From an uncultured Ectothiorhodospiraceae bacterium (lineage in GTDB: Bacteria; Pseudomonadota; Gammaproteobacteria; Nitrococcales; Nitrococcaceae): a stretch of DNA of 64,000 nt. The notes under the pieces were generated by a model that saw only the letters and a list, made by a program, of their open reading frames with translations, ran no database searches and was not told the DNA's origin. The DNA lies in contig CAJXSH010000002.1 in the NCBI GenBank assembly GCA_913061005.1, positions 62,001 through 126,000 of the forward strand, read 5' to 3'. Positions 1 to 64,000 of this stretch are shown here, in pieces. A program made the translations under genes and the position numbers. The stretch's first letter is position 1; each line of letters starts with the position of its first letter.

Positions 1-222
1 ACGGCGCTGACCCGGGGGCTGCCGCAGGAGAATGTCTTTGTCACCGTCCTGCGGGATGGGCTGGCCGCGGATGGACTGGACCCGCTGGGTCTCTACCTGG
101 GCACCTCAAGCGGTCATCTTTTCGCCAGTCGGGATGCCGGCGACAGCTGGCAGAGCATCGCCGGCTACCTGCCCGGGATCCTGAGCATCCGCGCAGTGGC
201 CGTGGACGACGGGGCATCATGA
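1..222 (+). CDS. C-terminal end of a BNR/WD40-type beta-propeller protein (5' end outside window)
   Basis: The reading frame is open from the first base and stops at 220-222, giving the last 73 residues. It contains the sialidase-type Asp box SRDAGDSWQ preceded by the blade strand LYLGTSSGHLF, which is typical of BNR/YVTN repeat (exo-sialidase-like, VPS10-like) propellers. No catalytic inference can be made from this tail. Its stop codon overlaps the ATG of the YqeC-like gene (ATGA), so it is probably the first or an early gene of the molybdenum cofactor block. From memory of genome neighbourhoods, propellers of this type often sit beside a MoaD/ThiS-like gene, as here two genes downstream. 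The family call is fairly firm; the biological role is unknown. Confidence 0.7.
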   Translation, partial: TALTRGLPQENVFVTVLRDGLAADGLDPLGLYLGTSSGHLFASRDAGDSWQSIAGYLPGILSIRAVAVDDGAS

Positions 223-992
223 CCCTGGCCGCGGCGGATTGGCTGGAAGCCCGAGCGGGGATCGTCTGCGTGGTGGGCGCCGGCGGCAAGAAAACCACCA
301 TCCGTCGGCTGCTCGAGCAGGCCACAGGTAGGGTGGCCACCACCGCCTCGGTCCGGACAACGCCGCCATCGGCCCGGGAGGTCGACATCCGCATCTTTGA
401 CGACGAGCCGGCCCTGCTCGAGCAGGTGCCCCGGGCGGCGGCGACGCATCAGCGGGTGGCCTATGCGCTGCCTGGACGCCGGTCGGGACGCGTGACCGGC
501 CCGGCGCCGGCCACCATCGCCGAGCTGCACCGCCTGGCGGGCTTTGATCTGACGCTGGTCAAAGCCGATGGCGCCCGGATGCGCGGCATTAAAGCGCCGC
601 GGGACAACGAACCGGCGCTGGTCCCCGGCTGCGGCACGGTGATCCATGTCGTCTCCGCCCGGGTCATCGGGCAACCACTGGACGAGGGCATCGCCCACCG
701 CGTCCCCGAACTCGGGGCGCTGCTCGATCTGGTGCCGGGCCAGATCATCGAGCCGGCCCACATCGGGCGGCTCATCGCCCATCCCCGGGGCGGTGCCCAG
801 GGCTGTCAGGGGCAGCGGTTCGTCTCGCTCATTAATCAGGTGGATGGCGACGAGCAACATCGACTGGCCCGACAGGCGGCGGCGGTGGCCATGGCGGGCC
901 CATGCCCACCCCGCCGGGTGGTGCTGGCCAGCATGCGCGAAGCCGAGCCGGTGGTGGATGTTGTCGACACTGCCGAACCCGGGGCAGACTGA
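219..992 (+). CDS. yqeC: YqeC-like putative selenium/molybdenum cofactor accessory protein
   Basis: The protein has 257 residues. An N-terminal strand-loop VVGAGGKKTT (about residues 17-26) resembles the P-loop-like start of the YqeC family. This is followed by the conserved stretch LVKADGARMRGIKAP near the middle and a region around residues 165-205 (IAHRVPELGALLDL and following) also typical of YqeC. YqeC is described as an accessory protein of selenium-dependent molybdenum hydroxylases, but its reaction is not established. Here it lies directly in front of moaD-like, mobA and moeA genes, consistent with a role in maturing a molybdoenzyme. No selenoenzyme, SelD or XdhC gene is visible in this window. 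Start chosen at the ATG overlapping the upstream stop. Confidence 0.75.
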   Translation: MTLAAADWLEARAGIVCVVGAGGKKTTIRRLLEQATGRVATTASVRTTPPSAREVDIRIFDDEPALLEQVPRAAATHQRVAYALPGRRSGRVTGPAPATIAELHRLAGFDLTLVKADGARMRGIKAPRDNEPALVPGCGTVIHVVSARVIGQPLDEGIAHRVPELGALLDLVPGQIIEPAHIGRLIAHPRGGAQGCQGQRFVSLINQVDGDEQHRLARQAAAVAMAGPCPPRRVVLASMREAEPVVDVVDTAEPGAD

Positions 993-996
993 TCCC

Positions 997-1275
997 ATGA
1001 CCGAAGTGACCGTATTCCTGCCGGCGGCGCTGCAGCCGCTTGCCAATGGCGCGCATCAACTGGCCCTTGCCGGCGAATCGGTGGCCGATGTCCTCGAGCA
1101 GCTGGGCGCGCATCACCCCCAGGTCGGCCGCCGTATCCTCACCCGCGATGGCCAGCTGCGCCGGCATGTCAACATCTTCGCCGACGACGAGGACATCCGG
1201 GCGCTGGCAGGCACCGCCACCCCCCTGGCCGGCCGGCAGTCCCTGACCATCGTGCCGTCGGTCGCCGGCGGCTAG
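997..1275 (+). CDS. MoaD/ThiS-family ubiquitin-like sulfur carrier
   Basis: This is a 92-residue protein ending in ...VPSVAGG. The C-terminal Gly-Gly is the hallmark of MoaD/ThiS beta-grasp sulfur carriers, which are adenylated and thiocarboxylated on the terminal glycine. The motif VNIFADDEDIRAL and the ATPL...SLTIVPS ending match the MoaD/ThiS subfamily often found next to BNR propeller genes rather than the classical E. coli MoaD. It could supply sulfur to MoaE (4390-4824) for molybdopterin synthesis, or be a dedicated carrier for the upstream propeller and YqeC system. No MoeB/ThiF-type activating enzyme is in the window. It starts 4 bases after the yqeC stop. Confidence 0.85.
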   Translation: MTEVTVFLPAALQPLANGAHQLALAGESVADVLEQLGAHHPQVGRRILTRDGQLRRHVNIFADDEDIRALAGTATPLAGRQSLTIVPSVAGG

Positions 1276-1278
1276 GCC

Positions 1279-1872
1279 ATGGACGCTCGTGTCAGCGCAG
1301 TGGTTCTCGCCGGCGGCAGGGCCCGGCGCATGGGGGGTGAGGACAAGGGGCTCGTCGCCCTGGCGGGCCAGCCCATGATCGCCCATGTCCTCGCCGCAAT
1401 CACGCCGCAGGTGCACGCCGTGGCCATTAATGCCAACCGCAACGCGGCGGCCTACCGCCGGTTGGGCCACACCGTGCTCGCCGACCCGCTCGCCGACTTC
1501 CAGGGGCCGCTTGCCGGCATGGCCGCCGGCCTCGACTGGTGCCCGACCCCGCTGCTGGCCACGTTGCCCTGTGACGGCCCCCTGATTCCGGCCGATTACA
1601 TCGCGCGGCTGGCGGACAGCCTGGGCGATGGCGATATGGCGGTTGCCCATGACGGCGATCGTCTGCAGCCGGTGCATGCCCTGCTGCGTCGAGAATGTCT
1701 GCCGTCCCTGCGGGATTTTCTCGCCGGGGGCGGACGCAAGATCGACCGCTGGTATGCGAGCTGCGATATGCGCCGCGCCGATTTCTCTGATGCCCGGGCG
1801 TGCTTTGAGAACATCAACACCCCTGAACAGCAGGCGGCCATGAGCACCCGCCTGCAAGGCCAACCCGAGTGA
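1279..1872 (+). CDS. mobA: Molybdenum cofactor guanylyltransferase MobA
   Basis: The protein has 197 residues and transfers GMP from GTP to molybdopterin to make the MGD cofactor used by DMSO-reductase-type enzymes, in the cytoplasm. The nucleotidyltransferase signature LAGGRARRMGGEDKGL lies at residues 10-25, followed by the LATLPCDGPLIP metal/nucleotide-binding stretch around residue 95. Length matches E. coli MobA (194). It begins 3 bases after the MoaD-like stop and overlaps the region of the moeA start, so it is translationally coupled. The presence of mobA implies the cell makes at least one bis-MGD enzyme. Confidence 0.93.
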   Translation: MDARVSAVVLAGGRARRMGGEDKGLVALAGQPMIAHVLAAITPQVHAVAINANRNAAAYRRLGHTVLADPLADFQGPLAGMAAGLDWCPTPLLATLPCDGPLIPADYIARLADSLGDGDMAVAHDGDRLQPVHALLRRECLPSLRDFLAGGGRKIDRWYASCDMRRADFSDARACFENINTPEQQAAMSTRLQGQPE

Positions 1873-1877
1873 GCGCC

Positions 1878-3131
1878 ATGACCGATCCGACTGCCGCCCC
1901 CGACTGTGGACACGACGCGCCATCGCTGCCGCTGGACGAGGCCAACGCCCGCATCCGTGCGGCACTCGAGCCCGTGACCGAACGCCGCCGCGTCCCGCTG
2001 CGTGATGCCCTGGGCGAGGTGCTGGCCGAGACGATCGTTGCCGCCGACCCGGTGCCCGCCCATGACAACTCGGCCATGGATGGCTACGCCCTGCGACACG
2101 CCGATGCCGCGCTCGACAGCCTGCGCCTGGTGGGCAGTGCCTTTGCCGGCCACCCCTACGACGGCGAACTCGGGCCCGGCGAGTGCGTGCGCATCATGAC
2201 CGGCGGCGTGGTGCCCCGGGGCAGCGACGCGGTGGTCATGCAAGAGCGGGTCACCGAAGCCGACGGCCAGGTGCGTGTCCAGCACTGGCCCGAGTACGGC
2301 GAGAACATCCGCCGCGCCGGCGAGGATCTTGCCGCCGGCGATGTCATTCTGGCCCCGGGACGGCGCATCACGCCGGCGGATCTGGGCATCATCGCCTCGA
2401 TGGGCCGGGCCGAAATCTGGGTGCACCGACCCTTGCGGGTGGCCTTTTTCTCCACGGGGGATGAGCTGCGCAGTCTGGGCGAACCCCTGGGCCCGGGCGA
2501 GATTTTTGACAGCAACCGCTACAGCCTCTTTGGCATGTTGAGCCGCATGGGGGTCGAGCGGGTGGACCTGGGCGTGGCCCCCGATGACCGGGCGTCATTG
2601 TCGCAGCGCCTGGGCGAAGCCGCTCAGGCCGCCGATGTGATCATCACCTCCGGCGGCGTCTCGGTGGGCGAGGCGGATTTCATGGGCGAGATCCTGCGGG
2701 CCAATGGCGAGGCCCACTTCTGGAGCATTGCCATGAAACCGGGACGCCCACTGACCTTCGGGCGTTTTCAAAACAGCTGGTACTTTGGCCTGCCGGGCAA
2801 TCCCGTCTCGGTCATGGCCACCTTTACCCAGGTGGTGGCACCGGCGCTGCGCTATCTGGCCGGCGAAGCCCGTCCCCCGGCCCCCCGACGCTTTCGCGTG
2901 CCATGCCTGAGCCCGCTACGAAAGAAACCGGGCCGGCAGGAATTCCAGCGTGGCCGTTTGACCACCGGGGATGACGGGGCGCTGGCGGTGGAGAGCGTGG
3001 GCCGCCAGGGCTCGGGCATGCTGCGGTCGATGAGTCAGGCGGACTGCTTCATCGTCCTGCCCGCCGAAGCCGACGACGTGGCCGCCGGCGACTGGGTCGC
3101 GGTCGAGCCATTCCAGGGCCCACTGGGCTGA
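1878..3131 (+). CDS. moeA: Molybdopterin molybdotransferase MoeA
   Basis: The protein has 417 residues and inserts molybdate into adenylated molybdopterin. Family motifs are in order: DNSAMDGYA near residue 60, STGDEL near 190, TSGGVSVGEADF near 255, KPGRPLTFG near 290 and FGLPGNPVSVM near 305. A MoeA C-terminal beta domain follows. A GTG at 1869 that overlaps the mobA stop is an alternative start adding three residues; the ATG is preferred because a GAGTGAG stretch lies just upstream. The gene ends 16 bases before the convergent DUF6494 gene, leaving no room for a clear terminator. Confidence 0.93.
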   Translation: MTDPTAAPDCGHDAPSLPLDEANARIRAALEPVTERRRVPLRDALGEVLAETIVAADPVPAHDNSAMDGYALRHADAALDSLRLVGSAFAGHPYDGELGPGECVRIMTGGVVPRGSDAVVMQERVTEADGQVRVQHWPEYGENIRRAGEDLAAGDVILAPGRRITPADLGIIASMGRAEIWVHRPLRVAFFSTGDELRSLGEPLGPGEIFDSNRYSLFGMLSRMGVERVDLGVAPDDRASLSQRLGEAAQAADVIITSGGVSVGEADFMGEILRANGEAHFWSIAMKPGRPLTFGRFQNSWYFGLPGNPVSVMATFTQVVAPALRYLAGEARPPAPRRFRVPCLSPLRKKPGRQEFQRGRLTTGDDGALAVESVGRQGSGMLRSMSQADCFIVLPAEADDVAAGDWVAVEPFQGPLG

Positions 3132-3147
3132 AAGCGCCCCGGGCGGG

Positions 3148-3354
3148 CTATTTGAGCGTCAGCTCGCCGTCGATCTCGTGGCTCAGATCGACGCCGTCCA
3201 CGGTCAGCGTCACCCGGGCATTCAGGGTCTCGTCGCCGGTGAGCCTGCCCGACTCGATGGCCTCGCGCACGGATGTCTCGATCTCGCGCTGGGCGGTGAT
3301 ACCGACCTTTTTGAGAAATTTGCGAACACTTAAATTGAGCGTCTCTTCGTCCAT
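3148..3354 (-). CDS. DUF6494 family small protein
   Basis: This is a 68-residue protein beginning MDEETLNLSVRKFLKKVG. The pattern of an N-terminal amphipathic helix (SVRKFLKKVGI), a second helix (REIETSVREAIESG) and a C-terminal beta segment with DGVDL fits the DUF6494 family, whose function is unknown. A longer in-frame extension to 3456 is rejected because it would overlap moaA and has low-complexity Arg/Ala content. It is the last gene of the moaE-moaA-DUF6494 minus-strand operon, 5 bases after moaA, so it is likely co-expressed with Moco synthesis. Family assignment is from memory of the sequence pattern. Confidence 0.75.
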   Translation of the reverse strand: MDEETLNLSVRKFLKKVGITAQREIETSVREAIESGRLTGDETLNARVTLTVDGVDLSHEIDGELTLK

Positions 3355-3359
3355 GGCTT

Positions 3360-4385
<1,026 letters not shown>

Positions 4386-4389
4386 GGCT

Positions 4390-4824
4390 TCAGGCCCCCG
4401 CACCCGGCAGGGTCTCGCCCTGCAGATAGACCTCCGTGCCGTCACTGTAGGCCTCGCGCTTCCATACCGGGGCCGTTTTCTTGAGCGTATCAATGGCAAA
4501 GCGTCCCGCCTCGAAGGCCTCGGCGCGATGGGCGGCCCGCACGACCACAACGACACTGAGCTCACCGACTTCGAGCTTGCCCGTGCGATGACGGATGACG
4601 CACGAGAGGATGTCAAAACGGGCCATGGCCTCGGCCTCTACCTCGGCCAGCGCCTTTTCGGCCAGCGGCTCGTAGGCGGAATACTCGATGGCGGTGACCG
4701 CCTTGTCGTCATGATGGCGTCGCACCGTACCGCCAAAGACCACCAGCGCACCGGCGTCCGGCGACTCGGTCCCGGCGAGCAGCGCCTCGATATCGATCGT
4801 CTCGCTGTTCACGCGCTCGGTCAT
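4390..4824 (-). CDS. moaE: Molybdopterin synthase catalytic subunit MoaE
   Basis: The protein has 144 residues and transfers sulfur from thiocarboxylated MoaD to cPMP. MoaE motifs seen are [48 protein letters not shown] and the C-terminal [10 protein letters not shown], which holds the catalytic lysine. It is the promoter-proximal gene of the minus-strand moaE-moaA-DUF6494 operon. An 86-base divergent gap separates it from the TPR gene starting at 4911. The MoaD partner is presumably the carrier at 997-1275, on the other strand. Confidence 0.93.
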
Positions 4825-4910
4825 GCCCTCTCTCCCCGCTTGCGCTTGGCGACCGCGATGATTGATCGCACACTATCGCGTCTCTGCGTTTTTGAGTGAT
4901 AGCAACCAAG

Positions 4911-7267
4911 ATGCCGTTGAGCGACCGTTTCTGTCCAGCATTGTCGTGGCCGCCTGCATCGATCGAGCCGGCCGCCAACGTTGTCGAGCATCTGTGCCGC
5001 TCGGCGACCGAGGGACGTCGACTGCTGCTCACCGGCCCGGCCGGCAGTGGTCGGGCGGCAACACTCGAGGCGTTCACCCGGGCCGGTCCGGCGTTTGATT
5101 TCCGCCATCTGCACTGCGCCGGCCGCGCCCCCGAAGAAGACACCCCCGCCGCGGTGATCCACCATCTGCTCGCCGCCATCCGGACCCATCTGGACGCCCC
5201 GGATGCCCTGCCCATCGACGAAGCCGGGCTGCGCGAGGCCCTGCCCGGCTGGCTGGCCCGCATTGCCCATCAACGCGCGTTGATCGTCATCCACCAACTC
5301 GATCGCATCACCGGCACCGACCTGACCGGTGAACCGGACTGGCTGCCGGCCTATCTGCCCCCCGGGCTGACGCTGGTGGCCTCTGCCGAGCGCGGCCTGC
5401 TGCCGGAGCGGCTGCGCGAAGCCGGCTGGGAAGTGGTGGACATGAACCGCGCCCCGGCGCTTGATCAGCCCAGCGAGGCCCTGGCCCGGTGCATCGCCAA
5501 CGACGAGGCCGCGGTTGCCACGCTTCGTCACCTGGCGGTCGCGCCCGCGGGACTGGGGCATGCGGTGCTCGATGCCCTGGGGCTCGATCCATCCGCACTG
5601 CCCGGGTCGGTGGTCCACCAGGCCGATGGGTTGCTCGAGTTCCAGCATCCTGTGCTTCGGCAGCACGCCTACAATCAACTGATCCAGGGCAGCGCCGATG
5701 CCCGGGCGGTGGCCGGTCGCATCGCCGATGCCGTGGCGCCGCCCGACGAGCACTGCCTGTGGCTGGCCCGTGCCGCCGACTGGCCGGCACTGCTCGAGCG
5801 GCTCAGCGAACCCACGGCGCTGCTGGCCTGGCGCGATGCCCCCTTTGACTGGCAAAAGCTGTGGCTCGAAATCCCCGCCCGGGATACCGCGGTCAGCCAT
5901 TTGTTCAACCAGGTCAAACGCTGGCGCGAGGCCGGCGAGATGGCCACAGAGCCGCTCGCCGAGTGCCATGTGATCGCCGGTCGCATTCTCGATGCGCTGG
6001 ACTCGGCGGACGCCGCCCGGGCGGTCCGATCGGCCGGCCTCAAGGCGCTGGCCCGACAGGCGCCGGAAAGCCCTGGCTGGGCGATGCTGGCTCATCACCA
6101 CGCCACCACGGATCTGGCCGATGACCACCCCGATGAGGCCACCCGACAACTCCGACAGGCGCTGGCGATCCGCGAGGGCACACTGGGACCATCCAGTGCC
6201 GAAGCCCGGGCCACCCGGCACGCGCTGGCCGCGGCGCTCGAGGCCAACGGGCAGCTGGATGCCGCCATCGGCGAATACGCCGCCCTGGTGGTGGAATGCG
6301 AGTCGCGGACCGGGCGCGACCATCCCGCGCTGCTGCCCCTTTTAAGCAACCTGGGCGCCGCCCAACGGGCAGCCAATCAGCTCGAGCAGGCCCGTGGCCC
6401 GTTCGAGCGTTGCGTGAAGATCGCCGGCCAGGGCGGGCGCAACAAAACCCCGGCACTGGCGGCGGCGCTGGATAACCTGGGCAGCCTGCTCTATGCCGGC
6501 CACGACTATGCCGGCGCCGAGGCCCGCTACCGCGAAGCCTTCGAGCTCACGCAAACGTTGTTCGGGCCGGGCCACGCCGCCACCGCGGCGGCGCTCCACA
6601 ACCTGGGCACCGCGCTGGACGCCCTCGAGCAGTTCCAACAGGCCCAGCGCTGCTTTCGCCGTGCGGTTGAAATCCGCACCGCCGCGCTGGGACGCGAACA
6701 TGCCGAGACCGCCACCAGCCTGCACAACCTGGCAGGCGTGCTGGATGTGATCGGCCAGCGGGAGGAGGCCGAAACCCTCTACCGCGAGGCCATCGAGATC
6801 TGGCGGGCGGTGGTTGGCAGCGATCATCCGGCCACCGCCACGAGCATCAACAATCTGGCCGATCTGCTGCGTGAAGACGGCCGGCTGAACGAAGCCGAAC
6901 CCCTTTATCAGGAAAATCTGCTGCTGTGGCGGTCCCTCTACGGCGAGGATCATCCCAACACGGCCATGACCGCCGCCGAGCTGGGGGGACTCTACGCCGA
7001 CGCCGGCCGCGCGGATGCCGCCGAGCCGCTGTTGCGTGATGCCGTGGTGCGGCTCGAGCGGATGATGGGCATCGACAACGGGCTGCATGTCGACAGCCTC
7101 TGCCGGCTGGCGGCGATGCTGCGGCAGCAGGGCCGACGCGACGAGGCCATCGCCCTTCTGCGCAACACCTATGAGCGGGCCGCCGGCACCACCAAGGTGC
7201 TGTCGCCACGGCTGCAGAAAATCCGCCGGCACCTGGATGGCCTCGAAAAAGCCGCAGGAGGCAACCC

Positions 7268-7271
<4 letters not shown>
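4911..7271 (+). CDS. TPR (kinesin-light-chain-like) protein with degenerate P-loop ATPase domain
   Basis: The protein has 786 residues. The N-terminal 250 residues look like an AAA/STAND-type NTPase: a strand RRLLLTGPAGSGRAAT (residues 36-51) sits where Walker A belongs and RALIVIHQLDRI near residue 125 where Walker B belongs. Both are altered: the Walker A Lys is Arg and the next Ser/Thr is Ala, and the Walker B acidic pair is replaced by His-Gln. A helical middle leads to about eight 42-residue TPR units from residue 400, of the kinesin-light-chain type (HPATATSINNLA..., HAETATSLHNLAG...). It is likely a scaffold or peptide-binding regulator. Partner and function are unknown. A GTG at 4896 would add five residues. 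It overlaps the BirA-like gene by 4 bases. Confidence 0.75.
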
Positions 7272-8858
<1,587 letters not shown>

Positions 8859-8886
8859 TCGGCTCCGGCCGCCGCATCCAGCCATC

Positions 8887-8917
8887 GCCCGACGGTGACC
8901 GACCCATCTCGTCGGGC
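8887..8917 (+). terminator. Possible hemF 3' hairpin
   Basis: An 8-bp inverted repeat GCCCGACG / CGTCGGGC with a 15-base loop lies 28 bases after the hemF stop. It is followed by an AT-rich stretch (AAATTATTTA) rather than a clean T-run, so intrinsic termination is uncertain. The rest of the 242-base hemF-aceE gap (8859-9100) holds a TTGACG at 9033-9038 with no convincing -10 at 16-18 bases, and the aceE ribosome-binding site GGAGAGG. Confidence 0.3.
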
Positions 8918-9100
8918 AAATTATTTATGCCTCAAAGGAACGAATAACGGGGCGACATGCCCTGACAAACCGGGTAGCGTGACCCCTCCTGCGAAAACGG
9001 ATTTTCCGCAGCGCAACAATAACCTACGCGACTTGACGGTCTGGTCATCACGACAAGGGGAGGCTAGGCTGGATAGCCAACGACAACGGAGAGGTGAGCA

Positions 9101-11782
9101 ATGGCAGCACGAATGACGCCCATGCCGACCCCCGGCGATCCGGATCCGCAGGAAACCCAGGAATGGCTCGAGGCCATCGAATCGGTCCTCTACTACGAAG
9201 GCCCGGAACGCGCCCAGTTCCTGCTCGAGCGCATGGTGGACACCGCCCGGCGACGGGGCGGACAGCTGCCGTTCAAGGCCACCACGGCCTACCAGAACAC
9301 CATCCCCGTGGCCCACGAGCGGCCCTTTCCGGGTGACCGGGCGCTGGAGTCGCGGATCCGTTCGATCATCCGCTGGAACGCCATGGCCATGGTGGTGCAG
9401 GCCAACCGCGACCGGGATGGCATCGGCGGTCACATCGCCTCGTTCGCCTCTTCGGCCACCCTCTACGAGATCGGCTTCAACCACTTCTGGCACGCCCCCA
9501 GCGACGAGCACGGCGGCGACCTGGTGTTCATGCAGGGGCACTCCGCACCGGGCATCTACGCCCGCGCCTTTCTCGAAGGCCGGCTCAGCGAGGCCGATCT
9601 GCACAACTTCCGCGCCGACCTGGCAACCGAGGGCAAACCGCTGTCCTCCTACCCCCACCCCTGGCTGATGCCCGATTTCTGGCAGCTGCCTACGGTGTCC
9701 ATGGGCCTGGGGCCGATCATGGGTGTCTACCAGGCACGCTTTCTGAAGTATCTGCACAACCGCGGCATCGCCGATACCGCCAACCGCAAGGTCTGGGTGT
9801 TCTGCGGCGACGGCGAGATGGACGAGCCCGAAAGCCTGGGCGCCATCGGGGTTGCCGCCCGCGAAGGCCTCGACAATCTGATCTTCGTGGTCAACTGCAA
9901 CCTGCAGCGGCTGGATGGCCCGGTTCGCGGCAACGGCAAGATCATCCAGGAGCTCGAGGGCGAGTTCCGGGGCGCCGGCTGGAACGTGCTCAAAGTGATC
10001 TGGGGCGCCGCCTGGGACAGCCTGCTGGCCAAGGATCATGACGGACTGCTCCAGCGACGCATGGAAGAAGCCGTCGACGGCGAGTACCAGAACTTCAAGG
10101 CCAAGGGCGGCGCCTACACCCGGGAACATTTCTTTGGCAAATACCCCGAGCTCAAGGCCATGGTGGCCAACATGTCCGACGAGGACATCTGGCGGCTCAA
10201 GCGCGGCGGCCACGATGCCGCCAAGGTCTACAACGCCTACCGATCGGCCGTCGAACACGAAGGCCAGCCCACGGTCATCCTGGCCAAGACCGTCAAGGGC
10301 TACGGCATGGGTGAGGCCGGCGAGGGTCAGAACATCACCCATCAGCAAAAGAAAATGGCGGAAAACGCCCTCAAGGAGTTCCGCGATCGCTTCCACATCC
10401 CGGTGCCGGACGAGAAGGTCGCCGATGCACCCTTCTACAAGCCGGCGGATGACTCGCCCGAGATTCAGTATCTCCACGAGCGCCGCCAGGCCCTCGGTGG
10501 CTATCTGCCCGAGCGCAAGGTCACCGCGGCCCCGCTGAAGGTGCCGGAGCTCTCGGCGTTCGATGTGCTGCTCAAGGACAGCGGCGAGCGGGAGATGTCC
10601 ACCACCATGGCCTTTGTCCGGGCCCTTTCGATCATCGCCCGCGACAAGGCGCTGTCCTCGCGGCTGGTGCCCATCGTCCCGGACGAGGCGCGGACCTTTG
10701 GCATGGAAGGGCTGTTCCGGCAGCTGGGCATCTATGCCCCCCAGGGCCAGCTCTACGAGCCCCAGGATGCCGATCAGCTGATGTACTACCGCGAGGATCA
10801 GAAAGGTCAGATCCTCCAGGAGGGCATCAACGAGGCCGGCGCCATGTCCAGCTGGATCGCCGCGGCCACCGCCTATGCCAACCACGGCGTCGAGATGATC
10901 CCCTTCTACGCCTACTACTCGATGTTCGGTTTCCAGCGGGTGGGGGACCTGGCCTGGGCGGCCGGCGACATGCAGGCCAAGGGATTCCTGATGGGCGGCA
11001 CCGCCGGCCGCACCACCCTCAACGGCGAGGGGCTGCAGCATGAGGATGGCCACAGCCACCTGATGAGTGCCGCGATTCCCAACTGCCGCTCCTACGACCC
11101 GACGTTTGCCTACGAGATGGCGGTCATCATCCAGGATGGCATGAAGCGGATGTACGAAGACCAGGAATCGGTCTTCTACTACATCACCATGATGAACGAG
11201 AACTACCACCAGCCGGCCATGCCCGAAGGCGCCGAGGATGGCATCCGCCGCGGCATGTACCGGCTTAAGAAAGGCGGCCGCGGCAAAAAACGGGTCCAGC
11301 TCATGGGCTCGGGCACCATCCTCATGGAGGTCATCGCCGCCGCCGAGTTGCTGAAAAACGACTACGGTGTGGATAGCGATATCTGGAGTTGCCCATCGTT
11401 TACCGAACTGCGTCGTGACGGCATCGACTGCGAGCGCCACAACCTGCTGCACCCGAAAGCCGAGCCCCGGGTGCCATACGTCCAGCAGTGCCTGCAGGGC
11501 CATGATGGCCCGGCGGTGGCGTCCACCGACTACATGCGCGCATTCGCCGACCAGATCCGGCCCTATCTGGACCGTCACTACGTGGTCCTGGGCACCGACG
11601 GCTATGGCCGCTCGGACACCCGCGAGAACCTGCGTCGCTTCTTCGAAGTCGATCGCTACTACGTGGCGGTGGCGGCGCTCAAGGCCCTGGCCGATGAAGG
11701 GACCATCGAGCCCGGCCAGGTCGAAAAGGCCATTGCGCAGTACAACATCGACACTGACGCCCCCAACCCGAGCACGGTCTAA
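9101..11782 (+). CDS. aceE: Pyruvate dehydrogenase E1 component (homodimeric)
   Basis: The protein has 893 residues and is the thiamin-diphosphate enzyme that decarboxylates pyruvate and acetylates the lipoyl groups of E2. The ThDP motif runs from GDGEMDEPE (around residue 245) to NCNLQRLDGPV. The conserved GQGHxxPG-like MQGHSAPGIYAR near residue 145 and GRTTLNGEGLQHEDGHS near 640 are typical of AceE. Length fits the E. coli enzyme (887). A GGAGAGGTG ribosome-binding site precedes the ATG. It opens an operon with aceF, lpd, a KAS III-like gene and a large glutamate dehydrogenase. Confidence 0.97.
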   Translation: MAARMTPMPTPGDPDPQETQEWLEAIESVLYYEGPERAQFLLERMVDTARRRGGQLPFKATTAYQNTIPVAHERPFPGDRALESRIRSIIRWNAMAMVVQANRDRDGIGGHIASFASSATLYEIGFNHFWHAPSDEHGGDLVFMQGHSAPGIYARAFLEGRLSEADLHNFRADLATEGKPLSSYPHPWLMPDFWQLPTVSMGLGPIMGVYQARFLKYLHNRGIADTANRKVWVFCGDGEMDEPESLGAIGVAAREGLDNLIFVVNCNLQRLDGPVRGNGKIIQELEGEFRGAGWNVLKVIWGAAWDSLLAKDHDGLLQRRMEEAVDGEYQNFKAKGGAYTREHFFGKYPELKAMVANMSDEDIWRLKRGGHDAAKVYNAYRSAVEHEGQPTVILAKTVKGYGMGEAGEGQNITHQQKKMAENALKEFRDRFHIPVPDEKVADAPFYKPADDSPEIQYLHERRQALGGYLPERKVTAAPLKVPELSAFDVLLKDSGEREMSTTMAFVRALSIIARDKALSSRLVPIVPDEARTFGMEGLFRQLGIYAPQGQLYEPQDADQLMYYREDQKGQILQEGINEAGAMSSWIAAATAYANHGVEMIPFYAYYSMFGFQRVGDLAWAAGDMQAKGFLMGGTAGRTTLNGEGLQHEDGHSHLMSAAIPNCRSYDPTFAYEMAVIIQDGMKRMYEDQESVFYYITMMNENYHQPAMPEGAEDGIRRGMYRLKKGGRGKKRVQLMGSGTILMEVIAAAELLKNDYGVDSDIWSCPSFTELRRDGIDCERHNLLHPKAEPRVPYVQQCLQGHDGPAVASTDYMRAFADQIRPYLDRHYVVLGTDGYGRSDTRENLRRFFEVDRYYVAVAALKALADEGTIEPGQVEKAIAQYNIDTDAPNPSTV

Positions 11783-11809
11783 CGCGCCGGCGTCGCAGGA
11801 GGAATTCGC

Positions 11810-13213
11810 GTGGCAGACATCAAGGAAATCACCGTCCCGGACATCGGTGACTTCGACGCCGTCGACGTCATCGAGGTGCTGGTCCAGCCGGGCGACACCA
11901 TCGAGGCCGAGTCCTCACTGATCACGCTGGAAAGCGACAAGGCCACCATGGAGGTGCCGGCCCCTTTCTCCGGCACGATTACCGAGGTCCTCATCCAGGT
12001 GGGCGACAAGGTCTCCGAAGGCAGTGTGGTGGCCAAGGCCGAGGTGGCCGGGGACGACGGGGGTGACGCATCGACCGGGGCATCGACCGACGCACCCGCC
12101 GATGAAACGACTGCCCCGCCGGCCACGGCGTCCGACGAGACGCCCGCCGCCGAGGCGACCGCTCCGGCCGCTCCGGCTGCACCGGCGCCCGCCGAGCCGG
12201 CCCCCGCCGAAGCGTCCTCGGCCGCCGCGGCGCCGGGTGCCGGTACATCCACCAACGACGGCGCGGCCATCAACGCCGAACAGCAGCGCCTGGCGCATGC
12301 CGGCCCGTCGGTGCGACGGTTTGCCCGGGAACTGGGTGTGCCACTGAACGAGGTCGAGGGCAGCGGGCCCAAGGGGCGGATCACCAAAGAAGACGTCCAG
12401 GCATTCGTCAAATCGGCCCTTGGCACGGGCGCGGGTGCCGGTGCCGGCGCCGGGGCGGCCGCCCCGGCCGGTGGCATGGGGATTCCGCCCATTCCCGAGG
12501 TGGACTTTGGCAAATTCGGCGAGATCGAAGAGGTGGAACTGCCTCGGATCAAGAAACTCTCCGGGCCCCATCTCCATCGCAGCTGGCTCAACATCCCCCA
12601 TGTCACCCAGTTTGACGAGGCGGACATCACCGAGCTTGACGCCTTCCGCAAGGCCGAGAAGGCCGCCGCCGAGAAGGCCGGCATCAAACTCACGCCGCTC
12701 GCCTTTCTGGTCAAGGCAGCCGCCCGGGCGCTGGTGGAATTTCCCGATTTCAACAGCTCGCTGCGCAGCGATGGCGCGGCGTTGATCCGCAAGCACTACA
12801 TCAACATCGGCGTGGCGGTGGATACACCCAACGGTCTGGTGGTGCCGGTAATCAAGGACGCCGATCACAAGGGTGTCTACGACATCGCCGCGGACCTGGC
12901 CGAGCTCTCTGCCAAGGCACGGGACGGCAAGCTCGGCCCCGCCGACATGCAGGGCGGGACCTTCAGCATCTCGAGCCTCGGCGGGATTGGCGGGACGGCA
13001 TTCACGCCCATCGTCAATGCACCGGAAGTGGCGATCCTGGGGGTATCCAAATCCTCCACCAAGCCGGTCTGGGATGGCGAGGCTTTCGCCCCCCGTCTCA
13101 TGCTCCCGCTCAGCCTGTCCTACGACCACCGGGTGATCGACGGCGCCGCCGCCGCCCGGTTCACCACTTACCTCGCCGGCGTGCTGGGTGACCTGCGCCG
13201 GCTCATTCTCTGA
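11810..13213 (+). CDS. aceF: Dihydrolipoamide acetyltransferase E2 (single lipoyl domain)
   Basis: The protein has 467 residues. The lipoyl domain covers residues 1-78 with the lipoylated lysine K44 in ESDKATMEVP. A long Ala/Pro/Glu-rich swinging linker follows (about 80-160). Next come a peripheral-subunit-binding domain (PSVRRFARELGV...GPKGRITKEDV), a Gly/Ala hinge, and the catalytic domain ending with YDHRVIDGAAAARF, whose His and Asp are the acyltransferase residues. E. coli E2 has three lipoyl domains; this has one, with a second carried by the E3 gene next door. The start is a GTG preceded by a strong GCAGGAGGAATT ribosome-binding site. Confidence 0.95.
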   Translation: MADIKEITVPDIGDFDAVDVIEVLVQPGDTIEAESSLITLESDKATMEVPAPFSGTITEVLIQVGDKVSEGSVVAKAEVAGDDGGDASTGASTDAPADETTAPPATASDETPAAEATAPAAPAAPAPAEPAPAEASSAAAAPGAGTSTNDGAAINAEQQRLAHAGPSVRRFARELGVPLNEVEGSGPKGRITKEDVQAFVKSALGTGAGAGAGAGAAAPAGGMGIPPIPEVDFGKFGEIEEVELPRIKKLSGPHLHRSWLNIPHVTQFDEADITELDAFRKAEKAAAEKAGIKLTPLAFLVKAAARALVEFPDFNSSLRSDGAALIRKHYINIGVAVDTPNGLVVPVIKDADHKGVYDIAADLAELSAKARDGKLGPADMQGGTFSISSLGGIGGTAFTPIVNAPEVAILGVSKSSTKPVWDGEAFAPRLMLPLSLSYDHRVIDGAAAARFTTYLAGVLGDLRRLIL

Positions 13214-13233
13214 CGCCCGGAGGCACGCGGTCG

Positions 13234-15027
13234 ATGACACAAGCCAAGGAAATTCGCGTCCCCGACATTGGCGACTTTGATGCCGTCGAAGTCATCGAGG
13301 TGCTGGTCGGCCCCGGCGACAGCATCGAGGCCGAGGCCTCGCTGATCACGCTGGAAAGCGATAAAGCCACCATGGAGGTGCCGGCCCCGTTCGACGGCAC
13401 CATCGAGTCGGTCAGCATCAATGTCGGCGACAAGGTCTCCGAAGGGGATGTCATTGGCACCGCCGTCCCGGCCGAGGCCGAATCAACCGCCGCGGCCGAG
13501 ACGGAAGACGCCGGGCCGCAGGCGGCCGAGCCCGCCCCCGCCGAGCCGGCGGCAACACCCGCCGATGCCCCCGATGCAGCTCCCGCCGCCAGCGCCAACG
13601 CCGCCGCACCCGCCGAAGCCGACTGCGATGTGCTGGTCATCGGTGCCGGCCCCGGTGGCTACAGTGCGGCATTCCGCGCGGCCGACCTGGGACTCAAAAC
13701 CGTGCTCGTCGAGCGTTATCCGAGTCTGGGCGGTGTTTGCCTGAATGTGGGCTGCATCCCCTCCAAGGCGCTGCTCCATGCCGCCAAGGTCATCGACGAT
13801 GCCGAGTTTTTCGCCGATCACGGCATCGAGTTCGGCAAGCCGAAAATCGATCTGAAAAAACTCGAGGCCTGGAAATCGGACGTGGTGGGCAAGCTCACCG
13901 GCGGGCTGCAGGGGCTGGCCAAGCAACGCAAGGTCGAGGTGGTGACCGGTCCGGCGCAGTTCATCGACGACCATCACGTCAGCGTCGACACCGCCGACGG
14001 CGAACGCCGCATCAGCTTTCGCAACGGCATCATCGCCGCGGGTTCGCGGCCGATCGCGCCACCGGGGTTCGACCTCGATCATCCGCGCATCATGGATTCC
14101 ACCGATGCCCTCGAGCTCGAGGAAATCCCCAAGCGCATGCTGGTGGTCGGTGGCGGCATCATTGGCCTGGAGATGGCCTCGGTCTACCACGCCCTGGGCA
14201 GCGAGATCACGGTGGTCGAGCTCGCCGACCGGCTCATGGCCGGTGCCGACCCGGACATCGTCAAACCCTTTCGCAAGATCATCGACAAGCGCTACGCCAA
14301 TATCTACCTCAACACCCGGGTGGCCGGGCTCGAGGCCGATGACAAGGGCGTCGAGGTGCAATTCGAAGGGGACAAGGCGCCGTCGAGCGACCGATTCGAC
14401 CGGGTGCTGGTCTCGGTGGGCCGCCGGCCCAACACCGACCGGCTCAACCTCGAGGCCACCGGCGTCAAACTGCTGGACAACGGCTGCATCGAGGCCGACG
14501 AGCAGATGCGCACCCGCGTGCCCCATCTCTTTGCCATTGGTGATCTGATCGGCCAGCCCATGCTGGCCCACAAGGCGGTCCACGAGGGCAAGGTGGCCGC
14601 CGAAGTAGCGGCCGGCGAGAAAAGCGCCTTCGACGCCCGGGTCATCCCCTCGGTGGCCTACACCGACCCCGAGGTGGCCTGGGTGGGTGTCACCCAGGAA
14701 CAGGCCAAGGCCGAGGGCATGGACGTCGAGGTGGCCAGCTTTCCCTGGGCGGCCAACGGCCGATCGCTTTCGCTGGGCCGGGATGAAGGCATCACCAAGC
14801 TGATCTTCGAGCGCAGCAGCGAACGCGTGGTGGGTGCGGGCATTGTCGGCCCCAATGCCGGTGACCTGATCGCCGAGGTGGGGTTGGCCATCGAGATGGG
14901 CGCCGACATGCATGACATCGGGCTGACCGTCCATCCGCATCCGACACTCTCCGAGACGGTCGGGATGGCCGCGGAGGCGGCCGCCGGCACGCTGACCGAC
15001 CTCTATATGCCCAAGAAAAAACCCTGA
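13234..15027 (+). CDS. lpdA: Dihydrolipoamide dehydrogenase E3 with N-terminal lipoyl domain
   Basis: The protein has 597 residues. Residues 1-80 are a lipoyl domain nearly identical to that of the adjacent E2, including K44. An Ala/Pro/Glu linker (about 85-125) follows. The flavoprotein then begins with VLVIGAGPGGYSAA, the redox disulfide GGVCLNVGCIPSK, the NAD-binding VVGGGIIGLEMAS, the FAD-binding FAIGDLIGQPMLAHKA, and the C-terminal HPHPTLSE with the active-site His-Glu pair. It reoxidises lipoyl groups of the pyruvate dehydrogenase complex. The fusion adds about 120 residues to the usual 475. A CGGAGG site precedes the ATG. Confidence 0.96.
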   Translation: MTQAKEIRVPDIGDFDAVEVIEVLVGPGDSIEAEASLITLESDKATMEVPAPFDGTIESVSINVGDKVSEGDVIGTAVPAEAESTAAAETEDAGPQAAEPAPAEPAATPADAPDAAPAASANAAAPAEADCDVLVIGAGPGGYSAAFRAADLGLKTVLVERYPSLGGVCLNVGCIPSKALLHAAKVIDDAEFFADHGIEFGKPKIDLKKLEAWKSDVVGKLTGGLQGLAKQRKVEVVTGPAQFIDDHHVSVDTADGERRISFRNGIIAAGSRPIAPPGFDLDHPRIMDSTDALELEEIPKRMLVVGGGIIGLEMASVYHALGSEITVVELADRLMAGADPDIVKPFRKIIDKRYANIYLNTRVAGLEADDKGVEVQFEGDKAPSSDRFDRVLVSVGRRPNTDRLNLEATGVKLLDNGCIEADEQMRTRVPHLFAIGDLIGQPMLAHKAVHEGKVAAEVAAGEKSAFDARVIPSVAYTDPEVAWVGVTQEQAKAEGMDVEVASFPWAANGRSLSLGRDEGITKLIFERSSERVVGAGIVGPNAGDLIAEVGLAIEMGADMHDIGLTVHPHPTLSETVGMAAEAAAGTLTDLYMPKKKP

Positions 15028-15033
15028 CGCCCC

Positions 15034-16059
15034 ATGGTCCGGCCCGCCACCGTCGTCGCCACCGGTCGCTACCTCCCGGCGCGCCGGGTGGACAACGACG
15101 AGCTGCGGGCAAGATTTGCCGGCGGTGACCAGGCCGATGTCATCGACCGGTTCGAGGCCGCCTCGGGCATCCGGCAACGCTACTGGGCCGACCCGGCCGA
15201 GAACACCTCGGACCTGGCCGTGGCGGCGGCGCAGCAGGCACTCGAGCGGGCCGGATGGGCCGCCGCCGACCTGGATCTCATCCTGGTGGGCACCGACACA
15301 CCGGATCGGATCACACCCGCCACCAGCACCATCGTTCAGGGCAAACTCGGCGCCCACCGCGCCGGCACCTTTGACATCGGCTGCGCCTGTGCCTCCTTTC
15401 CCACGGCACTGGCCACCGCGGCGGGGTTGATCGCCACCAACCCATCCATCCGGCGCGTGCTGGTCATCGGCGCCTATCTGATGCAGCGGCTCGCCGATGC
15501 CAACGACCCCATGGTGTTTTTCTACGGTGACGGCGCCGGCGCAGCCTTGCTGGCCCCGGCCGACGGCCCGGGCCTGGTCGCCAGTCACTTCCTCGCCGAT
15601 GGCCGCTACGCCGATCATTGGGGCATCGCTGCCGGCGGCACCGAAGAGCCGGCCAACCCGGCGGCCCTCGCCGCCGGCCGAACCACGGTGCAGCTCTACA
15701 AACGCTATCCGCCAACGCTCAACGAGCAGCAGTGGCCGGCGATGATCGACGCACTGGCCCGACAGGCCGGCTTTGCACCCGCTGCCATCCGCCTGGCGGT
15801 ATTCACCCAGATCAATGCCGAGAGCATCAACACGGTCTGCGAACAGACCGGCATCCCCGCCGAGCGTGCCCCACGACTGATGGACCGCTATGGCTATACC
15901 GGATCGGCCTGTGTGCCGATCGCGCTGGATCATGCGCTGGCATCGGGTTTGACGAAAAGCGGCGAACTGGTGACGCTGATAGGCTCGGGCGTTGGCTACA
16001 ACATGGCCGGCGTGGCCTTGTATCCAGAGATCATCGACCAGCAGGGGAGCAGAGGATGA
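15034..16059 (+). CDS. FabH-like (KAS III) thiolase-fold protein lacking His and Asn of the catalytic triad
   Basis: The protein has 341 residues and aligns with FabH from end to end. The acyl-accepting cysteine is kept (C119 in FDIGCACASF) and the GDGAGAA oxyanion/structural motif is present near residue 165. At the position of FabH His244 (PHQAN) the sequence is FTQIN, placing Thr258 there. At Asn274 (HGNTSAA) it is YGYTGSA, placing Tyr288 there. It therefore cannot be assumed to do decarboxylative condensation; acyl transfer, hydrolysis or sensing are possible. It starts 6 bases after lpdA and its stop overlaps the glutamate dehydrogenase start (ATGA), so it is co-expressed with pyruvate dehydrogenase. 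Confidence 0.8.
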   Translation: MVRPATVVATGRYLPARRVDNDELRARFAGGDQADVIDRFEAASGIRQRYWADPAENTSDLAVAAAQQALERAGWAAADLDLILVGTDTPDRITPATSTIVQGKLGAHRAGTFDIGCACASFPTALATAAGLIATNPSIRRVLVIGAYLMQRLADANDPMVFFYGDGAGAALLAPADGPGLVASHFLADGRYADHWGIAAGGTEEPANPAALAAGRTTVQLYKRYPPTLNEQQWPAMIDALARQAGFAPAAIRLAVFTQINAESINTVCEQTGIPAERAPRLMDRYGYTGSACVPIALDHALASGLTKSGELVTLIGSGVGYNMAGVALYPEIIDQQGSRG

Positions 16060-19000
16060 CCGTCGGGCGCCGCGACGCCATGGATGCCATCCACCAACAG
16101 GCCGTCCGTCAGTGGCCGGCGGATCAACAGACACTGATCGGGGCGTTTGTCGATCACTACTACGGCATGGCCAGCGGCGAAGACTTTGCCGACCGCTCGG
16201 CCGCCGATCTGTTCGGCGCCGCCGCTGCCCACTACCGGCTGGGCGAGCGACGCCGCGGCGATACGCATCTGCGGGTATACAACCCGGAGGCAAGCCGCGA
16301 TGGCTGGGCCAGCGACCATACGGCCATCCAGCTGGTCACCGATGACAGGCCCTTTCTGGTCGACTCGCTGTCGATGGCGGTGAACGAACAGGGCCTGATG
16401 GTCCACCGGCTGGTCCACCCGGTGCTCGAGGTGGACCGGCGCCCCGACGGGGCCATCATCGATGTCTGTGACGATGCCGACGCCGCCGGCCGGGCCGAGG
16501 CCTGGATCCATCTCGAGGTCGACCGGCAGGCCGAGCCCGGGCAGCTGGCGGGCCTGGAGCAGGCCCTTCGCGCCGCGCTATCGGACGTCGAAGCGGCGGT
16601 GGATGATTGGCCGGCCATGGCCGCGGCCGCCGACAAGGCCCGGCAAGACCTGCAAAACCAACCCCCCGGGGCAATGACAGCTGACCTTGCCGAGGTGGAT
16701 GCCTTTCTGCAGTGGCTCGTCGATGATCATTTCACCTTCCTGGGCTATCGTTGCTATGCGCTGACCCGGCAAGACGACGCGCTCCAGCTTGAGGTCGTGC
16801 CCGACACCGGCCTGGGCATCCTGCGGGACGACGAAACCGCCCCGCGGCCGTCGCAGAGCTTCACCGCCCTGCCCCCAGGCGAGCGCGAGCAGGCCCTCGC
16901 CCCGGATCCGCTCATCCTGACCAAATCCAGCCGCCGGGCCACCGTCCATCGGGCCGGCTACATGGACAGCATCGGCGTGAAGCGCTTCAACGCCGACGGC
17001 GAGGTGATCGGCGAACACCGCTTTCTGGGGCTCTACACTTCGGCGGCCTACAGTCGTAACCCCCGGCACATCCCGCTTTTGCGCAAAAAGGTGGGGCGGG
17101 TGCTGGATGACGCCAACCTGCGGCCACGAAGCCATGCCGGCAAGGCGCTTTTGCATATCCTCGATACCTACCCGCGGGATGAGCTCTTTCAGATCGACAG
17201 CGAGACACTCCGCGACACCGCAATGGGCATCCTGCAACTGCAGGAGCGGCAACGCACCCGGCTTTTTCTACGCCACGATCCCTTCGGCCGCTTTGTCTCC
17301 TGCCTGGTCTACACCCCCCGGGATCGTTACGACACCGGTGTGCGCCAGCGCATGCAGGCAATCCTGATGGAGGCATTCGGCGGCGCCCATTCGGAGTTCG
17401 GTGTCCAGCTGACCGAGGCGGTACTCGCGCGCATTCACTTTATCGTCCACTTCAGCGATCACCATCGGGCAACGGTCGATACCGACTGGCTCGAGTCGGC
17501 CCTGGCCGCGACCACCCGCATCTGGCGGGATGATCTCGCCGAGGCGTTGCGCAGCCACTTTGGTGAAGCCCGCGGCGCACGGCTGCAGGGCCGCTATGGC
17601 GAGGCCTTCTCTGCCGCCTACCGCGAGGACACCGAGGTGGACGAGGCGGTCGAGGACATCGAACAGATGCAGGCCCTCGAGGCAATGGACGGCCTGGTGG
17701 TCCGCCTCTACCGTCCCCCCCAGGCCGGCCCCGGCGAGCTTCGGCTCAAGCTCTATCAGGCCGGCACCGCCATCGCCCTGTCCGAGGTCCTCCCGGTGCT
17801 CGAGCACATGGGTGTGCGGGTGATCGACGAACGCCCCTATCTCGCCCAACCCGCCGATGGCGGGCAATGCTGGATCCACGACTTCGGGCTGAGCGCCGAC
17901 ACCGATCTGGCAGCGGACACAGCCGATCTGGCCGGGCGTTTCGCGGCGGCCTTCCGAGCGGTCTGGCAGGGCCAGGCCGAGGACGATGGCCTCAACGCGC
18001 TGATCCTCACCGGGCTCGACTGGCGCGAAGTCACGGTCCTGCGCGGCTATGTCCAGTACCTGCGGCAGACGGGCACGCCTTACAGCCAGGCCTACATCGA
18101 GGCAACCCTGGCCGCCCACCCGCCGATTGCCACCGGGCTCATCCGGCTGTTCCACCAGCGCTTTGATCCCGCTTCGGCCGACGATTCGGCGGCGGCGGCC
18201 ACCCGCGAAACCCTGGCCACCCAACTCGACGCCGTCAAAAGCCTGGACGAGGATCGCATCCTGCGCCGGCTCTTCGAGGCGGTATCCGCCACCCTGCGCA
18301 CCAATTTCTACCAGCGGGATGCCGAGGATCGGCCCAGGCCCTGTCTGGCCCTGAAGCTACAGCCCGCCGCCATTGGCGAGATGCCCAAACCGGTGCCGGC
18401 CTACGAAATCTTTGTCACCGGGCCGCGGGTCGAGGGCGTGCATCTGCGGGGCGGTCGGGTGGCCCGCGGCGGCCTGCGGTTTTCGGAACGCCGCGAAGAC
18501 TACCGCACCGAGGTCCTGGGCCTGATGAAAGCCCAAATGGTCAAAAACGCCCTGATCGTCCCGGTGGGCGCCAAGGGCGGATTCATCGGCAAGCAGCTGC
18601 CCGAGCCACGCGAGGCCCGTCAGCAGGCGGTGGCCGAGTGCTATCGGCTTTTCGTCAGCAGCCTGCTGGATATCACCGACAACATCGTCGACGACCAGGT
18701 CCAGCCGCCGCCGGCGGTGGTCCGCCAGGACGACGACGACCCCTATCTGGTGGTTGCCGCCGACAAGGGCACTGCCAGCTTCTCGGACATTGCCAACGAG
18801 ATTGCCGAGGCATACGGCTTCTGGCTTCATGACGCCTTCGCCTCCGGTGGCTCGACCGGCTATGACCACAAAGCCATGGGCATCACCGCCCGGGGTGCCT
18901 GGGTGGCGGTCCAGCGGCACTTCCGCGAACTGGGCCACGACATCCAGCACGAGCCCTTCACCGCCGTCGGCATCGGCGATATGTCCGGCGATGTCTTTGG

Positions 19001-20867
19001 CAACGGCATGCTCCAGTCCCGGGCCACCCGGCTTGTCGCCGCCTTCGACCACCGCCATGTCTTCATCGACCCCGACCCGGATGCCGAGGCCAGCTATGCC
19101 GAACGGCAGCGCCTGTTCAATCAGCCCGGCTCGACATGGGCCGACTACGACCCGGACCGGATCAGCGACGGTGGCGGGGTGTGGTCGCGCCAGGACAAAT
19201 CCATCCCCCTGTCCGCGCCGGCGCGCCGGGCGCTCGCCGTCGATGCCCACGAGCTGACCCCGGATGCCCTGATCCGGGCCATCCTCTGCGCGCCGGTGGA
19301 TCTGCTCTGGAACGGCGGTGTGGGCACCTATATCAAGGCCGCCGACGAGACCCATGCCGAGGTGGGCGACAAGGGCAATGACGCGGTCCGGGTGGATGCC
19401 GAATCACTGCGCTGCCGGGTCATCGGCGAGGGCGGCAACCTGGGGGTCACGGCCCTGGGTCGGGTCGCTTTTGCCCTGGCCGGCGGCCGGGTCAACAGCG
19501 ATGCCATCGACAACTCCGGCGGGGTCGACTGCTCCGACCACGAGGTCAATATCAAGATCCTGCTCAACGGCGTCATGGACGATGGCGAACTGGACGAGGC
19601 ACAACGCCGGGAACTGCTCGCCGCCATGACCGAGGATGTGGCCGCCCATGTGCTCGCCAACAACGATGACCAGACCCGGGCGCTCAGCCTGATGGAGGAT
19701 CATGCCGCCCCCCGGCTCAACGAGCAGGCCCGCTGCATGCGCGTGCTCGAGCGCGCCGGCCAGCTGGAGCGCGCGGTCGAACAGCTCCCCGACGATGAGG
19801 GCATCACCGAGCGACAGCAGCGCGGCCTGGGCCTGACCCGCCCGGAGCTCTCCATTCTGCTGGCCTACGTCAAGATCGACACCTATGGTGCGCTGCTGGA
19901 CGACGAAACGCTTGATGCCGGCGATCACCAGCCGATCCTGCAGCAGTACTTTCCACAGGCCCTGCGCGAGCGCTTTGGCAAACGAATCGACCAGCATCCC
20001 CTGCGCCGGGAAATCCTTGCCACCCGACTGGCCAACCATGTGCTCAACCGCATGGGCGCGACCTTTCTGCAACGGGTCACCGAGGCCACCGGCCGCACCG
20101 TCCCGGCAGCCATCACCGCCTTTCTGCAGGCCGAGGCGATCTTCGAACTGCCTGCCCTGTGGGACGACATCGATGCCCTGACCGGCCAGGTCAGCGCCGC
20201 CCACCAGCGGGTCATGCTCCACGAGCTCTGCGATCTGCACGAACGCACCACCCTCTGGCTGCTGCGCCATCGCCGGCCGGCTACCCGCGAGGCCGATGAC
20301 ACCACCGCGCTGGCGTCGGCGGTGGCGCGGTACCGCCAAGGGCTGGACGGGCTGATCAGTCCGGCCGATCAGGCCCTGATCGATGAACGGTATGCCCGGC
20401 AATGCGAAGCCGGGGTGCCGGCGTCGTTGGCCGCGACCATGGCCCGGCTGGTCATGCTCTATCCGGTGCTGGACATCCACGACGCCGCCGCCGAAACCCG
20501 GGCAAGCCTCGATGAGGCCGCCCGGGTGCATTTTGCCGCCGCCCGGTCCCTGGGCACCGGGGCGTTGATCGATACGGTGACGGCGTTCGAGCCGATGGAC
20601 GACTGGCAATCGCGATTCCGCAGCGGGCTGCTCGATAGCATCCATGACAGCCGGCGGCAGGTCACCGAAGCCATCCTCAGGCGGACCCCCGAGGCCGACC
20701 CCGCCGAGCGGGTCGAGCGCTGGCTTGCCGAGCACCAGACCGCCGCCGAGTCGTTCCGGAGTACCGCCGAACAGGTCACCGGCGCCGTGCAACCCGAACC
20801 GGCCATGCTGGCGGTGGCCCTGCAGTCGCTGCAGCAACTCACCCCCACCGAGGCGCATCCGGCATGA
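16056..20867 (+). CDS. gdhB: Large NAD-specific glutamate dehydrogenase (GDH-180 type)
   Basis: The protein has 1603 residues, the usual size of the roughly 1600-residue NAD-GDH family that oxidises glutamate to 2-oxoglutarate and ammonia. N-terminal ACT-like regulatory segments (DRPFLVDSLSMAVNEQG near residue 95) precede the catalytic domain. That domain begins around residue 800 with RGGLRFSERREDYRTEV and KAQMVKNALIVPVGAKGGF, then KGTASFSDIAN, and a Rossmann part with NLGVTALGRVAFALAGGR. The reading frame extends far upstream, but the ATG at 16056, preceded by AGAGG and overlapping the previous stop, gives the family length. It links the nitrogen pool with the neighbouring pyruvate and malate enzymes. 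Confidence 0.94.
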   Translation: MTVGRRDAMDAIHQQAVRQWPADQQTLIGAFVDHYYGMASGEDFADRSAADLFGAAAAHYRLGERRRGDTHLRVYNPEASRDGWASDHTAIQLVTDDRPFLVDSLSMAVNEQGLMVHRLVHPVLEVDRRPDGAIIDVCDDADAAGRAEAWIHLEVDRQAEPGQLAGLEQALRAALSDVEAAVDDWPAMAAAADKARQDLQNQPPGAMTADLAEVDAFLQWLVDDHFTFLGYRCYALTRQDDALQLEVVPDTGLGILRDDETAPRPSQSFTALPPGEREQALAPDPLILTKSSRRATVHRAGYMDSIGVKRFNADGEVIGEHRFLGLYTSAAYSRNPRHIPLLRKKVGRVLDDANLRPRSHAGKALLHILDTYPRDELFQIDSETLRDTAMGILQLQERQRTRLFLRHDPFGRFVSCLVYTPRDRYDTGVRQRMQAILMEAFGGAHSEFGVQLTEAVLARIHFIVHFSDHHRATVDTDWLESALAATTRIWRDDLAEALRSHFGEARGARLQGRYGEAFSAAYREDTEVDEAVEDIEQMQALEAMDGLVVRLYRPPQAGPGELRLKLYQAGTAIALSEVLPVLEHMGVRVIDERPYLAQPADGGQCWIHDFGLSADTDLAADTADLAGRFAAAFRAVWQGQAEDDGLNALILTGLDWREVTVLRGYVQYLRQTGTPYSQAYIEATLAAHPPIATGLIRLFHQRFDPASADDSAAAATRETLATQLDAVKSLDEDRILRRLFEAVSATLRTNFYQRDAEDRPRPCLALKLQPAAIGEMPKPVPAYEIFVTGPRVEGVHLRGGRVARGGLRFSERREDYRTEVLGLMKAQMVKNALIVPVGAKGGFIGKQLPEPREARQQAVAECYRLFVSSLLDITDNIVDDQVQPPPAVVRQDDDDPYLVVAADKGTASFSDIANEIAEAYGFWLHDAFASGGSTGYDHKAMGITARGAWVAVQRHFRELGHDIQHEPFTAVGIGDMSGDVFGNGMLQSRATRLVAAFDHRHVFIDPDPDAEASYAERQRLFNQPGSTWADYDPDRISDGGGVWSRQDKSIPLSAPARRALAVDAHELTPDALIRAILCAPVDLLWNGGVGTYIKAADETHAEVGDKGNDAVRVDAESLRCRVIGEGGNLGVTALGRVAFALAGGRVNSDAIDNSGGVDCSDHEVNIKILLNGVMDDGELDEAQRRELLAAMTEDVAAHVLANNDDQTRALSLMEDHAAPRLNEQARCMRVLERAGQLERAVEQLPDDEGITERQQRGLGLTRPELSILLAYVKIDTYGALLDDETLDAGDHQPILQQYFPQALRERFGKRIDQHPLRREILATRLANHVLNRMGATFLQRVTEATGRTVPAAITAFLQAEAIFELPALWDDIDALTGQVSAAHQRVMLHELCDLHERTTLWLLRHRRPATREADDTTALASAVARYRQGLDGLISPADQALIDERYARQCEAGVPASLAATMARLVMLYPVLDIHDAAAETRASLDEAARVHFAAARSLGTGALIDTVTAFEPMDDWQSRFRSGLLDSIHDSRRQVTEAILRRTPEADPAERVERWLAEHQTAAESFRSTAEQVTGAVQPEPAMLAVALQSLQQLTPTEAHPA

Positions 20868-21655
20868 GCGAGACCCTCGACCTTGCGTTTCAACACGAGG
20901 GCGACGGCCCACCGGTGATCATGCTCCACGGGCTGTATGGCTCGGGCAACAACTGGCGTGGTGTGACCGGCGAGCTTGCCCGGCACTACCACATTATCCG
21001 GCCGGATTTGCGCAACCACGGCAGCTCGCCCCACCACCCGGCCATGGACTATCCGAGCATGGCCGAAGATGTTGTGCGGCTCATCGATCGGCTGGCGCTC
21101 GAGCGCGTCACCCTGGTCGGCCACAGCATGGGCGGCAAGGTGGCCATGGCGATGGCACAGATCGCCCCGGCGCGCCTCGCCGGGTTGATGGTGGTGGATA
21201 TCGCGCCGGTCAGCTATGACCACAGCCAGGAGCATGGCCGCCTGATCAAAACCCTCCAGGCGCTGGAGTTGAGTGCCATCGACAGCCGACAGGCCGCGGA
21301 CCGGGCATTGGCGTCGGCCATCCCGCAGCCGGCGATCCGGCAGTTTCTGCTCACCAATCTGCAGCGCGACAAAAACGGCTGGTCATGGCGGATCCCGCTG
21401 GCGATACTGGGCGAACAACTGCCGGTCATCCAGTCCTGGCCGGCCGATCTGGATCAACCATGGACCGGGCCCGCCTGCTTTTTGCACGGCGAGGCATCGG
21501 GCTATGTGCAGGAGGAGGGCCAGCAGGCCATCGAACGGCTGTTTCCCGACGCTACCCGGGTCGGTTTGCCCGGTGTGGGCCACTGGGTGCACGCCGAGGC
21601 ACCGGATGCGTTCAAGGATCAGCTTCAATCATTTCTATCCCATAACAATCACTAG
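20864..21655 (+). CDS. Alpha/beta hydrolase, YbfF-type esterase
   Basis: The protein has 263 residues with the alpha/beta hydrolase layout: oxyanion strand MLHGLYGSGNNW near residue 20, DLRNHGSSPH near 50, nucleophile elbow GHSMGGKVAM near 90, and histidine GVGHWVHAEAP near 235. It resembles E. coli YbfF and other acyl-CoA/short-ester hydrolases; the natural substrate is not predictable. The ATG overlaps the glutamate dehydrogenase stop by 4 bases, so it is part of the same transcript. No signal peptide is seen, so it is cytoplasmic. Confidence 0.85.
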   Translation: MSETLDLAFQHEGDGPPVIMLHGLYGSGNNWRGVTGELARHYHIIRPDLRNHGSSPHHPAMDYPSMAEDVVRLIDRLALERVTLVGHSMGGKVAMAMAQIAPARLAGLMVVDIAPVSYDHSQEHGRLIKTLQALELSAIDSRQAADRALASAIPQPAIRQFLLTNLQRDKNGWSWRIPLAILGEQLPVIQSWPADLDQPWTGPACFLHGEASGYVQEEGQQAIERLFPDATRVGLPGVGHWVHAEAPDAFKDQLQSFLSHNNH

Positions 21656-21672
21656 CACCCAAGGGAACGACC

Positions 21673-23964
21673 ATGGCAGAGGACTTCAAACAAAGCGCGC
21701 TCGAGTACCACCGCCAACCCACCCCCGGCAAGATCGAGGTCGCTCCGACCAAACCCCTGGCCAACCAGCGGGATCTGGCCCTGGCCTACAGCCCGGGCGT
21801 GGCCGCCGCCTGCGAGGCGATCGTCGAGGACGAGCGCGAAGCCGCCCGGGTCACCGCCCGGGGCAATCTGGTGGGCGTGATCACCAACGGCACCGCGGTC
21901 CTGGGCCTGGGGGCCATCGGCCCGCTGGCCTCCAAGCCGGTCATGGAGGGCAAAGGGGTCCTTTTCAAGAAGTTCGCGGGCATCGACGTCTTTGACATCG
22001 AGGTCAACGAGACCGATGCCGATGCCCTGGTCGAGACCATTGCCCGCCTCGAGCCGACCTTTGGCGGGATCAACCTCGAGGACATCAAGGCCCCGGAGTG
22101 CTTCGAGGTGGAGGCAAAACTCCGCGAGCGCATGAACATCCCGGTCTTCCACGACGACCAGCACGGCACCGCCATTACCGCGGCGGCGGCCATCTACAAC
22201 GGTCTGCGACTGGTGGACAAGCGCTTTGAGGACGTCAAACTGGTGACCTCGGGCGCCGGGGCCTCGGCCATCGCCTGCCTCGATCTGCTGGTGTCGATGG
22301 GGCTGCGCCCCGAGAACGTCATCGCCACCGACCGTCAGGGCGTCATCTACCGCGGCCGCAAGGAATACATGGACGACCGCAAGGCGGTCTATGCCGCCGA
22401 CACCGACGCCCGCAGCCTGGATGAGGCGATCGCCGATGCGGATATCTTTCTGGGCCTGTCGGCGCCGGGGGTATTGACCGCCGATATGGTCAAGCGCATG
22501 GCCGACAAGCCCATGATCATGGCCCTTGCCAACCCGACACCCGAGATCTGGCCCGAAGAGGCGCTGGAGGCCCGCCCGGACGCCATCATCTCCACCGGCC
22601 GCTCCGACTACCCCAACCAGGTCAACAACGTCCTGTGCTTTCCCTTCATCTTTCGCGGCGCACTGGATGTCGGGGCGACCACCATCAACGACGAGATGAA
22701 AAAGGCCTGTGTCCGCGCCATCGCCGATCTGGCCACCATGGAATCATCGGATGTGGTGATCGCCGCCTACGGCGGTAAACCGCTTTCCTTTGGCCCGGAA
22801 TACCTCATCCCCAAGCCCTTCGACCCACGGCTGATCACCCGCATCGCGCCCGAGGTGGCGCGTGCGGCCATGGAAAGCGGCGTGGCCACCCGCCCCATCG
22901 AAGATTTCACCGCCTACAAGCGGCGCCTGTCCGACTATGTCTTCCAGTCGGGCCTGCTCATGAAGCCCATCTTCGAGCGGGCCAGCCAGGACCCCAAACG
23001 GGTGGTCTATGGCGATGGCGAGGACGAGCGCATCCTCCAGGCGGTTCAGCTGGTGGTGGACGATCGCCTGGCAAAGCCGATCATCATCGGCCGCCGTCGG
23101 GTGGTGAAGATGCGCATCGAGCGCCTGGGGCTGCGGCTCGAGCTGGACCAGGATTTCGAGCTGGTCGACCCCGAGGACGATCCGCGGTTCAAGGAATACT
23201 GGCAGCTCTACCACTCCATCATGGAGCGGCGCGGCGTCACACCGGACCGTGCCCGACAGATCGTGCGCACGCGCAACACCGTCATCGCCGCGCTCATGGT
23301 CCGGCGGGGCGAGGCCGATGCCATGCTCTCGGGCGCGGTGGGCAAGTATCACCGCCAGCTCGACTACGTCAACGAGGTCCTGGGACGGCGCACCGGGGTG
23401 CGCAACCTAACGGCCATGAACGCCATCATCACCCCCAAGGGCACGCTCTTTTTGTGCGACACCTACGTCAACCAGAACCCCAATGCCCACCAGCTGGCAG
23501 AGATGACGGTGCTGGCCGCCGACGAGATTCGGCGTTTTGGCATGACCCCCAAGGTGGCGCTGCTGTCGCACAGCAATTTCGGCACCTCGGATGCGCCCGA
23601 GGCGGCCAAGATGCGCGAGGCGCTGCAGCTCATCGAAGACCGCGATCCGTCGCTGGCGGTCGAAGGCGAGATGCACGGCGACGCCGCCCTCAACGAGGAA
23701 ATCCGCAACCGCATCTTCCCCAACTCGCAGCTGGAGGGCGAAGCCAACCTGCTGATCATGCCCACGCTGGATGCGGCCAATATCGCCTTTAACCTGCTCA
23801 AGACCGTGACCGATGCGGTCTCTATCGGACCCATTATCCTGGGGATGTCCAAACCGGCTCATATCCTCACCCCCTCGGTGACCGTGCGCGGCGTGGTCAA
23901 CCTGACCGCGTTGGCGGGTGTCGAGGCAGCCATGGCGGCCAGTGACCAGGGAGGTAACCCATGA
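21673..23964 (+). CDS. maeB: NADP-dependent malic enzyme with phosphate acetyltransferase-like domain
   Basis: The protein has 763 residues, the size of E. coli MaeB (759). The malic enzyme half contains [48 protein letters not shown] and the NADP-binding [14 protein letters not shown]. The C-terminal half, from about residue 430 ([16 protein letters not shown]), is the phosphotransacetylase-like domain that usually has a regulatory (acetyl-CoA sensing) role. It makes pyruvate and NADPH from malate, feeding the pyruvate dehydrogenase encoded upstream. A GGGAACG ribosome-binding site lies before the ATG. Confidence 0.96.
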
Positions 23965-24938
23965 CCCACGCCATTCGCATCCATCAGTTCGGCGGCCCGG
24001 AGGTGCTCGGTCTCGAGTCGGTGACGGTGGCCGACCCCGGCCCCGGCGAGGTCCGGCTGCGTCACAGCCACATCGGGCTCAACTACATCGATGTCTACTT
24101 TCGTACCGGTGTCTATCAGCCGGCGGCCATGCCCTTTACCCCCGGTTTCGAGGCCGCCGGCGAGGTCATCGCCGTGGGCGAGGGCGTGTCGGATGTGGCC
24201 GTCGGCGATCGGGTGGCCTATGCCGCTCGTCCCCCCGGGGCCTACGCCGAAGAGCGGGTGATCAGCGCCGATAGTCTGGTCAAGCTGCCCGCCGCCATTG
24301 GCAATGAGCAGGCCGCCGGGATGATGCTCAAGGGCATGACCGCGCACATGCTGCTCAAACGGGTCTATGCCGTGCAGCCGGGGGATGCGGTTCTGGTCCA
24401 TGCCGCCGCCGGTGGCGTGGGCCTGATCCTCTGCCAGTGGGCCCGTCATCTTGGCGCCACCGTGATTGGCACCGTGGGCAGTGAGGCCAAGGCCGAACTG
24501 GCCCGCGCCCACGGCTGCCACCATCCCGTTCTCTACCGTGATGAGGATATCGGCGAGCGTGTCCGCCAGATCACCGGCGGCGAGGGGGTTGCCGTTGCCT
24601 ATGACTCGGTGGGTGCCGATACGCTGCGCCAGTCCCTGGGCTGTCTGCGGCGCCGTGGCATGCTGGTGAGCTTTGGCCAGTCCTCGGGCAAGCCCCCGGC
24701 CATCGAGGTCGGCGAGCTGGCCGCCGGTGGCTCGCTGTTCATGACCCGGCCGACCATGTTCGATTACGTCGGCGAACGTGAGCCGATGCGGGCGGCCGCC
24801 GAGGCGTTGTTTGATGTCGTGGCCAAGGGCGTGGTGTCCATCGAGATCGGCCGCCGGTTCGGCCTGGCCGAGGCCGCGGAGGCCCACCGTGCCCTCGAGG
24901 CACGGCAGACCACCGGGTCAACCGTTCTGACCGTCTGA
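23961..24938 (+). CDS. qorA: NADPH:quinone oxidoreductase, zinc-independent MDR family
   Basis: The protein has 325 residues and resembles QorA/zeta-crystallin. The N-terminal GroES-like fold contains HSHIGLNYIDVYFRTGVY. The Rossmann fold contains VLVHAAAGGVGLILCQWA and the diagnostic YDSVGADTL, LVSFGQSSG, TRPTMFDYV of quinone reductases. The catalytic zinc ligands of alcohol dehydrogenases are missing, as expected for the family. It overlaps maeB by 4 bases at the start. Its 3' end overlaps the convergent hemY gene by 21 bases. Confidence 0.92.
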   Translation: MTHAIRIHQFGGPEVLGLESVTVADPGPGEVRLRHSHIGLNYIDVYFRTGVYQPAAMPFTPGFEAAGEVIAVGEGVSDVAVGDRVAYAARPPGAYAEERVISADSLVKLPAAIGNEQAAGMMLKGMTAHMLLKRVYAVQPGDAVLVHAAAGGVGLILCQWARHLGATVIGTVGSEAKAELARAHGCHHPVLYRDEDIGERVRQITGGEGVAVAYDSVGADTLRQSLGCLRRRGMLVSFGQSSGKPPAIEVGELAAGGSLFMTRPTMFDYVGEREPMRAAAEALFDVVAKGVVSIEIGRRFGLAEAAEAHRALEARQTTGSTVLTV

Positions 24939-26138
24939 GGCGGGGGCCGCCAGCGGCTCGCCGCCATCCATGCCCAGCGCCTGGCGATAGGTTCGCCGGG
25001 CGTGTTCCTGTTCGCCAAGGCGCTCGTAGAGATCCGCCAGAAGGCGCAGTGCCGCTGGCTCGCGCCCTCGGGCAACGGCCGCCTCGAGATAGTTGCGCGC
25101 CTGCCCCCAGTGCTCGGCGGCCAGGGCCTGTCGGCCGGCGGCCAGCAACAACACCGGGTCGTCCGGGCGCTGCTGCAACCACTCGGCGATCGGTTGCAGC
25201 GCCTTCTCCGGCGGGTCGGTGCGAAGCTCACCGAACACCTCCACCAACGCCGGCTCCCATCGACGCTTCAACCACCGTCGAAGCCGCTTTTCCGCTGTCG
25301 CCGGGCAGTCTGCGGCGATCAATGCCCGGGCAAACCGCGCCTGCAGATGCGGATCGCGACGCCGCGACCGGGGCAGGCCCTTCCAGACCCGCTCGAGCGC
25401 ATCGGCCGAGGTCTCGACCCCCAGTTGGGTCAGCTGCCGGTCGAAGGCTCGACGCTCGATGCTGGCCAGGCGGTTTTCGTCGATCGCCTCGCTGCGGCGC
25501 AGGTCGGGCAAAAGCTCAATAAGCCGTTGTTCGTCACCCACCGCCTGCAGTGCATCGGTGAGCAGCATCAGCACCCGCGGATTGCCCGGGGCACGCTCGC
25601 GCAACCAACCCAGCGTGGCGAGGGCCTCTTCCCACTGACCGGCGTCGACCTGAAGCTGGGCCTTGACCACGTTGACGGCCACCCGGGCGCGGTCGTCCCG
25701 AAGGTCGGCATCTGCCAGCCGCTGGTCGCGACGCGTCCAGTCGCCCTGACGATGGGCGGCCAGGGCCGCCAGTAGATGATGGACCACCGGCTGCGACGCG
25801 GCCTCGGCGGTGGTCTGCAGATGCCGCTCGGCCGCCGCGTAGCGGCCCTCGGCCAGCTCGATGAGCCCATCGACCAGCTCGCGGTTGGCCCGTACCCGGC
25901 GATGGCGCTGCCAGCGGCCGCGAACCCGTCCCGGGGCGCGGAAGAGCTTTTGCAAAAGCCCCACCGCCAGCCAGATCAGCACACCGGCCACGATCACCGC
26001 CAGGGCGGCGACAAACAGACTGGCCTGGACGGTAAGCTCTCCGAGCCGCAGCAGGACAAACCCCTGCCGGGCCTCCAGCCACAACGCACCGGCCACGCTC
26101 ACGAGCAGCAGCAGGACCAGCAGGATCACGCGTCGCAT
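24918..26138 (-). CDS. hemY: HemY-like TPR membrane protein of the heme operon
   Basis: The protein has 406 residues. Two N-terminal transmembrane helices (about residues 4-22 and 40-64) are followed by a cytoplasmic/periplasmic helical TPR domain (for example RAVLIAADCPATAEKRL and EHWGQARNYLEAAV). This is the proteobacterial HemY_N/TPR family, unrelated to Bacillus HemY oxidase. Its exact role in porphyrin export or assembly is not settled. The ATG shares one base with the hemX stop (TAATG), and hemY is last in the algR-like/hemC-hemD-hemX-hemY order. Its end overlaps qorA by 21 bases. Confidence 0.92.
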   Translation of the reverse strand: MRRVILLVLLLLVSVAGALWLEARQGFVLLRLGELTVQASLFVAALAVIVAGVLIWLAVGLLQKLFRAPGRVRGRWQRHRRVRANRELVDGLIELAEGRYAAAERHLQTTAEAASQPVVHHLLAALAAHRQGDWTRRDQRLADADLRDDRARVAVNVVKAQLQVDAGQWEEALATLGWLRERAPGNPRVLMLLTDALQAVGDEQRLIELLPDLRRSEAIDENRLASIERRAFDRQLTQLGVETSADALERVWKGLPRSRRRDPHLQARFARALIAADCPATAEKRLRRWLKRRWEPALVEVFGELRTDPPEKALQPIAEWLQQRPDDPVLLLAAGRQALAAEHWGQARNYLEAAVARGREPAALRLLADLYERLGEQEHARRTYRQALGMDGGEPLAAPASDGQNG

Positions 26139-27319
26139 TACTGACTCACCCCGTCATCCAGTACCGGCGCCAGCAGCGGCCGGATGGCCGGCGGATCGAT
26201 GGCCACCCGACGCTCGGCAAGGGTGGCGAGGGTCTCACGGGCGGCGATCACCGCTTCGGCACCGGGATCAAAATAGGCGGCCACCCAGTCATCCAGCCGT
26301 TCAATGGCGCTTTGATACGCGGCCGTCTCGCCACGCAACGCCGACACCCGGGCCGATTCGATCTGCAGCAGCAGGTTCTGCTCGAGCAAAAACCGGGCAT
26401 TGGCGTCGGGGAGCGGCTGCACATCGCGGTCGCGGCTGACCACCACCAGCTCGCCCAGGCCCTGTCGCAAACGCTGCCAGGCCCGCTCCAGCCGACCCTG
26501 CCAACCCTCGCTGACGCCGCCATCCTCGCTCGGCCCGGTGTCCTTGGCCTCGGCGCGGGTCAGGGCAGAGGCGGCCAGCGGCAGGCGCTCGAGCTGGCCG
26601 GCCAACTCGTCCAGGGCCGTGTTGATCCGTCGGCGCTGCGGCCGCTCGACATCCAGAAGTCGGTCCACCGCCGCGGCGATGGCTTCGCGACGGTCCACCC
26701 CGGCACCGCCCAGGCCGGCCAGCCGCTGATCAGCCCGTTCCAGCGCCTCCAGGGCCCCGCCGACATCGTCCATCAGCTCCAGACGCTGAATAGCGAGCTG
26801 GGCCAGGTAGGCGGCCTCGGCCAGGCGCCAGTCATCGGCATCGGACTGGGCCCGACGGTAGAGCTGATCCACCCGGTCGATGAGGGTCTCGCGCTCGGAC
26901 TGGCCATCGGCCAGCCGGTTTTCGATGCGCGCCAGGGACTGGAGTCGCGATTCGAGTTGTTCGTTGAGGTTGCTGACCCGCCCGGAGAGTTCGCCCAGCG
27001 CGGTGTCGTGACGATCGGCAAGGCGCTCCAGTGACGACTGGCTGACCATCGCTGCGGTTTGCGCCTGCAACGACTGCATCTGCCAGTACAGGTACCCGAC
27101 ACCGGCAGCCGTCGCAACCAGGGCCACCCACAGCACGGCCAGCCCCCATCCGCGGCGGCGGACCGGAGCGCTGGCGGTCTCGTCCCCGTCGCCGGTCCGG
27201 GATCCCTGACCGGCGTCGCCCGTGTCGGTGGCTTCATCGGTGGATCCGGCCTCCGCGGTAACCTCCACCGGTGGCTGGTCGGCCGGTTTTTCCTCCGGCT
27301 GGTCCTTCTCTTCAGTCAT
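26138..27319 (-). CDS. hemX: HemX-family membrane protein
   Basis: The protein has 393 residues. An acidic, disordered N-terminus (about 60 residues rich in Glu, Asp, Thr) precedes one transmembrane helix (VLWVALVATAAGVGYLYW). After that come a coiled coil (LNEQLESRLQSLARIENRLAD) and a helical domain of the HemX family. It is often labelled uroporphyrinogen III methyltransferase, but it has no SAM-methyltransferase fold, so that label should not be used. The start overlaps the hemD end by 8 bases; a longer form starting inside hemD is rejected. Confidence 0.92.
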   Translation of the reverse strand: MTEEKDQPEEKPADQPPVEVTAEAGSTDEATDTGDAGQGSRTGDGDETASAPVRRRGWGLAVLWVALVATAAGVGYLYWQMQSLQAQTAAMVSQSSLERLADRHDTALGELSGRVSNLNEQLESRLQSLARIENRLADGQSERETLIDRVDQLYRRAQSDADDWRLAEAAYLAQLAIQRLELMDDVGGALEALERADQRLAGLGGAGVDRREAIAAAVDRLLDVERPQRRRINTALDELAGQLERLPLAASALTRAEAKDTGPSEDGGVSEGWQGRLERAWQRLRQGLGELVVVSRDRDVQPLPDANARFLLEQNLLLQIESARVSALRGETAAYQSAIERLDDWVAAYFDPGAEAVIAARETLATLAERRVAIDPPAIRPLLAPVLDDGVSQ

Positions 27320-28067
27320 CTTTTTGCTTCTCCAGGGCCTGCTCCAGCGCCGCCAAAAGGGCCGTGTCGTCGGCACCGTCGGCGACCATCACCGCGGCCC
27401 ACCCGGCCTGGCGGGCAGCCGCGGCCACCCGTTCGCTGACAACAACGAGTGCGGCATCCATCACCCACTCTAGCGCGGCGGGTGTGGCCATCGCGAGCAG
27501 CCCCTGCAGACCCGCGACACTGGTCACAACGGCTGCATCCAGTTGCACGGCCAGCCAATCGTCCGGGACATCCAGACGGCGAGCCGCCGGCATGCGCCGG
27601 TAAACCGCCAGCTCTTCCAGTATGACACCCCGGGCCTGCAATGGCGCCTGCAGCCGACGTCGCCCCCCCTCGCCGCGGATGATCAACACCCGCTGCCCCG
27701 GGGCAGGATCAAACGCCGGCTCGGCGAGCAATGCCTCGGCGCCGCCCCCGCGGGTTGGCGCCACCGTCACGGTGACCCCGGCCTGGTTCAACGCCGACGC
27801 CGTACCCGGGCCAACCGCCGCCACCGCCCCTTCTGCCAGCTGCGAGCCGGCCAGTGCGGACAACCCGTAGCGAACGGCATTGGGACTGATGAACACCACC
27901 CAGTCGGGCTTTCGCGTTGGCGGCGCCTGAACCGGCAGCGGTTCGATGGCCAGTGTGGGTCGCTGCAGCACCAAAGCCCCGCGCGAGGCCAGCATCCGGC
28001 CGAGTGCCGCCGCCTGACCGGCGGGGCGGGTCAGCAGGATACGGGCATCCACCAGACCCCGACTCAA
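27312..28067 (-). CDS. hemD: Uroporphyrinogen-III synthase HemD
   Basis: The protein has 251 residues and cyclises hydroxymethylbilane with inversion of ring D. The two-lobed HemD pattern is visible: ILLTRPAGQAAALGRMLASRG at the N-terminus, VVFISPNAVRYGLSAL near residue 58, AVGPGTASALNQAG near 88 and VVTSVAGLQGLLAM near 180. It overlaps hemC by 4 bases (ATGA) and hemX by 8 bases, which is tight translational coupling. Confidence 0.93.
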   Translation of the reverse strand: MSRGLVDARILLTRPAGQAAALGRMLASRGALVLQRPTLAIEPLPVQAPPTRKPDWVVFISPNAVRYGLSALAGSQLAEGAVAAVGPGTASALNQAGVTVTVAPTRGGGAEALLAEPAFDPAPGQRVLIIRGEGGRRRLQAPLQARGVILEELAVYRRMPAARRLDVPDDWLAVQLDAAVVTSVAGLQGLLAMATPAALEWVMDAALVVVSERVAAAARQAGWAAVMVADGADDTALLAALEQALEKQKDD

Positions 28068-28987
28068 TGGACCTCGGCCAGGATGTCGCCGGCCCCCTGG
28101 GCCAGCAGGTCGGCGGCAACGCGATCACCCAGCGCCGGTCCCTCATCGCGGGGCGCCCGCCCCTCGGCCCGCAACACGCGGCGGCCGTCGCGACTGGCGA
28201 CCAGGGCCCGCAACCACAGGGCATCCCCCTCCAGCACCGCATAGGCGGCCAGCGGTACATGGCAACTGCCCTCGAGCCGGGCATTCACCGCGCGCTCGGC
28301 CGCCACCCGATCATGGGTGTCGGCGTCATCCAGCGTGGCAATGAGCCGCTGTACCTCCGCATCTCCCGCCCGGCACTCGATACCCAGCGCGCCCTGGCCC
28401 ACCGCCGGCAGGCTGTCTTCGGGCGGCATCACCCGGGTGATGCGATCGCCCATCCCCAGACGTCGCAGCCCCGAAGCCGCCAGCACAATGGCGTCAAACT
28501 CACCACGATCGAGCTTTGCCAGCCGTGTCTGCACATTGCCGCGGAGCGACTCGACGACCAGATCCGGGCGACGGGCGCGCAGCTGACATTCGCGACGCAG
28601 GCTTGCCGTGCCCACCCGGGCGCCTTCGGGGAGCTCGCGGACATCGCCGTAGCGGGCCGAGACAAAGGCATCACAGGGGTCTTCGCGGTCGAGGATGACC
28701 GGCAGGCGGAAGGCCTCGGGCACCAGAGCGGGCACATCCTTCATGGAGTGGACGGCGATATCCGCCCGGCCTTCGAGCATGCCCTCCTCGAGCGCCTTGA
28801 CGAACAACGCCTTCCCCCCGACGGCCATCAGTGGCCGATCGGTGATCTCGTCTCCCCGGGTGGACATGCGCACCAGCTGGATGTCGAGGCCCGGGTGCCG
28901 GTCCTGCAAGCGTCGGGCCACATGTTCGGCCTGCCAGACAGCAAGCGGGCTTCGACGGGTGGCAATACGCAGTGGTTCAGGCGGCAT
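28064..28987 (-). CDS. hemC: Hydroxymethylbilane synthase (porphobilinogen deaminase) HemC
   Basis: The protein has 307 residues. Diagnostic segments are IATRRSPLAVWQAEHV at residue 7, GGKALFVKALEEGML near 57, VHSMKDVP near 80, GTASLRRECQL near 128, and LEGSCHVPLAAY near 240, whose cysteine carries the dipyrromethane cofactor. It polymerises four porphobilinogens in heme synthesis. It is preceded 83 bases upstream by the algR-like gene, the same order as in Pseudomonas. Confidence 0.97.
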   Translation of the reverse strand: MPPEPLRIATRRSPLAVWQAEHVARRLQDRHPGLDIQLVRMSTRGDEITDRPLMAVGGKALFVKALEEGMLEGRADIAVHSMKDVPALVPEAFRLPVILDREDPCDAFVSARYGDVRELPEGARVGTASLRRECQLRARRPDLVVESLRGNVQTRLAKLDRGEFDAIVLAASGLRRLGMGDRITRVMPPEDSLPAVGQGALGIECRAGDAEVQRLIATLDDADTHDRVAAERAVNARLEGSCHVPLAAYAVLEGDALWLRALVASRDGRRVLRAEGRAPRDEGPALGDRVAADLLAQGAGDILAEVH

Positions 28988-29070
28988 GGTCGGGCGTGTT
29001 CTTCGATGGCGGTCACGGACCGGGTAATGATGGCCGCAACCATACCGCCTGCGGCGTTGGAGAGAAAATA

Positions 29071-29805
29071 TCAGGCGCTTCCGGCCTGCTTGAGCCAGCG
29101 GCGGACCTGCGGCAGCCGGCGCCGACTGACCGGGACGCGATCGTCGCAGCCATCGATGAGCGCATGGGTGCGACCATCCCAGTCCTTTTCCAGCCCCCGC
29201 AGGGCGTCCCGCGCCACCAGGGCGCTGCGGTGGACACGCAGAAAACGTGGCTCGAACTCTTCTTCGAGCTGGCAGAGCGATTCCTCGATCAGGTCTTCGC
29301 CGTCGTCGTGCTGGACCGTGACGTATTTGTGTTCGGCCTTGAGGTAGCGAACCCCATCGACCGGGATAAGGTTGAGTCCGCCAGGCCGACGCGCCAGCAG
29401 ATGTCGGCGGCCACCGCGCTCGAGCATTGACTGGATGGCATGGGCCTGACCGGTGGTCAATGGCCGCGCCCGGTGCAACGCTGTAACCAGCCGCTGGGGC
29501 GAGACGTTATCGAGCACGTATTCCATGCCGATGGTCTCGAGCGTGGGTCGCACCGGATCGTCAAAACCGCTTGCAAGCACGATGGCAGGCCCGGGCTGGC
29601 ACTGGCCAAGCGCCAGAACGGCCTGCAGATCCCGCTCGTCACGAATGCCGATGACCACGGCATCGGCGTGATCCGCGCGATGGCGATCCACCGCATCGGC
29701 GGTCGACTCGAGCACTCCGTTGATCGAGCAATCACGCCCCTTGGCGGCAAGACGGGCGAGTCGCTGACGCAGTGACCGGTTCTCACATGCAATAACGATC
29801 TTCAT
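29071..29805 (-). CDS. AlgR-type LytTR regulator with a degenerate (non-phosphorylatable) receiver domain
   Basis: The protein has 244 residues. The C-terminal LytTR DNA-binding domain (about 135-240) is intact: [36 protein letters not shown]. The N-terminal half keeps the length and secondary-structure rhythm of a CheY-like receiver but not its chemistry. The acidic pocket VDDE is IACEN, the phosphoacceptor Asp expected in VLLDIRMPG is Gly53 in [10 protein letters not shown], and the conserved Lys near residue 100 is Asp in VLDNVS. Position between argH and hemC matches Pseudomonas algR, but no algZ/fimS sensor kinase gene is present beside it. Start is the ATG after a TGCCTCC-complement (GGAGGCA) ribosome-binding site. 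Confidence 0.82.
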
Positions 29806-29933
29806 CGGTCTGCCTCCTTGATGTCGTGGAAAAGCGCCGGCGGCCGAGTCCGTTCGGCGCGGGCGAAAGGATGCGCCGGCCGGCGTCGGAAATCCGCCAA
29901 CCGGTTCACAACCGACGAACAACGGCGGGGGGC

Positions 29934-29942
29934 TGGTATACT
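29934..29942 (+). promoter_or_regulatory. Extended -10 promoter for argH
   Basis: TGGTATACT is a sigma70 extended -10 element (TGn plus TATACT), 30 bases before the argH ATG. There is no good -35 at 17 bases, as is common for extended -10 promoters; a TTCACA at 29905-29910 is 26 bases away and too far. The same TGGTATACTC core occurs before the rhodanese gene. Confidence 0.55.
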
Positions 29943-29972
29943 CACGTCACCGATATCGAGCACGGATCCAGC

Positions 29973-31363
<1,391 letters not shown>

Positions 31364-31367
<4 letters not shown>

Positions 31368-32035
31368 AGCGCCAGCACCTGGTAGAGCCAGGCACTGATA
31401 TCGCCGATCTCCTTGGCACAGACCTGATGGGCCATGGGATAGGTCTGCCACTGGACCTGGTGGCCGAGCCCCACCAGCGCATCCCGGGCGGCCTCACCCA
31501 GGCTGATATCCAGCACCGGGTCCTGGTCGCCATGGGCGAGAAAAACCGGCGTCCCCCGATTGGCGGCGGCCCGCGCCTGAGAAAGATGGTCCTGCAGCGG
31601 CAGGTAGGTGGATAACCCCATGATCCCGGCCAGCCCATCGGCATAGCGCAACCCCGCATGCAGTGCCAGGGCCCCGCCCTGCGAGAATCCGGCAAGCACC
31701 AACCGCTGGGCAGGCACGCCCCGCTCGCGCTCGCGGGCGATCAAAGCCTCGATCCATCCGGCCGCCCGGTCCAGTCCCTGCTCGTCCGCCGGCGTCCCGG
31801 GGCCGAGGCCGTAGATGTCATACCAGGCCGGCATGGGCATGCCGCCATTCAAGGTCACCGGCTGGGTGGGTGCGTGGGGAAAGACAAACCGCACCGCCGC
31901 CTCCGCCGGCAACCCGAGCTCGGGGACGATGGGTTCGAAGTCATGACCACTGGCACCCAGCCCGTGCAGCCAGATCACGCTGGCCTGGGCCGAGGCCGGT
32001 CCAATCTCGACGGTCTCGAGCGTCTCCACGATCAT
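31364..32035 (-). CDS. Phospholipase/carboxylesterase family alpha/beta hydrolase
   Basis: The protein has 223 residues and belongs to the acyl-protein thioesterase-like carboxylesterase family. It has [15 protein letters not shown] at residue 22, [11 protein letters not shown] near 68, nucleophile motif [15 protein letters not shown] near 115, Asp in [11 protein letters not shown] and His in YPMAHQV near the C-terminus. All three catalytic residues are visible. The substrate is unknown; relatives hydrolyse short acyl esters. It is monocistronic between argH and the lptM-lysA cluster. Confidence 0.88.
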
Positions 32036-32106
32036 TCCCCGGATGGCTTGCAGGACGCACTAGCCTAGCGCAGGGTGGAAGGGCCGAAAATGCCGGCCTG
32101 ACCCGT

Positions 32107-32112
32107 TATACT
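32107..32112 (+). promoter_or_regulatory. Candidate -10 of the lptM-lysA-dapF-xerC operon
   Basis: TATACT lies 29 bases before the lptM ATG, in the 106-base gap after the divergent esterase gene. No matching -35 is obvious at 16-18 bases, so this is a weak call that rests on the hexamer and its position. Confidence 0.35.
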
Positions 32113-32141
32113 TGGCACCAAACCAATCATCGGCCTGCCCT

Positions 32142-32255
32142 ATGCTGAAAACCCTTGCCCTGATGGCCCTCGTCGTCTGCCTCGCCGGCTGCGGCGTCAA
32201 AGGTGATCTCTACCCGCCGCCGGCGGACGAGCCGGCCGCGGAAGCGACGCCATGA
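32142..32255 (+). CDS. lptM: Small outer-membrane lipoprotein LptM (YifL)
   Basis: This is a 37-residue protein. A short hydrophobic signal segment leads to the lipobox LAGC (Cys17), followed by GVKGDLYPPP, the signature of the LptM/YifL family found in front of lysA in Gammaproteobacteria. LptM associates with the LptD-LptE lipopolysaccharide translocon. The stop codon overlaps the lysA ATG (ATGA). It is easily missed because of its size, but the lipobox, GVKG-LY motif and synteny make it convincing. Confidence 0.85.
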   Translation: MLKTLALMALVVCLAGCGVKGDLYPPPADEPAAEATP

Positions 32256-33493
32256 GCCTGAGCCGCCGCAACGACGAGCTGTGGATCGAGGGCTGCAATG
32301 CCAGGGCGCTGGCCGATGGCCATGGCACACCGCTTTATGTCTACTCCCGGGCTGGCATCGAATCGGCGTGGCGGGCCTACGACCAGGCCTTCGCCGCCCA
32401 TCCGCACTTGATCTGCTACGCGGTCAAGGCCAACGGCAGCCTGGCCATCCTGCAGCTGCTCGCCCGCCTTGGCAGCGGTTTCGACATTGTCTCGGGGGGC
32501 GAGCTCGCCCGGGTGATGAAAGCCGGAGGCGACCCGGCGCGGGTGGTGTTCTCGGGCGTGGGCAAACGCGACGAAGAAATCGAACAGGCGCTCGAGGCCG
32601 GCATCCTTGCATTCAATGTGGAATCCGAGCCGGAACTCGAGCGCATCGCCCGTATTGCCAGCGCCCGGGGCCAGCGGGCCCGGATATCGCTGCGGGTCAA
32701 CCCGGATGTCGACGCCCGGACCCATCCGTACATCTCGACCGGGATGAAAGAAAACAAGTTCGGCATCGATATCCACGCCGCCGAGGCGCTCTACCACCGG
32801 GCTGCGGATATGCCCGGCATCGAGGTAACCGGGCTGGATTTCCACATCGGCTCGCAGCTCACCGAGCTGGACCCCCTGGCCGACGCCCTGTCCCGCAGTC
32901 TGGCCCTGGTGGATCGGCTCGAGGCCGCCGGGATCACGCTCGAGCATCTGGATATCGGCGGCGGGCTGGGCATCCGCTACCGCGACGAGGCCCCGCCGAC
33001 ACCGGCGGCACTGGCCGAGCGGCTTGGCCCGTTGCTCGAGGGACGCCCCCAGACACTGCTCATGGAGCCCGGCCGGGCCCTGGTGGGCGAGGCCGGCGTG
33101 CTGCTGACCCGGGTGGAATACCTCAAAAGCGGCCACCGCGAGTTTGCCGTGGTGGATGCGGCCATGAACGACCTCATGCGTCCTGCCCTCTACCAGGCCT
33201 GGCAGCGGATCGAGACGGTGGCGCCGGAAGCGGTCCCCGCCCGGGCGTACGACATCGTCGGGCCGGTCTGCGAGACCGCTGACACGCTGGGTGCCGAGCG
33301 CTCGCTCGCGCTCCGGCCCGGCAGCGTGCTGGCCATCCACGGCGCCGGCGCCTACGGCTTCGCCATGGCCTCGCAGTACAACGCCCGGCCCCGGCCGGCG
33401 GAAATCCTGGTGGACGGCGACACCGCCCATGTCATCCGCCAGCGGGAGTCCTTCGAGGATCTGTGGCGGGGCGAGACGCTGCTGGAGCGCTGA
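32252..33493 (+). CDS. lysA: Diaminopimelate decarboxylase
   Basis: The protein has 413 residues and is a PLP enzyme making lysine from meso-diaminopimelate. PLP lysine is in ICYAVKANGSLAIL (about residue 60). HIGSQLTELDP near 200, the glycine-rich DIGGGLGIRY near 235 and EPGRALVGEAGVLLTRV near 275 are diagnostic. GPVCETADTL near 340 includes the active-site cysteine of the dimer partner. It is coupled to lptM upstream and dapF downstream by ATGA and TGATG overlaps. Confidence 0.97.
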   Translation: MSLSRRNDELWIEGCNARALADGHGTPLYVYSRAGIESAWRAYDQAFAAHPHLICYAVKANGSLAILQLLARLGSGFDIVSGGELARVMKAGGDPARVVFSGVGKRDEEIEQALEAGILAFNVESEPELERIARIASARGQRARISLRVNPDVDARTHPYISTGMKENKFGIDIHAAEALYHRAADMPGIEVTGLDFHIGSQLTELDPLADALSRSLALVDRLEAAGITLEHLDIGGGLGIRYRDEAPPTPAALAERLGPLLEGRPQTLLMEPGRALVGEAGVLLTRVEYLKSGHREFAVVDAAMNDLMRPALYQAWQRIETVAPEAVPARAYDIVGPVCETADTLGAERSLALRPGSVLAIHGAGAYGFAMASQYNARPRPAEILVDGDTAHVIRQRESFEDLWRGETLLER

Positions 33494-34332
33494 TGGGACT
33501 GCCGTTTACCAAGATGCAGGGGCTTGGCAACGACTTTGTGGTGCTCGATGGCATCACCCGGCCCCTGGACGTGGACGCGTCGCTGGTCCGGGCGCTGGCC
33601 GACCGGCGCCACGGCGTTGGCTGCGACCAGGTCTTGCTCGTCGAGCCGAGCACCCGGCCCGGGGCCGACTACCGGTATCGCATCTGGAACGCCGATGGCG
33701 GCGAAGTCGAGCACTGCGGCAATGGCGTTCGCTGTGCCGCCCGGCTGCTGCACCACAAAGGGCTGATCGACGGCGCGGTGGTCTGCTTTGAAACCGCCGG
33801 GGGACTGGCCCGTGTCGAGCTGCTGGATCCCCCCCGGGTTGCCGTGGACATGGGCCCGGCGGTGCTCGAACCCGCGCAGATCCCCTTCGATGCACCGGCC
33901 AGGGCGCCGCTCTATCCGCTCGAGGTTGCCGGCAGCGACTACGCCATCGGCGCCGCCTCCATGGGCAATCCCCACGCCGTCCTGCCGGTGACGGACCTGG
34001 ACAACGCACCGGTGGCCCGTCTGGGGCCGGCCATCGAGGCCCATCCCCGTTTTCCGGCCCGTTGCAACGCCGGCTTCATGCAGATCATCGACCGCGGCCA
34101 TATCCGTCTGCGGGTCTACGAGCGGGGCGTGGGAGAGACGCCCGCCTGCGGCACCGGCGCCTGCGCGGCGGTGGTGGTCGGGGTGGTGAACGACTGGCTG
34201 GACCACCGGGTGCGGGTTGAGCTGCCCGGCGGTGAGCTGGTGATAGACTGGGAAGGCGAGGGTCAATCGGTCATGATGACCGGGCCCGCCGAACGGGTCT
34301 TCGAAGGCAGCTACCTAACGGACAAGGCATGA
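33493..34332 (+). CDS. dapF: Diaminopimelate epimerase
   Basis: The protein has 279 residues and interconverts LL- and meso-diaminopimelate, supplying LysA and peptidoglycan synthesis. The two catalytic cysteines are visible: C75 in EHCGNGVRC and a second near residue 220 in ETPACGTGACAA. The N-terminus FTKMQGLGNDFVVLD is typical. The ATG at 33493 shares one base with the lysA stop. An in-frame GTG upstream would overlap lysA and add residues not found in the family. Confidence 0.97.
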   Translation: MGLPFTKMQGLGNDFVVLDGITRPLDVDASLVRALADRRHGVGCDQVLLVEPSTRPGADYRYRIWNADGGEVEHCGNGVRCAARLLHHKGLIDGAVVCFETAGGLARVELLDPPRVAVDMGPAVLEPAQIPFDAPARAPLYPLEVAGSDYAIGAASMGNPHAVLPVTDLDNAPVARLGPAIEAHPRFPARCNAGFMQIIDRGHIRLRVYERGVGETPACGTGACAAVVVGVVNDWLDHRVRVELPGGELVIDWEGEGQSVMMTGPAERVFEGSYLTDKA

Positions 34333-35039
34333 GCAGACAAACCCCGGAATCCGCCCCCGACACCCCGGCGACCGACGAGCAACAGGTCCTGGACTATCTG
34401 CGGGCGAATCCGGCGCTACTGCGCCAGCACCGCGAACTCCTGGCCGAGCTCGACATCCCCCATGACGCCGGCGAAGGCACCACCTCGCTGATCGAATACC
34501 AGGTGGCGGTGCTGCGCGAAGAAACCCGCGATCTATCGCAGCGACTCGAGGCGTTGCTGACGGTGGCCCGCGACAATGACCGGCTGGCCGATCAGCTGCA
34601 CCGCTTTACCCTCGAGCTGCTGGCCGCCGAAGACCTGGAACATGTCCTGGTCGCACTGCGGGACGGGTTGCGCCAGGAGTTCCGCGCCGATGTGGTGCAG
34701 GTCATCCTCATCACCGATGAGTCCCTCGCCGCCGGGGTTCCCACACTGGCCCCGGACGACCCGCGCAGCGAACAGCTCGAGGCGCATTTCCCCGGCGATA
34801 CACCGGTGCTGGGCAACCTCGACGAAACCCTGATGACGTTGGTCTTTGACGACCAGGCCGATGACCTCGCCTCGGCGGCGATCATCCCCATGGAGGAGGC
34901 ACCGCTGCGCGGCTTTCTGGCCATTGGCAGTCGCGACGCCGACCGCTACCAGGAAGACCAGGGCACGGTCTTTCTGGGTCAGCTCGGGGCACTGGCAGCG
35001 CGTATCCTGCGACGCTCGCTGACGGGGACAAGGGCTTGA
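34329..35039 (+). CDS. DUF484 family protein
   Basis: The protein has 236 residues. The N-terminus has the DUF484 pattern (VLDYLRANPALLRQHRELLAEL, then a coiled segment SLIEYQVAVLREETRDLSQR) and a GAF-like C-terminal half ending in FLGQLGALAARILRRSL. Its function is unknown, but it is consistently placed between dapF and xerC in Gammaproteobacteria. It overlaps dapF by 4 bases and xerC by 4 bases. Confidence 0.9.
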   Translation: MSRQTPESAPDTPATDEQQVLDYLRANPALLRQHRELLAELDIPHDAGEGTTSLIEYQVAVLREETRDLSQRLEALLTVARDNDRLADQLHRFTLELLAAEDLEHVLVALRDGLRQEFRADVVQVILITDESLAAGVPTLAPDDPRSEQLEAHFPGDTPVLGNLDETLMTLVFDDQADDLASAAIIPMEEAPLRGFLAIGSRDADRYQEDQGTVFLGQLGALAARILRRSLTGTRA

Positions 35040-35947
35040 GCGAAGGCCCGCTGGCCGACGCCATCGACGCCTATATCGCCCATTTGCGCGACGAGCGTCG
35101 CCTCTCGGATCTCACCCGCGATCATTATCGCCGCGATCTTCAGGCGCTGGCGGGCTATCTGGCAACGCGGTCCATCAGCGACTGGGGCCGGGTCGGGGCC
35201 GATGATATCCGGCAATGGGTCGCCAGCGCCCATCGCCAGGGCCTGGGCCCGCGCTCGCTGCAGCGCCGGCTTTCATCGGTCCGCGGGCTCTATCGCTATC
35301 TTCAGCGGGAAGGGCGGGTCGCCCATGACCCCGCAGCCGATATCCGCGCTCCCCGGCAACACCGGCGGCTGCCCAGGAGCCTGGATGTGGATGCCACCGC
35401 CCGGCTTCTGGACCCGCCCGCCAGCGGCGGCGATGACCCCCTCGCCGTGCGGGATCGGGCGATCTTCGAACTGGTCTACGGCGCCGGGCTGCGTCTGGCC
35501 GAGGTGGCCGCGCTGGATGCAACCGAGGTTGCCGGTGAGCCGGACGCGCTGCGGGTCGTCGGCAAAGGCGCCCGCACCCGGGTGGTGCCGGTGGGCAAAG
35601 GCGCCCGCCGGGCCCTGGCCGCGTGGTTAGCGGCTCGGGGGTCGATCGCCGATCCCGAGGAACCGGCCCTTTTTGTCAGCCGCCGGGGCAAGCGGCTGTC
35701 CCATCGCAGCATCCAGCGACGGCTCGGCGAGCTGGCCCGTCGCCAGGGGCTCGATCAACCCGTTCACCCGCATATGCTGCGCCACGCCTTTGCCACGCAT
35801 ATCCTCGAATCCAGCGGTGATCTGCGGGCCGTCCAGGAGCTGCTTGGCCATGCCGATATCAGCACCACACAGATCTACACCCATCTCGACTTCCAGCACC
35901 TGGCCGACGTCTACGATCGCGCCCATCCCCGGGCCCGCCGGAAATAA
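35036..35947 (+). CDS. xerC: Tyrosine recombinase XerC
   Basis: The protein has 303 residues. With XerD it resolves chromosome dimers at dif during cell division. The N-terminal SAM-like core-binding domain (YIAHLRDERRLSDLTRDHYR) is followed by the catalytic domain with Arg in LVYGAGLRLAEVAALD, Lys in VVGKGARTRVVPVGK, HPHMLRHAFATH (His and Arg) and the nucleophile Tyr in STTQIYTHLDF with its preceding His in LLGHADI. It uses a TTG start that overlaps the DUF484 stop (TTGA). The dapF-DUF484-xerC order separates it from XerD. Confidence 0.94.
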   Translation: MSEGPLADAIDAYIAHLRDERRLSDLTRDHYRRDLQALAGYLATRSISDWGRVGADDIRQWVASAHRQGLGPRSLQRRLSSVRGLYRYLQREGRVAHDPAADIRAPRQHRRLPRSLDVDATARLLDPPASGGDDPLAVRDRAIFELVYGAGLRLAEVAALDATEVAGEPDALRVVGKGARTRVVPVGKGARRALAAWLAARGSIADPEEPALFVSRRGKRLSHRSIQRRLGELARRQGLDQPVHPHMLRHAFATHILESSGDLRAVQELLGHADISTTQIYTHLDFQHLADVYDRAHPRARRK

Positions 35948-36017
35948 CTCGCTCTCCCTTTGCCTGCGTTAGAATGACGCCGGCGCAATTTCATCGCACA
36001 ACGCGCGGAGACAACCA

Positions 36018-36569
36018 TTGCAGCAGTTTGATGGCACAACGATTCTCGCCGTCCGCCGCGGCGGTCAGGTGGCGCTGGGTGGTGACGGACAGGTGACCCT
36101 GGGCGATACGGTCATGAAGGGCAATGCCCGCAAGGTCCGCCGCCTGTTCCATGATCGGGTGCTGGCCGGCTTTGCCGGCGGGACCGCCGATGCCTTTACC
36201 CTGTTCGAGCGCTTCGAAGGCCAGCTCGAGCGCCACAACGGCCAGCTCACCCGGGCGGCCGTCGAAATGGCCAAGGACTGGCGCTCGGACCGCGCGCTGC
36301 GTCGCCTTGAAGCCCTTTTGATGGTGGCCGATGCCGAAACCCTGCTGATGCTCTCGGGCAACGGCGATGTGGTCGAACCCGAACGCGAGCTGATGGCCAT
36401 CGGCTCGGGCTCGGGCTATGCCCAGGCCGCCGCCCAGGCCCTGTGCGCCGAAACCGAACTGAGCGCCGAGGCGATTGTCGAGAAGGCGCTGGGGATCGCC
36501 GCCGATATCTGCATCTACACCAACCACCACCTCACCATCGAGGCCCTTGGCGAAGGGGGAGCGGAATGA
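36018..36569 (+). CDS. hslV: HslV (ClpQ) proteasome-like protease subunit
   Basis: The protein has 183 residues including a short propeptide (MQQFDG). Cleavage exposes Thr7 as the N-terminal nucleophile in [35 protein letters not shown] is cut into two conserved blocks typical of HslV, followed by [15 protein letters not shown]. It forms the peptidase dodecamer of HslUV. The start is TTG at 36018 with GGAG at 36006-36009. A TAGAAT at 35970-35975 could be a -10, but I see no clear -35 or sigma32 element. Confidence 0.95.
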
Positions 36570-37888
36570 GCGAAATGACGCCGCGCGAAATCGTCCAGGA
36601 GCTGGACAAGCACATTGTCGGCCAGGCCGAAGCCAAGCGCGCCGTCGCCAATGCCCTGCGCAACCGCTGGCGTCGCCAGCAGGTCGAGCCGCCGCTGCGT
36701 GGCGAGATCACGCCCAAGAACATCCTCATGATCGGCCCCACCGGGGTGGGCAAAACCGAAATCGCCCGCCGGCTGGCGCGGCTTGCCAATGCGCCGTTCA
36801 TCAAAATCGAGGCCACCAAGTTTACCGAGGTCGGCTATGTTGGCCGGGACGTGGAATCGGTGATCCGAGATCTGACCGACAACGCCCTGAAAATGATCCG
36901 TGAGCAGGCCATGGCCCGCCAGGCGAGCCGTGCCGAAGACGCCGCCGAAGACCGCATCCTCGACGTCCTGCTGCCCCAGGCGCGGGACGGCGAGGTCGAC
37001 AGCAGCGTCGAGAGCACCCGGCAGAAGATGCGCAAAAAGCTTCGCGAGGGCGAGCTCGACGACAAAGAAATCGAAATCGAAGTCCGCGGCCAGCAGCCGG
37101 GCATGGAGTTCATGACACCGCCGGGCATGGAGCAGCTCGCCAGCCAGCTGCAGGGCATGTTCCAGAACCTGGGCGGACAGCGCAGCGAGCGTCAGCGCAT
37201 GCGTATCAGCGAGGCCTGGCGGGTGCTGCGTGACGAAGAGGCCGCCAAGCTCGTCAACGAAGAAGAAATCAAGCAACAGGCCATCGAAGCGGTCGAGCAA
37301 AGCGGCATCGTTTTTGTCGATGAAATCGACAAGGTGGCCAAGCGGGCCGAGCAGGGCAGCGGCGGGGATATCTCCCGCGAGGGGGTACAGCGGGATCTGC
37401 TGCCACTGGTCGAGGGGACCACCGTCTCGACCCGGCACGGGATGGTCAACACCGACCATATCCTTTTCATCGCCTCGGGGGCGTTTCATCTATCCAAGCC
37501 CTCTGATCTCATCCCCGAGCTCCAGGGCCGGCTGCCCATCCGCGTCGAACTCAACGCGCTGGCCGTCGAGGACTTCGTGCGCATCCTCACCGAGCCCGAT
37601 GCCTCGCTGGTGCGCCAGTACCAGGCGCTGCTGCAGACCGAGGGGGTGACCCTGTCGTTCACCGCCGATGGCATCGAGCGCATCGCCGGTATGGCCTGGG
37701 AGGTCAACGAGCGGACCGAGAACATCGGTGCCCGCCGGCTGCATACCATCCTCGAGCGGCTGCTCGAAGAGATCTCCCATACCGCACCGGATCATGCCGG
37801 TGGCGAGATCCGCATCGACGCCGACTACGTGACAAGCCGGCTGTCGGATCTCACCGAGAACGACGATCTGAGCCGTTACATCCTCTAG
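36566..37888 (+). CDS. hslU: HslU (ClpY) AAA+ unfoldase
   Basis: The protein has 440 residues and is the ATPase partner of HslV. Walker [16 protein letters not shown] is near residue 58, Walker [15 protein letters not shown] near 248, the GYVGRD pore motif near 90, and sensor 2 region [21 protein letters not shown] near 390. The intermediate I-domain (about 110-240) is acidic and charged as usual. The C-terminal tail DLSRYIL inserts into HslV. It overlaps hslV by 4 bases (ATGA). Confidence 0.97.
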
Positions 37889-37896
37889 GAGCTGTC

Positions 37897-38289
37897 ATGA
37901 AACGCCCGGCGCGCCAGTACAACGGTCAGGTCCCCACCGATATTCGCCTGCATCGGCGCTCGCGGACCCTGGAGATTGCCTTCGATGGCGAAGAGCGCTT
38001 CGAACTGGGCGCCGAGTACCTGCGGGTCTACTCGCCGTCTGCCGAGGTCCGGGGCCATGGCCCGGGCCAGGCGGTGCTGCAGGTGGGCAAAGAAGGGGTT
38101 GGCATTACCGGCATCGAACCCGTGGGCCAGTATGCGCTGCGCATCAACTTTGATGATGGCCACAACACGGGGCTGTACTCGTGGGAGCTGCTCTATGACC
38201 TGGGCGCCAACCAGGCGCAGTACTGGCAGGATTATCTGGATGCCCTTGCCGATGCCGGCTACCAGCGGGATGAGGAGCCACCGCAATGA
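37897..38289 (+). CDS. DUF971 (gamma-butyrobetaine hydroxylase-like N-terminal) protein
   Basis: The protein has 130 residues and belongs to the DUF971/GBBH-like_N family: [35 protein letters not shown], and [15 protein letters not shown]. Full-length gamma-butyrobetaine hydroxylases carry this as an N-terminal zinc-binding domain, but standalone forms next to hslVU and ubiE are common in Gammaproteobacteria with no proven function. It starts 8 bases after hslU and overlaps ubiE by 4 bases. Confidence 0.9.
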
Positions 38290-39044
38290 GCACGCAATCG
38301 TCGGCCGATGAGGCGCATTTTGGCTTCGAGCGCATCCCTGCCGCCGAAAAATCCCGGCGGGTGGGCGAGGTGTTCAGCTCGGTGGCCGGACGCTACGATC
38401 TGATGAACGACCTGATGTCCGCCGGCCTGCACCGGCTGTGGAAGCACCAGGCCCTCAATCAGGTGGCGGCCCGCCCGGGCCAGCAGGTGCTCGACCTCGC
38501 CGCCGGCACCGGCGATCTCAGCGCCGGACTGGCGCGACAGGTGGGTGAAACCGGCCGGGTGATCGTCTCGGATATCAACGCCGACATGCTCAACGAGGGG
38601 CGGGACCGGCTGCTCGACCAGGGGCTGGTGGGCAATCTCGATTATGTCATCGCCAACGCCGAGGCACTGCCGTTTCCGGATCGCAGCTTCGATCGCATCA
38701 CCATCGCCTTTGGCCTGCGCAATGTCACCCACATCCCCCGGGCCCTGGCGGCGATGCAGCGCACCCTGCGGCCGGGTGGACAGGTGGTGATACTGGAGTT
38801 CTCCACGCTCTATCTCAAAGCCCTGCAGCCGATCTACGATCTCTACTCCTTCCAGGTCCTGCCCCGGATGGGCCGACTGGTGGCCAATGATGCCGAGAGC
38901 TATCGCTACCTGGCCGAATCCATCCGCATGCACCCCGACCAGGACACGCTCTGCGAGATGATGATCGAGGCGGGTTTCGAGGACTGCGACTACATCAATC
39001 TAAGCGGTGGGCTTGTCGCCCTGCACCATGGCCATGTCTACTGA
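38286..39044 (+). CDS. ubiE: Ubiquinone/menaquinone C-methyltransferase UbiE
   Basis: The protein has 252 residues, a SAM-dependent class I methyltransferase of the quinone ring. Motifs are [22 protein letters not shown] near residue 30 (two conserved blocks), motif [16 protein letters not shown] near 70, [23 protein letters not shown] near 117 and the C-terminal [14 protein letters not shown]. It opens the ubiEJB set that works in ubiquinone biosynthesis at the membrane. Its ATG overlaps the DUF971 stop. Confidence 0.97.
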
Positions 39045-39645
39045 ATTGCTGCCGCTGGCATTCATCGAACAGGCCATCAACCGGACCCTGCATCTGGACC
39101 CGGCCAGTGCCGGTCGACTGCAACGCCTCGCCGGCAAGGACCTGGGGCTGCGACTCACCGACCCGGCGGTCAGCCTGCGGGTGAGCTTTGCCGAGGAGGG
39201 GCTCGCCCTGATCCGGGACGACACCGACATGAGCGATTGCCAGGCCCGGCTCGAGACCAGCCTGGCGGGGCTCACCGGCCTGGTCCTCTCGCGGGGCCAG
39301 CGCAGCCGGGATGTGGCCTTTCGCGGCGATATCGGCACCATCCAGGAGGTGCGCACCCTGTTTGCCGAGCTGGATGTGGACCTGGAGGCCCAACTGGCCC
39401 GGTGGGTGGGGACCGCCACCGCCGCCAGCCTGCTCGACAACGCCCGGGCCGGCGCTCGATGGAGCCGGCGCAGTGCCACCACCCTGCTGCAGAATGCCGC
39501 CGAACTGGCCACCGAAGAGCGGCAACTGCTGCCGACCGCCGTCGAAGCCCGCAATTTCTGCGACGATGTCGACAATATCCGCGAAGATGTCGACCGACTG
39601 GAGGCCCGTCTGCGGCGTCTCGAAAAACAAAGGACCGCCCAATGA
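39028..39645 (+). CDS. ubiJ: Ubiquinone biosynthesis accessory factor UbiJ
   Basis: The protein has about 205 residues with an SCP2-like lipid-binding N-terminal half ([21 protein letters not shown], then [21 protein letters not shown]) and a C-terminal coiled coil ([20 protein letters not shown]). This is the UbiJ pattern, and the gene lies between ubiE and ubiB as in E. coli. UbiJ binds lipids in the Ubi complex. The start overlaps the ubiE end; ATG at 39028 or 39034 are both possible because no clear ribosome-binding site is visible. Confidence 0.88.
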
Positions 39646-41306
39646 CGCGACCCCGGCTGTGGCTTCGGCTGATGCAGATCAACCTGGTCCTGCTCCGGCA
39701 TGGCCTGGATGAAATCCTCTTTGCCACCCGGTGGTTTCGGCCGTTTCGCTTTCTCCGCATCTTCATGCCCTGGGCCTGGTTCCGTCGCCAACAGCGACCC
39801 CGGGCCGAGCGCATCCGGCTGGCGCTGGAGGATCTCGGTCCCATATTCGTGAAGTTCGGCCAGATCCTCTCAACCCGGCGCGATCTACTGCCGGCGGATA
39901 TCGCCGCCGAGCTGGCGCGACTCCAGGATCAGGTCCCGCCGTTTCCGGGCGAGCAGGCACGGGCGATCGTCGAGGCCGAGTATCAACAGCCCGTCGACGG
40001 CTGGTTCGCCCATCTGGATGAACAGGCCCTGGCCTCGGCCTCGATCGCCCAGGTGCACGCTGCCCGCCTGCACGACGGCCGCGATGTCATCGTCAAGGTG
40101 CTGCGTCCCAACATCGAACAGGCCATCGGCCGGGACCTGCAGGTGATGTATCTCTTCGCCCGGCTCGCCCAGCGCTACTGGCGCGAGGGCTATCGGCTAC
40201 GCCCGGTGGAGGTGGTCCGCGAGTTCGACAACACCCTCAACGACGAGCTCGATCTCATGCGCGAGGCGGCCAACGCCTCGCAGCTCAAGCGCAACTTCGC
40301 CGACTCCGACCTGCTCTATGTCCCCGAGGTCTACTGGCCCGGCACCCGACAGCGGGTGATGGTCATGGAGCGCATCCATGGCCTGCAGATCAGCGATATC
40401 CAGGGCCTGAAGGATGCCGGTGTGGACATGAAAGCCCTGGCAGAGCGGGGCACCGAGATTTTCTTCACCCAGGTCTTCCGGGACAGCTTCTTTCACGCCG
40501 ACATGCATCCGGGCAATATCTTCGTGGATGTCAGCAACCCCGCCGATCCGCGGTATGTGGCGGTGGACTTTGGCATCATGGGGTCGCTGAGCCCCGTCGA
40601 TCACCGCTATCTGGCCGATAACTTCATCGCCTTTTTCAACCGCGACTATCGCCGTGTCGCCGAGCTGCATGTCGAATCCGGCTGGGTGCCGCCCGAGACC
40701 CGGGTCGATGAGTTCGAGGCGGCCATGCGCACCGTCTGCGAACCCATTTTCGAGCGGCCGCTGGGCGAGATCTCGCTGGGGGCGCTTTTAATGCGGCTTT
40801 TCCAGACCGGGCGGCGCTTCAACATGGAAATCCAGCCCCAGCTGGTGTTGCTGCAAAAAACCCTGCTGGCCATCGAGGGGCTGGGCCGCCAGCTCTACCC
40901 CGAGCTGGATCTTTGGAGTACCGGCAAGCCCTATCTCGAACACTGGATGAAAGACCGCCTGGGGGCCCGGGCGCTGGCGGAGAACCTGCGTCGGGAACTG
41001 CCCCATTTGGCAGAGACCCTGCCGACGCTGCCCCGACGCCTGGACGGCGCCCTGTCAGAGCTCGAACAGGCCAACACCGAACGGCGCGAGCAGCAAAAAG
41101 CGCTGGCGTCACTGCGCGCCGAGCTACGGCGCAATGGCCGGCGCGGCTTCGCCACCGGCGTCGGCGCCACCCTGGTGCTCTCGGCGTTCGTGGTGGCCGC
41201 CCTGGATGGTCGCAGCCCCGCCATGCTGGGGGATGCCCCGGCGGTCAGCTGGGTGCTGGGCGGCCTCGGGGCGTTGATGTGGTACATCGCCTGGCCGCGG
41301 GACTGA
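39642..41306 (+). CDS. ubiB: UbiB protein kinase-like ATPase of ubiquinone biosynthesis
   Basis: The protein has 554 residues. The UbiB/ADCK family motif [14 protein letters not shown] is near residue 68, Ala-rich loop [15 protein letters not shown] near 130, VIVKVLRPN with the catalytic Lys near 150, [10 protein letters not shown] near 285 and the metal-binding VDFGIMG near 307. Two C-terminal membrane segments ([20 protein letters not shown] and [15 protein letters not shown]) end the protein. It overlaps ubiJ by 4 bases. It ends 14 bases from the convergent ctpA, leaving no proper terminator space. Confidence 0.97.
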
Positions 41307-41320
41307 GCGGCGAGCGGCGA

Positions 41321-42613
41321 CTAGTCCCCACCCAGAATGGTCAGACCCTTTAGCAGATTGAGCGCCTCGGCCAGGGCGTAGTCCCGCTCGGCCAGCGCCG
41401 GCTCGTCGCCGGTCTCCTCCGCAGCGGGCGCCTCATCACCCCGCAAATGGCGGGGCAGATCCGACTCGCGTAGCCGATCGGACACCGCCCCGGCGGTGAC
41501 TTCGAGGTTGGCGATGCGCACATCCGGGGTAATGCCCTCGGCCTGGATGGACCGACCCTCGGGGGTGAAGTAACGCGCCGTGGTGAGCTTGACCGCATTG
41601 CCATCCCGAAGCGGCAGAATGGTCTGGACCGACCCCTTGCCAAAGGTCGGCTCACCCATGACCACGCCGCGCCGGTGATCCTGCAGCGCGCCGGCCACGA
41701 TTTCGGCCGCCGAGGCCGAACCGGCGTTGACGAGCACCACCAGCGGCACACCGCCGAGCGCATCGTTAGGGGTAGCGACAAACCGGCTCGCGGCCCGCTC
41801 GGCCCGGCCATCGGTGGTCACGATGACCCCGCTCGCCAGAAAGGCGTCCGCCACCTCGACGGCGGCATCCAGCACGCCACCCGGGTTGTTGCGCAGATCC
41901 AGCACCAGCCCGCTCAATCCATCCGGGCCGGCATCGGCCACCAGCCCTTCGACGGCGTCGAGCACATCATCGCCGGTGCGCGACTGGAACTGACTGATGC
42001 GCAGATAGCCGAAGCCGGGCTCGAGCAGCCGGGCACGGACGCTCTCCACCCGGATGATTGCCCGTTCGATGGTGACCTCGATGGGGGCCTCGGCGCCGTC
42101 CCGCAGGATACCGAGGACGATTTCGGTGCCCGGCTCGCCACGCATGCGCTCCACGGCTTCCTGCAGATCGAGCCCCTTCACCGATTGGCCATCGATGCGA
42201 ATGATCAGATCCCCCGGCCGGATCCCCGCCGCATCGGCCGGTGTGCCGTCGATGGGGGCGATGACCTCGACAAAGCCATCCTCCATGCCCACCTCGATGC
42301 CCAGGCCACCAAACTCGCCCCGGGTGCCCTCCTGCAGCTGCTGGTAGTCGCTGCGATCCAGGTAGGTGGAATGCGGGTCCAGCCCCTGCAGCATGCCCTG
42401 AATGGCATTGTCGATCAGGGTCTCGGGATCCACATCCTCGACATAGTCCCGCTGGATGCGCTCGTAGACCTCGGTAAAGGTGCGCAACCGCTCCAGCGGC
42501 AAGGTCTCATCCGGCTCCGAGTCGGTCTGGGCCGGCACCGACGGGGCCAGGCCCAGCATCAGGGCAAGACAGAGCCCACGGGTCAGACGGCAGAGAGCGG
42601 CGCGTTCAGCCAT
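41321..42613 (-). CDS. ctpA: C-terminal processing peptidase, S41 family (CtpA-like)
   Basis: The protein has 430 residues. An N-terminal signal peptide (LCLALMLGLAPSVPAQ) directs it to the periplasm. A PDZ domain (GIEVGMEDGFVEVIAPIDGTP...GIRPGDLIIRIDG) lies at about 95-175, followed by the S41 protease domain. There the nucleophile Ser is in VNAGSASAAEIV and the general-base Lys in GEPTFGKGSVQ, which completes the Ser-Lys dyad. It sits 11 bases downstream of envC, the usual pairing with a cell-wall hydrolase activator, suggesting a role in controlling murein hydrolases. Confidence 0.93.
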   Translation of the reverse strand: MAERAALCRLTRGLCLALMLGLAPSVPAQTDSEPDETLPLERLRTFTEVYERIQRDYVEDVDPETLIDNAIQGMLQGLDPHSTYLDRSDYQQLQEGTRGEFGGLGIEVGMEDGFVEVIAPIDGTPADAAGIRPGDLIIRIDGQSVKGLDLQEAVERMRGEPGTEIVLGILRDGAEAPIEVTIERAIIRVESVRARLLEPGFGYLRISQFQSRTGDDVLDAVEGLVADAGPDGLSGLVLDLRNNPGGVLDAAVEVADAFLASGVIVTTDGRAERAASRFVATPNDALGGVPLVVLVNAGSASAAEIVAGALQDHRRGVVMGEPTFGKGSVQTILPLRDGNAVKLTTARYFTPEGRSIQAEGITPDVRIANLEVTAGAVSDRLRESDLPRHLRGDEAPAAEETGDEPALAERDYALAEALNLLKGLTILGGD

Positions 42614-42624
42614 TGTTGGTCTTC

Positions 42625-43776
42625 CTATCCGCGATTGCCGGTGGCGGGCAACCAGGCGAGCGGGTCCACCGGTTCTCCGCCGGCCCGCAGTTCAAAATAG
42701 AGCGCGGTCTCGGGCCGACCGCCGCTGCGTCCCACCGTGGCAATGACATCGTTGGTATCCACCCAGTCTCCGACATCAAAATAAAGGGCCTGGTTGCGTC
42801 CGTAGAGACTCAGATAGCCCTCGCCATGATCAATGATGAGCAGCAGCCCCACACCACGCAACCAGTCGGCGAATACCACCTGCCCCGGCGCCACCGGATG
42901 CACGGCAGCGCCGGCCTCGCCGCCGATGAGAAGCCCGGTCCAGTTAAGCCCCTCGACCCGTTCGCTGCCAAAGCGGGCCAACAGCGGCCCCTCCACCGGC
43001 CAGTCCAATCGGCCCCGATCGAGCCCGCGCTTCTCGCCGGTCATGGGGCCGGCGGCCGAGAGTTCGTCACGCAACGAGTCGATCAGCGATCGCAGTGACG
43101 CCGCCTCGTCCCGGGCAGCGGCGAGGGCCGCATCATCCGATTCGATCTCGCCGCGCAGCGACGCCAGCAGCGCCTCGCGCTCACCCAGGGTGCGCTGGAG
43201 CTCGGCCAGCGCGGCGGCACGCCGGTCGCGGTCGGCGCGCTGGGCCTCGAGCGCTACTTGCAAAGCCTCGCGCCGCTCGGATAAACGGCTGATCACCGCG
43301 CGGGCGGCCTCGAGGCGCTCACCCCGGACCTCGCCCAGCCGGCGCTGATAGGCCATCAATCGTTGCAGCCGGGCCGGGTCGCTTTCGCCGAGCAGCAACC
43401 GCAGCGGGGTCGCGCCGCCCTGGCGGTGCATGGCACGAATGCTCTCGATGAGGATTTGACGATGGCTCGCCGCCTGTTGCTCGGTCCGCTCAAGCCGCTG
43501 GCGCAGATCCGCGATTCGCTCGGCCTGGCGGGCCAGACTGGCATCGAGCCGGTTGAGCGCCCGCCGCTGCTCGCCGATGCGCTGCTCAAGCCGCGCCAGC
43601 TCGGCCTCCAGGCCGCCGGCGCGCTCGCGCTTGCTGGCCAGGGCCTCACCCAGCTCGCCGATGCGCGACTGCAACGCCTCGAGCCGCGCCTCGCGGGCCG
43701 CCAGCTCGCGGGCATCATCCTGGGCCAGCACCGGCGTGGCGAATGCCAGCAGCAAAAGGATCAGTATTCGCGTCAT
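42625..43776 (-). CDS. envC: EnvC-like murein hydrolase activator
   Basis: The protein has 383 residues: a signal peptide (TRILILLLLAFATPVLAQ), a long coiled coil (about 20-250, rich in Arg, Glu, Leu), and a C-terminal LytM domain (HPVAPGQVVFADWLRG to FELRAGGEPVDP). In active LytM peptidases the last motif is HxH; here it is ALYFELR, and the first metal ligand region is also altered. It therefore looks like a catalytically inert activator, as in E. coli EnvC, which activates amidases AmiA/AmiB at the septum. Start set at MTRILIL; an upstream extension is possible but lacks signal peptide form. Confidence 0.92.
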   Translation of the reverse strand: MTRILILLLLAFATPVLAQDDARELAAREARLEALQSRIGELGEALASKRERAGGLEAELARLEQRIGEQRRALNRLDASLARQAERIADLRQRLERTEQQAASHRQILIESIRAMHRQGGATPLRLLLGESDPARLQRLMAYQRRLGEVRGERLEAARAVISRLSERREALQVALEAQRADRDRRAAALAELQRTLGEREALLASLRGEIESDDAALAAARDEAASLRSLIDSLRDELSAAGPMTGEKRGLDRGRLDWPVEGPLLARFGSERVEGLNWTGLLIGGEAGAAVHPVAPGQVVFADWLRGVGLLLIIDHGEGYLSLYGRNQALYFDVGDWVDTNDVIATVGRSGGRPETALYFELRAGGEPVDPLAWLPATGNRG

Positions 43777-43793
43777 CAGCGGGTCATCTCGAC

Positions 43794-43802
43794 TGGTATA
43801 CT
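43794..43802 (+). promoter_or_regulatory. Extended -10 promoter for rhodanese-secB-gpsA
   Basis: TGGTATACT (TGn plus TATACT) lies 36 bases before the rhodanese ATG, in the 61-base divergent gap with envC. It matches the argH promoter element base for base over the 10-base core CTGGTATACT. No -35 is apparent at standard spacing. Confidence 0.55.
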
Positions 43803-43837
43803 CCGGCGTTTTCAACCAATGCTAACAGCGCCGGGTC

Positions 43838-44266
43838 ATGGACAGAGTCATCGAATTCAGCACAAACCATCCGTTGCTGGTCGCCGCGCTGGCGGCCGTC
43901 CTGGTGGCGATCATCGCCAACGAGGTGCTCAGCTACCGGCGCCGGCGCGACGCCCTGGCCCCCGGCGATGCCACCCGCCTGTACAATCAGGATAAGGCGG
44001 TTTTCATTGACGTGCGCAATGAAAACGCCTTTCAGGCCAGCCACCTGCCCGGGGCGGTCAACATCCCGATGGAGCATCTGGACAAGCGCGGCGACCGCCT
44101 GGCGCGGTTCAAGGACAAAACGCTGATTGTCTACTGCGACAACGGCCAGCGCACCCTGCGGGCGGTCCAGACACTCAAATCCCAGGGCTGGCCCGATGTC
44201 TTCCAGCTTCGCGGCGGGCTGACCGCCTGGCGCGAAGAGAGCTTCCCCACCGAGGGCAAGCGCTAA
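43838..44266 (+). CDS. Membrane-anchored rhodanese-like sulfurtransferase
   Basis: The protein has 142 residues. One N-terminal transmembrane helix (LLVAALAAVLVAIIANEVL) is followed by a single rhodanese domain (FIDVRNENAFQASHLPGAVNIP). The active-site loop VYCDNGQRT holds the catalytic cysteine. The order rhodanese-(grx)-secB-gpsA is common in Gammaproteobacteria (YibN type). It likely handles sulfane sulfur at the inner membrane; the partner is unknown. It is followed by secB 31 bases later. Confidence 0.9.
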   Translation: MDRVIEFSTNHPLLVAALAAVLVAIIANEVLSYRRRRDALAPGDATRLYNQDKAVFIDVRNENAFQASHLPGAVNIPMEHLDKRGDRLARFKDKTLIVYCDNGQRTLRAVQTLKSQGWPDVFQLRGGLTAWREESFPTEGKR

Positions 44267-44297
44267 GTCGCCACCCCAAGCCCATCGAGGAGTCACA

Positions 44298-44828
44298 ATG
44301 GCCGATACCCCCGAGACCAATGGCAGCAGCACCGCCGCCGGCAGCCAGGCGGACAATGCCCAGCAATTCGCCATCCAGAAGCTCTATCTCAAGGACTGCT
44401 CGCTCGAGACGCCGGGCACGCCGGATGTATTCACCCAGGCCTGGAAGCCCGAAGCCAAGGTCGAGCTCAACACCCGGAACGAGTCGGTGGGCGATAACCT
44501 CTACGAGGTCGTGGTCACCGTGACGGTCACCGCCACCGTCGAGGAGAAAACCGCCTATCTCTGCGAGGCCCACCAGGCGGGGGTTTTCAGTATTGCCGGT
44601 TTCGAACAGGCCGCCACCGAGCAGCTCCTCGGCGCCTACTGCCCCGGCGTGCTCTTCCCCTATGCCCGCGAGGCGATCACCGATTTGACGGCCAAGGCCG
44701 GTTTCCCGCCCATGACCCTGGCACCGGTCAACTTCGATGCCCTCTATGCCCGCCGTCGCCAGCGCGCCGCACAGGCCGCCACCGAAGGTGGCGAGGAGTC
44801 ATCGGACGGTGACGCAAGCCAGGCCTGA
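44298..44828 (+). CDS. secB: SecB export chaperone
   Basis: The protein has 176 residues and forms the cytosolic tetramer that keeps preproteins export-competent for SecA. Conserved segments are FAIQKLYLKDCSLETP near residue 28, VVVTVTVTATV near 75, CEAHQAGVFSIAGF near 93 and LLGAYCPGVLFPYAREAITDL near 115 (split by conservation). It has an acidic C-terminal tail that can bind SecA. A GAGGAG in its 3' end serves as ribosome-binding site for gpsA, whose GTG start lies inside secB (20-base overlap). Confidence 0.96.
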   Translation: MADTPETNGSSTAAGSQADNAQQFAIQKLYLKDCSLETPGTPDVFTQAWKPEAKVELNTRNESVGDNLYEVVVTVTVTATVEEKTAYLCEAHQAGVFSIAGFEQAATEQLLGAYCPGVLFPYAREAITDLTAKAGFPPMTLAPVNFDALYARRRQRAAQAATEGGEESSDGDASQA

Positions 44829-45816
44829 CGCCCGGCGGCTCTCGGTCCTGGGCGCCGGCTCATGGGGGACGGCGCTTGCGCTGGTGCTGGCCCGCAACCA
44901 CCACGAGGTCGCCTTGTGGGGTCACCGTCCGGCGGCGATGCGGGCCATGGCCAGGCAACGCCACAATCCCGATTATCTAAGCGACATCCCGCTGCCGCCG
45001 AACATCCACCCCCACGCGTCGCTGGGCGCAGCACTGGCCGACACCGACGCCGTGCTGGTGGTGGTCCCCAGCGCGGCCTTCGCCGATACCCTCCAGCGCC
45101 TGGCCGATGAGCTGCCGCCGCACTGCCCGGTGATCTGGGCGACCAAAGGACTGGATGAAACCGGGCAGCTGCTGCATGTCACCGCCGAGCGATTGCTGCC
45201 GGGCCATCCGCTCGGGGTGCTCTCGGGGCCGAGCTTTGCCGGCGAAGTGGCCGCCGGGCTGCCCACCGCCGTGGCGCTGGCCAGTCGCGATGCCGCCACC
45301 GGCGAGCACCTGGCCGAAGCCTTCCGTGACGAACGCTTCCGGGTCTACACCAGCGATGATGTCATCGGTGTCGAACTGGGCGGGGCGGTCAAGAATGTGC
45401 TTGCCATCGCCACCGGGATCGCCGATGGCATGGGCTTTGGCGCCAATGCCCGGGCCGGGCTCATCACCCGGGGACTGGCCGAGACACGGCGCCTGGGAGC
45501 CCGGATCGGGGCCCGGGACGAGACGCTCACCGGCCTGGCGGGGATGGGGGATCTGATCCTCACCTGCACCGATGATCAATCACGCAACCGCCGCCTGGGA
45601 CTGGCGCTGGGCCGGGGCGAGCCACTGGCCCGTGCCACCGGGACCATCGGCCAGGTGGTCGAAGGCACCGATACCGCCACCCGGGTCATGCAGCTCGCCG
45701 GCGCCCATGATGTCGAGATGCCCATCTGCGCGGCGGTCAAGGCGGTGGTGGCGGGCGATCTTGACCCGGCCGAAGCCACCCGGGCCCTGCTCCAGCGCCC
45801 CCCGCGCCGGGAATAA
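44809..45816 (+). CDS. gpsA: Glycerol-3-phosphate dehydrogenase [NAD(P)+]
   Basis: The protein has 335 residues and makes sn-glycerol-3-phosphate for phospholipids. The dinucleotide motif LGAGSWGTALALVLARN is at about residue 14, IWATKGLD near 110, LSGPSFAGEVAAGLPTAV near 138, catalytic lysine in GGAVKNVLAIATGIADG near 190 and NARAGLITRGLAE near 218. Start chosen at the GTG at 44809, ten bases after GAGGAG, which gives the family length; a longer frame from 44737 runs inside secB and is rejected. It converges with trmL, 5 bases away. Confidence 0.95.
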   Translation: MTQARPDARRLSVLGAGSWGTALALVLARNHHEVALWGHRPAAMRAMARQRHNPDYLSDIPLPPNIHPHASLGAALADTDAVLVVVPSAAFADTLQRLADELPPHCPVIWATKGLDETGQLLHVTAERLLPGHPLGVLSGPSFAGEVAAGLPTAVALASRDAATGEHLAEAFRDERFRVYTSDDVIGVELGGAVKNVLAIATGIADGMGFGANARAGLITRGLAETRRLGARIGARDETLTGLAGMGDLILTCTDDQSRNRRLGLALGRGEPLARATGTIGQVVEGTDTATRVMQLAGAHDVEMPICAAVKAVVAGDLDPAEATRALLQRPPRRE

Positions 45817-45821
45817 CCCCC

Positions 45822-46289
45822 TCAGACCGCGCCGCTGAAACCGGCCTGCCGCCAGGCCTCGTAGACCGCCACGGCGACACTGTTGGATAGATTGAGGCTG
45901 CGGTTGCCCGGGCGCATGGGCAGCCGCAGGCGACGCGCCGGCGGTATCGTCGCGAGCACCGCATCGGGGAGCCCGCGGGTTTCGCTGCCAAACACCAGCG
46001 CATCGTCACCGGCAAAGGTGGGGGCGTCAAAGCGCGTGGTACCGCGGGTTGTCATGGCCCACAACCGAGCCGGTCGGATCGCCTGTTCAAAGGCCTGCAG
46101 ATCGTCGTGGATCTGCATCCGGGCGAGTTCATGGTAGTCGAGCCCGGCCCGCCGCATGCGACGGTCGTCCGGCACAAACCCCAACGGCCGGATCAAGTGC
46201 AGCCGCGCCCCGGTATTGGCACACAGCCGGATGACATTGCCCGTGTTGGGCGGAATCTCGGGGCGGTGCAAAACGACATGCAATGGCAT
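45822..46289 (-). CDS. trmL: tRNA (cytidine/uridine-34 2'-O)-methyltransferase TrmL
   Basis: The protein has 155 residues of the SPOUT class with a trefoil knot. N-terminal NIRLCANTG-like segment reads GNVIRLCANTGARLHLI; knot motifs are VFGSETRGLPDAV near residue 105 and RSLNLSNSVAVAVYEAWRQ near 130. It 2'-O-methylates the wobble base of tRNA-Leu isoacceptors. It lies downstream of glnG on the same strand, 7 bases away. Confidence 0.94.
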   Translation of the reverse strand: MPLHVVLHRPEIPPNTGNVIRLCANTGARLHLIRPLGFVPDDRRMRRAGLDYHELARMQIHDDLQAFEQAIRPARLWAMTTRGTTRFDAPTFAGDDALVFGSETRGLPDAVLATIPPARRLRLPMRPGNRSLNLSNSVAVAVYEAWRQAGFSGAV

Positions 46290-46296
46290 GTCGCCA

Positions 46297-47694
46297 TCAT
46301 ACCTGCATCTGCAGATCCCGGATCTTGCGCGTCAGGGTATTCCGCCCCCAGCCGAGAAGCCGTGCGGCGTCCTGGCGGCGACCGCCGGTCCGTTTGAGTG
46401 CCGTTTCAATCAAGACCCGCTCGAGCCGCGACTGCGCCTCGGCCAGCGACCCCTCGCCGGCGGTGGCCGCCTGTCGATCGGCCCAGCGTGCCAGTGCCGT
46501 TTCCCAATCCACCTCGCTGGTGGTCTGGGATTCGGTGTTGATCAGCTCGGGCGGCAGGTCCTCGGGATGGACCTCACGGCCGCTCGCCATTACGGTCAGC
46601 CACCGGCAGGTGTTTTCGAGCTCGCGCACATTGCCGGGCCAGGCCAGCGCCTGGAAGCGGCTCTCCACCGCCGGCGTGAGCTGCTTGGGCTCGACGTTGA
46701 GCTCGGCCGCCGCCTTGCGCAGAAAATGCTCGGCCAGTGCCGGGATATCGGCCTGCCGTTCGCGCAGCGCCGGGCAATGGATGCGGATGACATTGAGCCG
46801 GTGGAAAAGGTCTTCCCGAAAGCGCCCTTCTTCGACCAGCGCTTCGAGGTTCTGATGGGTAGCGGCGATGATGCGAACATCCACCCGCATCGGGGTATGG
46901 GCGCCGACACGATAGAACTCGCCATCGGCAAGGACCCGCAACAACCGGGTCTGCAGCTCGGCCGGCATATCGCCGATCTCATCGAGAAAAAGCGTCCCCC
47001 CGTCGGCCTGCTCGAACCGTCCGCGGCGGACCTGGTGGGCGCCGGTGAACGCCCCCTTCTCGTGACCGAAGAGCTCGGATTCCATCAAATCCCGGGGAAT
47101 GGCGGCCATATTCAGTGCAATGAACGGCTTGCCAGCCCGCGGGCTGTGGCGATGAAGCGCTCCGGCCACCAGCTCTTTGCCGGTGCCGGATTCTCCATTG
47201 ATGAGCACCGTAATATTGGACCTCGACAGTCGGCCGATGGCCCGGAATACCTCCTGCATCGCCGGTGCCTCGCCGATGATCTCGGGCAGCTCTTCCCGCG
47301 CCGCATCGGGGGCGGCACTGCTGCGCGCCGCCGCCGCCGCGCGCTGGACCAGCTCCACCGCCTCTTCGACATCAAAGGGTTTGGGCAGATACTCAAAGGC
47401 CCCGCCCTCATAGGCGGACACCGCGGCATCCAGGTCGGAGTGGGCGGTCATGACGATCACCGGCAACTCGTTGGCAGCGGCATGAAAGCGTTGCATGAGG
47501 CTGAGTCCATCCAGCCGTGGCATGCGTATATCGGTAATCAGAACATCCGGTGCCCCGCGCTCGAGGGCGGCCAGGGCCTCCTCGCCAGTCTCGAAATCCA
47601 CCGCTGCCAGCCCGTCCCGCTCGAGGGCCTTTTTCAACACCCAGCGGATCGAGCGGTCGTCGTCGACAATCCACACGGTGGTCATTTCACTCAT
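46297..47694 (-). CDS. glnG: Nitrogen regulatory response regulator NtrC (sigma54 activator)
   Basis: The protein has 465 residues. The receiver domain has the acidic pocket VDDDRS and phosphoacceptor D55 ([13 protein letters not shown]). The AAA+ domain has Walker [14 protein letters not shown], the sigma54-contact GAFTGA loop and Walker [13 protein letters not shown] Fis-type HTH ([19 protein letters not shown]) ends the protein. It activates sigma54 promoters in nitrogen limitation. Start at the ATG six bases after GGAGG; this overlaps glnL by 8 bases. Confidence 0.96.
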
Positions 47695-48748
47695 CACTTT
47701 CCTCCAGGGGCAGCCAGACCGTGAATACCGTGCAGCCGGGTTCGCTGCTGCACTCGATCAGGCCGCCGTGCTGATTCACCAGGTTCTGGGCGATGGGCAG
47801 GCCGATGCCACTGCCCTCGGCCCGGCCGGTCACCATGGGGTAGAAAATCTGATCCTGGAGCGCCGGCTCGATGCCGGGCCCGTCGTCGATGATGTCGATG
47901 CGGGCGACCAGCCGGTGCTGTTGATCGCCGATGGTAAAGCGCCGCTGGGTGCGGGTCTGCAAGGTGATACGACCGGTATCACCCACCGCCTGCAGGGCGT
48001 TGCGCACCAGATTGAGCAGCGCCTGGATGAGCTGATCCGACGCCGCCGGCAGCATGGGGATACTGGGGTCGTAGTCACGCATGATCGCCACGCCGGCGGG
48101 GGCTTCGGCGCTGGCCAGATGCCGCACCCGCTCGACGATCTCATGGAGGTTGGTGGTCTGTTTTTCGATTCGCGAATCCGGCCCCAGCAGGCCGTTGACC
48201 AGGGTTCGCAGGCGATCCGCTTCGCTGATGATGATGCCCGTGTATTCCTTTTGCTCGTCGTCATCGAGCTCGGATTCCAGCAACTGGGCAGCGCCGCGCA
48301 GGCCGCCCAGTGGGTTTTTGATCTCGTGGGCGAGCCCCCGGATCAGCTCGCGGATGGCCTGGTTCTGGGCGATCAGGCGGTTTTCGCGCGAGATGCGCAG
48401 GTGCCGGTCGATCTGCTCGAACTCAAGCAACAGCGTGCCATCGGGCATGGGGGTAATGGCGCAATCCACCGTAGCGCTGCGGCCGTTGGTCAGATCCACG
48501 CGGATCTCCCGCTCGGTAAAGCTCGATCCATCGGCAAGCCCCTGCTCGATGGCCGACTCGATCACCGCCAGCCCCGGCACCATGCGCAACAATGGCTCAC
48601 CATCCGCCTGGCGACGGCTTGAGTGAAAAAGCGTCTCGGCCGCCGGGTTCATGCCCATGATCCGTCGCTGCGCATCCACCCGGACCACCGCCCGGGTCAG
48701 GTGCTCGAGGATCTCGCCGGCATATTGATCTGCAGTGTGTTTCACCAT
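47687..48748 (-). CDS. glnL: Nitrogen sensor histidine kinase NtrB
   Basis: The protein has 353 residues, a soluble kinase with no membrane segment. A PAS domain (about 8-120) is followed by the H box with His141 (GLAHEIKNPLGGL), N box LLNLVRNALQAV, G1 IDDGPGIEP and G2 EGSGIGLPIAQNL. It phosphorylates NtrC under PII control. The N-terminus MVKHTADQYAGEIL matches NtrB; longer in-frame starts at 48778 and 48829 add a non-homologous leader. It lies downstream of a sigma54 element and an NtrC palindrome, suggesting autoregulation. Confidence 0.94.
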   Translation of the reverse strand: MVKHTADQYAGEILEHLTRAVVRVDAQRRIMGMNPAAETLFHSSRRQADGEPLLRMVPGLAVIESAIEQGLADGSSFTEREIRVDLTNGRSATVDCAITPMPDGTLLLEFEQIDRHLRISRENRLIAQNQAIRELIRGLAHEIKNPLGGLRGAAQLLESELDDDEQKEYTGIIISEADRLRTLVNGLLGPDSRIEKQTTNLHEIVERVRHLASAEAPAGVAIMRDYDPSIPMLPAASDQLIQALLNLVRNALQAVGDTGRITLQTRTQRRFTIGDQQHRLVARIDIIDDGPGIEPALQDQIFYPMVTGRAEGSGIGLPIAQNLVNQHGGLIECSSEPGCTVFTVWLPLEESDE

Positions 48749-48761
48749 GGCACCGAGAGAT

Positions 48762-48777
48762 AGCAAGAAACAGGCCA
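48762..48777 (-). promoter_or_regulatory. Candidate sigma54 (-24/-12) promoter of glnLG
   Basis: Read on the minus strand the element is TGGCCTGTTTCTTGCT. The -24 GG and -12 GC are 10 bases apart as required, and the -12 half TTGCT is perfect; the -24 half differs from TGGCAC at two bases. The predicted start point, about 12 bases on, is within a few bases of the glnL ATG (48748). The NtrC palindrome centre is 86.5 bases upstream of the -12 GC, exactly as at glnA. Confidence 0.5.
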
Positions 48778-48841
48778 TCCCCGCGCCGGCGACGCCGGGG
48801 GCGGGTTGGCGGCATTCAGTGTAGGCCACGGATGGGCGTTA

Positions 48842-48858
48842 TGCACTCTTTTGGTGCA
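48842..48858. promoter_or_regulatory. NtrC binding site upstream of glnLG
   Basis: TGCACTCTTTTGGTGCA matches the NtrC consensus TGCACC-N5-GGTGCA at 11 of 12 half-site positions. It lies between the glnA terminator and the glnL start, about 99 bases upstream of the predicted sigma54 start point. It would let NtrC control its own operon. Confidence 0.75.
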
Positions 48859-48920
48859 TGGCATCACCGGCACCCGCCGGCCGCGGCCCGCCAGGGGCTT
48901 CGGGCCGTTCGACACCCAAT

Positions 48921-48944
48921 AAAAACCCCCGCCGAGGCGGGGGT
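48921..48944 (-). terminator. Rho-independent terminator of glnA
   Basis: Read on the minus strand it is ACCCCCGC-CTCG-GCGGGGGT followed by TTTTTATT: an 8-bp GC-rich perfect stem with a CUCG tetraloop and a U-run, 30 bases after the glnA stop. It separates glnA from glnLG, so the two units are transcribed at different levels. Confidence 0.9.
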
Positions 48945-48973
48945 CCGGGAAGGCATCCGGGGGATGCCGGCCA

Positions 48974-50389
48974 TCAAACGCTGTAGTAGAGGTCGAACTC
49001 CACCGGGTGGGTGGTCATCCGCAGCTGCTGGACTTCCTCACGCTTGAGCTCGATGTAGCCATCGATGGCATCGTCGGTGAACACGCCGCCGACCTTGAGG
49101 AACTCGCGATCGCTATCCAGGGCGTCCAGCGCCTCTTCGAGCGAGAAGGCGACCTTGTCGATCTCGGCCTCTTCCTCGGGCGGCAGGTCGTAGAGATCCT
49201 TGTCCATGGCGTCCCCCGGGTGGATCTTGTTCTGGATACCATCGAGGCCGGCCATCAACATCGCGGCAAAGCACAGGTACGGATTGGCGGTGCTGTCCGG
49301 GAAGCGGATCTCGACACGCCGTGCCTTGGGGTTGGCGACCCAGGGGATACGCACCGACGCCGAGCGGTTACGGGCCGAGTAAGCCAACAGCACCGGCGCC
49401 TCAAAGCCCGGGACCAGCCGCTTGTACGAGTTGGTCGAGGCGTTGGCAAAGGCGTTGATCGCCCGGGCGTGCTTGATGATGCCGCCGATGTAGTAGAGCG
49501 CCGTCTCGGAGAGGCCACCGTACTGATCGCCGGCAAAGAGCATCTCGCCGGTCTTGCCGATGGACTGATGGACATGCATGCCGCTGCCGTTGTCGCCCAC
49601 CACGGGCTTTGGCATGAACGTCGCGGTCTTGCCATAGGCCGAGGCGACGTTGTGGACGACGTACTTCAGGGTCTGCACCTCGTCGGCCTTTTTCACCAGG
49701 GTGTTGAAGCCCACACCGATCTCGCACTGGCCCGCGGTGGCCACCTCGTGGTGGTGCACCTCGGTGTCCATGCCCATGTCGGTGAGCACCTCGAGCATGG
49801 CCGAACGCATGTCGTGGAGGCTGTCCACCGGCGGTACCGGAAAGTAGCCGCCTTTGACACCGGGGCGGTGGCCCATGTTGCCGTCCGGGTAGACCTTTTC
49901 GGTGTTCCAGTCCGCCTCTTCGGAGTCGATCTTGTAGAATGAACCGCTCATGTCGGTGCCCCAACGGACATCGTCAAAGACGAAGAACTCGTTCTCGGGA
50001 CCAAAGTACGCCACATCACCAATACCGGTGGACTGCAGATAGGCCTCGGCACGCTCGGCGATGGAGCGCGGATCGCGGCCGTAGCCCTGCATGGTGTTGG
50101 GCTCGATGATGTTGCAGAGCAGGATCAGCGTTGCATCATCAAAGAACGGATCCAGCACGGCGGTATCCGCATCGGGCATCAGGATCATGTCGGACTCGTT
50201 GATGCCCTTCCACCCCTCGATCGAAGAGCCATCGAACATCTTGCCTTCGCTGAAGAAATCGGCGTCGACGGCATGGGCGGGCAACGTGACGTGCTGCTGC
50301 TTGCCCTTGGGATCGGTGAAACGAAGATCCACAAAGCGGACCTCGTTTTCTTTGATCATATTGAGAACGTCATCGGCGGTCTTTGCCAT
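48974..50389 (-). CDS. glnA: Glutamine synthetase, type I
   Basis: The protein has 471 residues and makes glutamine from glutamate, ammonia and ATP. Motifs are [19 protein letters not shown] near residue 50, [12 protein letters not shown] near 130, [11 protein letters not shown] near 265, [10 protein letters not shown] near 340 and [12 protein letters not shown] near 358. [10 protein letters not shown] near 400 carries the Tyr that is adenylylated by GlnE in Gammaproteobacteria. It has its own sigma54 promoter and upstream NtrC sites. An upstream in-frame extension to 50476 covers the promoter and is rejected. Confidence 0.97.
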
Positions 50390-50440
50390 TGTTCGGCCTC
50401 CAGTCATGTCGTATCGAATGCGTAATGCCCCCGCAGGGTA

Positions 50441-50456
50441 AGCAGAATCCGTGCCA
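50441..50456 (-). promoter_or_regulatory. Sigma54 (-24/-12) promoter of glnA
   Basis: Minus-strand sequence TGGCACGGATTCTGCT matches TGGCACG-N4-TTGCW with one mismatch, with GG and GC 10 bases apart. The predicted start point is near 50431, giving a leader of about 41 bases before the ATG at 50389. Upstream NtrC sites support function. Confidence 0.85.
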
Positions 50457-50520
50457 GATGGCAGCCGGCGCACCAAAACGGGCCATTCGCATCAGCGCAT
50501 CCACGCTACCATCGGTCTGT

Positions 50521-50537
50521 CGCACCATGCTGGTGCT
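50521..50537. promoter_or_regulatory. NtrC binding site 1 of glnA
   Basis: CGCACCATGCTGGTGCT is a near-perfect NtrC palindrome (10 of 12 half-site bases), centred about 98 bases upstream of the predicted glnA start point. A weaker relative, CGCACC-N5-GGGCCA, is at 50469-50485. Confidence 0.7.
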
Positions 50538-50551
50538 TTTTGGGCCCCGAC

Positions 50552-50568
50552 CGAACCATTTTGGTGCA
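50552..50568. promoter_or_regulatory. NtrC binding site 2 of glnA
   Basis: CGAACCATTTTGGTGCA has one perfect half-site (GGTGCA) and one partial (4 of 6). Its centre is 31 bases, about three helical turns, from site 1, so two NtrC dimers could sit on the same face. It lies 20 bases upstream of the glyQ -35 region on the other side. Confidence 0.6.
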
Positions 50569-50588
50569 AGCCACCGCCCCTCGACCGC

Positions 50589-50618
50589 CTGACAGGGCCG
50601 GAGGACGCGGGCTATACT
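50589..50618 (+). promoter_or_regulatory. Sigma70 promoter of glyQS
   Basis: CTGACA at 50589-50594 (5 of 6 to TTGACA) and TATACT at 50613-50618 (5 of 6) are 18 bases apart, 32 bases before the glyQ ATG. It shares the 261-base intergenic region with the divergent glnA sigma54 promoter. Confidence 0.65.
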
Positions 50619-50650
50619 CGCGCCATCACCGCTAATCGGCCGGAGAATCA

Positions 50651-51555
<905 letters not shown>

Positions 51556-51559
<4 letters not shown>

Positions 51560-53646
51560 GCCAAACCACCGCATCGCTGCTTTTTGAACTGGGCACCGAG
51601 GAGCTTCCCCCCGGGGCGCTGGACCGCCTCAGTGATGCCCTGGCCAGTGGCATTGTCGAAGGACTTGATCAGGCCGGCATCAGCCACGGCCGGGTACGCG
51701 CGCTGGGGGCCCCCCGGCGGCTTGCCGTGCACATCGACGAGGTCGCCGTCACCCAGCCGGACCGGGCGTTCGAGCGGCGCGGCCCGGCCGTGGCCGTCGC
51801 CTTTGACGAGCACAACAACCCGACCAGGGCGGCCGAGGGTTTTGCCCGGTCCAATCAGGTGAGCGTCGAGGCGCTTGAGCGGCTCGAAACCAGCGAGGGT
51901 GCATGGCTGGTCTATCGCGGGGTGGACACCGGCCAGGCGACGGCGGATCTGCTGCCGGCGATCATCCAGCGCGCCCTCGATGCCCTGCCCATCCCCAAAC
52001 GCATGCGCTGGGGGGATCAGTCCACCGAATTTGTCCGGCCGGTCCACTGGGTGGTGGCGCTGATGGATGACGCGGTGGTGCCCATGGAGATCTTCGGGGT
52101 TGCCAGCGACCGGCAGAGCCGGGGGCATCGCTTCCACCACCCGGATCCGGTGACCATCGCCCGGGCCGATGACTACGAGCAGGCCCTCTACCGCGCCCAT
52201 GTGGTGGTCGATCGCCACGAGCGACGCGAACAGATCCGTGAGGCGGTGCGGGGCGAAGGCGAGCGGCTTGGCGGCCGGGCGGTGATGGACGACGACCTGC
52301 TCGACGAGGTCACCGCCCTGGTGGAATGGCCCGTGGTGCTCTCCGGGAGCTTTGACGAGACCTTCCTGCGGGTGCCGCCCGAGGCGCTGATCTCGAGCAT
52401 GCAGGGCCATCAGCGGTATTTTCCGGTCCGCGATGCCGATGGACAGCTGCTCGCCCGGTTCATCACGATCGCCAATATCGAAAGCCGCGACCCGGCGCGG
52501 GTGATTGCCGGTAACGAGCGCGTGATCCGCCCGCGGCTCGCCGATGCGGCGTTTTTCTGGGATCTGGATCGCAAAAAACCCCTCTCGGACCGGCTCGATG
52601 GCCTGGAGCAGGTGATCTTTCAAAAGTCGCTGGGCAGCCTCGCGGACAAATCCCGCCGTGTCGCGGGCATCGCCCGGGCCTACGCCGAGCGCTTCGACAC
52701 CGATCCCGACACGGCCGCCCATGCCGCCACATTATCCCGGGCCGATCTGCTCACCGAAATGGTCGGCGAGTTTCCCGAGCTCCAGGGGGTGATGGGCCGC
52801 TATTATGCCCGCGAGCAGAACGAATCCCCCCGGGTGGCGGACGCCCTGGACGAGATCTACCGGCCCCGGTTTTCCGGCGATGCCATCGCCGGCTCACCAC
52901 TGGGCCAACTGCTTGCCGTCGCCGAGCGGGCGGATACGCTGATGGGCATTTTCGCCATCGGTAAAGCCCCCACCGGGGCCAAGGACCCGTTCGCCCTGCG
53001 ACGGGCCGCGGTGGGATTGATCCGCACCCTCATTGAGGGCGAGCACGCCATCAACCTGGCCGGGCTTCTGCGCGAGGCCGCGGCCTGGCAACCCGAGACA
53101 CTCGATGCCGAGGGCCATGTCGACGAAGTGGTGGGCTTTTGTCTGGACCGCATGCGGGCCATGGCGCTCGAAGCGGACTACGCCCCCGAGCTCTTCGAGG
53201 CAGTGCGCAGCGCCCTGGCGCCGACGGACATCGAGCCGCTTGATTTCCAGCGCCGGCTCGAAGCCTGCAGGGCCTTTGCCAGCCTGTCCGCCGCCGGCAG
53301 CCTGGCGGCGGCCAACAAACGCATCCGCAATATCCTGCGCAAGGCCGGGGACACCGGCGATGCCCCGGTGGATCCGGCGTTGCTGCGCGAACCCGCCGAG
53401 CGTGATTTGCACGAGGCGGTGCAAAGCCACACCGCGCCGGTGCAGGATCTCATCGAGCGCAGCGCCTACACCGAGGCCCTCGCTCGCCTGGCCGAGTTGC
53501 GTGCGCCGGTGGACCGGTTTTTTGATGATGTCATGGTGATGGCCGATGACGATGCGGTGCGCCATAACCGGCTCGCGCTGTTAGGGGCCCTGCAGTCGCT
53601 CTTCCTTGCCATCGCCGATGTCTCCGCCCTGCCGGAGCCGGGCTAG
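51556..53646 (+). CDS. glyS: Glycyl-tRNA synthetase beta subunit
   Basis: The protein has 696 residues (E. coli 689). The N-terminus [15 protein letters not shown] is diagnostic. [19 protein letters not shown] is near residue 155, an HD-like central domain follows, and the C-terminal DALRR-type anticodon-binding domain ([16 protein letters not shown]...[11 protein letters not shown]) ends the protein. It binds tRNA and is required with GlyQ. Confidence 0.97.
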
Positions 53647-53649
53647 CGC

Positions 53650-54209
53650 GTGGCGAGGGGATGTGTCCTGCTGGACCGCGACGGGGTCATCAATCATGAC
53701 TCGCCGGATTACATCCTGTCTGCGGCGCAGTGGCGACCCATCGACGGGAGCCTCGAGGCCATTGCCGCGTTGAATGCCGCGGGGTTGACGGTGGCGGTTT
53801 GCAGCAACCAGTCGGCGGTGGGCCGGGGCATGCTGGCCCCGGCAACCCTGCAGGCCATCCATGAACGGATGCATCAGGCGCTGGCGGCGGTGGGCGGTCA
53901 TCTGGATGGCGTTTTCGTCTGCCCCCACGCACCGGCGGCCGATTGCCGCTGCCGAAAACCCCGCCCGGGGCTTTTGCAGCAGGCGCTCGAGCAGTTCGAC
54001 TGCGCGCCCGAGCGGGCGTTGATGATCGGTGACAGCCGGCGCGATCTGATCGCCGCCGAGCGATCGGGGGTGGAGGGATGGCTGGTGAAAACCGGCAACG
54101 GCGCCGCCCTGGCGGATGAACTGGGCCCGGCCACGCCGGTCTATCCCGATCTTGCCGCGGCGGTCCCGGCGATCCTCCGCCGACTGCCCGCCACCCACGG
54201 AGTGGCGCC

Positions 54210-54213
<4 letters not shown>
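53650..54213 (+). CDS. gmhB: D-glycero-beta-D-manno-heptose-1,7-bisphosphate 7-phosphatase
   Basis: The protein has 187 residues of the HAD superfamily. The catalytic DxD is in LLDRDGVINHD at residue 8, CSNQSAVGRG near 52, the zinc ligands in CPHAPAADCRCRKPRPG near 97, and MIGDSRRDL near 128. It makes the heptose precursor of lipopolysaccharide inner core, fitting a Gram-negative envelope. It uses a GTG start, 3 bases after glyS, and overlaps plsC by 4 bases. Confidence 0.94.
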
Positions 54214-57406
<3,193 letters not shown>

Positions 57407-57421
57407 TTACACAACCCCCTG

Positions 57422-57427
57422 ATTATA
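57422..57427 (-). promoter_or_regulatory. -10 element of a gyrB promoter
   Basis: On the minus strand the hexamer is a perfect TATAAT (GGGTATAATCAGG), 27 bases before the gyrB ATG, in the 64-base recF-gyrB gap. No good -35 is at 16-18 bases, so strength is uncertain. gyrB may also be read from recF. Confidence 0.5.
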
Positions 57428-57458
57428 CCCGATCTGTAGGGGGGTACGTCGAAAGGCT

Positions 57459-58544
57459 TTAAACCGCTGTCACGCGGCCTTGTTCCACGTGGAACCATTG
57501 CCCGTGCGCCTCAAGGGGCAGCTGGGTGGCATCAATCGCTGTGACAAAGCACTGAGCCGGGGTGCACAAAAGATAATCCAGCAACGCCCGGCGGTGTCCC
57601 GCATCCAGCTCGGCCGGCAGATCGTCGAGCAAAAGCACGGGACGCCCTGCGCCCTGCTCGCCCCATAATTCCGTCAACGCCAGGCGCATGGCCGTCACCA
57701 ACAGCTTTTGCTGTCCCCGACTGAGTTGGGCGGTGGCATCGACCCCGTCGGCCAGCACCCGCAGATCCGCCCGGTGGGGCCCGTAAAGCCCGTGGCCCTG
57801 GGCCAGCTCCCGATCGCGATGGGTATCGAGTATGTCATCCAGGCCGCTGCCGTCGGGCCATCCGGATCGCAGCCGCCATTCGATGGATCGGTCGGGTAGC
57901 CACTGCTGCCAGAGTTTCTGGCAGACCGGCTCAAGTTTGGCGAGAAACGCCCGGCGCTGATCGTCCACCCGCTTGCCCGCCTCGGCCATCTCCGGTTCCC
58001 AGGTTGCCGAGAGCTGGCGGTTACCGGTTTTCAACGCCGCATTGCGTTGCTGCAGGGCCCGTCGGTACCGCCGCCAGTCGGCTCGATACCCCGGTTTCAC
58101 GTGGAACACACCCCAGTTCAGAAAGGCCCGACGCCCGTCCGGCCCGTCGGTCAGAAGCCGTTGGACCTCGGTATTCACCACTTGAATGGGCAGCAGCCAG
58201 GCGGACTCCGATAACGCCCGGGTATCCGCACCATTCAGTCGGACCCGGGTCTCGCCTTGTTGATGCTGAACGCCCAGGCGATACCCCTGTCCCTGCGCCC
58301 GGATCCGGCCGTTGACGACCGCGGCGTCCTGGCCGTTGGCGATCACTCGGGCCGTCCGGTGGGTGACGAAACTCCGCGCCCGGGCAAGAAAATAGATCGC
58401 CTCGATCAGGCTGGTCTTGCCCGCCGCATTGTCGCCATGGATGAGATTCAGGCCGGGGTCGGGGTCGATCGATCCCGGGGCCAGGCCCCGAAAACCTGTC
58501 CAGCCCAACCGCTCCAGGCCATCGGCGTCCGCCGGTTGCGTCAT
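57459..58544 (-). CDS. recF: DNA replication and repair protein RecF
   Basis: The protein has 361 residues, an SMC/ABC-like ATPase that helps load RecA at gaps. Walker A is IHGDNAAGKTSLIEAIYFLA near residue 34, the signature LSRGQQKLLVTAMRLAL near 277 and Walker B VLLLDDLPAELD near 306. The ATG is 3 bases from the dnaN stop. Confidence 0.96.
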   Translation of the reverse strand: MTQPADADGLERLGWTGFRGLAPGSIDPDPGLNLIHGDNAAGKTSLIEAIYFLARARSFVTHRTARVIANGQDAAVVNGRIRAQGQGYRLGVQHQQGETRVRLNGADTRALSESAWLLPIQVVNTEVQRLLTDGPDGRRAFLNWGVFHVKPGYRADWRRYRRALQQRNAALKTGNRQLSATWEPEMAEAGKRVDDQRRAFLAKLEPVCQKLWQQWLPDRSIEWRLRSGWPDGSGLDDILDTHRDRELAQGHGLYGPHRADLRVLADGVDATAQLSRGQQKLLVTAMRLALTELWGEQGAGRPVLLLDDLPAELDAGHRRALLDYLLCTPAQCFVTAIDATQLPLEAHGQWFHVEQGRVTAV

Positions 58545-58547
58545 GCA

Positions 58548-59648
58548 CTAAAGCCGCATGGGCATCACAACGTAGCGGGCGTCACGCTGGGATTCGCCGA
58601 TGATCAATGCACTGCTGTTTGCATCCCGGACATGGATATGGACGGTCGCATCGTCGATGGCCGCCAGTGCATCAAGGACATAACTGGCATTGAAGCCAAC
58701 CTCCATGGCCTCGCCGCTGAACGTGGCGGGTATTTCTTCCACCGCCTCTTCCTGTTCGGGATTGTTGCTTTGTATGCGCATCTGCTCGGCTTCAAAACCA
58801 AAGCGCACGCCCCGATACTTTTCATTGGACAGGATCGAGGCGCGTACCAGCGCCTTGCGCAAGGTCTCGCGGTCCACCACCGCATGCGGGCCGTCCTCGT
58901 CCGGGATGACCCGCTGGTAATCCGGAAACCGTCCGTCGATGAGCTTGGAGGTAAATCGGATATCCGGGAGAACCACCTGGACATGGCTACTGCCCAGGGT
59001 CACCGAGACCGTGTCATCACTGTCCCCGAGAAGCCGCAACATCTCCTGCACACCCTTGCGAGGGATGATGACCTGGGTCGGTGTGTCGATCTGAAGATCC
59101 GGCGAGAGGGCCGCGAGCGCCAGCCGGTGCCCGTCGGTGGCCACGGCCCGCAGCTTCTGAGGCTCCATCTCGAACAACAGACCGTTGAGGTAATAGCGCA
59201 CATCCTGCAGCGCCATTGCAAAATGGGTCTTCTCGACAATCCAACGCAGATCGGACTGGGGCAGGGCCACGGTCTGGGCCGCTTCGATCGCATCGGTCAC
59301 CGGGAAATCTTCCGCCGGCAGGGGCGCCAGCGTGAACCGGCTCCGCCCCGCGGTCACCAGCACCCGCTCCTGCTCCATGGCGAGATTGACGTGCGCGTCT
59401 TCGGGAAGGTTGCGGACGATGTCCATCAATTTGCGCGCCGGGACGGTCAGCCGGCCGGGCTGTCCACCAGCAAGATCGATTTCGGCGCGCAGCTCGACCT
59501 CAAGATCGGTGGCGGTGAGTGCCAGGCGCTCATCGGTCTTCTCCAACAGGACATTGGCCAGTACCGGCAGGGTCTGCCGACGCTCGACCACCCCGATGAT
59601 GGATTGTAGCGGCTTGAGCAGGTCATCCCGGGTGATTTCAAACTGCAT
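58548..59648 (-). CDS. dnaN: DNA polymerase III beta sliding clamp
   Basis: The protein has 366 residues (E. coli 366). Three repeats of the clamp fold are present; conserved segments are MQFEITRDDLLKPLQSIIGV at the N-terminus, PARKLMDIVRNLPED near 75, AVATDGHRLALA near 170 and the C-terminal YVVMPMRL. It tethers polymerase III and binds partner clamp motifs. It lies downstream of dnaA after a 219-base spacer with DnaA-box sequence. Confidence 0.98.
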   Translation of the reverse strand: MQFEITRDDLLKPLQSIIGVVERRQTLPVLANVLLEKTDERLALTATDLEVELRAEIDLAGGQPGRLTVPARKLMDIVRNLPEDAHVNLAMEQERVLVTAGRSRFTLAPLPAEDFPVTDAIEAAQTVALPQSDLRWIVEKTHFAMALQDVRYYLNGLLFEMEPQKLRAVATDGHRLALAALSPDLQIDTPTQVIIPRKGVQEMLRLLGDSDDTVSVTLGSSHVQVVLPDIRFTSKLIDGRFPDYQRVIPDEDGPHAVVDRETLRKALVRASILSNEKYRGVRFGFEAEQMRIQSNNPEQEEAVEEIPATFSGEAMEVGFNASYVLDALAAIDDATVHIHVRDANSSALIIGESQRDARYVVMPMRL

Positions 59649-59867
59649 GATCGGTCCTGTTGTTCTCTTAATGACTAGAGAGTTTGTATTAAAGCCAGTT
59701 GTAGTAGCAAGGCCAGCCGAAAGTCGGGGAAAGCATCCTTAACTACCTGTTTTCATTGATTAAAAACCGCTTTAAAACCTGTGTATGACGCCCGCTTTTC
59801 GTGGTGGTATCCACTGGACAACCTGTGGACGAATTGCCGGTGGCTGAATGCCCACAACTTATCCACA
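59649..59867. other. Putative replication origin region (dnaA-dnaN spacer)
   Basis: This 219-base spacer is clearly more AT-rich than its surroundings, with runs such as TTTCATTGATTAAAAACC and TTTAAAACC at 59750-59780. It holds one perfect DnaA box (TTATCCACA at 59859-59867) and three 7-of-9 matches: TCATACACA (minus, 59780-59788), GTATCCACT (59807-59815) and TCGTCCACA (minus, 59824-59832). The other spacer beside dnaA (61212-61426) has no box. Box density is modest, so this could be a dnaN/dnaA regulatory region rather than the main origin. Confidence 0.45.
59859..59867 (+). promoter_or_regulatory. Consensus DnaA box
   Basis: TTATCCACA is the exact consensus 9-mer, ending immediately before the dnaA stop codon at 59868-59870 (minus strand). 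Confidence 0.8.
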
Positions 59868-61211
59868 TCATGATGACAGGGTTCTCGACAGGTTGTGGTA
59901 ATCCTCGTCAAACCGGCTGTCCGACTCGCGCAGGCTCTGGACCTTTCGACAGGCATGCAGCACGGTCGTGTGGTCACGCCCGCCAAAGGCATCCCCGATC
60001 TCGGGCAGGCTGTGGCTGGTCAATTCCTTGGCCAGGGCCATGGCCATCTGCCGCGGTCGGGCAATGGAGCGGCTGCGACGTTTGGATAACAGATCGGCAA
60101 CGCGGATTTTGTAATACTCGGCGACGGTCTTCTGGATGTTCTCGGTGGTCACCAGCTTGTCCTGCAGCGCGAGCAAATCGCGCAGGGCCGCTTTGGTGAA
60201 CTCGACGGTGATCGGCGCGCCGGTGAAGTGGGCGTTGGCAATGACCCGGCGCAGCGCCCCCTCGAGCTCACGGATGTTCGAGCGAATGCGCTTGGCAATG
60301 AAAAACGCCACCTCCGGTGGGATGTCCATCCCCGCCTGCGTCGCCTTGCTCATGAGGATGGCCACCCGGGTTTCCAGCTCCGGGGGCTCGATGGCAATGG
60401 TCAGCCCCCAGCCAAACCGGGATTTGAGCCGTTCTTCGAGCCCGTTGACCTCTTTGGGGTAACGATCGCAGCTCATCACCACTTGCTGGTGGCCTTCGAG
60501 CAGCGCATTGAAGGTATGGAAAAACTCCTCCTGCGACCGCTCTTTACCGGCAAAGAACTGAATATCGTCGATTAAAAGCGCGTCCACGCCGCGATAGTGG
60601 CGTTTGAATTCGTTAATGGCGTTGTGCTGCAACGCCTTGATCATATCGGCGACAAACCGCTCGGAATGCAGATAGAGCACCCGGGCGTCGGGTTTATGGG
60701 CGAGCAGCGCGTTGCCAATGGCATGCATGAGATGGGTCTTGCCCAGCCCGACGCCGCCATAGATGAAAAGCGGGTTGTAGGCACTCCCCGGGTTGTCCAC
60801 CACCTGCAGGCTCGCCGCCCGGGCCAGCTGGTTGGACTTGCCCTCGACAAAACTGTCGAAGGTGAAATCGGCATTCAGATTGGCATTGTGGGGCGTGCTC
60901 GCCGGCGCACTGCGCCGCCCGGCGACGGTTTCGGCCGACTCGGTGCTGCCCGAACCCGTGTGGGCTGCGCCACCGCCGACATCCAGCACAAGCCGTGGCG
61001 GCGAAGCCGGGCGCAGGGTCTCGAGCAGCTCGGCGATGCGCGGGGCAAAGTGGGTCTGTACCCAGTCCATGACGTAGCGGTTGGGCGCCAGCAAGCGCAG
61101 GGCGTCTTCCGACTCTTCGGCTTGCAACGGCCGGATCCAGGTATTGAGCTGCTGGTCCGGGATTTCCCTTTCCAGATGCGTCAGGCAGCCTTTCCAGAGT
61201 TGGTCGGCCAA
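59868..61211 (-). CDS. dnaA: Chromosomal replication initiator DnaA
   Basis: The protein has 447 residues. Domain I ([21 protein letters not shown]) binds DnaB/DiaA; a variable linker follows; the AAA+ domain begins at [18 protein letters not shown] with Walker [17 protein letters not shown] and Walker [15 protein letters not shown]. The DNA-binding domain ends with the signature [15 protein letters not shown]. The start is a TTG at 61211 preceded by GGAGG at a 7-base spacing; a longer frame to 61364 has no homology. Dnan and recF follow on the same strand. Confidence 0.97.
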
Positions 61212-61350
61212 GCTTGAACCTCCAGGCGCCGGGGCGTGGATCCTTCCAGCACACCGCGGGAATGATGTCAGATCGCTGAGTCTAGTACCTGACCCGGACG
61301 CATACCAGTCCAGCGTCGAGGGTGAGGGTGAGGGCCATCCCCCGCGAGCA

Positions 61351-61380
61351 TTGACACTAGCCAAGTCGCCGCCTTATTTT
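61351..61380 (+). promoter_or_regulatory. Promoter of rpmH-rnpA
   Basis: A perfect -35 TTGACA (61351-61356) and TATTTT (61375-61380, 4 of 6) are 18 bases apart, 47 bases before the rpmH ATG. The rest of the 215-base dnaA-rpmH spacer holds the dnaA ribosome-binding site and short GAGGGT repeats, but no DnaA box. Confidence 0.65.
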
Positions 61381-61426
61381 AGCGGGCTGTTTTCCTTAAC
61401 GATCGACGAACACAGGCACGACGGCC

Positions 61427-61561
61427 ATGAAGCGGACATTCCAACCCAGCGTCATCAAACGCAAGCGCACACACGGCTTTCGGGCCCGGATGGCGACTCG
61501 CAACGGTCGCAAGGTGCTCGCCCGCCGGCGTGCCAAGGGTCGGGCTCGGCTCACGCCCTGA
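61427..61561 (+). CDS. rpmH: 50S ribosomal protein L34
   Basis: This is a 44-residue, very basic protein beginning [19 protein letters not shown] and continuing [19 protein letters not shown], the full-length L34 signature. It is the first gene of the rpmH-rnpA-yidD-yidC-mnmE set. It was found by translation because of its small size. Confidence 0.98.
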
Positions 61562-61584
61562 GCGCCGATGTGGCTTGTGGCGCC

Positions 61585-61944
61585 GTGGACGCGGGGTTTC
61601 CTCGCCAGGCCCGGCTGACTCGACCCGCCCAGTTCCGGGCGGTCTTCGCCGGTGCGCGGCGCTATCGTAACCGCTACTTCACGATCCTGGTACGGCCCGA
61701 CCCGGCGCTGGCTGGCGCCCGGCTGGGGATGGCGATCCCCAAAAAGCTGGCGCCCAGGGCGACGGACCGCAATCGGATAAAGCGGTTGATCCGCGAGCGT
61801 TTCCGCCATTCAAGGTGGCAGCTGGGCGGTTTGGATGCGGTTGTGATGATCCGGTCCATCGCCTGTCACACGGACAATGCGATACTAATGGCTGCTTTGG
61901 ACGACCTCTGGCAACGGATATCCGACCCATGCGCCGAATCCTGA
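61585..61944 (+). CDS. rnpA: Ribonuclease P protein component
   Basis: The protein has about 119 residues and assists the RNase P RNA in tRNA 5' maturation. FPRQARLTRPAQFRAVFAGARR is the conserved N-terminal block in two parts, and the RNR motif is in ATDRNRIKRLIRERFR near residue 58. Start is uncertain: GTG at 61585 gives MDAGFPRQARL, close to other RnpA N-termini; GTG at 61570 would add five residues. It begins about 23 bases after rpmH and overlaps yidD by 16 bases. Confidence 0.92.
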   Translation: MDAGFPRQARLTRPAQFRAVFAGARRYRNRYFTILVRPDPALAGARLGMAIPKKLAPRATDRNRIKRLIRERFRHSRWQLGGLDAVVMIRSIACHTDNAILMAALDDLWQRISDPCAES

Positions 61945-62165
61945 TCACACTGCTTCGCGCCTACCGCTACTGTGTCAGCCCGCTGTTCGGCCCCTGCTGC
62001 CGGTTTCACCCGAGTTGCTCGTGTTACGCCATCGAGGCGGTGGAACGGCACGGCGCGCTGCGGGGCAGTCTCTACGCTGTATGGCGCCTATTGCGCTGCA
62101 ACCCATTGAGCCCCGGCGGCATTGATCCTGTGCCGGGCACCGATACTGCGAGTCGCCACTCATGA
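61929..62165 (+). CDS. yidD: Membrane protein insertion efficiency factor YidD
   Basis: The protein has 78 residues. ILITLLRAYRYCVSPLFG, CCRFHPSCSCYAIEAV and GSLYAVWRLLRCNPLSPGGIDPV (in parts) are diagnostic of the YidD family. It is a small amphipathic, cysteine-rich inner-membrane-associated protein working with YidC. The ATG lies inside the rnpA end, and the stop overlaps the yidC ATG. Confidence 0.96.
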   Translation: MRRILITLLRAYRYCVSPLFGPCCRFHPSCSCYAIEAVERHGALRGSLYAVWRLLRCNPLSPGGIDPVPGTDTASRHS

Positions 62166-63838
62166 TGGAAACCCAGCGAATGTTTCTGTTCGTCGCCCTG
62201 GCGCTGGTCATGCTGCTGATCTGGAGTGCCTGGCAACAGGACTACGGCCCGCAGAACGCCGCGGTCGAGCCCGCCCCCCAGGCCGAGAGCGAGGCCCCGG
62301 CGACCGCGCAGAGCCCGGCAGCGCCCGGGGCCGAATCGCCGGTGCCCGAGGCCGGTGGCGACGACCGCACACCGGTGGGTGAATCGGCCCAGGCGGCCGC
62401 CACGGCGCAGACCGACGTTATCCGCGTGCAGACGGACCTGCTTGACGTGCGGATTCCGCTGGCCGGGGGCAATGTCACATCGGCCCGGTTGCTCGACCAC
62501 ACGGTCTCCGAGTCCGATCCAACGCCTTTCCAGTTGATGGCCCCGGCCGATCCGCTTTTCATGGCCCAGACCGGGCTGGTGGGCGATGGCGTTGACGCCC
62601 CCGATCATCAGGCCCGTTGGCAGGCCGAGGCCGGGGAATACGTCCTCGAAGGGGATGCCGATCGTCTGACGGTGCCGCTTCGCTGGCAGTCGCCCACCGG
62701 GGTGGTCATCACCCGGCGGTACATCTTCGAGCGAGACAGCTACGTGGTCCGCGTGGTGCACGAAGTCACCAACCCCACCGATACCCCCTGGCGGGGCTAT
62801 CAGTACAACCAGCTGCGTCGCAGCGCGCAGACCGAGGGCCCGGGCTTTCTGGGCGCGGCCAGTTACACCGGCGGTGTGATCTACAGCCCCGAAGATAAGT
62901 ACAACAAGATCAGCTTTGGCGATATGGAAGACGAGGACCTCTCGCGGGATATCGACAACGGCTGGCTGGCCATGATCCAGCATTATTTCCTCGCCGCCTG
63001 GGTGCCGCCTCGCGACGAGAACCTGCGCTACTACTCGCGGGTGAGCAACGGCGAATACATCCTCGGCCAGAGTTCACCCTGGCAGACCGCCGCCAGTGGC
63101 GAGCAGGTGGTTTTCGAGAACCGCCTTTTCGTCGGCCCCAAAGAGCAGGATCGGCTGGATGCCATCGCCGAGGGCCTGGAGCTCACCGTCGACTACGGCT
63201 GGCTGACCATCATCTCCAAGCCGCTATTCATCGCCCTGGACTGGATCCACGGCGTGGTCGGCAACTGGGGCTGGTCGATCATCCTGCTGACCTTCGGGAT
63301 CAAGCTGGTTTTCTACAAGCTCTCCGAGACCAGCTATCGCTCGATGGCACGGATGCGCAAGCTCCAGCCCGAGATGCAGAAGCTGCGCGAGCGCTACAGC
63401 GATGACAAGCAGCAGATGAACCAGGAGCTCATGCAGCTCTACAAAAAGGAAAAGGTCAATCCGCTGGGTGGCTGTCTGCCCATCCTCATCCAGATCCCGG
63501 TGTTCATCGCGCTGTACTGGGTGCTGCTCGAAAGCGTCGAGCTGCGCCAGGCGCCGTGGGTGCTCTGGATCCAGGATCTGTCGGTGCGGGATCCGTTCTA
63601 CGTGCTGCCATTGCTCATGGGGCTGACCATGTTCCTGCAGCAAAAGCTCAACCCCGCCCCCATGGACCCCATCCAGCAGAAGATCATGATGGGCCTGCCG
63701 GTGGTGTTCACCGTGTTCTTTATGTTCTTCCCGGCCGGGCTGGTGCTCTACTGGGTGACCAACAACACGCTCTCGATCCTGCAGCAGTGGGTGATCACCC
63801 GCCGCATCGAGGCGGACGGCAAGAAGGCGAATGCCTGA
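62162..63838 (+). CDS. yidC: Membrane protein insertase YidC
   Basis: The protein has 558 residues. It has an N-terminal transmembrane helix (FLFVALALVMLLIWSAW), an Ala/Pro/Glu-rich low-complexity stretch (about 25-85), the large periplasmic beta-supersandwich domain of Gram-negative YidC, and the conserved C-terminal membrane core. The core begins with KPLFIALDWIHGVVGNWGWS and includes the KKEKVNPLGGCLPILIQIP hydrophilic groove region and LYWVTNNTLSILQQW. It inserts inner-membrane proteins alone or with Sec. It overlaps yidD by 4 bases and mnmE by 8. Confidence 0.97.
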   Translation: MMETQRMFLFVALALVMLLIWSAWQQDYGPQNAAVEPAPQAESEAPATAQSPAAPGAESPVPEAGGDDRTPVGESAQAAATAQTDVIRVQTDLLDVRIPLAGGNVTSARLLDHTVSESDPTPFQLMAPADPLFMAQTGLVGDGVDAPDHQARWQAEAGEYVLEGDADRLTVPLRWQSPTGVVITRRYIFERDSYVVRVVHEVTNPTDTPWRGYQYNQLRRSAQTEGPGFLGAASYTGGVIYSPEDKYNKISFGDMEDEDLSRDIDNGWLAMIQHYFLAAWVPPRDENLRYYSRVSNGEYILGQSSPWQTAASGEQVVFENRLFVGPKEQDRLDAIAEGLELTVDYGWLTIISKPLFIALDWIHGVVGNWGWSIILLTFGIKLVFYKLSETSYRSMARMRKLQPEMQKLRERYSDDKQQMNQELMQLYKKEKVNPLGGCLPILIQIPVFIALYWVLLESVELRQAPWVLWIQDLSVRDPFYVLPLLMGLTMFLQQKLNPAPMDPIQQKIMMGLPVVFTVFFMFFPAGLVLYWVTNNTLSILQQWVITRRIEADGKKANA

Positions 63839-64000
63839 CGGGACGATCTGTGCGATCGCAACGCCTCCGGGCCGTGGCGGCATCGGGGTGATTCGGGTCT
63901 CCGGCGAGGCGGCTGGGGATTGCCTCACCGGGCTCGCCGGCCGCCTGCCCGAACCGCGCACCGCAAGCCTTCGCACCTTTCGCGATGCCGATGGCGAACC
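63831..64000 (+). CDS. mnmE: tRNA modification GTPase MnmE, N-terminal fragment (runs off window)
   Basis: The first 56 residues are present. MPDGTICAIATPPGRGGIGV followed by IRVSGEAA is the conserved N-terminal tetrahydrofolate-binding domain start of MnmE (TrmE). The GTPase domain lies beyond the window. With MnmG it makes the cmnm5 modification of wobble uridine in tRNA. The ATG overlaps the yidC stop by 8 bases. Confidence 0.95.
   Translation, partial: MPDGTICAIATPPGRGGIGVIRVSGEAAGDCLTGLAGRLPEPRTASLRTFRDADGE

Follow-up and report, generated by a model that had tools for sequence, protein, structure and literature searches.

In a Spiribacter-like genus of small, halophilic Gammaproteobacteria, the response regulator AlgR has been kept while its kinase, AlgZ (FimS), and the residues of its phosphorylation chemistry have been lost together. 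The LytTR DNA-binding domain of these AlgRs is under strong purifying selection, the constraint on the receiver-derived domain is weaker but real, and an AlgR-like box is conserved upstream of algR. We consider it somewhat probable that, after the loss of AlgZ and PilY1, AlgR has become a constitutively competent, dimeric, self-regulating transcription factor that works without a kinase and is controlled through its abundance. In such a course of events, the kinase gene would have been cleanly deleted from argH-algZ-algR-hemC in the ancestor of the genus, with PilY1 lost as well, and AlgR, then phosphorylation-incompetent, would have been retained as a kinase-free regulator. Its pseudo-receiver would mainly act as a fixed dimerisation scaffold that keeps the LytTR domains positioned for DNA binding, AlgR would bind a box upstream of its own promoter (a direct repeat with a period of 20–21 bp), and the output would be set by the amount of AlgR made, not by phosphorylation. 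On this reading, the genus AlgR would dimerise, bind DNA, and regulate its own gene. Dimerisation without phosphorylation is common among pseudo-receiver regulators, some of which appear to be regulated by amount (PMC12632262).

Regulator gene and its locus

The gene lies on the minus strand of the window (the whole 64,000-nt stretch of DNA that was analysed), with its ATG at 29805 and its stop codon at 29073–29071 (Table 1); the plus-strand frame at 29071–29805 is no gene. It is identified as an algR orthologue by its argH/algR/hemC-hemD locus and by the tree, in which its LytTR protein groups with AlgR. There is no algZ between argH and algR in the window: the Met of argH at 29973 is 167 bp from algR, leaving a gap of 29806–29972. 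A hemY-like gene also occurs downstream of algR on the minus strand. No LytS/AlgZ-type kinase (PF06580) was found anywhere in the source genome, a 1.65-Mb draft that is 84.7% complete.

Table 1. Features of the algR locus in the window, with the strand and the supporting observation for each
Feature	Coordinates	Strand	Observation
algR orthologue, 244 aa	29071..29805	minus	pseudo-receiver and LytTR DNA-binding domain
Pseudo-receiver, residues 1–118	29452..29805	minus	alignment, residue table, no Response_reg match
LytTR DNA-binding domain, about residues 136–240	29086..29400	minus	PF04397, E = 5.7e-19
argH	29973..31367	plus	divergent neighbour; marks the ancestral algZ-algR locus
hemC	28064..28987	minus	ancestral downstream neighbour
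hemD	27312..28067	minus	downstream of hemC
hemX	26138..27376	minus	downstream
AlgR-like box TGTGAACCGGTTGGCG, 16 bp	29895..29910	minus	kept in 14/14 genomes of the genus
Upstream half site CCGTTGTTC	29917..29925	minus	identical to P. aeruginosa algC-ABS2
algR-hemC gap	29011..29070	minus	conserved sigma70-like -10, TATGGT

The residues of a canonical receiver (acidic pair, Asp, Thr/Ser, and Lys) are not those of the source AlgR: C7, E8, G53, S79, and D99 stand in place of D7, D8, D53, T81, and K101 of AlgR (CEGSD versus DDDTK), and the alignment shows a two-residue deletion after position 53. A Pfam profile search detected the LytTR domain at 68.6 bits, and the receiver domain (PF00072) gave no match even at E = 5; the PF00072 score was 15.2 bits in AlgR of the basal genus member G011 versus 88–92 bits in kinase-bearing relatives. 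An AlphaFold2 model built from four input sequences had a pLDDT of about 55 in the receiver domain, too weak to show a pocket, and a PDB sequence search with AlgR returned no useful match. An earlier reading of this DNA from its sequence only had described an AlgR orthologue at the argH/hemC-hemD locus without algZ, which gene order and the tree bear out; the Gly53, IACEN pocket, and Asp in place of Lys that it reported agree with the residues above, and its coordinates, given without a strand, are correct on the minus strand.

Loss of the kinase and of the phosphorylation site

Across the genus, algR was present in 14 of 14 genomes, six of which are 99–100% complete in at most 3 contigs, and a profile search revealed no PF06580 kinase in any of them (the source and 13 others). 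All 14 AlgRs have lost the phosphorylation site: the D,D pair is gone throughout, with C or S at position 7 and E, S, R, or A at position 8; the phosphoacceptor Asp is replaced by Gly in 12 and by His in 2; and the Lys position is occupied by Asp, Glu, or His. The 12 core members read C-E-G-x-D/E, with C7 and G53 invariant and the former Lys position always acidic, and the basal pair reads S, E, H, A, H at the five positions; 12 of the 14 carry the two-residue deletion after position 53. In contrast, D, D, D, T, and K were intact in all 44 kinase-bearing AlgRs checked (16 relatives from the same order and 28 across the class), and a coupling of this kind is far beyond chance. The tree placed the genus AlgRs in one clade (support 100/100) with a stem length of 0.96 changes per site. 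Their argH-algR gaps, which contain no algZ remnant, measure 143–184 bp. G007 is the only exception: its gap has taken up an unrelated gene (L082, G007:C88, about 590–1570) that encodes a secreted beta-propeller protein of about 320 aa, which by eye looks like virginiamycin B lyase.

The state of the source AlgR might be ascribed to a sequencing or assembly error, or to a recent mutation in a single strain, given that the source genome is a draft of 37 contigs. However, the state is shared by another 13 genomes, among them single-contig assemblies and independently named MAG records; being common to 14 genomes of the genus, it leaves this explanation with practically no probability, and we rejected it. 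The sequence-only reading had named two observations that would speak against it, an algZ homologue elsewhere in the genome and close relatives retaining the Asp; no such homologue was found, and Asp53 is missing from every member of the genus. Control of AlgR by another kinase of a non-LytS type, or by another phosphodonor, was also considered, as Spiribacter has further two-component systems (GlnLG and PhoBR, the only ones given in the first Spiribacter genome paper, PMC3832224) and a few members retain Thr at the T position. Nevertheless, Asp53, a canonical acidic pair, and the Lys are found in no member of the genus, and with all of these lost, phosphorylation is impossible by the known chemistry of Asp (Ser/Thr apart); such control is therefore very unlikely. 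A second, weak LytTR protein (E = 4.6e-8; G008:C1:950714-950956) is unique to G008 within the genus, and a takeover by this protein was rejected for that reason.

Of 370 gammaproteobacterial genomes drawn evenly from across the class, 206 carried AlgR, and 202 of these also had a PF06580 kinase. The four AlgR carriers without a kinase were two members of this genus, G193, and G143. In G193, 295 bp separate algR from a contig end, argH is missing from the stretch, and the receiver is intact, so its kinase is probably just absent from the assembly. G143 is a single-contig 2.0-Mb genome from another family in which about 135 bp is all that separates argH from algR and no PF06580 kinase was found; its genus-mate, G335, has an algZ-sized argH-algR gap and a detected kinase. 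The receiver of G143 reads E-Q-D-T-K, with an acidic pocket of E and Q for D and D, and Asp53, Thr, and Lys kept. G143 is thus an independent loss of algZ with a decayed acidic pocket, and together with the genus it indicates that kinase loss and receiver decay coincide in two lineages, at two stages; the coincidence of the two losses proposed from the source sequence is therefore seen across the genus and again in an unrelated genome. A receiver-like stretch was seen near argH in both G143 and G335 (L127 4683–4997; L128 8911–9228).

None of the 14 genomes of the genus had PilY1 (PF05567), nor did G143; it was present in each of the five other genera sampled from the family of the genus. FimS of P. 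aeruginosa has been proposed to monitor PilV, PilW, PilX, and PilY1 (PMC5979040). The proposition that PilY1 loss always brings AlgZ loss was rejected: 30 kinase-bearing AlgR genomes had no detectable PilY1, and the receivers were intact in those whose AlgR was checked. Loss of PilY1 alone is therefore insufficient, and kinase loss is a better predictor of receiver decay than PilY1 loss. PilM is very divergent in the genus, matching at E values of about 1e-13 to 1e-38 where present (for example, G000:C4:45504-46382 and its equivalents), whereas nearly all relatives reach 1e-100 or better. This points to a type IV pilus that is strongly remodelled or reduced. Genes resembling fimT and pilE adjoin ispH in the genus, and with the retained PilM they suggest that a pilus of some kind may persist, perhaps one for DNA uptake. 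The minor pilin locus by ispH (L083 812–1908) seems to be down to one FimT/GspH-like and one PilE-like gene and is without a pilVWXY1 block.

Selection on the two domains and the box upstream of algR

In kinase-bearing relatives, the receiver and LytTR domains were equally conserved (identity 0.67 versus 0.66). Among the 12 core members of the genus, by comparison, identity was 0.56 in the receiver and 0.81 in LytTR, and the median omega was 0.27 and 0.12, respectively, in keeping with the good conservation of the LytTR domain that had been noted from the source sequence. The invariant C7, G53, and acidic residue at the Lys position may be structural or may hint at a new role. If the latter, the pseudo-receiver could have gained a new direct input (a metabolite, a metal, redox state, or a partner protein) through the pocket C7-E8-G53-D/E99, and the purifying selection that still acts on the receiver, with omega about 0.27 overall and 0.08–0.21 in the closest pairs, would suit such a role. 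The basal pair, however, has S, E, H, A, H at the five positions, the DD+19 Cys of Hp1021-type redox pseudo-receivers occurs in some members only, the structure model is too weak for a pocket to be seen, and the locus has acquired no new association with a ligand-linked gene. We therefore regard a new direct input as unlikely, and its more specific form, in which the genus pseudo-receiver is a new ligand-binding sensory domain making AlgR a one-component sensor, as more doubtful still. For the rewiring to a metabolite or redox signal suggested by the sequence-only reading, we found no positive evidence.

Upstream of algR, every one of the 14 argH-algR gaps of the genus contains TGTGAACCGGTTGGCG or a close variant, which in G007 stays on the algR side of the inserted gene. 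LytTR proteins commonly recognise direct repeats spaced by about two turns. Across the genus, the argH-algR gap was most similar to itself at -20, and a CATnnT element lies 21 or 22 bp downstream of the box in 12 of the 14 genomes; in the window, CCGTTGTTC is exactly 21 bp upstream of the box core, with weaker equivalents in some other members. In a comparison with a published list of P. aeruginosa AlgR sites (PMC4064291), two genomes had a box core identical to the fimU site (fimU-ABS1) CCGTTTGGC, eight differed from it at one base, two at two bases, and the two basal members at three. An 8/9 match has a chance of about 1% in a random 16-mer, so the assignment of the box to AlgR is likely, not proven; with matches of 8/9, 7/9 (two), and 6/9 (the two basal members), the box could belong to another factor. 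Nine relatives showed no such box upstream of their algZ.

A search with up to 2 mismatches located one site per genome before algR in 13 genomes, the algR box of G004 falling outside this cut with 3 mismatches. Other matches were mostly in long open frames, none away from algR was common beyond close relatives, and the pilin genes that are left (fimT/pilE, next to ispH) had no consistent box. The lack of a regulon beyond algR itself at this cut counts against control through AlgR abundance, as does G143, which has no box, and the invariance of C7, G53, and D/E99 in the core members might reflect a new role for the former pocket.

Alternatively, AlgR could be a decaying relic with little function of its own, kept by its place before hemC through promoter or operon effects. 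The long stem branch, a receiver unrecognisable to Pfam, and the lack of a visible regulon would fit a relic, as would the cotranscription of algZR and hemCD in P. aeruginosa (PMC5790918). However, algR is intact in every genome of a streamlined genus, the omega of LytTR is low, the box before algR is conserved, and hemC, with a conserved -10 sequence (TATGGT) in the algR-hemC gap, probably has its own promoter; we consider the relic explanation improbable. The place of algR before hemCDXY had also been taken to suggest heme control. Since the same order occurs in kinase-bearing relatives, the gene order is ancestral and does not support heme control by position, and the promoter-like sequence of hemC also argues against it.

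Relation to known regulators

The genus system resembles AlgZ(FimS)/AlgR of P. aeruginosa and other Gammaproteobacteria in its locus order (argH-[algZ]-algR-hemC-hemD), its receiver and LytTR architecture with a conserved LytTR domain, and a box core similar to AlgR sites (CCGTTTGGC, CCGTTGTTC); it differs in having no AlgZ, PilY1, or canonical phosphorylation residues and in its own conserved box before algR. Unphosphorylated AlgR still regulates part of its regulon in the P. aeruginosa D54N mutant, for which activation of algD and algC has been described (PMC4064291), indicating that AlgR can act without phosphate. D54N, however, is a laboratory point mutant with an otherwise intact receiver and the kinase present, whereas in the genus the site has gone by evolution.

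Pseudo-receivers make up about 6% of bacterial receivers, and the origin and control of pseudo-receiver regulators is an open question (PMC12632262). Like ChxR, HP1043, FleQ, GlnR, and RamR (reviewed in PMC12632262), the genus AlgR is a kinase orphan with a DNA-binding output and a receiver-derived domain without phosphorylation chemistry; unlike them, it has LytTR as its output domain, where winged-helix or other outputs are usual, and it derives from a traceable canonical AlgZ/AlgR pair with intermediates. It shares a kinase-free, receiver-like input domain with the redox orphan pseudo-receivers Hp1021 of H. pylori, Cj1608 of C. jejuni, and RitR of S. pneumoniae, but the Cys position of Hp1021 and Cj1608 (DD+19; C26) is not conserved in it, being absent in G008, G006, G009, G003, G005, G007, and G011. 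Among the papers open to full-text search, we found no report of AlgR orthologues of such a kind. Pseudo-receiver regulators are already known, and an AlgR-derived pseudo-receiver without a kinase is a new variant among them.

The locus presents a natural decay series of one gene at one address, from intact receivers (the 44 with a kinase) through a partly decayed one (G143, E-Q-D-T-K) to receivers that have fully decayed by two routes within a single genus (S-E-H-A-H and C-E-G-x-D/E). The series suggests that the input signal (PilY1), the kinase, and the receiver chemistry are lost together and the output domain is retained, giving a step-by-step record of the passage from a two-protein signalling system to a stand-alone regulator. 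The core genus receivers are missed by PF00072, the standard receiver model and the basis of the sequence survey in PMC12632262; surveys built on this model therefore undercount such cases.

A neighbouring branch of the family (G028, G034, G036, G038, and other f5/g12–g17 genomes) has lost both AlgR and the kinase, and G028, the one tested, is also without PilY1, making it a full-loss counterpart to the genus. In G220, the best PF06580 match is unusually weak (8.4e-10) and AlgR is intact, possibly reflecting a kinase that is in decay or frameshifted.
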